This document shows positions 1 through 32,353 of a stretch of DNA of 32,353 nucleotides, in pieces; the stretch's first letter is position 1; every line of letters starts with the position of its first letter. The position numbers and the translations under genes are program-made. The notes below the pieces were generated by a model. That model searched no databases, was not told where the DNA came from, and saw only the letters and a program-made list of their open reading frames with translations. This stretch comes from Ruminococcus sp. (GTDB lineage Bacteria > Bacillota > Clostridia > Oscillospirales > Ruminococcaceae): positions 1 through 32,353 of the forward strand of contig NZ_JAGCFH010000327.1 of NCBI RefSeq assembly GCF_017650195.1, given 5' to 3'.

Positions 1-929
1 ATACAGTTAAGGAGACTGAATGGCTCAACGAAAAGTACAAGAAGGCTATCATCGGTGAGATACAGCAGTTTGATCTGGAAAAGAAGAGATCCAAGAATGA
101 CAAGCATGTAAAGCTCACGGACAAGGATGTGCCGTTCTCAGTTGTCGAGAGTTACAAATCAATCAGAACAAATGTAAACTTTGCGCTTTCTCCTTTTGAG
201 AAGAAGGTCTTCACTATATCGTCTACAAGTCCTGCGGAAGGAAAATCCACGACTTCCGCAAATATTGCTATCGCACTCGCACAAGGCGGAAGCAAGGTAC
301 TTCTTATAGACGGAGACCTCAGAAAGAGCGTTCAGCATAAAATATTCGGCGTAAGGAACAGAAAGGGTCTTTCAACAGCTATAGGTAAGATGGCTGACCT
401 TGATGAGTGTATCGCAAAGGATGTTATGGAAAATCTTGACATAATGCCTGCCGGTCCGATACCGCCGAACCCCTCGGAGCTCCTTGCTTCCGATAATATG
501 ACCTCTATACTTGAAAAGCTCAGCGAGAGGTATTCGATAGTTATAATCGACACTCCTCCCGTAAACGTGGTAACAGATTCCATGGAGCTGGCTAAGAATG
601 TGTCGGGTACTATCATGGTTGTACGTTATGGAGACACCACCACAGACGACATTGACGAAGCCATGAAGAAGATAGAGTTCTCGAATATGAATATGCTTGG
701 ATTCATTCTGAACGGCGTAAAGGTTAAGCACAAGGGCAAGTACTATTCAAAGTACAAGTACAAGTATTATAAGTATGACAAGGGCTACGGCTACGGCTAT
801 GAAAATCAGCCCGATGATGACGACGATGAGGAGGGCGATTCTCAGGTAAATAAAGGAAACAGAAAGAAAAATACAAATAAAGGAAAAAATAAAAAAAATA
901 AAAGCAAAAAGAAAAAAGGCGGAAAATAA
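1..929 (+). CDS. BY-kinase (CpsD/Wzc-type tyrosine autokinase), 5' end outside window
   Basis: Bacterial tyrosine autokinase controlling capsule or exopolysaccharide chain assembly at the inner face of the membrane. The frame is open from base 3, so the GTG at 129 is an internal valine and not the start. The first 40 visible residues contain AIIGEIQQFDLE, which resembles the stretch after the second membrane helix of Wzz/CpsC proteins, so this may be a fused Wzz-kinase as in Wzc; that part is inference. The kinase core shows Walker A (SPAEGKST, visible residues about 76-83), Walker A' (VLLIDGDLR) and Walker B (IVIIDTPP). The C-terminus has the expected tyrosine cluster (YKYKYYKYDKGYGYGY), then an acidic run and an unusual Lys/Asn-rich tail of about 30 residues. 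The stop overlaps the next start by one base. Confidence 0.9.
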   Translation, partial: TVKETEWLNEKYKKAIIGEIQQFDLEKKRSKNDKHVKLTDKDVPFSVVESYKSIRTNVNFALSPFEKKVFTISSTSPAEGKSTTSANIAIALAQGGSKVLLIDGDLRKSVQHKIFGVRNRKGLSTAIGKMADLDECIAKDVMENLDIMPAGPIPPNPSELLASDNMTSILEKLSERYSIVIIDTPPVNVVTDSMELAKNVSGTIMVVRYGDTTTDDIDEAMKKIEFSNMNMLGFILNGVKVKHKGKYYSKYKYKYYKYDKGYGYGYENQPDDDDDEEGDSQVNKGNRKKNTNKGKNKKNKSKKKKGGK

Positions 930-1618
930 TGCTAACTGAATATCATTGTCATGTACTTCCCGGGCTTGATGACGGGTCCCAAAACTTGGGAACATCACTT
1001 GCTATGCTCGAAATGATGAAGGATCAGGGAGTTAAAAGAGTTGTCTTTACTCCACACTTCTACTATCACAAGGAGGAGTCGGTAGATAGCTTTCTCGAAA
1101 GAAGACAGGCTGCCTTTGAGATACTCAAGGAAAGGTCGCCTATAAAGAATATGCTGCTCGGAGCTGAGGTGGCTGTTGAGAACGGTATATCTGACGTAAA
1201 GGATATCGAGAAGCTGGCGATAGAGGGCACAAGCATCATGCTTATGGAGCTCCCCTACCGAAAATATGAGCAGTGGATGTCTGAGGAGATGTACAATATC
1301 TCCGTTGAGTATGGTATAGATATCATGCTCGCTCACGTTCATCGTTACGTTGATTACTGCACTGAGGACGAGATAGAATCACTTATCAACTCGAATGCAA
1401 TAATGCAAGTGAATAACGATGCTTTTTCACATATTAAGGAGAAAAAGCTGGCTAAACGTATCATAGATGAGTGTGATAGCTTCGTTTTCGGAAGCGATGC
1501 TCATAATATTGATGACAGAATGCCAAACTGGGATGTACTGAAAAGAAAGGTCGGCGAATCAGAGCTTGAAATATCTGATGGTATAATAGAGGCTTATTCC
1601 TGTTTATACCAGCGCTGA
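929..1618 (+). CDS. CpsB/YwqE-type protein-tyrosine phosphatase (PHP fold)
   Basis: Manganese-dependent phosphatase that removes phosphate from the tyrosine cluster of the BY-kinase encoded just upstream. PHP metal ligands are visible in order: HCHVLPGLDDG at residues 5-15, TPHFYYH, GAEVAVENG, HVHRY and GSDAHN near the C-terminus. The length of 229 aa is a little shorter than typical 240-255 aa members. The ATG overlaps the TAA of the kinase gene (TAATG), which implies translational coupling and a working kinase/phosphatase switch. An intrinsic terminator follows within 60 bases, so this is the last gene of the capsule-control transcript. Confidence 0.92.
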   Translation: MLTEYHCHVLPGLDDGSQNLGTSLAMLEMMKDQGVKRVVFTPHFYYHKEESVDSFLERRQAAFEILKERSPIKNMLLGAEVAVENGISDVKDIEKLAIEGTSIMLMELPYRKYEQWMSEEMYNISVEYGIDIMLAHVHRYVDYCTEDEIESLINSNAIMQVNNDAFSHIKEKKLAKRIIDECDSFVFGSDAHNIDDRMPNWDVLKRKVGESELEISDGIIEAYSCLYQR

Positions 1619-1672
1619 AATCAAGAAAAAAACTGCCGTTTATAATGGCAGAAAAACATGAAAAAGTAAAAT

Positions 1673-1708
1673 ATCCTCTGCGGGATTGTTCCTGCAGAGG
1701 ATTTTTTT
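1673..1708 (+). terminator. Intrinsic terminator after the capsule phosphatase gene
   Basis: A 13-bp stem (arms 1673-1685 and 1690-1702, with one G-T wobble) has a 4-base loop and is followed by seven T. It ends the kinase/phosphatase transcript. Confidence 0.9.
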
Positions 1709-1767
1709 ATTGCCATATATATAATTTATATAGAAATGGTAAATTGATGCTCTTGGTGGACTTTTTC

Positions 1768-1800
1768 ACTATCAGGTAGTGTATGCAAAACTTTGCATAT
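1768..1800. promoter_or_regulatory. Two abutting palindromes, candidate operator pair
   Basis: CACTA-tcagg-TAGTG (1768-1782) is followed directly by the palindrome TATGCAAA-AC-TTTGCATA (1783-1800). They end about 21 bases before the putative -35 of the CBM22/CE1 gene, a position that suits an activator. No regulator is assigned. The symmetry is seen in the sequence; the role is inferred. Confidence 0.45.
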
Positions 1801-1821
1801 CAATAATCTTCACATTATGGG

Positions 1822-1850
1822 TTGACATATCACAAAATTTATGGTAAAAA
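1822..1850 (+). promoter_or_regulatory. Candidate sigma-A promoter of the CBM22-dockerin-CE1 gene
   Basis: TTGACA at 1822-1827, 17-base spacer, TAAAAA at 1845-1850. The -35 is perfect and the -10 matches four of six positions, consistent with a promoter that needs an activator. Confidence 0.5.
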
Positions 1851-1897
1851 TGAAACATGAGATTGTTTTTTTATTTTTTTAAAAGGAGGAACAGAGA

Positions 1898-4456
1898 ATG
1901 AGAAAAAGGATTTCTATTCTTACGGCAGTAATAATCGCGATGTCAGCGCTGGAAGCTATGCCTTCCGTTGCTGCCGACAATGACTATCTGCTCCACAGCA
2001 CTTTTGAGGACAGTGCTGAACAATGGAGTGGCAGAGGCTCCGCTTCTGTAAAGGTAGTTACAGGCATATCTCGCTCGGGAGAATGCTCGCTTAAAACAAG
2101 CGGCAGAGCGAGTGCCTGGAACGGAGCTACTGTTGGTCTGAGCTCTGACTTCGTCGCAGGTCAGAACTACGCCTTCAGCGCTTACGTAATGACTGAGGAG
2201 GCGTCGGAGACCTTCTACCTGACGTTGCAATACAGCGACGGAAGCAGTACAAAGTATCCGAAGATCGCAGAGGTCACCGCTGAAAAGGGGCAGTGGGCTC
2301 ACCTAGAGAACAACAGCTTCACGATCCCGGACGGAGCATCAAATATCCAGCTCTATATCGAGTCGGATTCCAGCGTGTGTGATTTCTACGTTGACGAGGT
2401 CGTAGGTGCAAAAAGCGGTACAGAAATAGGGGAGCCGTCCGCACCTGTTACCATGCACAAGGGCGATATCAATTATGACGGAAAGATAGACTGCTTTGAT
2501 ATCGTGCTAGCGAGAAAAGGTCTTATCAGCGGAATCGAGGACAAAAAGTCCATCAAGGCGGCTGATGCGGATAGCAACGGCGTTTTTGAGGTAAATGACG
2601 TTTTGCTTATTACTCAGTTCGTGCTCGGCTCTATCAGTGAGTTTCCTGTTATCGAGCCAGAGATCGTTCCTGGTCAGCAAAAGTACACCATGGAAGAGCT
2701 TACTCAGATGGTTCAGGATTCTCTTGTAAACAACGAGCCTAATGATTCACACATGGAAAAGAACGGAGTTCAGTACGGTACTATTAAGAAGGAGACCTAC
2801 TTCTCCAAGAAGGCTAACAAGAACAAGCCATACAATATCCTTCTTCCCGCAAACTACGACGAGAGTAAACAGTATCCTGTACTCTATGTTCTTCACGGAT
2901 TCTTCGAGAATGAGGACCGTATGATAAAAACGGGCAACAACAACCAGCCGATGTATACAAAGCAGATCATAGGCAACGCTATCGCTTCCGGCGAGGCTAA
3001 GGATATGATAGTAGTCGTACCGTTCGTATTCACAAGCGCGACCATGAACGACGCTACGGGTTTTGCAGATCAGGGCTCGAACGAAGGCTACGACAACTTC
3101 GTAGACGATATAGTTGACAGCCTTATGCCTCATATCGAGAGTAAGTACAGCGTAGCTACGGGCAGAGAGAATACGGCTGTAACCGGCTTCTCAATGGGTG
3201 GACGAGAGTCTCTTCAGATCGGTATGAAGTATGGCAGCAAGTTCGGTTACGTAGGAGCCATATGTCCTGCCCCAGGCACACAGGGCTCATTCAAGTGGAA
3301 CAGCGCCGATGAGACACCTTATCTTATCATGATAACCGGTGGCACACAGGATGATGTTGTCGGACTTAATACTCCCGAGGGATATCATAACAACTTCAAA
3401 AATAACAATGTACCTCATGTATGGCACGTTGTAAACAACGGTCATCACGGTGACGATTCTATCCATTCACATCTTTACAGTTTTGTAAGAGGTATATTCC
3501 AGGCGACTGAGGGGAATGTAACCCAGTCCTCTTCAGTAACTACCACTAGAACCAATTCGGAAAAGACAACAACGACCACAGTTTCAACGACCAGCAAGAC
3601 TAATACCTCAAGCGGTCAGCTAAGATACACTATGGAGGAGCTTACAAAGATAGTGCAGAATTCGCTGGTAAACAATGAACCGTATGATTCTCATAGCATG
3701 AAACAGGGAGTTCAGTATGGTACTATCAAGAAGGAGACCTACTTCTCCAAGAAGGCTAACAAGAACAAGCCATATAACATAATGCTTCCTGCAAACTACG
3801 ATTCGAGCAAGAAGTACCCTGTACTCTATGTTCTTCACGGCTTCTTCGAAAATGAGGACCGTATGATAAAAACTGGCAATAACAATCAGCCGATGTATAC
3901 ACAGCAGATAATCGGCAACGCTATTGCTTCCGGCGAGGCTAAGGATATGATAGTAGTCGTACCGTTCGTATTCACCAGCGCGACTATGAATGACGCTACA
4001 GGTTTCGCTGATCAGGGCTCAAATGAGGGCTACGACAACTTTGTAGACGATATAGTTGACAGCCTCATGCCTCATATCGAGAGCAAGTACAGCGTAGCAA
4101 CAGGCAAAGAGAATACCGCTGTAACCGGCTTCTCAATGGGTGGACGCGAGTCTCTCCAGATCGGTATGAAGTACGGCAGCAAGTTCGGTTACGTAGGAGC
4201 TATATGTCCTGCACCTGGCACACAGGGTTCATTCAAGTGGAGCAGCGCTGCTGATACACCGTATCTCATAATGATAACCGGTGGCACACAGGATGATGTT
4301 GTCGGACTTAATACTCCCGAGGGATATCATAACAACTTCAAAAATAACAATGTACCTCATGTTTGGCACGTTGTGAACAACGGTCACCACGGTGACGATT
4401 CTATCCATTCACATCTCTACAGCTTCGTAAGAGGTGTATTCCAGGCAACTGAATAA
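1898..4456 (+). CDS. Secreted dockerin-bearing CBM22-like / tandem CE1 esterase
   Basis: Probable cellulosomal hemicellulose esterase (feruloyl or acetyl xylan esterase, CE1-like alpha/beta hydrolase). A signal peptide covers residues 1-26. A CBM22-like xylan-binding module follows at about 32-170 (FEDSAEQWSGRGSA, SGRASAWNGA). An internal type-I-like dockerin spans about 189-248, with loops at 190-201 and 223-234. Two esterase domains then occupy 263-538 and 577-852, joined by a Ser/Thr-rich linker. Each esterase has LHG, GFSMGG (Ser432, Ser746), TGGTQDD (Asp485, Asp799) and NGHHGDD (His516/517, His830/831), so both look active. By eye the two domains differ at 16 of 276 positions. A dockerin in the middle rather than at the C-terminus is less common. 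Start chosen from the AAAAGGAGG site 8 bases upstream. Feruloyl versus acetyl specificity cannot be told from sequence. Confidence 0.88.
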   Translation: MRKRISILTAVIIAMSALEAMPSVAADNDYLLHSTFEDSAEQWSGRGSASVKVVTGISRSGECSLKTSGRASAWNGATVGLSSDFVAGQNYAFSAYVMTEEASETFYLTLQYSDGSSTKYPKIAEVTAEKGQWAHLENNSFTIPDGASNIQLYIESDSSVCDFYVDEVVGAKSGTEIGEPSAPVTMHKGDINYDGKIDCFDIVLARKGLISGIEDKKSIKAADADSNGVFEVNDVLLITQFVLGSISEFPVIEPEIVPGQQKYTMEELTQMVQDSLVNNEPNDSHMEKNGVQYGTIKKETYFSKKANKNKPYNILLPANYDESKQYPVLYVLHGFFENEDRMIKTGNNNQPMYTKQIIGNAIASGEAKDMIVVVPFVFTSATMNDATGFADQGSNEGYDNFVDDIVDSLMPHIESKYSVATGRENTAVTGFSMGGRESLQIGMKYGSKFGYVGAICPAPGTQGSFKWNSADETPYLIMITGGTQDDVVGLNTPEGYHNNFKNNNVPHVWHVVNNGHHGDDSIHSHLYSFVRGIFQATEGNVTQSSSVTTTRTNSEKTTTTTVSTTSKTNTSSGQLRYTMEELTKIVQNSLVNNEPYDSHSMKQGVQYGTIKKETYFSKKANKNKPYNIMLPANYDSSKKYPVLYVLHGFFENEDRMIKTGNNNQPMYTQQIIGNAIASGEAKDMIVVVPFVFTSATMNDATGFADQGSNEGYDNFVDDIVDSLMPHIESKYSVATGKENTAVTGFSMGGRESLQIGMKYGSKFGYVGAICPAPGTQGSFKWSSAADTPYLIMITGGTQDDVVGLNTPEGYHNNFKNNNVPHVWHVVNNGHHGDDSIHSHLYSFVRGVFQATE
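2684..4453 (+). repeat. In-frame 828-bp tandem duplication (CE1 domains)
   Basis: Copies at 2684-3511 and 3626-4453 have identical length and are separated by 114 bases encoding the linker. Long blocks are identical even at silent positions, for example about 90 bases from around 3330 and again around 4272. Most differences lie in the first 60 codons. This indicates a recent duplication or ongoing gene conversion. Confidence 0.95.
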
Positions 4457-4463
4457 TAAAAAA

Positions 4464-4492
4464 CAGCCGGCAGTCATTTAAAACTGCCGGCT
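4464..4492. terminator. Bidirectional terminator between convergent secreted-protein genes
   Basis: Perfect 11-bp stem CAGCCGGCAGT / ACTGCCGGCTG with a 7-base loop. On the minus strand it is followed by TTTTTTATT, the stronger orientation; on the plus strand by AATTGTTTTA. It serves both the CE1 gene and the minus-strand dockerin-repeat gene. Confidence 0.9.
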
Positions 4493-4500
4493 GAATTGTT

Positions 4501-6036
4501 TTATCCCTGATCAAGAAGTCTTGTCTGTATCATCTGTGCGTCGCCAACGGTTATACCGTCGCCTGTATTGTTTACATCGCCGTTGAATCTCTCTGTGCAG
4601 GACAGCTGATATCTGTCTGGATTTGCAAGCGCCTGCATGATCTTTACAGCGTCTGAAAGATCCACATTGCCGTCGCTGTTTGCGTCGCCTGAGCGCTCAA
4701 CATCGACATCAGATGTACAAGCCGGGCTGAGCTTTTCGGGATGATACTTGACTGATGAGATGCCGTTGATATCTGCTAGCATTTCAACGTAAGCCGAGTA
4801 GCTTTCCTGGAAGCTGCCGTAAAGCTCGTCTGTTTCCTCGTCACTTATATTGAACGAGTAAGCAAGATCAAGTATTTTCAGATCGTGGACATCACCGCTT
4901 AATCCGTTTCCGTTGATATCGCAGTTCTCTGAGAAGAATTTCCATACATTCTTGGGGAGCACCGAAGCATCAGCACCGGAAGCTGACTGAAGATCCTCAC
5001 TGTAGATGATGGTGTTGAAAAGATCGGTAATGCCTATAACGCCATCACCATCCGTATCGGGAAGCTGAGCTTCGCCTGACTCCAGTATTTTCCAGTAATC
5101 AGTGAATTCTCTGTTGAATAATGCTCCGTTATATTCTGTGTACTCGCTGTTTGAGAGCCACTCGTTGCAATTGAACCTGAGGCATTTGGCCAGTGCAAAC
5201 TTTCCTGAACCTTCAAGTAAACTGTCATAGTAGGCTTCATCGAACTGCTTTGAGGTAACTCCGTTCTTTTCGATGCAGTACATTTCTGCATACTCATAGA
5301 ACCAGTCAATCATGAGCTCGGAGGAAACATAGTCGTAGGCTGCTTTGCAGCGTTCGGTTATCTCCTCTGGAACGGCAGGCTTTTCCTCGTCGGGCAGGCT
5401 GCTGAACATAAAGAAGTGCTGGTTATAGCCGTAAAGCCATAAATAGTTCAGGTCTGCGTAATCGTAAGTGCCGTCGCCGTTTACATCGCAGTTTAAATCG
5501 CCGCTGAGCTCAGCCTCGCAGAACGTCGGATAGGACGCCATGAGGTAATTTGACTGGATGCTCAGCTCGTCGATGAAGTCGTCAGAGAGGGAACGCTCAG
5601 GCATGCTATCGAAGTGGCAGGGAACATTGATTTCTACAGTGTACTGACGGTCGATGTCAGTATAAGACTCTGACGAAAGATCCTTTATCTTCAGACCGTT
5701 GTTGAGAAGATAGAATCTGATGAGGTGCTCTGCATCGTTCCTGTCAACTTCGCCGTTATTGTCGTAATCTCCGATGGAGGCGATATTTTCAGCAATAGTT
5801 TCGTCTGTCTCTGAGGATACAGTGTATCCGAAAAACAGTGCGCAGTCGGTAAGGTCGAAGGAACCGTTTCCGTCGATGTCGGTAACAAGGTCACCGTTCT
5901 CCATCATTGGGAACATTTCTATTTCCTCGTCCCATATTCTTCCGGCAGGAACATTTTCAAACATTGCATTTGCAGATAATGCTGCGGCATTTAAAGCAGT
6001 TGCTATAGCAGCTGCAGCCGCGGTTAACTTCTTCAT
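4501..6036 (-). CDS. Secreted protein with seven dockerin-type calcium loops
   Basis: Function unknown; 511 aa with a signal peptide (residues 1-24, Ala-rich core). It has seven EF-hand-like dockerin loops: residues 53-64 (DIDGNGSFDLTD), 90-101 (DYDNNGEVDRND), 184-195 (DVNGDGTYDYAD), 327-338 (DTDGDGVIGITD), 373-385 (one extra residue), 451-462 (DANSDGNVDLSD) and 487-499 (one extra residue). They form pairs 1-2, 4-5 and 6-7, with loop 3 apparently alone. The last pair is C-terminal, where a normal dockerin would sit. No catalytic or carbohydrate-binding domain is recognised between them; 196-326 is acidic and aromatic. An ATG at 6054 is possible, but the AAAGGGG site 9 bases before 6036 favours the second Met. 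It may be a cell-surface or cellulosome accessory protein; that role is inference. Confidence 0.8.
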   Translation of the reverse strand: MKKLTAAAAAIATALNAAALSANAMFENVPAGRIWDEEIEMFPMMENGDLVTDIDGNGSFDLTDCALFFGYTVSSETDETIAENIASIGDYDNNGEVDRNDAEHLIRFYLLNNGLKIKDLSSESYTDIDRQYTVEINVPCHFDSMPERSLSDDFIDELSIQSNYLMASYPTFCEAELSGDLNCDVNGDGTYDYADLNYLWLYGYNQHFFMFSSLPDEEKPAVPEEITERCKAAYDYVSSELMIDWFYEYAEMYCIEKNGVTSKQFDEAYYDSLLEGSGKFALAKCLRFNCNEWLSNSEYTEYNGALFNREFTDYWKILESGEAQLPDTDGDGVIGITDLFNTIIYSEDLQSASGADASVLPKNVWKFFSENCDINGNGLSGDVHDLKILDLAYSFNISDEETDELYGSFQESYSAYVEMLADINGISSVKYHPEKLSPACTSDVDVERSGDANSDGNVDLSDAVKIMQALANPDRYQLSCTERFNGDVNNTGDGITVGDAQMIQTRLLDQG

Positions 6037-6097
6037 GGCGGGTACCCCTTTCATACTTAAAAAATGGTTACGGGTGGATATATTATTTTATACTTAT

Positions 6098-6126
6098 ATA
6101 ATACAACATTTTTGAATAAAAATCAA
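6098..6126 (-). promoter_or_regulatory. Promoter of the dockerin-repeat gene
   Basis: On the minus strand, TTGATT (6121-6126), 17-base spacer, TATTAT (6098-6103), about 60 bases ahead of the start codon. Confidence 0.6.
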
Positions 6127-6222
6127 TAGATTTCATCAAAATTCTACAAATAATATTTATTTAACAAAAGATAATTATTAAATGATATAAATATAAAACA
6201 TTGTCTGGTGCCCTCTGCTGAT

Positions 6223-6251
6223 TTGACAATTACCTCCATGTATATTATAAT
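6223..6251 (+). promoter_or_regulatory. Consensus sigma-A promoter of the exonuclease gene
   Basis: TTGACA (6223-6228), 17-base spacer, TATAAT (6246-6251): a full consensus match. Transcription should begin near 6258, which rules out the GTG at 6260 as a normal start. The rest of the 6037-6319 gap holds only this promoter, the opposing one and AT-rich sequence. Confidence 0.85.
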
Positions 6252-6319
6252 AAATAAGTGTGGTTTTTGCGCAGGCGTTAACGGGACTGCGAACATTTTC
6301 TGTTGGAAGGAGAATTTGC

Positions 6320-6886
6320 GTGGACAGTATAAAACGCAAAAAAGGGAAGAGTAGAATAGCCTTTCCAGAGGATTACTGTGTAGTCGATATAGAAACTACC
6401 GGGCTCAATCCGGCGGAGAATGAAATAATAGAGATCGCCGCGGTTCGGTACCGCAGAGGGAGAAAGGACGCGGTATTTTCTACGCTGATAAAGCCGGAGC
6501 ATAGTATCAGCTCCTTTATTACAGAGCTTACGGGCATCGATAACAGTATGGTTTGTGGAGCCCCTTGTATTTCCGAAGCCATAAAGGATTTTTATGAATT
6601 TGCCGGAAATGATATGCTTATGGGCTATAATGTGAATTTTGATATAAACTTTTTGTACGACAATCTTCTGCGCTGTCACGGGATAATTCTCGAAAACGAC
6701 TTTATTGACGTTCTGCGTTTTGCAAGAAGGGTGCTTCCGCTCCTTCCTGACCGCAGACAGACAACGGTAGCCGCTCATTATGGTATATCGATCACGGGAG
6801 CGCACCGTGCTGAAAAGGATTGCGAGATATGCAACGCCTGCTATCTATTCCTGCGGGACGAGATGAGAAGTCGGAACGGAGAATGA
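6320..6886 (+). CDS. DEDDh 3'-5' exonuclease (DnaQ/PolC epsilon-like)
   Basis: Stand-alone proofreading-type exonuclease, 188 aa, removing nucleotides from 3' ends with two metal ions. Exo I is VVDIETTGLNPAENE (Asp and Glu ligands), Exo II is GYNVNFDINFL, and Exo III is HRAEKDCEIC with the His-Asp pair of the DEDDh class. The start is the GTG at 6320, because AAGGAG lies 6 bases ahead and the promoter places the transcript start near 6258. Nothing polymerase-like is attached, so it may act in repair or RNA/DNA end trimming. The next gene starts 3 bases after the stop, so they form an operon. Confidence 0.85.
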   Translation: MDSIKRKKGKSRIAFPEDYCVVDIETTGLNPAENEIIEIAAVRYRRGRKDAVFSTLIKPEHSISSFITELTGIDNSMVCGAPCISEAIKDFYEFAGNDMLMGYNVNFDINFLYDNLLRCHGIILENDFIDVLRFARRVLPLLPDRRQTTVAAHYGISITGAHRAEKDCEICNACYLFLRDEMRSRNGE

Positions 6887-6889
6887 GCT

Positions 6890-7657
6890 ATGGCAGGCAT
6901 AAAAATAAGGGACAGGTTGTTTGAGTTCGCAGCAGAGCGCTTCGGCACAAAGCCGGAATATCTGTGGAGCAGGACTCCCGACTGCGCTGTGCTGAGATGT
7001 AGCAATAATGATAAGTGGTATGCCATAGTCATGGATGTTGACGGCTCAAGGCTTGGACAGCCTGAGCTCGGCAAGGTGGATATCGTCAACGTAAAGTGCA
7101 GCCCTCTGATGACAGGCTCCCTGCTTGCCTCAAATGGGATATTTCCAGCGTATCACATGAATAAGGAAAGCTGGATATCTGTACTTCTTGATGGTAGCGT
7201 GGATATGGAGCAGATAAAGGTTCTCATTGAGATGAGTCATCAGCTTGCGTCACAGAGTGGTAGCAGAAAAAAGCTTCGTACTGAGGCAAAAGAATGGCTG
7301 ATACCTGCAGCTCCTGCAATGTATGACGTTGAGCAGGATTTCTGCCGTGACGGCTCAATACTCTGGAAGCAGACTGCCAATTTCATAGTGGGAGATACGG
7401 TTTATATCTATATGGCATCACCTGTATCCGCTGTGATGTACAAGTGCAGGGCTGAAGAAGTGGATATCCCTTATAAATATGACAACGACAACTATCATAT
7501 AAAAAAGGCAGCAAAGCTTAAGCTGGTACACCGTTTTTCTAAGGACGATATGCCTCTTTCAAGAATGAAGGAGCTTGGTGTGACAGCTGTTCGCGGCGCA
7601 AGAGGGGTGCCGAATACTCTGAGTTGCGAACTGAACAGGATATATGCCAGACGCTGA
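6890..7657 (+). CDS. MmcQ/YjbR-family protein with C-terminal EVE-like domain
   Basis: 255 aa in two parts. Residues 1-122 match the MmcQ/YjbR (CyaY-like) fold, with the characteristic WYAIVMDVD and NVKCSPLMTGSLL stretches. Residues 135-255 (EWLIPAAPAMYDVEQDF, then VGDTVYIYMASPVSAV and a W-rich core) look like an EVE/ASCH PUA-like domain; members of that superfamily bind modified bases in nucleic acids. YjbR proteins are described as possible DNA-binding proteins without a settled function. Cotranscribed with the exonuclease upstream, which suggests a nucleic-acid role; that is inference. Confidence 0.75.
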   Translation: MAGIKIRDRLFEFAAERFGTKPEYLWSRTPDCAVLRCSNNDKWYAIVMDVDGSRLGQPELGKVDIVNVKCSPLMTGSLLASNGIFPAYHMNKESWISVLLDGSVDMEQIKVLIEMSHQLASQSGSRKKLRTEAKEWLIPAAPAMYDVEQDFCRDGSILWKQTANFIVGDTVYIYMASPVSAVMYKCRAEEVDIPYKYDNDNYHIKKAAKLKLVHRFSKDDMPLSRMKELGVTAVRGARGVPNTLSCELNRIYARR

Positions 7658-7686
7658 AAATACAGTGCTCCCGGATGGCGACAAGG

Positions 7687-7715
7687 TTGCATTTCTGGAG
7701 CTTCTGTGGTATAAT
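7687..7715 (+). promoter_or_regulatory. Promoter of the alpha/beta hydrolase gene
   Basis: TTGCAT (7687-7692), 17-base spacer, TATAAT (7710-7715), 46 bases before the start codon. Confidence 0.75.
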
Positions 7716-7761
7716 AACATTTGTTACTTTTTGATTTTCTGCTTTTTACAGGAGGAACTTT

Positions 7762-8763
7762 ATGCTGAATGCTGATCTGAAGGAATTTGAGTTCATCTCG
7801 GATTTCGACAAGCTTGTGATCTCGGCTGTTCTTGCAGTGCCGTCAGGCGATATAAACGGCATCGTGCAGCTCGTCCACGGAATGAACGAGCATAAGGAAC
7901 GCTACTATCCATTTATGGACTATCTTGCCGAGCAGGGCTTCATCACGGTAATACATGATAACCGCGGTCACGGAAAAAGCATAGTTGAGGCTGATGACCT
8001 CGGATTCATGTTCAGGAACGGCGGTGAGGGGGTTATAAGCGATATCGCCCAGTTCAACAGGAGAATAAGAGAAGCCTATCCGGGAGTGCCGGTATTTATG
8101 GCAGCGAGCGGTATGGGAGCAGCAGGCGCAAGGTGTTTCCTGAAGGAGCACGACGGAGACCTTGATGGCATAGTTCTTCTCGGAACGGTCTGCCACAGCA
8201 CCTTCTCGCCAGCAGCAAGGACTATTAGGTCGGTATCGTCCAAGCGTCCGGGAAGCAGGTTTAGGAGCGAGAAGATATTCAACGCCATTGACGACGGTTT
8301 CGGACAGTTCTTTGAGGATCCTATCAATTCATGGAGATGCAGCGATGCTGATGCCGTGCTTGCCTTCAACGAAGATCCTCTTTGCAACTTCAAACCTACT
8401 CTCAACTGCTATGAAGAGTTGATATGGCTCCTAAAGCAGTCCTGCTCGTCAAGAGGCTGGAAGGTGACAAATCCTACTCTGCCGATACGTTTCATATCTG
8501 GCAAGGAGGATCCAGCGATGATCTCGGAGAAGAAGTTCATGAGATCGGTGGGAAAGCTGGAAAAGCTGGGATACGAAAGTATATCCCACAGGCTTTTTGA
8601 TGGTATGCGCCATGATGTACTCATGGAAAAGAACAGCATAAACGTGTATAAGGATATAGCCAAGACGCTGTTTTCATGGCTCGACCGCTGGAACGACAAG
8701 CATTCGGTTGCTGAGGCTGAGACTCCTCTGGAGGCTCAACAGGAAGAAACGGTACAGGAATAA
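7762..8763 (+). CDS. Alpha/beta hydrolase, monoacylglycerol-lipase-like, nucleophile apparently lost
   Basis: Serine aminopeptidase S33/Hydrolase_4-type protein, 333 aa, cytosolic. Conserved landmarks: VHGMNEHKERY (oxyanion side, about residue 38), DNRGHGKS (66-73), SGKEDP with acid Asp250, and DGMRHD with His284. At the nucleophile elbow, where relatives have GHSMG, the sequence is ASGMG (115-119). Aligning the following MG-x(3)-AR places Gly117 where the serine should be, with Ser116 one position early. It may therefore be inactive or use a shifted nucleophile. A polar tail rich in Glu and Gln ends the protein. GGAGG 7 bases before the ATG supports the start. Substrate unknown. Confidence 0.8.
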   Translation: MLNADLKEFEFISDFDKLVISAVLAVPSGDINGIVQLVHGMNEHKERYYPFMDYLAEQGFITVIHDNRGHGKSIVEADDLGFMFRNGGEGVISDIAQFNRRIREAYPGVPVFMAASGMGAAGARCFLKEHDGDLDGIVLLGTVCHSTFSPAARTIRSVSSKRPGSRFRSEKIFNAIDDGFGQFFEDPINSWRCSDADAVLAFNEDPLCNFKPTLNCYEELIWLLKQSCSSRGWKVTNPTLPIRFISGKEDPAMISEKKFMRSVGKLEKLGYESISHRLFDGMRHDVLMEKNSINVYKDIAKTLFSWLDRWNDKHSVAEAETPLEAQQEETVQE

Positions 8764-8769
8764 ATATAG

Positions 8770-8775
8770 TATAAT
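8770..8775 (+). promoter_or_regulatory. Possible -10 element before tex
   Basis: TATAAT at 8770-8775, with no good -35 at 16-18 bases. It lies just after the hydrolase stop, so tex may have its own weak promoter or be read through. Confidence 0.35.
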
Positions 8776-8811
8776 AGAGTGCGGCAGCTGTCCGCGATGA
8801 AAGGAATAATT

Positions 8812-11091
8812 ATGGATATCAATAAAACACTTGCCAAGGAATTCGGACTCAGACAGGAGCAGGTAGACAATACCGTTGCCCTTATCGACGACGATAAGAC
8901 TATCCCCTTCATAGCCCGTTACCGTAAGGAGCTGACAGGCTCACTCGATGACCAGATACTCCGCGAGCTCTATGACAGGCTCATGTATCTCCGTAACCTT
9001 GAAAAGCGCAAGGAGGAGGTAACTGCAGCTATCACCGAGCAGGAGAAGATGACCCCTGAGATAGAGGCGGCTATTAGTGCTGCTGTAACTCTTGTGGAGG
9101 TCGAGGATATCTACCGTCCCTTCAAGCCAAAGCGCCGTACCCGTGCGAGCATCGCTAGAGAGAATGGTCTCGAACCTCTGGCTGTGCTCCTAATGGAGCA
9201 AGATAACGCAACAGAGCCCGAAAAGGAGGCTGAGGCGTTCATAAATGATGAAAAGAACGTACCCGATGTGCAGACTGCTTTGCAGGGGGCTATGGATATC
9301 ATTGCAGAGGATATCTCTGACGACGCGGATATAAGAAAGAAACTCCGTGCCCTTGCAGGTGAAAAGGGAGAGTTGGTATCAAAGGCTTCGGACCCCGAGG
9401 CAGAGAGCGTATATATTAACTACTACGAGTACTCCGAGGCTATCCCAAAGGTGGCAAACCACAGAGTTCTTGCCCTTGACAGAGGAGAGAAGGAGAACTT
9501 CCTGAAGGTATCCGTTACCCTTGAAGAAACTCTTGCCACAGATGTTATCTTCGGCAAGTACATCAAGGCAAACAATGCCTGCGGAGAACTTGTGAGAGCA
9601 GCTGCCGCAGACAGCTACAAGAGACTTATATTCCCGTCTATCGAGCGTGAGATACGCTCCGAGATGAGCGCAAAGGCAGCAGAGGAATCCATAAAGGTAT
9701 TCGCCGCAAATCTTCGCCAGATGCTTCTCCAGCCGCCGCTCAAGAGTAGCATAATCCTCGGGCTTGACCCAGGATATGCTCACGGTTGCAAAACAGCAGT
9801 CATAGACGGCACTGGCAAGGTGCTTGATACAGCTATAATCTATCCAGTAGGTTCTGCCGGAGCAGTTGAGGCTGCCAAAAAGAAGGTAAAGGAATTCATA
9901 CAGAAATACAACGTAAACGTTATCTCTATCGGAAACGGTACTGCTTCACGCGAAACAGAGAGCTTTGCGGCAGAGATAGCTAAGGAAGTGCCTCAGGACG
10001 TTAGCTACATGGTAGTAAGCGAGGCTGGAGCCTCAGTATACTCAGCCTCCAAGGTTGCTGCGGAAGAGTTCCCTGAGTATGATGTATCCATAAGAGGAGC
10101 TATATCCATTGCACGCCGGCTGCAGGATCCCCTTGCAGAGCTCGTAAAGATAGACCCTAAGGCTATAGGAGTTGGACAGTATCAGCACGATATGCCACAG
10201 GCAAGAATGAGCGAGGCTCTCGGTGGAGTAGTCGAGGACTGCGTTAACTCTGTCGGAGTTGATCTCAATACTGCTTCACATTCGCTTTTATCCTATATCG
10301 CAGGCATAAATGCCTCCGTGGCAAAGAATATAGTTGCCTACCGCGAGGAGAATGGCAGATTCACCGACCGTAAGGAGCTTCTAAAGGTTCCTAAGCTGGG
10401 CAAGAAGGCATTCGAGCAGTGCGCAGGCTTCCTGAGAGTACGTGACGGTAAGAATCCTCTTGACAATACGGCTGTTCACCCTGAAAGCTACGAGGCTGCT
10501 TCATCGCTTCTCAGTGAGTGCGGCTTTACACTAGCTGACATAGCTAGTGGCGGAGCGACAGGCATAAACGAAAAAGCCGACAGCATTGGCATAGAAAATA
10601 TAAGCAAGTCTCTCGGAATTGGTGTTCCTACTCTAACAGATATCATAGGAGAACTCAAAAAGCCAGGACGCGACCTTCGTGACGAGCTTCCGGCTCCTCT
10701 TCTCAGAAGCGGCGACGTAATGGAGATAAAGGACCTCAAGCCTGGCATGGAGCTTGTTGGAACAGTCCGCAATATCATCGACTTCGGTTGCTTCGTGGAT
10801 ATCGGCGTACATGAGGACGGCCTTGTCCATATCTCACAGATATGCAGCAAGTATATCAAGCATCCTCTCGAAGCCGTAAAGGTGGGAGAGGTCGTAAAGG
10901 TAAGGGTACTTGACGTAGATATTAAGAGGAATCGTATATCCCTTACAATGCGCCTTAACGATGAGGAAGAGAAGAAACAGCAGAAGTCTGGACGCAGACC
11001 TGACAATAACAGAAAGCGTGAGGAGCGCAAACCTAAGGGCTTTGATGCTTCTAAGCTCCATAACAGCAGCTTCCGTATAAAGCAGAAGTAA
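8812..11091 (+). CDS. tex: Tex, S1 RNA-binding transcription accessory protein
   Basis: Full-length Tex, 759 aa. Order of parts: helical N-terminal domain (1-310), YqgF/RNase H-like domain beginning LGLDPGYAHG (about 315), helix-hairpin-helix DNA-binding region (about 481-560; YIAGINASVAKNIV), and an S1 domain (about 640-715; VGTVRNIIDFGCFVDIG). A basic Arg/Lys-rich tail follows. Tex binds nucleic acids and affects transcription and virulence gene expression in other bacteria. The ATG at 8812 is preferred over in-frame 8779 and 8797, because AAAGGA sits 7 bases upstream and MDIN is the usual family beginning. The DUF2225 gene follows after 10 bases, so the two are cotranscribed. Confidence 0.95.
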   Translation: MDINKTLAKEFGLRQEQVDNTVALIDDDKTIPFIARYRKELTGSLDDQILRELYDRLMYLRNLEKRKEEVTAAITEQEKMTPEIEAAISAAVTLVEVEDIYRPFKPKRRTRASIARENGLEPLAVLLMEQDNATEPEKEAEAFINDEKNVPDVQTALQGAMDIIAEDISDDADIRKKLRALAGEKGELVSKASDPEAESVYINYYEYSEAIPKVANHRVLALDRGEKENFLKVSVTLEETLATDVIFGKYIKANNACGELVRAAAADSYKRLIFPSIEREIRSEMSAKAAEESIKVFAANLRQMLLQPPLKSSIILGLDPGYAHGCKTAVIDGTGKVLDTAIIYPVGSAGAVEAAKKKVKEFIQKYNVNVISIGNGTASRETESFAAEIAKEVPQDVSYMVVSEAGASVYSASKVAAEEFPEYDVSIRGAISIARRLQDPLAELVKIDPKAIGVGQYQHDMPQARMSEALGGVVEDCVNSVGVDLNTASHSLLSYIAGINASVAKNIVAYREENGRFTDRKELLKVPKLGKKAFEQCAGFLRVRDGKNPLDNTAVHPESYEAASSLLSECGFTLADIASGGATGINEKADSIGIENISKSLGIGVPTLTDIIGELKKPGRDLRDELPAPLLRSGDVMEIKDLKPGMELVGTVRNIIDFGCFVDIGVHEDGLVHISQICSKYIKHPLEAVKVGEVVKVRVLDVDIKRNRISLTMRLNDEEEKKQQKSGRRPDNNRKREERKPKGFDASKLHNSSFRIKQK

Positions 11092-11101
11092 GGAGCGGAC
11101 A

Positions 11102-11743
11102 ATGGAAATAAAAACAGAGGAGCAGGAGCTTGTCTGCGCGGTCTGCGGCGAGAAGTCCTCACAGACCGTTGTGGTGAAGTATGAACCGGACACGAGCGTT
11201 CCAGATCTTGATATGCGCCCTGGCGAGCCACACCGTTCCTATATAAAATATTGGGTGAGCAAGTGTCCGCATTGCGGTTACTGCAACTCCTCTATAGAGA
11301 TACCGTCTCTGTTTACTAAGGAATACCTTCAAAGCGCCAATTATAATAAGTATGACGACAGCCTTGCAGGACGCTTTATGAAAATGTCCCTTGTGTGCGA
11401 GAAGAACAAGATTTATGAGGTAGCACTCAAAGCTTGTCTTTATGCGGCATGGGCCTTTGATGACGAGGGAAATGACGAAAAAGCAGTAGAATGTCGAAGA
11501 GCTGCTGTAAGGATATTTGACAGCCATAGGGTTCTGTTCTCAGAAAAACCAGATTATGTGCTTCTTGTAGCCGACATAATGCGCAGGAGCGGCAGCTTTG
11601 AACGGGTCATCAGCGATTATAAAGGCAGATTCCTCGGCTCTGGTCTCATGATGGCTATTGCAGCCTTTGAGGTGGAACTTGCAGAAAAGGGCGACAGCGG
11701 CTGCCACAGGGCAGACGAGGTGAGAGGAGTATCAGTAAAATAG
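11102..11743 (+). CDS. DUF2225 family protein
   Basis: 213 aa, cytosolic, function unknown. Two zinc-knuckle Cys pairs at the N-terminus (CAVC at 12-15; CPHCGY at about 55) flank a short segment, as in DUF2225 proteins. The remainder is helical (FMKMSLVCEKNKIYEVALK, then an AAWAFDDEG stretch), like the TPR-like body of that family. The ATG follows TAAGGAGCGGACA, a good ribosome binding site overlapping the tex stop. It ends in a terminator, so tex and this gene form a two-gene transcript. Confidence 0.75.
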   Translation: MEIKTEEQELVCAVCGEKSSQTVVVKYEPDTSVPDLDMRPGEPHRSYIKYWVSKCPHCGYCNSSIEIPSLFTKEYLQSANYNKYDDSLAGRFMKMSLVCEKNKIYEVALKACLYAAWAFDDEGNDEKAVECRRAAVRIFDSHRVLFSEKPDYVLLVADIMRRSGSFERVISDYKGRFLGSGLMMAIAAFEVELAEKGDSGCHRADEVRGVSVK

Positions 11744-11751
11744 CTTTTTTT

Positions 11752-11780
11752 GCCGCACAGTCAGTGCGGCTTTGGTTTTC
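11752..11780 (+). terminator. Intrinsic terminator after the DUF2225 gene
   Basis: 7-bp stem GCCGCAC / GTGCGGC with a 5-base loop, followed by a T-rich tract (TTTGGTTTTC). Confidence 0.75.
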
Positions 11781-11786
11781 TCGGCA

Positions 11787-11815
11787 TTGACAACAGCGAT
11801 AATTAGTGATATAAT
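11787..11815 (+). promoter_or_regulatory. Consensus sigma-A promoter of the lipoprotein-fur operon
   Basis: TTGACA (11787-11792), 17-base spacer, TATAAT (11810-11815). Confidence 0.85.
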
Positions 11816-11854
11816 CGAAAGGAAAATAAGTTGAACAAAACTGGAGGAAACAAT

Positions 11855-12409
11855 ATGAAAAGGGAAGCTATCACTATTATGATATGTGCGGCTGTGCTCT
11901 GTGTGTCAGCAGGATGCGAGAAAAAAAAGGAAAAAGAAAAGCCTACCTACAGCGTTGCACAGGTCCAGATGCAGAACAGTGGATCCTACGAGGACGCTCT
12001 TAAGGAATGTTTCAATGCAAGCTACTCCCTCGGAGGAGGAGAGGTCTTTTACGAATATATGTACCCTGATGCTGCTATCGAGGCTATGAAGGCGGCCGGA
12101 CAGTTTGAAACCCTTGTGGAGACCTTCAATCACGGACAGGAAACACGTATCGGACAGAATGACGAAAAGCTTACCTTTGACAAGGTTACTGAAAGTCATA
12201 ATATAAACGATACTCAGCAAGCTGCCGTAAAAAAATATTTCAAGTCAATGTGCGAGCCTTTTGTTCAGGAAGTGACAGAGGATCAGTTCAATGTTAGTGA
12301 GGGGTACGAGGTTAATTACTCATATCTCAGAAATGGTGAGGAAGGCGGAATAGATACTGTTCTTGTCGTAAAGCTCAACGATGAAGGCTGGAAGGTAATA
12401 ACTGGCTGA
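11855..12409 (+). CDS. Lipoprotein with an outer domain shared with the 13654 gene
   Basis: 184-aa predicted lipoprotein of unknown function. The signal peptide ends in a lipobox-like VSAGC, followed by a Lys/Glu-rich spacer. The mature domain runs ALKECFNASY ... GGGEVF ... PDAAIEAMKAAGQFE ... and ends GYEVNYSYLRNGEEGG ... LNDEGWKVI. The same order of motifs occurs in the extracellular part of the 13654 product, so the two are probably homologous. Start at 11855 chosen because CTGGAGGAAA lies 5 bases before this ATG; an in-frame TTG at 11831 lacks a site. The Fur-type regulator gene follows after 11 bases. Confidence 0.75.
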   Translation: MKREAITIMICAAVLCVSAGCEKKKEKEKPTYSVAQVQMQNSGSYEDALKECFNASYSLGGGEVFYEYMYPDAAIEAMKAAGQFETLVETFNHGQETRIGQNDEKLTFDKVTESHNINDTQQAAVKKYFKSMCEPFVQEVTEDQFNVSEGYEVNYSYLRNGEEGGIDTVLVVKLNDEGWKVITG

Positions 12410-12420
12410 CGGAGGAAAAG

Positions 12421-12837
12421 ATGAAGAGGGATTCAGGCTATAACACCAAGCAGAAGGAAAAGCTGCTGGAATATCTGATGAAAAACAAGGAAAAGCATAC
12501 CAACGTGCAGGAAATAAGCGCATTTCTTTCGGCTGAGGGTTCTTCCATGGGAGTTGCCACTATTTACAGACAACTCGACCGACTGGTCGAGCAGGGGCTA
12601 GTGCGCAAGTATGCCTTTGACGGAAAGACCTGCGCTTGCTATCAGTATATCGAGAATGAAGAACAGTGCCGCAGTCATTTCCACTTGAAATGTCTTGGCT
12701 GCGGCAGACTTATACATCTTGACTGCGAGCATCTTGCGGATATCACGCGCCATATCGAGGAGGAGCATGAATTCTCCATAGACTATTCGCAGACTGTTTT
12801 CTACGGACGCTGCTCCGATTGCAGGAGCAAGGATTGA
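12421..12837 (+). CDS. Fur-family metalloregulator
   Basis: 138-aa Fur-family transcriptional regulator. The N-terminal winged helix (10-80) contains the recognition segment GVATIYRQLDRLVEQGLV. The C-terminal metal and dimer part has SHFHLKCLGCGRLIHLDC and a final CSDC, giving the two structural-zinc CxxC pairs, plus a His-rich stretch (HIEEEHEF). Whether it senses iron, zinc or peroxide cannot be decided from sequence; the Cys-rich HLKCLGCG form is shared by Fur and Zur. GGAGG 5 bases ahead of the ATG. It sits behind a lipoprotein gene, which could be a regulated target or simply cotranscribed. Confidence 0.88.
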   Translation: MKRDSGYNTKQKEKLLEYLMKNKEKHTNVQEISAFLSAEGSSMGVATIYRQLDRLVEQGLVRKYAFDGKTCACYQYIENEEQCRSHFHLKCLGCGRLIHLDCEHLADITRHIEEEHEFSIDYSQTVFYGRCSDCRSKD

Positions 12838-12908
12838 TCCTGAGTGTCCTCTTCCGAAGTACCCTTCGGAATGTATATTTTTATATCATCATCTGGTCTG
12901 TCGGGCAT
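12801..12908 (-). CDS. Possible 35-aa small protein, antisense to the fur 3' end
   Basis: A minus-strand ORF preceded by a near-ideal site, GGAGGTGATATC before the ATG at 12908. The peptide begins MPDRPDDDIKIYIPKGTSEE, is strongly acidic and has no recognised homologue. It overlaps the last 37 bases of the fur gene. CATAAT with TGAATA 17 bases earlier is a weak promoter candidate. Against it: its codons coincide with the hairpin at 12852-12871, which may be the fur terminator. Confidence 0.3.
   Translation of the reverse strand: MPDRPDDDIKIYIPKGTSEEDTQDQSLLLQSEQRP
12852..12876. terminator. Candidate terminator after fur
   Basis: Perfect 8-bp stem TTCCGAAG / CTTCGGAA with a 4-base loop, followed by TGTATATTTTTAT. 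The T tract is interrupted, so termination may be partial. Confidence 0.5.
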
Positions 12909-13001
12909 GATATCACCTCCGTGAATATTATGCCCTTTATATTTTACGCTATTCACTTACAGAAATGCCGACATCAGCAGGATTTGCCACGGAGAAGAAC
13001 T

Positions 13002-13487
13002 ATGGATACGTTATCGTCGATTTTTAGGTTTGCAGCAGCGGAGTTGCTCTGCTTTTTCATAAATATGACCTTTGCTGTCTCGTCAATGAGTGTTGTCAGG
13101 CTCATATGCCTTGTATGCACCATCCTTATACTTATTTCAGTCATGACTGACTACGGCATAAAGTCGGCTGAGCGTGACAAAAATAAAAGCGTCGGGGAGA
13201 GGAACAAGGTACTTGCTGTTTCAGCTGCGACTGTAACTATGATACCGCTGACAAGCTGGATACTGCTCTGTATATCAGCTCAAAGTGGTGAATTTGTTTT
13301 CTACGGCGCGTACAAGTTACTGAATATGCCGTTCCTGCAATACTATAACCTTATAGAGCCGGAGCCGTCCGAAAAGGCGCTTACTTTGGGGAAGCTCCTG
13401 CTGATGCTTCCGACTGCCGCCGTACCGTCAGCTTCAATGACGCTGTCATATATTCTCGCCGGGAAACGGGCAGAGGGACAGCAGTAA
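13002..13487 (+). CDS. Small polytopic membrane protein, unknown function
   Basis: 161 aa with about four membrane segments: FRFAAAELLCFFINMTFAV, VVRLICLVCTILILISVM, VLAVSAATVTMIPLTSWILL and a final one ending in LSYILAG. The loop between segments two and three is basic (KSAERDKNKSVGERNK), which fits a cytoplasmic face. Not recognised as a known family. The frame is open upstream to 12819, but ATG 13002 has GGAGAAG 5 bases ahead and starts at the membrane part; the longer N-terminus would run into the fur gene and looks non-coding. Confidence 0.6.
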   Translation: MDTLSSIFRFAAAELLCFFINMTFAVSSMSVVRLICLVCTILILISVMTDYGIKSAERDKNKSVGERNKVLAVSAATVTMIPLTSWILLCISAQSGEFVFYGAYKLLNMPFLQYYNLIEPEPSEKALTLGKLLLMLPTAAVPSASMTLSYILAGKRAEGQQ

Positions 13488-13490
13488 AAT

Positions 13491-13529
13491 AGCCCATTTC
13501 AAAGTGCAGTGAGGAGCAATAGGCTCTTT
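13491..13529 (+). terminator. Weak candidate terminator
   Basis: AGCCCATT (13491-13498) can pair with AATAGGCT (13518-13525) with one mismatch, across a long loop, followed by CTTTT. Low-confidence end of the membrane-protein gene. Confidence 0.3.
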
Positions 13530-13572
13530 TGTATAAATTGCTGAAAAAATAACAGTATATCAATATAAATAA

Positions 13573-13612
13573 GCAATATTGCTTGACATAAAAAGCGCAT
13601 ATATGATACAAT
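13573..13612 (+). promoter_or_regulatory. Promoter of the zinc-ribbon/helical-repeat gene with adjacent palindrome
   Basis: TTGACA (13583-13588), 18-base spacer, TACAAT (13607-13612). The 10-base palindrome GCAATATTGC (13573-13582) directly abuts the -35 and could be an operator. Confidence 0.6.
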
Positions 13613-13653
13613 TATTATTAGCATAATTATTTTTGTATTTGGAGGTATTTTAT

Positions 13654-14610
13654 ATGGCATACTGTAAATACTGTGGAAAGTATATCAGCGACGGTGGCTC
13701 ATGCGACTGTGATGCTGCAAAGAAAGCCGGAGAGGTTAAGGAAGCAGCTGAAGGTGTTAAGGAAAAGGCTGAAGAAGCTGCCGAAAACGTAAAGGAAAAA
13801 GCAGAGAACGTTACTGAGAGCATAAAGGAAAAAGCTACCGATGTTGCTGAAAATATTCAGGAAAAGGCAGAGGATATAAAAAATGACGCAGCCGAGGTTG
13901 TTGATAAGGCTAAGGATAAAGTCGAAGGAGCTGTCAGCGAAGCAAGGAGCGACGCGGCTGAGGCTGCTGACAAGGTAAAGGAAAAGGCTGAGGAGGCTGC
14001 AAAGAAGGCTGACAGCATCGCTGGCGACGTTGCCGAAAAGCTTCCGGGAAATATGAAGAACCAAAAGAGCTTTGTTTATGTTATTGCAGGTATAATAGCG
14101 GCTCTCGTGCTTATTCTTTTGATAGCTCTGTGTTCCGGCGGTGGAGCAAAGAGTACGGTCAAGAAGTATGTTAAGGCCTCCTACGATAAAAAAGGCGGAA
14201 AGACCATGTTTTCTCTCACCCTTCCCAAGGCAGCTCTCAAGGAGCTCAAAAAGGACGGAGACCTTGAGGATATGATCGATGAGCGCAATAAAATGATCGA
14301 AAAGATGATAGATATGCTGGACGGCAAGGAGACCCTTCCCAGATTCTATAAGATCATAAGCAAGGACAAGATGAAGAATTCAGAGCTTGGAAAGGCTGAG
14401 ACCTATTTGGAGCAGCAGTGCTCAAGATATGGTGCTGATGACGATGATATCACAGTTTCCAAGGGCTATGAAATAGTCGTAAAGACAAAGTGCAAGGACG
14501 AGGACGGCGATGAAAAGTATGAGAAGTCTACTATATGCGTCGTAGACGTCAAGGGTGACGGCTGGAAGATTATACCCAAGTCTGTTGCAAGGCTTTCCGC
14601 CTCAGAGTAA
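13654..14610 (+). CDS. Zinc-ribbon, LEA-like helical repeat, single-span membrane protein
   Basis: 318 aa, function unknown. Residues 1-20 form a short zinc-ribbon (CKYC at 4-7, CDC at 17-19). Residues about 22-130 are an Ala/Lys/Glu-rich amphipathic repeat of roughly 11 residues (for example VKEKAEEAAEN), like LEA or apolipoprotein helices. One membrane span lies at about 140-160. The remaining 155 residues should be outside the cell and share motif order with the lipoprotein at 11855 (KASY...GGKTMF...PKAALKELKKDGDLE, and GYEIVV...GDGWKII). The start follows GGAGG by 9 bases; the upstream in-frame start at 13633 has none. A membrane stress sensor is possible but not shown. Confidence 0.75.
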   Translation: MAYCKYCGKYISDGGSCDCDAAKKAGEVKEAAEGVKEKAEEAAENVKEKAENVTESIKEKATDVAENIQEKAEDIKNDAAEVVDKAKDKVEGAVSEARSDAAEAADKVKEKAEEAAKKADSIAGDVAEKLPGNMKNQKSFVYVIAGIIAALVLILLIALCSGGGAKSTVKKYVKASYDKKGGKTMFSLTLPKAALKELKKDGDLEDMIDERNKMIEKMIDMLDGKETLPRFYKIISKDKMKNSELGKAETYLEQQCSRYGADDDDITVSKGYEIVVKTKCKDEDGDEKYEKSTICVVDVKGDGWKIIPKSVARLSASE

Positions 14611-14626
14611 TAAAATGTTCAGGAGC

Positions 14627-14682
14627 AAGCAGCCATAAGGAAGTATTTTACTCACTTCTTTATGGCTGCTTCGGATTTTTTA
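14627..14682 (+). terminator. Intrinsic terminator after the helical-repeat gene
   Basis: 18-bp stem (14627-14644 with 14654-14671, one G-T pair), 9-base loop, then CGGATTTTTTATT. Confidence 0.85.
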
Positions 14683-14711
14683 TTGACTATTATGGCCAAA
14701 TGTGGTAAAAT
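14683..14711 (+). promoter_or_regulatory. Promoter of the AEC transporter gene
   Basis: TTGACT (14683-14688), 17-base spacer, TAAAAT (14706-14711), 64 bases before the start. Confidence 0.7.
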
Positions 14712-14775
14712 AATCTGATTGCTGTTCTGAGCGGAACTGCCGCAAATAATTTTAAACGTACAGCCGGAGGTTAAA

Positions 14776-15705
14776 ATGGCTTCAACTATATTATATAAGA
14801 CCGCGATCATGCTCATACTGATAGGAGTTGGCATATTGTGCGCAAAAACAGGACTTATAAGCAAGGCTTCAAACAGGGATCTGTCGAAGTTCATGCTTCA
14901 GGTCGTCAATCCTGTGGTAATTTTTATGTCCTATCAGACCGATTACCGTAGCGAGCTGGTGAGGAACCTACTGCTGACCTTTGTGCTGGCGCTGGGTACA
15001 ATGGCTCTTGCAATAGCTCTATCTTACCTTTTCGTCCGCAGGAAGGAGGGAAGGGAGTTTGAGATAGAGCGGTTCTCGTCTGTGTACTCAAACTGCGGTT
15101 TCATGGGAATCCCTCTTGTCAATGCCATTTACGGCAGCGAGGGAGTGTTTTACCTTACTGCCTACATAACCGTATTCAACCTTATCGTATGGACTCACGG
15201 AGTTATCCTCATATCCGGTGAGAAGGACTTCAGACAAGTAGTGAAGGTTTTCTATTCTCCTACGATAATAGCAATATTCCTCGGTATGATAACATTTTTC
15301 TTGCGTATACGCCTTCCGGGCGCTGCCGCAGAGGCTCTCGGACTTATTAAGGAGGTCAATACTCCAATGGCTATGATAGTCTCGGGAGTTACGATATCCG
15401 GCACCAATATGATGAAAATGCTGAAAAATCACAGGGTATACTATATATGTCTGCTTAAACTGATGATAGTGCCTCTTATTATCTCAGTTCCTCTTTCTCT
15501 CCTTTCTGAGGTTGACAATACGGTAAGAATGACAGTACTCGTAGCTGCCGCAGCACCGCCAGCTACGATGTGTACGCTCCTCAGTCTGCGCTATGGAAAA
15601 AACTCAATATACGCATCGGAAATTTTTGCTGCCGGAACTATACTGTCAGTGGTTACCCTGCCGCTAATAGTGAAAACTACGGAACATTTAACAAAAATAC
15701 TATAA
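14776..15705 (+). CDS. AEC-family (auxin efflux carrier-like) transporter
   Basis: 309-aa inner-membrane carrier with about ten hydrophobic segments arranged as two five-helix halves. Family marks: IGVGILCAKTGLIS near the start, the LSKFMLQVVNPVVIFMSYQ segment, YSNCGFMGIPLVNAIYG in the first half, and VAAAAPPATMCTLLSLRYG near the end. Bacterial members export small carboxylates such as malate; the substrate here is unknown. CCGGAGG precedes the ATG by 6 bases. It has its own promoter and no cotranscribed partner. Confidence 0.88.
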   Translation: MASTILYKTAIMLILIGVGILCAKTGLISKASNRDLSKFMLQVVNPVVIFMSYQTDYRSELVRNLLLTFVLALGTMALAIALSYLFVRRKEGREFEIERFSSVYSNCGFMGIPLVNAIYGSEGVFYLTAYITVFNLIVWTHGVILISGEKDFRQVVKVFYSPTIIAIFLGMITFFLRIRLPGAAAEALGLIKEVNTPMAMIVSGVTISGTNMMKMLKNHRVYYICLLKLMIVPLIISVPLSLLSEVDNTVRMTVLVAAAAPPATMCTLLSLRYGKNSIYASEIFAAGTILSVVTLPLIVKTTEHLTKIL

Positions 15706-15762
15706 AATGTTTGTAAAAAACGCTGATTTTATAGAAAATCGCACTAAAATGTTTGAATTTTA
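15703..15762. promoter_or_regulatory. Repeat TAAAATGTTTG twice, candidate operator of the ROK gene
   Basis: TAAAATGTTTG occurs at 15703-15713 and 15745-15755, exactly 42 bases apart (four helical turns). The second copy belongs to the inverted repeat TAAAAT-gtttga-ATTTTA (15745-15762), which covers the -35. It is a candidate site for autoregulation by the downstream ROK-type protein. Confidence 0.4.
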
Positions 15763-15780
15763 ATAATAATGTGTTATAAT
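15753..15780 (+). promoter_or_regulatory. Promoter of the ROK-type regulator gene
   Basis: TTGAAT (15753-15758), 16-base spacer, TATAAT (15775-15780). The leader to the start at 15941 is about 155 bases; I saw no riboswitch in it. Confidence 0.65.
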
Positions 15781-15940
15781 ATAAATAAGTTAAAGAAGAA
15801 TGAGTTGACAATAAATGAATAAAATTATACGGTCAGTTATAGCAAAGAGGACAACTTAATTGATCTATGGGGATATGTAGATTGTACAGTACGGACTTCA
15901 CGTAAAACACCTAATCAAGAAGAAATGGAGTTGTTGTTGT

Positions 15941-17161
15941 ATGGAAAAAAGAGGTATTAGTAAGCTTGATCTAAAAAGAAGAAACAGAATGCAGATTCTC
16001 AGGGTAATAAGAGAATCCGGACCTATTTCCAGAGTCGATGTGGCAAGTGCACTGGAGATCACACGAGCTGCTGTAACAATCATCACAAATGAAATGATCG
16101 AGGAGGGCGTTCTCGTCGAGATTGGTGAAGCTCCCGTTAATACAGAGAAGCTTCAGAAGGGCAGAAGAAAGATCCTCATTGACATAAATGTGAACAGCCG
16201 TTTCGCACTTGGCGCTACTGTTGACGAAAAGGAAGTAAGCATCGGTCTGACAAACCTTAATTCAGAGGTGCTCGACAAGGCGAGCATGGTAATTGATGAC
16301 AGGACAACAAGCAAGGATATCATCAATTATATAATCAAGACAAGTAATGAGATGGTAGAAAACAGCGCTCTCACCAAGGAGAAGATACTTGGTCTCGGTG
16401 TAGGCGTTGTACCCTCGATGTGGGGCAAACTAAAGATATTCTACAAGGACGGCGTGCTTGACTTCACCAACTTTATCGACAAACTGTCAGGAGGTCTCGA
16501 TTTTGAGATACACTGCGGTAACGCTATCGGTCTTATGGCTTTGGCAAGCAACGATTTCAGAACACTGAACGGATACCAGACCAATCAGGCGTTTATCCAC
16601 AATGGTAATCAGGTGAATCTTGCTATCATAAACAAGAATGAACTTTCAGCCGACTATGTGTCATATACATCTACTATAGAGAGATATATCGTTTGTCCCA
16701 ACGGCAAGGCTTACGAGGGCTATCCTAATGGCTCCGTAAAGGCTGAGCTTTCCAGAAATGCTATGCTCAATGCGTTCTACGAGATCTACTCCAAAGACAA
16801 GACGCCCGTGCTCTATGAGCTTACAGAGGGCGATAAGACCGCTATCAATACTGATAACGTGTTCATGGCTCTTCTGAGAGGCGAGGAAGCAGTAAAGAAC
16901 GTTGTTGACGATCTGATCGCGAAGTATACTGTACTGATAAATAATCTTGCTATAAGCCACTTTGCTAAGAAGATAGTTCTTCATAACTTCAAACTCAATG
17001 AAAAGCAGTTTGACTACTGCAAGCGTGAGATGATACGTCTTGTCAGCGAGGAGATAGCTGACAGAGTTGTTCTCAGCAAGCTGGACGGAAAGAACAATTT
17101 CCTCGGCGGCTGCGCTCTTATAATTCAGGATAACTTCTATGTAAGAGGCGGTATGCAGTAA
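15941..17161 (+). CDS. ROK-family (NagC/XylR-like) transcriptional regulator, divergent
   Basis: 406 aa. The N-terminal winged helix (about 8-70; RNRMQILRVIRESGPISRVD, then EITRAAVTIITNEMIEEGVL) is clear. The rest follows the ROK sugar-kinase fold (GLGVGVVPSMWGK, CGNAIGLMALASNDF). The zinc motif normally CxCGxxGCxE reads YIVCPNGKAYEGYPNG, so all but one Cys is gone, and the first phosphate-binding loop (GATVDEKEV) is also altered. It therefore cannot be a kinase and may sense its ligand differently. Regulators of this class often control xylose or amino-sugar genes; xylulokinase lies 2.2 kb downstream, but a link is not shown. The ribosome binding site is weak. Confidence 0.78.
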   Translation: MEKRGISKLDLKRRNRMQILRVIRESGPISRVDVASALEITRAAVTIITNEMIEEGVLVEIGEAPVNTEKLQKGRRKILIDINVNSRFALGATVDEKEVSIGLTNLNSEVLDKASMVIDDRTTSKDIINYIIKTSNEMVENSALTKEKILGLGVGVVPSMWGKLKIFYKDGVLDFTNFIDKLSGGLDFEIHCGNAIGLMALASNDFRTLNGYQTNQAFIHNGNQVNLAIINKNELSADYVSYTSTIERYIVCPNGKAYEGYPNGSVKAELSRNAMLNAFYEIYSKDKTPVLYELTEGDKTAINTDNVFMALLRGEEAVKNVVDDLIAKYTVLINNLAISHFAKKIVLHNFKLNEKQFDYCKREMIRLVSEEIADRVVLSKLDGKNNFLGGCALIIQDNFYVRGGMQ

Positions 17162-17168
17162 AGAGATC

Positions 17169-17210
17169 AAAAGCCCTGATGAAGCTTTGTGCTTCCTCAG
17201 GGCTTTTTTG
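17169..17210. terminator. Bidirectional terminator between ROK and vanZ-like genes
   Basis: AAAAGCCCTGA (17169-17179) pairs with TCAGGGCTTTT (17197-17207), with an inner GAAGC/GCTTC stem; T run on plus and A run (T on minus) on the other side. The two genes converge here. Confidence 0.9.
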
Positions 17211-17212
17211 GT

Positions 17213-17716
17213 TTATTTATCGTTGTGCCGTTTCAGCACAAGTGCTATAAGACACGCGGAAACAAAGGATATGAGCATACCAGTTATTATACCGCCGGTG
17301 TCTATCATCATATCTCTAAATTCGCAGGAGCGTCCCTTTACGAATTGCTGGTGCACCTCATCAGATAGGGCATAAAGAAAGCCGAATAATACGACCGCGA
17401 GGCTCTTTGGTGATAAGAGTTTCCTTTTTCCTGCAGTGAATGAGGCGCAGAAGCCAAGAGCAGTATATATTGAGAAATGTGCAAGCTTCCGGACTATGAA
17501 CGACGCCCTATTCCAGAGCTCCGCCTGCTTTTCCAGAGAAGAACTGTCATAATCGCGGAAAAACAGCTTTACAAATATCCTTGTGAGAGTTCCGCTGGTA
17601 TTTGAGGAGGTGTCCGCGTCCTGAGCTGAGAGCAGGAATATCGTTACCATGAGGGCTATCGTCAGTATAAGAAAGACTGACTGTATTTTGCCGGGCCTTT
17701 TTTTATTTGCTACCAT
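17213..17716 (-). CDS. VanZ-family membrane protein
   Basis: 167 aa, four membrane segments. VanZ-type marks in order: LLSAQDADTSSNTSG after the first span, RKLAHFSIYTALGF, YALSDEVHQQFVKGR and RDMMIDTGGIITG. VanZ itself gives low teicoplanin resistance; most homologues are uncharacterised and no van genes are near, so resistance should not be inferred. AAAGGAA lies 7 bases before the ATG. It is transcribed alone. Confidence 0.88.
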   Translation of the reverse strand: MVANKKRPGKIQSVFLILTIALMVTIFLLSAQDADTSSNTSGTLTRIFVKLFFRDYDSSSLEKQAELWNRASFIVRKLAHFSIYTALGFCASFTAGKRKLLSPKSLAVVLFGFLYALSDEVHQQFVKGRSCEFRDMMIDTGGIITGMLISFVSACLIALVLKRHNDK

Positions 17717-17747
17717 AAATCGGTTCCTTTCAGATATTGCTCCTTAT

Positions 17748-17776
17748 ATTATACAATTATTGCTGAGTTTTGTAAA
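17748..17776 (-). promoter_or_regulatory. Promoter of the vanZ-like gene
   Basis: On the minus strand, TTTACA (17771-17776), 17-base spacer, TATAAT (17748-17753). Confidence 0.75.
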
Positions 17777-17811
17777 GAAAAAGTTTTTTCGGAAAAATTT
17801 CAAAAAATATC

Positions 17812-17840
17812 TTGTAACATGAGAATAAAAATGATATAAT
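17812..17840 (+). promoter_or_regulatory. Promoter of the 17902 membrane-protein gene
   Basis: TTGTAA (17812-17817), 17-base spacer, TATAAT (17835-17840). It diverges from the vanZ-like promoter. Confidence 0.7.
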
Positions 17841-17901
17841 ATATTGTGTGTGACTTTAAGCCGCATAGCTTTATATAGATAAATTGATTTCGGAGGCAAT
17901 A

Positions 17902-19239
17902 ATGAAAAGTTTATTTGCAAATGTCTGGACCAAGAGGGTAGTGTCCTTATTAAGTGTTGTCTATACATACTATGTAATCAGGCTCTGCTATCTTTCAATA
18001 TTTTACACTATCGAGATACACGACCGGCTTTCGCTGTGCCTTACTCTTTCGGGAATATCCCTTGCAGCCGTGGTCATAATGCTTTATACTCGTAAGCAGA
18101 TACTGACGAGGATATGCAGCTTTATTATACTTCCGGCAATGCTTCCAGTGGTGTTGCTGTATTTCGGCGAGTGGGGAATGATAATACCGATAGTCGTGGT
18201 AGGCATAGTTATGCTCTTGCTCTCAGGCGCAGGAGAGGGAATAAAGACAGCTCTTGCCACGATAATATTACTTATGTATATATTCGCAGCACTTGGCTAC
18301 TTCATGTTTACCTCATTCTTTGTTGCTTCTGTGAAGGAGGAAGAGATTGCAAAGGGCGTTTCGCCTTCAGGTGATTACAGGTACAGGATCGTTAACACCG
18401 AGGACAGCTCCGATGGAAGCACGGCTATATACGTTGAACCCAATACGGCGGATATAAAGAATACATTCGCTACATTCAGGCTCAAAAATATGGAGCATAT
18501 AGTCTATATATCAAGGCCGTCAGTGGATAGCATAGACGTTAAATGGGATAACCAGAAGCGTCAGGATATAACGAATTACTACAACTCCATATCCGATAAG
18601 ATAGAGGTCACAGTGACCGACGCTGAGCTTGAAAAGCTCGGCTATACCTACGATAACAAGCTCACCCTCACAGACCTTTCTGCAAGCCGTAAGTTTGCTC
18701 TTGGCAAGACGGCTTCGGATGTAAGACCTGTGTACATCGACGAGCTCAATAAGGAGCAGCTCGACTTCTTCGGTATCGGCAAGGATGCTGAGGGAAGATA
18801 CTACGTAAAGGATCCTTCCGAGGAGCTCATGAAAAGAAATGACAGCCAGCCCGGAGAAACCATGTATTTCAGCGAGATGAAACCCAAGGCTCTGAAATAT
18901 TTCAACAGCAAAAACGTTGATCCTCCTACGGGAATAACCTACTTCAACGTCAAGAAAAACCATACCGTGTATCTCAACAGCCTTACCGATGCCCAGCTTG
19001 CTGACCTCGGCGTTTCAGACAGCGGAGACATAATGTCTATAGTTATTCACAAGCATACCGGCGGAAAGAAAGAAGAGGACAGTAGCGGAGAGCAGTCCGA
19101 TACTGGCGAAAACAAGGAAGAGAATAAAGAGAACGAGATCACCGAAAGCAAGGTAGTGTTCCGCTACTATGTGGCAGAACTCGAGGACTACTACGATGTG
19201 GAGACGAGACATTTCTCGCTTGATCTTCTCAAATCTTAA
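17902..19239 (+). CDS. Polytopic membrane protein with large soluble C-terminal part
   Basis: 445 aa, function unknown. The first 150 residues hold about five membrane segments. The rest is soluble, starting with a SPSGDYRYRIVNTEDSSDGS stretch reminiscent of DUF5412-type proteins, with VKWDNQKRQDI further on. Two segments share a loose pattern of a short phrase plus L(D/G)xLG or FFGI (ELNKEQLDFFGIGKDAEGRYYV and SLTDAQLADLGVSDSGDI). Residues about 375-410 are Glu/Asn/Lys-rich low complexity. The ATG at 17902 follows CGGAGG by 7 bases; an upstream in-frame start at 17884 is less likely. It stands alone between its promoter and a terminator. Confidence 0.6.
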   Translation: MKSLFANVWTKRVVSLLSVVYTYYVIRLCYLSIFYTIEIHDRLSLCLTLSGISLAAVVIMLYTRKQILTRICSFIILPAMLPVVLLYFGEWGMIIPIVVVGIVMLLLSGAGEGIKTALATIILLMYIFAALGYFMFTSFFVASVKEEEIAKGVSPSGDYRYRIVNTEDSSDGSTAIYVEPNTADIKNTFATFRLKNMEHIVYISRPSVDSIDVKWDNQKRQDITNYYNSISDKIEVTVTDAELEKLGYTYDNKLTLTDLSASRKFALGKTASDVRPVYIDELNKEQLDFFGIGKDAEGRYYVKDPSEELMKRNDSQPGETMYFSEMKPKALKYFNSKNVDPPTGITYFNVKKNHTVYLNSLTDAQLADLGVSDSGDIMSIVIHKHTGGKKEEDSSGEQSDTGENKEENKENEITESKVVFRYYVAELEDYYDVETRHFSLDLLKS

Positions 19240-19252
19240 TATGATATCAGGG

Positions 19253-19303
19253 GCGCTGTGGACACAGATACTCCGTATTACAGGAGTTGCCGCGGCGCTT
19301 TTT
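19253..19303 (+). terminator. Candidate terminator after the membrane-protein gene
   Basis: GCGCTGTGG (19253-19261) pairs with CCGCGGCGC (19290-19298), two G-T pairs, with an inner ACTCC/GGAGT hairpin, then five T. No clear promoter is visible between here and xylB. Confidence 0.6.
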
Positions 19304-19398
19304 GAATATAAACACCAGTTTTATCAGGGATATTATCATTTAGAGAACAATAATGCAGGGGAGGCACCCTGTAAATATTCAAAAGGAGTGCATTATTT

Positions 19399-20922
19399 AT
19401 GGCTTATGTAATTGGTGTGGACTGCGGTACCAGCGGTACAAAAACGGTCCTTTTTGACGAGAAGGGAAGCGTTATCGCTTCAAAGACTATCGAGTATCCT
19501 ATGTATCAGCCTAAGAACGGTTATGCAGAGCAGGAGCCTACTGACTGGGCAAATGCAATGATAGAGACGGTAAAGGCTGTTATGGCTAAGAGCGGCGTCA
19601 AGAAGGAGGACGTTAAGGGTATTGGTATTTCCGGACAGATGCACGGACTTGTTATGCTCGACAAGGATAACAATGTGCTTCGCCGTTCAATTATATGGTG
19701 TGACCAGAGAACTGCTGCCGAGGTAGAGGAAATGAACCGTATCGTCGGCAGAGACAAGCTCGTTGAGATAACTGCCAACCCTGCTCTTACAGGCTGGACA
19801 GCTGCAAAGATACTCTGGGTAAAGAACAACGAGCCTGAGGTATACTCAAAGGTAGCTCATATCCTTCTCCCTAAGGATTACCTCAGATTTATCCTTACAG
19901 GGGAGTATGCTACAGAAGTATCGGACGCTTCTGGTATGCAGCTTCTCGATGTACCGAACCGTAAGTGGTCTGACGAGCTTCTCAGTGCATTCGGCATTGA
20001 CAAGAGCTGGCTGGGCAAGGTGCATGAGAGTTGTGAGGTAACAGGTACTCTCACAAAGAAAATGGCTGAGACACTTGGTCTCTGCGAGGGTACTATTGTA
20101 GTAGGCGGCGCAGGAGACAATGCTGCTGCTGCTGTAGGTACAGGCGTTGTTGAGGACGGAAAGGCTTTCACAACTATTGGTACTTCCGGTGTTGTATTTG
20201 CTCATACCTCAAATATATCTATCGACAAGAAGGGCAGAGTTCACACTTGCTGTGCTGCCGTACCAAATACATGGCACGTTATGGGCGTTACTCAAGGCGC
20301 AGGCCTTTCACTTAAGTGGTTCAGAGACAACTTCTGCATGACCGAGAAGGAAACTGCAAAGCTCATGGGCGTTGACGAGTACTACCTTATGGACAAGCAG
20401 GCTGAGACAGTTCCTGTAGGCGCAAACAGACTTCTCTATCTGCCGTACCTTATGGGCGAGAGAACTCCTCATCTTGATCCTGATGCAAGAGGAGTATTCT
20501 TCGGACTTTCAGCTATCCATACAAGAAAAGATATGCTCCGTGCCGTTCTGGAGGGTGTTACCTATTCTCTCCGTGACTGTGTTGAGGTATTCCGCGAGAT
20601 GAACGTAAATGTCAGCGATATGATGGCTTGCGGTGGCGGCGGATCTTCACCCCTTTGGAGAAGTATGCTTGCTGACCTCTACAACTGCAACGTAAAGACT
20701 GTTGCTTCCAAGGAAGGTCCTGCACTGGGTGTAGCTATCCTTGCAAGCGTGGGCGCAGGCATCTACAGTAGCGTTCCTGAGGCTTGCAGTGCTATCATCA
20801 AAACCGACAAGGTACAGGCTCCTAAAGCTGAGAACGTTCCCGAGTACGAGAAATACTATCAGCTCTACAGGGAGATATATCCCGCACTCAAGGCACAGTA
20901 CGCTAAGCTGGCTTCTCTTTGA
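19399..20922 (+). CDS. xylB: Xylulokinase
   Basis: FGGY-family kinase phosphorylating D-xylulose with ATP to xylulose 5-phosphate, 507 aa, full length. Marks: VIGVDCGTSGTKTVLFD (phosphate 1 loop), GISGQMHGLVMLD (xylulose-binding MHG), IIWCDQRTAAEVEE, SDASGMQLLDV, GGAGDNAAAAVGTGVV (catalytic Asp), FTTIGTSGV (phosphate 2), MGERTPHLDPDARG and GGGGSSPLW (adenosine loop). AAAAGGAG precedes the ATG by 11 bases. Xylose isomerase is not in the window. The GNAT gene begins 3 bases after the stop and is probably coupled. It fits with the xylan-esterase gene at 1898. Confidence 0.96.
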   Translation: MAYVIGVDCGTSGTKTVLFDEKGSVIASKTIEYPMYQPKNGYAEQEPTDWANAMIETVKAVMAKSGVKKEDVKGIGISGQMHGLVMLDKDNNVLRRSIIWCDQRTAAEVEEMNRIVGRDKLVEITANPALTGWTAAKILWVKNNEPEVYSKVAHILLPKDYLRFILTGEYATEVSDASGMQLLDVPNRKWSDELLSAFGIDKSWLGKVHESCEVTGTLTKKMAETLGLCEGTIVVGGAGDNAAAAVGTGVVEDGKAFTTIGTSGVVFAHTSNISIDKKGRVHTCCAAVPNTWHVMGVTQGAGLSLKWFRDNFCMTEKETAKLMGVDEYYLMDKQAETVPVGANRLLYLPYLMGERTPHLDPDARGVFFGLSAIHTRKDMLRAVLEGVTYSLRDCVEVFREMNVNVSDMMACGGGGSSPLWRSMLADLYNCNVKTVASKEGPALGVAILASVGAGIYSSVPEACSAIIKTDKVQAPKAENVPEYEKYYQLYREIYPALKAQYAKLASL

Positions 20923-20925
20923 TAA

Positions 20926-21432
20926 ATGCCTGCAATAGAGACCGAAAGGCTTCTGATACGTCCGTTTAGGCTGAGTGACGCGGAGGACGCTTTTGAATGG
21001 CGCTCCGACCCTGAGGTAAACAGGTTCATGCCATATCCCTGTGATACAGACATTGCGGCTTTAAGGCAGAGGATAGGGGAATGGATCAAGGAGAAGGACA
21101 AGTTTGCCTTAGAGCTCAAGGAGACTGGAAAGGTTATCGGAGATATCAGTCTTGAATGGAGCGAAAAGGACAAGGCATATGAGATCGGCTACAATATAAA
21201 CCGCAGATTCTGGGGCAGAGGATATGCAACGGAGGCGGTCAGTGGACTTCTTGACTGGGCGACAGTCGAAATCGGAGCTCATGATTTTACGGCTTTTTAT
21301 GCGATGGAGAACGGAGCTTCAGGGAGAGTTCTTGAAAAATGCGGATTTCGTCAGGAGTACACCGGACGTTATTCTCGTAACGATGGCAGCGAGGTATTTG
21401 AGGCTGCTTTCGTAAGGATACATATTGAATAG
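20926..21432 (+). CDS. GNAT acetyltransferase (RimJ/RimL-like)
   Basis: 168-aa N-acetyltransferase of the RimJ/RimL/SpeG type, cytosolic. Marks: ETERLLIRPFRLSDAEDAF at the start, RRFWGRGYATEAVSGLL (acetyl-CoA pyrophosphate loop), and ENGASGRVLEKCGF (last helix of the fold). The substrate is unknown. It has almost no ribosome binding site and begins 3 bases after the xylB stop, so translation probably depends on coupling. A hairpin follows before the methyltransferase gene. Confidence 0.85.
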   Translation: MPAIETERLLIRPFRLSDAEDAFEWRSDPEVNRFMPYPCDTDIAALRQRIGEWIKEKDKFALELKETGKVIGDISLEWSEKDKAYEIGYNINRRFWGRGYATEAVSGLLDWATVEIGAHDFTAFYAMENGASGRVLEKCGFRQEYTGRYSRNDGSEVFEAAFVRIHIE

Positions 21433-21438
21433 ATATAC

Positions 21439-21463
21439 AAAGGCGGACGGAAAGTCCGCCTTT
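21439..21463 (+). other. Strong intercistronic hairpin without a long T tract
   Basis: Perfect 10-bp stem AAAGGCGGAC / GTCCGCCTTT, 5-base loop, followed by only TTTGG. Likely a weak terminator or an RNA-processing/stability element separating GNAT from the methyltransferase gene. Confidence 0.6.
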
Positions 21464-21481
21464 GGAAATTGTGAGGTAATT

Positions 21482-23542
21482 ATGGATTATTCACAGTTGA
21501 AAAGATTTGCAGCCCGGCAGAGGAGCCTTCTGCTTACAGAAGATGAGGAGAAAGTAGCGTACTACGGTTTTATGCGGCTATGCGCTCTCGCAGTTGCGGA
21601 TCGGTCTGCGCTTGAAGAGCTGAATGCTTTGCCATTGGAGCTGCGTTGCGCATATTTTAGGGAGAAATGCAGTCAGTTCGGAGAGGTTTTTGGCGGTATA
21701 TTCAATCTGTACAGTGAACTGCCGCTCCCGTCTCAGCTTTTAGCTGAGGACGGGACTTCAGCAGAGCTTCAAGGGATTCAGTGTGAGTATTTCGACGATG
21801 TAAGAGTGCTCGGATGGCTGCACCAGTACTACAACGAGCCTTACAGGAACGAGATAGCAGTCGGTCTGAAAAGCAGCAAGCGTCTGAGCGTGGACAGGGT
21901 AGCGGCAGCAACGCAGATATTCACTCCCGACTGGATAGCAGACTATATGGTGCAAAATACGCTGGGGCGCTATCTGCGCAGCCACGGTTTCTACATTGCC
22001 ACTGGTGAAGCTTATTTCGACGATGACAAAATTTGTAAAGGAAGTATCTGTCCCGAGGATATAAAGCTTATCGACCCGTGTTTGGGCTGCGGACATATCC
22101 TCCTCTCTGCATTTGATGTATTTATGGAGCTTTACCGTATCTGTGGCGTACCTGAGTCGACGGCTGCTGAAAAGATAATGCAGCATAATCTCTTTGGACT
22201 TGAGTTGGACGAAAGGGCGTGCGCGGTGGCGGAGACGGCTCTGAGGCTTAAAGCCGCGGAATACGGTGCATCGATCAAGCCGCAGGTGTACGATCTTGCG
22301 GGAGTTAGTGAAATTGTCGGATCACTCATAAACAGCGAAGATATAAGGATAACTGATGATAAGACCGCATTTATCAGTCAGATATTGAATGAAAAATACG
22401 ACATTATCGTAACTAATCCACCTTATCTTGGAAAAGCTGCCATGAACGTCGAATTATCGAGATTTATAAGTGAACGCTACAGTGCTTACGGTGCCGATCT
22501 GTTCTCGGTATTCATAGCTAAGGCTATAAAAATCTGCGCAAAAAATGGTCATCTTGGTTTTCTTACGCCATCCACATGGCTCTTCTTACAGTCCTACGAG
22601 AAGCTGAGACGGCTTATCTATAAAGAATGCAGCATACAGACAATGCTCCACTTTGAGTATTCAGCTTTCGATGACGCAACTGTCCCACTTTGTGCGTTTA
22701 CTATGAAAAAAGTGCCTGACTGCGGCAGGGGAACCTATTTACGGCTTTCGGATTTCAAAGGCAATATGGAACTCCAGAGGCAGAAATGTCTTGAAGGGAT
22801 AAGTGATAAGAACTGTACTTATCGCTTTGAAGTCAATACTTCGGATTTTCTTCGCATACCGACTGCCCCTGTGGCTTACTGGTTAGGCAAAGGGTCATTA
22901 AAGGCATTTGATGGCATGACCCTTGGGGAAACTGTTCCAGTCAGGGAGGGCCTTATAACCGGAGATAATGACCGATTTTTGCGAAGGTGGTACGAAATCA
23001 GTAAAGATAAAATAGATTTTACGGTCAGTCATAAAAAGAAATGGTTTCTGCTGAATAAGGGTGGAGAGTACCGCAAGTGGTACGGGAACAGAGAATTTGT
23101 CGTAAACTGGGAGAACGACGGGGCTGAGATAAAGAGCTTCCGAGACGTCAGCGGCAAGTTACGTTCCCGTCCTCAGAGCCTTGATTATAATTTCAGACCT
23201 TCGGTAAGTTGGTCTCAGATAACCAGTGGCGAGCTCTCGGTCAGATATTTCGACAGCACCTTCATGTTCAATGTTGCCGGTACAAGCGCTTTTCCAGGTA
23301 GTGAAGATGAACTTCTTCTGCTCCTCGGGCTCCTAAACAGCAAGACAGCCTCGTTTCTTGCCCGTGTGCTTAATCCGACATTGAACATGAATCCCGGCGA
23401 CCTTGCAAGGCTTCCTATGCCTGAGCTTCCAAATGACTGTCAGGCTGCTAAGGAGCTTGTACGGGAGAATATCCGGCTGTGCCGCGAGGACTGGGACAGC
23501 TTTGAGACATCTTTTGAGTTCAGGCGACACCCTCTTGTATGA
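21482..23542 (+). CDS. PglX-like (BREX-1 type) adenine-specific DNA methyltransferase, short form
   Basis: 686 aa. Family marks: LGWLHQYYNEP and AAATQIFTPDWIADYMVQNT (residues 109-160), motif I DPCLGCGH (198-205), and the adenine-methylase NPPY (312-315). The segment after it (DLFSVFIAKAIKICAKNGHLG, STWLFLQSYEKLR) is also as in PglX. It ends at DWDSFETSFEFRRHPLV, the segment that in typical roughly 1,100-1,200-aa PglX is followed by a further C-terminal region, absent here. Motif I has Cys where Ser is usual. No pglZ, brxA/B/C or brxL is present in the window. ATG at 21482 follows GTGAGGT; an upstream in-frame ATG at 21425 overlaps the GNAT gene. It may be an orphan epigenetic or defence methylase, or a degenerate survivor. 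Confidence 0.82.
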   Translation: MDYSQLKRFAARQRSLLLTEDEEKVAYYGFMRLCALAVADRSALEELNALPLELRCAYFREKCSQFGEVFGGIFNLYSELPLPSQLLAEDGTSAELQGIQCEYFDDVRVLGWLHQYYNEPYRNEIAVGLKSSKRLSVDRVAAATQIFTPDWIADYMVQNTLGRYLRSHGFYIATGEAYFDDDKICKGSICPEDIKLIDPCLGCGHILLSAFDVFMELYRICGVPESTAAEKIMQHNLFGLELDERACAVAETALRLKAAEYGASIKPQVYDLAGVSEIVGSLINSEDIRITDDKTAFISQILNEKYDIIVTNPPYLGKAAMNVELSRFISERYSAYGADLFSVFIAKAIKICAKNGHLGFLTPSTWLFLQSYEKLRRLIYKECSIQTMLHFEYSAFDDATVPLCAFTMKKVPDCGRGTYLRLSDFKGNMELQRQKCLEGISDKNCTYRFEVNTSDFLRIPTAPVAYWLGKGSLKAFDGMTLGETVPVREGLITGDNDRFLRRWYEISKDKIDFTVSHKKKWFLLNKGGEYRKWYGNREFVVNWENDGAEIKSFRDVSGKLRSRPQSLDYNFRPSVSWSQITSGELSVRYFDSTFMFNVAGTSAFPGSEDELLLLLGLLNSKTASFLARVLNPTLNMNPGDLARLPMPELPNDCQAAKELVRENIRLCREDWDSFETSFEFRRHPLV

Positions 23543-23619
23543 GTTGCGGTTTCTAGTGAAAGACCTGAAAAGAGATTTTTTTGAAGGCGGTTGATGAGAG
23601 GCTGAGGTTTGGCTAATTT

Positions 23620-23706
23620 AAAATAACAAAAATGTTATTTTGCCCTTGAAAATAAGTGTTGTATTCTTTACTGTTTTATGATATAATATACTATATATAC
23701 GTATAT
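23620..23706 (+). promoter_or_regulatory. Promoter and palindromes of the dtxR-murL-murD2 operon
   Basis: TTGTAT (23659-23664), 17-base spacer, TATAAT (23682-23687). Upstream is the AT-rich inverted repeat AAAATAAC-6-GTTATTTT (23620-23641). At the expected transcript start is the palindrome ATATACGTATAT (23695-23706), a plausible operator for the DtxR-type protein encoded next. Confidence 0.6.
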
Positions 23707-23749
23707 GATGTGTTCGGAAATAATTACTTATTTGCAAAGGAGAATCAAA

Positions 23750-24127
23750 ATGGCTATTACTGAAGCAGTTGAAAATTATCTTGAAACTATACTCATATTA
23801 TCACAGAAGCAGCCCGATGTTCATGCAATAGATATATGTTCCTATCTTGGATATTCAAGACCCACGGTCTCTATAATCCTGAAAAAGATGAAGGACGAAG
23901 GGCTTGTTACTGTTGACGACGATAATCACATAAGACTTACTGACGCTGGCAGTATCGTTGCGGAGCGGATATATGACCGTCATACCGTGCTGACTGATTT
24001 TTTCATACACCTTGGTGTGAGCCGCGATGTGGCTGCTGAGGACGCCTGCATGGTGGAGCACGATATCTCCGATGAGACATTTAACTGTATAAAGTCTCAT
24101 TATAAGAAAATTTCTAACAGCAAATAA
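23750..24127 (+). CDS. DtxR/MntR-family metal-dependent regulator
   Basis: 125-aa metal-sensing repressor. Winged helix: LGYSRPTVSIILKKMKDEGL. The dimer/metal domain shows LTDFFIHLGVSRDVAAEDAC and MVEHDIS, carrying the Glu, Cys and His metal ligands. The SH3-like C-terminal domain of DtxR is absent, as in MntR-like short members. ATG at 23750 follows AAAGGAG; the longer frame from 23705 is unlikely. The murL gene begins 32 bases after the stop with its own GGAGG, so the operon links a metal regulator to two cell-wall enzymes. Whether Mn or Fe is sensed is open. Confidence 0.87.
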   Translation: MAITEAVENYLETILILSQKQPDVHAIDICSYLGYSRPTVSIILKKMKDEGLVTVDDDNHIRLTDAGSIVAERIYDRHTVLTDFFIHLGVSRDVAAEDACMVEHDISDETFNCIKSHYKKISNSK

Positions 24128-24159
24128 TCTGACAAGCTGCTCTTTTTCGGAGGAACTAA

Positions 24160-25542
24160 ATGGGAAAATTTGAAGAACTAAGGGAAAAACATCCCGTTTT
24201 TGTATATAAAGCGTATTATGTGAACGAGACCCACGACAGCGTGGAGATAGGCTATGAATTTTCGATACCTGGGCTTGCGGAGTTTCGCCCAAGCTGGAGT
24301 TTCCGCAAACCTGAGAACTTTTCAATAGACGGAGACTTGAATTTTCAGAGGCTTGCTTTTTCTCTCGGAATGGCTGAGGCAGTTAGTTACTGGAAAGCAG
24401 TATGCTCGCCGGAATTCCGGGTCTTATGCGGAGAACTCAATGAGGAACAAATAGCGTGGTGGAAGAAGCTCTGGTATATGGGACTTGGAGAGCTTTTCTT
24501 CGTGAATGGCATAGCAGCTGATCCTGATACCTTTGTAAGAATAGTTCCAACAGGGCATTATGACAGCTCCTTCAGCGAGACCTTCCGCAGTCCAGAGGGG
24601 TGCCTTGTTCCTATAGGCGGCGGAAAAGATTCGGCTCTTACACTGGAGCTCCTTCTCAGGGCTGGGAAGAAGTGTATCTGCTATTCCATAAACAAGCGCC
24701 GTTCCATAACAGATACTGTGACTACAGCTGGGCTTCCCGAGGAAGCTCTCATTATATCTCACAGGCATTTTGACCGCGCTCTTATAGCCCTAAACGATAA
24801 GGGCTTCATAAACGGTCATACACCGTTTTCGGCGATAGTTGCTTTTTCTGCTGAGATAACTGCTTACCTTAACGGTCTGAAATATATCGTCCTTTCAAAC
24901 GAATCCAGCGCTAACGAGAGCACTGTTGCCGGACAGGACGTAAATCATCAGTACTCAAAGAGCTTTGAGTTTGAAAAGGACTTCCATGAATATGAGGAGA
25001 AGTATCTTCGCACGGGACAGTATTATTTCAGCTTCCTGCGTCCTCTTGCGGAATTCCAGATAGCAAAGATGTTCGTATCCTTCCGGAAATACCTCCCGGT
25101 ATTTAGAAGCTGCAACCTTGGAAGTAAGGTCTCTCCCGATATATGGTGCGGAGAGTGCCCTAAATGCCTTTTCATATGTCTTATACTATCGCCCTTCCTC
25201 AGCCTTGGGGAGCTTAAAAAGATATTCAGTAAGGATATGCTGAACGATGATAAAATGATGGAATACTTCATTGAGCTCATCGGTCAGTCAGAGCATAAGC
25301 CGTTTGAGTGCGTGGGAAGCATAGACGAGGTGAATTTAGCTGTATCACTTTCGATACGCAGGCTCGAGGAGGAGGGAGCAGAGCTGCCGCTCCTGTTTGA
25401 GGAATATAAAAAACGCGGACTCTATCACCCAGAGCATATCAGCGCTCTCAACGCGGAGTGCTGCGGTTCCTTTAATGAGCAGAACCTTCTGCCGGCTGAA
25501 TTCAAGACTATACTGACTAAGGAAATGGAGCGTCTGCTTTGA
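24160..25542 (+). CDS. murL: Probable MurL, UDP-MurNAc-L-Ala-L-Glu epimerase
   Basis: 460 aa. It matches the MurL type in overall plan: an N-terminal domain (1-145), then PIGGGKDSALTLELLL (151-166), a PP-loop-like nucleotide-binding sequence, and a C-terminal part with WCGECPKC (329-336). MurL, first described in Xanthomonas oryzae, uses ATP and Mg to epimerise the terminal L-Glu of UDP-MurNAc-L-Ala-L-Glu to D-Glu. The strongest support is the next gene, a MurD-type ligase overlapping by 4 bases (TTGA). An N-type ATP pyrophosphatase of other function is the alternative. GGAGG lies 7 bases before the ATG. The GGGKDS motif replaces the usual SGGxDS form. Confidence 0.8.
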   Translation: MGKFEELREKHPVFVYKAYYVNETHDSVEIGYEFSIPGLAEFRPSWSFRKPENFSIDGDLNFQRLAFSLGMAEAVSYWKAVCSPEFRVLCGELNEEQIAWWKKLWYMGLGELFFVNGIAADPDTFVRIVPTGHYDSSFSETFRSPEGCLVPIGGGKDSALTLELLLRAGKKCICYSINKRRSITDTVTTAGLPEEALIISHRHFDRALIALNDKGFINGHTPFSAIVAFSAEITAYLNGLKYIVLSNESSANESTVAGQDVNHQYSKSFEFEKDFHEYEEKYLRTGQYYFSFLRPLAEFQIAKMFVSFRKYLPVFRSCNLGSKVSPDIWCGECPKCLFICLILSPFLSLGELKKIFSKDMLNDDKMMEYFIELIGQSEHKPFECVGSIDEVNLAVSLSIRRLEEEGAELPLLFEEYKKRGLYHPEHISALNAECCGSFNEQNLLPAEFKTILTKEMERLL

Positions 25543-26894
25543 ACAAATTCTGCGAATATATAAATAAGTACACCGAGGGAAAGACTGTCTGCATACTCGG
25601 CTTCGGACGAGAGGGAAAGTCCACATACAAGATACTGGAGAAGTACTGCTCTCCCAAGTCTGTAGCCATAGCCGACCTGAATCCCGTTGACCGTGAAGCG
25701 AACGGGCTGCCTGAAAGCGTTGAGCTCGTCTGCGGAGAGGGCTATCAAGACTGCCTTGACCGCTTCGATATAGTCTTCAAAAGTCCGGGAATAGTTCTCG
25801 AAAAGAGCCTCTCTGAGCTTAAATGCATGGTGACCTGTGAAACACAGGTGTTCTTTGAGGTATACCGTGAGCAGATAATCGGTATAACCGGCACCAAGGG
25901 CAAGAGCACCGTCACCTCGCTCATATACCATGTTCTCCGTGAAAGCGGAGTTGACTGCCGTATCGCCGGAAATATCGGCATACCCGTGTTCGACATAGCC
26001 GAGGGCATGAAGGACGATACAGTAGTAGTGTGCGAGCTCTCCTGCCACCAGCTGGAATATATGACGGTATCGCCGAGGTCTGCCATATTCCTAAATCTCT
26101 ACGAGGAGCACCTCGACCACTACGGCTCTATGGAAAACTACTACAGCGCAAAGAAGAACATCTACCTGCATCAGGACGTCTGCGACGTGCTGTGGTGCAA
26201 TTACGATATAAGAACAGACGATATACCATCTATCGCGGTAACTGTCTCCAATACCTGTAAGGCGGCAGATGTTTTCGTTGAGGACGGTATCGTTTACGAT
26301 TCCGACGATGAGGAGTACGAGATACCTGTCAGTGATATCAGGCTCCTCGGAACTCACAATCACTACAATATAGCCATTGCGTGGGACGTCTGCAAGGACC
26401 TTGTTGAGGAGGAGGACTTCACAAGAGCTCTGTGTAGCTTCGACCCTCTTGCTCACCGCCTTGAATTCGTGGATACGGTGAGAGGTATACGCTGGTATGA
26501 CGATTCTATCTCAACTGCCTGTGCTACGGCGATATCCGCACTGCAGAGCGTTCCGGAGGTCGGTACCATACTCATAGGCGGCATGGACAGAGGCATAGAC
26601 TATCAGCCCCTTGTGGACTTCCTTGGGGACTTTGACGTAAGAGTTATCTGCATGGAGGCTTCGGGAAAGCGCGTCTACGACATGATACAGGCAGGTGGCT
26701 CTTTCCGGGACAAGGAGCGCGTACACTATGCAGAACATCTTGCAGAGGCTGTGGAGCTTGCTGCGGAGATAACTCCTGAGGGCATGAGCTGTGTTATGTC
26801 TCCTGCGGCTGCAAGCTACGGTATATTCAAAAACTTCGAGGAGCGCGGCGACGCCTTCAAAGCCCTCGTGGCAAGGCTGTCTTCCAATGCGTAA
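25539..26894 (+). CDS. murD2: MurD2-type UDP-MurNAc-L-Ala-L-glutamate ligase
   Basis: Mur ligase, 451 aa, with the MurD order: Rossmann-like N-terminus (CILGFGREGKSTYKIL), ATP loop GITGTKGKST (about 118), NIGIPVFD, LSCHQLEYM, LNLYEEHLDHYGSM, GTHNHYNIA, LAHRLEFV and YDDSISTACATA, then IGGMDRG. Paired with MurL it would add L-Glu (not D-Glu) to UDP-MurNAc-L-Ala. Start TTG at 25539 overlaps the murL stop by 4 bases, so coupling is expected; the first residues NKFCEYINKYTEGK are typical. Its last codons (AAT GCG TAA) lie in an extragenic repeat. Classical MurD cannot be excluded from motifs alone; pairing with MurL decides the call. Confidence 0.82.
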   Translation: MNKFCEYINKYTEGKTVCILGFGREGKSTYKILEKYCSPKSVAIADLNPVDREANGLPESVELVCGEGYQDCLDRFDIVFKSPGIVLEKSLSELKCMVTCETQVFFEVYREQIIGITGTKGKSTVTSLIYHVLRESGVDCRIAGNIGIPVFDIAEGMKDDTVVVCELSCHQLEYMTVSPRSAIFLNLYEEHLDHYGSMENYYSAKKNIYLHQDVCDVLWCNYDIRTDDIPSIAVTVSNTCKAADVFVEDGIVYDSDDEEYEIPVSDIRLLGTHNHYNIAIAWDVCKDLVEEEDFTRALCSFDPLAHRLEFVDTVRGIRWYDDSISTACATAISALQSVPEVGTILIGGMDRGIDYQPLVDFLGDFDVRVICMEASGKRVYDMIQAGGSFRDKERVHYAEHLAEAVELAAEITPEGMSCVMSPAAASYGIFKNFEERGDAFKALVARLSSNA

Positions 26895-27052
26895 TGCGTA
26901 ATTAGTAATGCGGAATTGTAATGGCGCATTCCGTGCGCCCGTGCCTTACGAATAATGTAACATGAACGCGCTGTAGGGGTTGCCTTTGACAGTCTGCAGA
27001 TTACGCACTAAACAACATGAAACCAATGCAGGGGCGGATTATATCCGCCCCT
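26888..27052. repeat. Extragenic repeat element with inverted arms and a GC hairpin
   Basis: Direct repeats TGCGTAAT (26888-26895 and 26895-26902) are matched by inverted ATTACGCA (27000-27007). A 10-bp hairpin follows, GGGGCGGAT / ATCCGCCCC (27031-27039 with 27043-27051, extended by one A-T). There is no ORF. The pattern resembles dispersed extragenic palindromic elements; the murD2 stop codon lies inside it. Confidence 0.6.
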
Positions 27053-27086
27053 ACTGGTCTATTATTGCTAAATTTATAATTAACTC

Positions 27087-27115
27087 TTGCAATTCAGAGC
27101 AAGCTATGATATAAT
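27087..27115 (+). promoter_or_regulatory. Promoter of the fructose-bisphosphate aldolase gene
   Basis: TTGCAA (27087-27092), 17-base spacer, TATAAT (27110-27115). The 50-base leader holds a small GGGG/CCCC hairpin around 27125-27140. Confidence 0.75.
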
Positions 27116-27170
27116 ATTAACGATGGGGTCATATCCCCCCGTAAATGAATTCTCAGGAGGAATTATTTTT

Positions 27171-28034
27171 ATGTTAACTTCAGCTACAGAAATGCTCAAG
27201 AAAGCAAGAGCAGGCAAATACGCAGTAGGTCAGTTCAATATCAATAACCTTGAGTGGACTAAGGCAATCCTTCAAACTGCTCAGGAGTGCAATTCTCCCG
27301 TTATCCTCGGCGTATCAGAGGGTGCAGGCAAGTATATGTGCGGCTTCAATACAGTTGCTGATATGGTAGCAGCTATGGACAAGTCTCTCGGTATCACAGT
27401 ACCTGTTGCACTTCACCTTGACCACGGCTCTTATGAGGCTTGCTACAAGTGCATTAAGGCTGGTTTCACATCTATCATGTTCGACGGCTCACACTTCCCG
27501 ATTGCTGAGAATGTTGCAAAGACAACAGAGCTTGTAAACGCTTCACATAATCTCGGCCTATCTATCGAGGCTGAGGTAGGTGCTATCGGAGGCGAAGAGG
27601 ACGGCGTTATCGGCAGAGGCGAGTGTGCAGATCCTGCTGAGTGCAAGATGATCGCTGATCTTGGCGTTGACTTCCTTGCAGCAGGTATCGGTAATATTCA
27701 CGGTGTATATCCTGCAAACTGGGAGGGACTCAGCTTTGAGACTCTTGAGGCTGTAAACAAGGCTGTAGGCGAGATGCCCCTCGTTCTTCACGGCGGTACA
27801 GGTATCCCTGACGATATGATAACAAAGGCTATCTCTCTTGGCGTAGCAAAGATCAACGTAAATACAGAGTGCCAGCTCGTATTTGCTGAGGCTGTAAGAG
27901 GCTATGTTGAGGCAGGCAAGGACAAGCAGGGCAAGGGCTTCGACCCAAGAAAGCTCCTCGCACCCGGCGTTGATGCAATCAAGGCTAAGGTTAAGGAAAA
28001 GATGGAGCTTTTCGGCAGCGTAAACAAGGCTTGA
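27171..28034 (+). CDS. fba: Class II fructose-1,6-bisphosphate aldolase
   Basis: 287-aa zinc aldolase of glycolysis, splitting fructose 1,6-bisphosphate to DHAP and glyceraldehyde 3-phosphate. Marks: YAVGQFNINNLEW at the start, HLDHGS (zinc His and catalytic Asp), IEAEVGAIGGEEDG, GIGNIHGVYP (zinc His), LHGGTGIPDD (zinc His) and KINVNTE. Length and motifs fit the Bacillus FbaA type. The frame is open upstream to 27087, but the ATG at 27171 has AGGAGGAA 9 bases ahead and the earlier stretch is the promoter. A strong terminator follows. Tagatose-bisphosphate aldolase is a less likely alternative. Confidence 0.96.
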   Translation: MLTSATEMLKKARAGKYAVGQFNINNLEWTKAILQTAQECNSPVILGVSEGAGKYMCGFNTVADMVAAMDKSLGITVPVALHLDHGSYEACYKCIKAGFTSIMFDGSHFPIAENVAKTTELVNASHNLGLSIEAEVGAIGGEEDGVIGRGECADPAECKMIADLGVDFLAAGIGNIHGVYPANWEGLSFETLEAVNKAVGEMPLVLHGGTGIPDDMITKAISLGVAKINVNTECQLVFAEAVRGYVEAGKDKQGKGFDPRKLLAPGVDAIKAKVKEKMELFGSVNKA

Positions 28035-28059
28035 TTGGCTTACATTACATAATAATTAT

Positions 28060-28088
28060 GCCTGAGTACAATGTACTCAGGCTTTTTT
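28060..28088 (+). terminator. Intrinsic terminator after fba
   Basis: Perfect 10-bp stem GCCTGAGTAC / GTACTCAGGC with a 3-base loop, then six T. Confidence 0.95.
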
Positions 28089-28117
28089 ATCGTTCCGGCT
28101 TACGGAGACGGCAGTAT

Positions 28118-28149
28118 AAAAACGGTCTGCCATTGTGACAGACCGTTTT
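28118..28149 (-). terminator. Terminator of the TraB/GumN gene
   Basis: 11-bp stem AAAACGGTCTG / CAGACCGTTTT, 9-base loop. On the minus strand it is followed by T-rich sequence. It may also back up fba termination. Confidence 0.85.
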
Positions 28150-28183
28150 AGCGAGGTATATATTCAATTGGTCGCAGGACCGA

Positions 28184-29275
28184 TCAAGCTATCTTTTCTA
28201 CTGTATAGCCCTTTGCTTCAAGGAGGTTATCTACTCCTACATCTTCTGAGTAGTGGAGAGCGCCTACCATGAAGAGGCAGTTCTTGCCTTCCTTAAGAAG
28301 CTCCTCTGCCTTGTCAGCCATGCCCTTGTTGCGGTCGTCGAGCAAGAGCTTCTTGTAATCCTCGTAATCGTCTGTGAGGTCCTCAGGAAGATCGTCGATA
28401 TCCTCCGTCATGTCGAAGAGTATCTCGCCGCTGCCGTTTGCCCAGAGCTCGTAGAGTTCGCCAATCTCCTCGGCATACTCGTCTATATCGTTCATGCTGT
28501 CAAGGGATTCCTTGAGAGTGTATTCTGCATAGTCGTCGGAGTATGCGGAAAGAGCCTTTATCTGAGTGTCGAGAGTTTCAATGCTGATAACTTCCTTGTT
28601 GTCGTCCTTGGCGAGATTCATGAAGTATGTGTCAGTACCCTCGGTCTTGAGGTTTTCAAGTTTGAGGAGCATAACGGAATTGAGCTGATTGATGAAGAAG
28701 CCGGTATTGAACTGGTCGTACATTGCGCTGTAGCCGCCCATTGACTCAAAGTAGTCTGTCAGCTGCTTGTAGGTCTCCTCCGAGATATGATCCTTTATTG
28801 TAGTACCGTCAGTGTAGAGGAAGCCCTGCTGGAATTCGAGCATAGCCGATGCGTCATCCATAAGAGCTACTGTATCGTACTCAACTGCTATGGAGTCGCA
28901 GTTTTTATAGATGTCCATGAGTTGCTCTGAGTAGTCGCTTGCCTTTTCGGGAAGAACGTGCATTGTTCCAAGGAGATAGATAGTATTTCCGCTTTCGGGA
29001 TCGGTAACCTTCCAGAGGGGAGGATTGATGTCGGTGGTCTTGATATAGCTTTCTATATCGGCTGTAGTGCCGTAGGGATTAGCTGTAGCGTCCTCCGAGG
29101 CGTCCTCTGTTGTAGCTTCTGTAGGATCGGCAACGGTAGTTTCTGTTGCAGATTCTGTTGTTGTTTCTTTAGATGTGTCACTGGAATTATCGTTTGTGTT
29201 TGACTTTGCGCATGATGTTGCTGTAACGGACATGGCAAGAGCCATGATGAAAGCAGCGATATTCATTTTTTTCAT
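28184..29275 (-). CDS. TraB/GumN-family lipoprotein (Tiki-like)
   Basis: 363 aa. Signal peptide with lipobox-like TATSC (Cys22), then a Ser/Thr/Glu/Asp-rich linker to about residue 75. The TraB/GumN fold follows, with its two conserved GxxH motifs GTMH (103-106) and GALH (338-341) and an RN-containing helix (DDRNKGMADKAEELLK). Related Tiki proteins are membrane metalloproteases, so an extracellular hydrolase role is possible but unproven here. AAAGGACA precedes the ATG. It has its own consensus promoter and terminator. Confidence 0.88.
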   Translation of the reverse strand: MKKMNIAAFIMALAMSVTATSCAKSNTNDNSSDTSKETTTESATETTVADPTEATTEDASEDATANPYGTTADIESYIKTTDINPPLWKVTDPESGNTIYLLGTMHVLPEKASDYSEQLMDIYKNCDSIAVEYDTVALMDDASAMLEFQQGFLYTDGTTIKDHISEETYKQLTDYFESMGGYSAMYDQFNTGFFINQLNSVMLLKLENLKTEGTDTYFMNLAKDDNKEVISIETLDTQIKALSAYSDDYAEYTLKESLDSMNDIDEYAEEIGELYELWANGSGEILFDMTEDIDDLPEDLTDDYEDYKKLLLDDRNKGMADKAEELLKEGKNCLFMVGALHYSEDVGVDNLLEAKGYTVEKIA

Positions 29276-29309
29276 TTTGCTTTTGTCCTTTCATTACAAA
29301 ATATAGTTT

Positions 29310-29338
29310 ATTATACTACTGAAAAAAACGGTTGTCAA
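29310..29338 (-). promoter_or_regulatory. Consensus promoter of the TraB/GumN gene
   Basis: On the minus strand, TTGACA (29333-29338), 17-base spacer, TATAAT (29310-29315). Confidence 0.85.
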
Positions 29339-29419
29339 CGAATAGAAAAATAATTATACAGGTATGACTGTATTTTTGCGCAGTTTCTGCAAGAATTCGT
29401 ATAAAAAGCGTATAAAAAC

Positions 29420-29448
29420 TTGACCTTTCCGGTATTTGGGTATATAAT
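29420..29448 (+). promoter_or_regulatory. Promoter of the acylphosphatase gene
   Basis: TTGACC (29420-29425), 17-base spacer, TATAAT (29443-29448). Confidence 0.8.
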
Positions 29449-29499
29449 GAAAATATGTTATTTTAAGCTCGCTGAGAGCGATGATTCGAGAGGTCGTTT

Positions 29500-29769
29500 A
29501 TGGAAAGGGTACGCAGACATTTTATTTTTTACGGATATATACAGGGAGTAGGATTTCGCTGGAGAGCTTCCCATACCGCTCAGAGATACGGTATAACAGG
29601 CTGGGTGCGCAATCTTGACGACGGCTCGGTGGAAATGGAAGCCGAGGGCACAGAGAATGATATAAATGATATGATAGATGTGCTGAAAGGGCATATATGG
29701 GGAAGCATAGACGATATCATTTCTGAGTATATTCCTGTGCAGGGCAGTCATGTATTTGAAATTGTATGA
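29500..29769 (+). CDS. acyP: Acylphosphatase
   Basis: 89-aa cytosolic enzyme hydrolysing acyl phosphates. The signature YGYIQGVGFRWRA carries the catalytic Arg in the phosphate-binding loop, and GITGWVRNLDDGSVE holds the catalytic Asn. The length fits the family. AGAGG 6-7 bases ahead of the ATG. It is a single-gene transcript; the que leader begins soon after its stop. Confidence 0.95.
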   Translation: MERVRRHFIFYGYIQGVGFRWRASHTAQRYGITGWVRNLDDGSVEMEAEGTENDINDMIDVLKGHIWGSIDDIISEYIPVQGSHVFEIV

Positions 29770-29785
29770 GAGTATGTGAAATCGC

Positions 29786-29814
29786 TTGACAAAGTCCGGC
29801 ACTTCTGATATAAT
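29786..29814 (+). promoter_or_regulatory. Consensus promoter of the que operon
   Basis: TTGACA (29786-29791), 17-base spacer, TATAAT (29809-29814); the transcript should start near 29821, giving a 145-base leader. Confidence 0.9.
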
Positions 29815-29832
29815 AATTCACGGGTACAGCCC

Positions 29833-29950
29833 CGACAGTTCGTTTGCGCCATCCTGTCGTTAAAAAAAACCAGGGCATCCAGTATACTGCGGCTTTCTGC
29901 GCGGTATCACAATTATGTATGGATGCATCTGCCAAGGCAGGTGCTTTTTT
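29833..29950 (+). promoter_or_regulatory. preQ1-I-like riboswitch with terminator/antiterminator
   Basis: Aptamer-like part: CGACAG (29833-29838) pairs with CTGTCG (29854-29859) around a 15-base loop ending in C, followed by TT, eight A and CCAGGG, the hairpin plus A-rich tail plan of preQ1-I. Downstream, GCATCCA (29875-29881) can pair with TGGATGC (29920-29926), enclosing a TACTGCG/CGCGGTA hairpin. The alternative is a terminator: GCATCTGCC (29925-29933) with GGCAGGTGC (29936-29944) and six T. The antiterminator and terminator stems share bases 29925-29926. The leader precedes preQ1-synthesis genes. Class assignment is by eye. Confidence 0.65.
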
Positions 29951-29965
29951 GTTCGGAGTGATGAT

Positions 29966-30391
29966 ATGTACAGATTAAAGACCTCAGCCACTTTTGATAG
30001 TGCTCATTTCCTTGCAGGATATGAGGGAAAATGTGCCAATATACATGGTCACCGCTGGAGGATAGAAGCTGAATTTTCAGGCGTAGAACTTGTAAATGAC
30101 GGTACAAAGCGCGGTATGCTCATAGATTTCGGCGATATAAAAAGCGCTGTACGTACTCTTGCAGACAGCTTCGACCATGCTTTCATATATGAGGAGGGCT
30201 CACTAAAGGATGAGACTGTAGCTGCTCTGAATAATGAGAATTTCAGGCTTATAGCCGTACCATTTCGTCCCACGGCGGAGAGGTTCGCAGAGTACTTTTA
30301 CTCACAGCTCAGTTTCCAGGGACTGCCGGTAAGCAGTGTGACGGTATATGAAACTCCCGAAAACTGCGCGGTATATGAGGAAACGCCATGA
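29966..30391 (+). CDS. queD: 6-carboxy-5,6,7,8-tetrahydropterin synthase (QueD)
   Basis: 141-aa enzyme converting 7,8-dihydroneopterin triphosphate to 6-carboxytetrahydropterin, the second step of queuosine precursor synthesis. Marks: FDSAHFL, KCANIHGHRW (catalytic Cys and zinc His pair), FDHAFIYEEG, RPTAERFAEYF and VYETPENCAVYEE. The frame extends upstream to ATG 29915, but that lies in the riboswitch terminator; ATG 29966 has GGAG 8 bases ahead and begins the family N-terminus. The 3' end overlaps queE by 4 bases (ATGA). Related pterin synthases are excluded by operon context. Confidence 0.95.
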   Translation: MYRLKTSATFDSAHFLAGYEGKCANIHGHRWRIEAEFSGVELVNDGTKRGMLIDFGDIKSAVRTLADSFDHAFIYEEGSLKDETVAALNNENFRLIAVPFRPTAERFAEYFYSQLSFQGLPVSSVTVYETPENCAVYEETP

Positions 30392-31050
30392 AGTACCCGG
30401 TAGCTGAAAAATTTACAAGCATCAACGGAGAAGGACAGAAAGCAGGAGAACTGGCGATATTTATCCGTTTCAGAGGCTGTAACCTTAACTGTACCTACTG
30501 CGATACAAAATGGGCTAACAGTGCCGATGCTGAGGCAGAACTCCTCACGGCTGAAGAGATAGTGGCGTATGCGGCTTCAACAAGTATAACGAATGTTACT
30601 CTAACAGGGGGAGAACCTCTATTGCAGCCTGATATAGGCAGGCTGACCGATATGCTTATAAAGTCCGGACACTGCGTGGAGATAGAAACCAACGGTAGCA
30701 TACTCATTGGGGAGCTTGCGGAAAGACAGCTCCGTCCCTCCTTTACTCTCGACTATAAGTTGCCAGACAGCGGTATGGAAGGCAGTATGCTCACCGATAA
30801 CTATAGATACATCACCGGCAGCGATACGGTCAAGTTCGTTTCAGGAAGTCTTCGCGACCTTGAAAAGGCTGCTGTTATTATAAAAGAGTATGACCTTATA
30901 AACAGGTGCAGGGTGTATATCAGCCCTGTTTTCGGCAGGATAGAGCCGGCGGATATAGTTGACTTCATACTTAGGGAGCGCCTTAATGGAGTAAGGTTGC
31001 AACTACAGCTCCACAAGTTTATCTGGGATCCGGAAAAGCGTGGCGTCTGA
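30388..31050 (+). CDS. queE: 7-carboxy-7-deazaguanine synthase (QueE)
   Basis: 220-aa radical SAM enzyme making 7-carboxy-7-deazaguanine from 6-carboxytetrahydropterin. The cluster motif CNLNCTYC (CX3CX2C) follows FIRFRG, as in QueE, and LTGGEPLLQ is the GGEP strand. Other marks: [16 protein letters not shown] and [10 protein letters not shown]. Its ATG overlaps the queD stop, so the two are translated together. The folE gene follows after 11 bases. Confidence 0.95.
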
Positions 31051-31061
31051 AAGGAGAATGT

Positions 31062-31616
31062 ATGGATACTAAGGCTATTGAAATGCATATAAGAGGGATT
31101 CTTGAAGCCCTCGGCGAGGACCCTGAGCGTGAGGGACTGCGCGAAACTCCTCAGCGCGTTGCGCGAATGATGGAAGAGGTCTTTGAGGGCATAGCCTACT
31201 CAAACCACGATATAGCACAGATGTTTGGCAAGACTTTTGAAGCTGCCGATGACAGCACCGCCGTGGTTATGAAGGATATAACTGTTTTCAGCTACTGCGA
31301 GCACCATATAGCGCTCATGTACGATATGACTGTAGATGTGGCTTACATCCCGAAGGGGAGAGTGCTCGGTCTCAGCAAGATAGCAAGAATATGTGATATG
31401 GCTGCAAAACGCTTGCAGCTACAGGAAAGACTGGGAAGCGATATCGCTGAGATAATCTCGGAAGCATCAGGCTCTCCCGACGTGGGAGTGGTTATAAAGG
31501 GGTGTCACAGCTGCATGACTGCACGAGGCATAAGGAACGCTTCCGCCCAAACGATAACAAAGACATGGCTGGGCGAGTTTAGGAACGACCCTGAGCTCAG
31601 AAAACTGCTTGATTGA
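31062..31616 (+). CDS. folE: GTP cyclohydrolase I (FolE)
   Basis: 184-aa enzyme opening GTP to 7,8-dihydroneopterin triphosphate, the first step to both folate and queuosine. Marks: [29 protein letters not shown] (zinc Cys and substrate His), [17 protein letters not shown], and [11 protein letters not shown] (second zinc Cys). In this operon it most likely feeds QueD. The HHIALMYD form differs from the usual HHLLPF stretch. AAAGGAG lies before the ATG; queC follows after 15 bases. Confidence 0.95.
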
Positions 31617-31631
31617 TAAGAGGAGAATACT

Positions 31632-32321
31632 ATGAAAGCACTGGTTTTATTCAGCGGTGGCGTTGACAGTACCACCTGTCTCGGCATAGCCGTTAAGAAG
31701 TACGGCGCGGAGGAGGTACTTGCGCTGTCAGTATTTTACGGTCAGAAGCACAGCAAGGAGCTTGAAGCTGCGGAAAAAATAGCTGCTCACTACGGAGTAC
31801 AGTTAAAAAAACTTGATCTTGCTCTTATTTTTGCGGATTCTGACTGCTCTCTCCTTGCAGGCTCCGATAAGGAGATACCTATGGAGTCATACTCAGAGCA
31901 GCTCAGGGAAACAGGCGGAGCTCCCGTATCGACTTATGTGCCGTTCAGGAACGGTCTTTTCCTGTCATCGGCTGCAAGTATAGCTCTGTCTCACGGCTGT
32001 GAGGTGATATACTACGGAGCCCACAGCGACGACGCGGCAGGCAACGCCTATCCCGATTGCAGCAGCGACTTCAACGATGCAATAAATCGTGCGATATACC
32101 TTGGAAGCGGTTGTCAGCTTAGAGTTGAAGCACCATTTATTGGACTTACAAAGGCTCAGGTAGTGAAAAAAGGACAGGAACTCAACGTGCCATATGCGCT
32201 CCCATGGAGCTGCTATGAGGGCGGCTGCAGCCCCTGCGGGAAGTGTGGAACTTGCATAGACAGAGCAGCTGCCTTTGAGGCTAACGGTGTTGCAGACCCT
32301 GCACTTGCGAAAGGAGTATAA
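31632..32321 (+). CDS. queC: 7-cyano-7-deazaguanine synthase (QueC)
   Basis: 229-aa ATP-dependent ligase turning 7-carboxy-7-deazaguanine to preQ0 with ammonia. The N-terminal SGGVDSTTC is the PP-loop. FYGQKHSKE, YVPFRNGLFLS and YGAHSDDAAGNAYPDC are typical of QueC. The C-terminus holds the zinc cysteines in SCYEGGCSPCGKCGTC. A ribosome binding site (AGAGGAG) precedes the ATG. The next gene starts 1 base after the stop. Confidence 0.96.
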   Translation: MKALVLFSGGVDSTTCLGIAVKKYGAEEVLALSVFYGQKHSKELEAAEKIAAHYGVQLKKLDLALIFADSDCSLLAGSDKEIPMESYSEQLRETGGAPVSTYVPFRNGLFLSSAASIALSHGCEVIYYGAHSDDAAGNAYPDCSSDFNDAINRAIYLGSGCQLRVEAPFIGLTKAQVVKKGQELNVPYALPWSCYEGGCSPCGKCGTCIDRAAAFEANGVADPALAKGV

Positions 32322-32322
32322 T

Positions 32323-32353
32323 ATGACAGGAAGAAATGAAAATGAAAAAGGGA
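32323..32353 (+). CDS. Start of a downstream gene, probably queF
   Basis: Only ten codons are visible (MTGRNENEKG), with AAAGGAG 6 bases before the ATG. The position right after queC, and a GR-containing start, fit QueF (preQ0 reductase), but this is inferred from operon context. The gene runs beyond the window. Confidence 0.45.
   Translation, partial: MTGRNENEKG

Follow-up and report, generated by a model that had tools for sequence, protein, structure and literature searches.

A MurL–MurD2 gene pair as the probable sole route to peptidoglycan D-glutamate in a Ruminococcus genome

Two adjoining genes of a Ruminococcus sp. contig (NZ_JAGCFH010000327.1) very probably form a co-translated MurL–MurD2 pair, which would be the organism's only route to the D-Glu of its peptidoglycan. 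They lie in a stretch of 32,353 nucleotides, called here the window, and are listed in Table 1. In such a route L-Glu would be attached first by MurD2, then flipped to D-Glu by MurL within the precursor. MurL and ATP would give an adenylate on the alpha-carboxylate of the attached L-Glu, and the activated alpha-carbon would lose its proton and regain one on the other face. This adenylation would be performed by a zinc PP-loop domain of the QueC/QatC type, a step that we infer here. In X. oryzae (XOO_1319/XOO_1320), the available text of PMC8788868 describes L-Glu ligation followed by an ATP-dependent one-way epimerisation, with the adenylate as its authors' hypothesis, and mentions assayed MurL–MurD2 orthologues from Micromonospora and Salinispora. 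By analogy, the Ruminococcus proteins would carry out ligation of L-Glu and epimerisation as in X. oryzae.

Table 1. Features of the murL–murD2 locus (window positions)
Feature	Position	Strand	Basis
GGAGGA, probable RBS of murL	24150..24155	+	sequence; inference
MurL-type ORF, 460 aa, ATG start	24160..25542	+	NF041275 match, conserved residues, fold match to QatC/QueC
TTGA stop-start overlap	25539..25542	+	sequence; NTGA in 22/22 Ruminococcus loci examined
MurD-type ORF (MurD2), 451 aa, TTG start	25539..26894	+	TIGR01087 310.3 bits, E182 + R348, MurD2 clade

A sequence-only reading of this DNA had described a MurL-type protein bearing the motif PIGGGKDS and overlapping a MurD-type ligase by 4 bases. 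The motif is present in the first product, and both reading frames could be verified, as well as the TTGA common to the murL stop and the murD start. All 22 Ruminococcus loci examined, the window included and one locus (L048) left out, have an NTGA overlap, which reads TTGA in 20, GTGA in one and ATGA in one; the Erysipelotrichaceae and Lentimicrobiaceae murL–murD loci have none. Among the MurL-bearing stretches fetched, murL and murD adjoin or are fused, except in one genome (G062) and on two Pseudonocardia plasmids. With this recurrence in Ruminococcus and the adjoining or fused genes elsewhere, the overlap is more than chance, and it probably reflects translational coupling of murL and murD.

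A DtxR/MntR-type metal-dependent regulator (23705-24127) lies directly upstream of murL. A PglX-like methyltransferase of 705 residues (21425-23542) reaches 594 bits with the NCBIfam BREX-1 PglX model and was the sole match in a PADLOC scan of six window proteins, with PglX and type IIG models; it is much shorter than the models, which have 1174-1210 residues. Two dockerin proteins, one with esterase and CBM_4_9 domains (1898-4456, plus strand) and one at 4501-6054 (minus strand), are compatible with a cellulosome-forming Ruminococcus.

The only NCBIfam family matched by the first product is MurL (NF041275; E 3.1e-66, 223.7 bits, residues 69-396), so that the profile search proposed in the sequence-only reading bears out the MurL name; no Pfam model matched. 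Since this score misses by a wide margin the curated cut-off of 700 bits, a Xanthomonadales equivalog setting, the protein is filed as MurL-type only and not as the Xanthomonadales equivalog. The same model gives 836.5 bits for X. sacchari MurL, 241.4 and 255.5 for the Erysipelotrichaceae and Lentimicrobiaceae relatives, and 321.7 for a Pseudonocardia plasmid homologue. The window and X. sacchari proteins are 29% identical, and their cysteine spacing differs (11 in the window MurL, 15 in Xanthomonas). Relatives were found at 24 loci in named genomes, out of 45 candidate stretches: 22 in Ruminococcus, including R. flavefaciens Y1, ND2009 and SAb67, one in Erysipelotrichaceae and one in Lentimicrobiaceae. 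The MurL tree unites the 38 rows of the genus Ruminococcus with 100/100 support, and Xanthomonas and Pseudonocardia fall outside this group.

Some MurL homologues were seen in other settings. On two mobilizable Pseudonocardia plasmids (L096, 2854-4248; L097, 2812-4212), the gene converges on a WD40 gene, with no MurD in the about 7 kb fetched, and in G062 (L145/L189) no MurD was found in the 11 kb around MurL. A homologue from a phage collection, 42% identical over 99% of the query, lies at 3893-5236 of MT836755.1, an unannotated 8.9 kb 'Bacteriophage sp.' record from human faeces, which is perhaps bacterial DNA filed as phage.

The second product is best matched in NCBIfam by MurD (TIGR01087, 310.3 bits, cut-off 211.95), and it shares this match and the Mur ligase fold with the canonical MurDs of the order (e.g. 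G015, G031 and G035). According to the available text of PMC8788868, X. oryzae MurD2 has Glu, Arg, Pro and Phe where E. coli MurD has D182, K348, A414 and L416 (positions are given here in E. coli numbering without Met). Its E197D/R358K double mutant becomes a D-Glu ligase, and its P433A and F435L mutants keep the wild-type stereospecificity (PMC8788868). Since mutating them left stereospecificity unchanged, Pro414 and Phe416 are not treated as MurD2-defining; the window ligase has Ala and Tyr there, unlike X. oryzae MurD2. It does have Glu182 and Arg348. Among 93 MurL-linked MurD rows, position 182 is Glu in 85, Asp in 7 and a gap in one (Glu182 in 85/92), and position 348 is Arg in 91 with two gaps (Arg348 in 91/91). 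In 16 other MurDs, these positions are occupied by Asn (15) or Asp (1) and by Lys (16), with Glu182 and Arg348 each in 0/16. E16 and K113 separate the two sets too (93/93 versus 0/16). The 93 rows consist of 92 ligases beside or fused to MurL, among them that of X. sacchari and partial rows, and of a contig-edge copy from G005; the 16 others are E. coli MurD and 15 over-cut-off MurDs from MurL-lacking genomes of a 40-genome set of the order, that of G005 being left out. Sequence duplicates were removed for the first 43 rows, and closely related genomes remain in the set. Position 319, at which K319T permits L-Glu in E. coli MurD (PMC8788868), was rejected as a marker: it is Ile in MurL-linked MurDs and in 14/16 of the others. 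Close to it, the MurL-linked MurDs of seven genomes of one family (f24; L154-L160) read NDCIAT where most have [ND]DSIST, with Cys at E. coli position 318.

An IQ-TREE analysis of 91 MurD rows separates 74 MurL-linked MurDs and X. sacchari MurD2 from E. coli MurD and the 15 order MurDs, with 99/97 support, in a midpoint-rooted tree with long branches for X. sacchari and E. coli. MurI is found in 12/15 of the MurL-lacking genomes whose MurDs group with that of E. coli. Because of this split, the window ligase has probably not arisen by drift of a local MurD, and transfer or ancient retention appears to be a better explanation. Residues and clade thus support a ligase of the MurD2 type, as named in the sequence-only reading, with a predicted preference for L-Glu. 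The Glu182/Arg348 signature is supportive and no proof, since the MurD of S. mutans, in which Arg also occupies position 348, uses D-Glu, with a slight acceptance of L-Glu (PMC8788868). This enzyme, together with the Asp182 of 7/92 MurL-linked ligases, might suggest that the window ligase takes both Glu isomers, with MurL correcting the L-Glu adduct in one direction; the presence of both Glu182 and Arg348 in the window ligase, and the lack of a detected D-Glu source in its genome, make such a dual use highly improbable.

For the window's own assembly, completeness is 95.7% and contamination 5.4%. The TIGR01087 search of this genome gives a single place over cut-off, the ORF of the window; of the four next-best matches (37.8 to 124.7 bits), the two on contig C133 are MurE and MurC. 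The glutamate racemase model TIGR00067, which matched in 10/14 control genomes and over cut-off in 8, has no match in the genome. The best match to the D-amino-acid transaminase model TIGR01121 (41.9 bits, cut-off 277.45) is a branched-chain aminotransferase, with 495.3 bits to PRK13357.1. The search for murI and a second murD, suggested in the sequence-only reading, thus yielded no murI match and no second MurD over cut-off. That reading had also regarded an only MurD that accepts D-Glu as an argument against itself: the ligase is indeed the sole MurD over cut-off, but it carries the MurD2 residues, falls in the MurD2 clade and belongs to a genome without a detected D-Glu source. The genome's division cluster contains mraZ, rsmH, a SpoVD-type PBP gene, murE, mraY and an FtsW/SpoVE-type gene, the last two 34 bp apart, and no murD. 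The absence of murD from this cluster was dropped as a footprint of the route, the 15 other order MurDs also being without mraY/ftsW in flanks of about 1.5 kb.

MurL and MurI appear to exclude each other across genomes. In the genus (24 genomes, the window's own included), MurL is present in 19/24 and MurI in 1/24; the only genome with MurI (G015) is without MurL and has a MurD with Asn182 and Lys348. Four genus genomes, 66-90% complete, have neither (G004, G005, G013 and G020), and in G005 a contig begins with a MurD that has the MurD2 residues. In the 16 non-genus genomes of the 40-genome set, MurI is found in 11, MurL in two (G033 and G037) and neither in three, namely G027 (55% complete), G034 (85%) and G032. 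The last one, 98% complete, carries a D-amino-acid-transaminase-like gene (C1:78602-79375; 225.3 bits, cut-off 277.45), possibly a third route to D-Glu in the order.

Two larger samples gave the same picture. The first one covers 394 genomes of the order. A strong MurL (E of at most 1e-150) was found in 36 of them, from 8 families, MurI over cut-off in 300, and both in none: MurI is over cut-off in 0/36 MurL genomes versus 300/358 others (Fisher p 9e-26, relatedness ignored). Against the racemase model, 29 of the 36 have no match and 7 a weak one (E 1e-8 to 1e-20; G178, G200, G290, G324, G329, G353 and G377). Two genomes with MurI and 18-bit partial MurL matches (G336 and G378) were dropped from the counts. 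The second sample consists of 145 genomes of the family to which the genome of locus L050 (titled Erysipelotrichaceae) belongs. MurL is present in 19/145. MurI reaches its cut-off in 71 genomes and at least 95 bits in 111, and none of the 19 belongs to either group; at the latter threshold, this makes 0/19 MurL genomes versus 111/126 others (Fisher p 7e-15, relatedness ignored). One MurL genome of this family (G935) has a partial racemase-model match (37 bits, E 2e-9), and three MurL-lacking ones with 37-43 bits only (G868, G927 and G947) were left out of the MurI count. The genomes of L050 and L051 are without a TIGR00067 match. Since a strong MurL was found in only one of 398 genomes of the phylum, the window's own, the route looks patchy at this level; two partial matches of 18-22 bits were dropped from that count.

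The sequence-only reading had left a choice between loss of the glutamate racemase and two parallel routes. Replacement is favoured because of the MurD2 residues, the MurD2 clade and the lack of any D-Glu source detected in the genome, and the exclusion across genomes points the same way. The second option, a MurL–MurD2 pair beside a racemase and a second MurD, could be imagined inasmuch as a MurI lying in an assembly gap would be missed. There is very little probability left for it, with no second MurD over cut-off here and a near-full-length MurI in 0/36 and 0/19 MurL genomes, several of those of the order being 98-100% complete. Another explanation would retain the ordinary D-Glu route, fed by an unrecognised supply such as an unknown racemase or transaminase or the uptake of gut D-Glu; the ligase would then be a standard MurD, and another role would fall to the MurL-like protein. 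The missed NF041275 cut-off, the weak racemase-model matches in 7/36 order MurL genomes and the G032 transaminase-like gene, which in place of MurI hints at other routes in the order, speak for it. We nevertheless consider it unlikely, given the MurL/MurI exclusion in two samples, the MurD2 residues and clade, the MurL–MurD fusions described below and a genome without over-cut-off match to either D-Glu model. What weighs against the MurL–MurD2 pair as sole route is the NF041275 miss, Asp182 in 7/92 ligases, the Arg of S. mutans MurD, the weak racemase matches (7/36 and 1/19), the state of the assembly and the four genus genomes with neither gene.

In four genomes from four different families, MurL and MurD share one open frame, of 911 (G037), 900 (G390), 857 (G121) and 872 (G153) codons from stop to stop. 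An NCBIfam scan of two of them matched the MurL and MurD halves in both. These genomes are drafts, and the fusions are thus candidate ones.

Structural modelling provides clues about the MurL domain itself. The model of the window MurL matches the zinc PP-loop enzymes QueC, QatC and Cap9 (PDB 2pg3, 3bl5, 9y01 and 9nto) and looks QueC-like in fold, with 11-18% identity over the structural alignments. These enzymes act in preQ0 synthesis or protein conjugation, whereas epimerisation and hydrolysis are proposed for MurL. Instead of the QueC motifs SGGxDS and C(x)8CxxCxxC, variants are seen in the MurL rows: GGG[KR]DS in 76/77, the exception being a partial row, and C(x)9-15CxxCxKC in 77/77. The proposed QueC/QatC assignment rests on this modelled fold and these motifs. 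The Pfam QueC model PF06508 has no match in the window MurL and one in 10 relatives, at E 0.011, and a phmmer search of the window MurL against PDB sequences gave none at E 0.1. A link to QueC through sequence comparison was discarded, the hhalign probability with E. coli QueC being 1.4; a 10-row MurL profile matched TtuA at E 5e-4. A QueC/QatC-type PP-loop fold would be compatible with the published ATP-to-AMP chemistry, and no publication joining PP-loop or QueC with MurL was found in the literature searched.

The chemistry of the pathway is already known; what is added here is the lineage, the fusions and the fold assignment. As in the Xanthomonas system, both proteins are paired in the window (in X. 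sacchari, murL is followed by an adjacent murD), no MurI or D-amino-acid transaminase was detected and the ligase has residues of the Glu182/Arg348 type; unlike that system, MurL and MurD are fused in some relatives. The distribution given in the available text of PMC8788868 comprises some Gammaproteobacteria, Alphaproteobacteria and rare actinobacteria, within relatively few genera, and this limited range has led to the proposal of MurL–MurD2 as a narrow-spectrum antibiotic target (PMC8788868). Bacillota are absent from the distribution lists in the available text of two reviews, and no report for Bacillota was found in a search that lay outside the 2017 and 2019 primary papers. A Ruminococcus paper and a Brachyspira paper that name MurL were set aside: in their available text, the word stands for glutamate racemase. 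It seems reasonably probable, with less assurance than for the pair itself, that a sizeable group of gut and rumen Bacillota has replaced the racemase by MurL–MurD2 as its only source of D-Glu, with both enzymes fused into a bifunctional ligase-epimerase in at least four families, and that MurL is a zinc enzyme of the QueC/QatC type in which adenylation drives epimerisation and not amidation.

The annotation models name both the window ligase and X. sacchari MurD2 as D-glutamate ligase, and the substrate is therefore probably mis-stated in many MurD2 records. A fused MurL–MurD would offer a single-chain enzyme for epimerase studies, and the QueC-like fold a testable frame for the MurL mechanism, termed unclear in the available text of PMC8788868. 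If Ruminococcus and further gut Bacillota do depend on this route, drugs directed against MurL–MurD2 would strike commensals too, and inhibitors of MurI would leave such bacteria unharmed.
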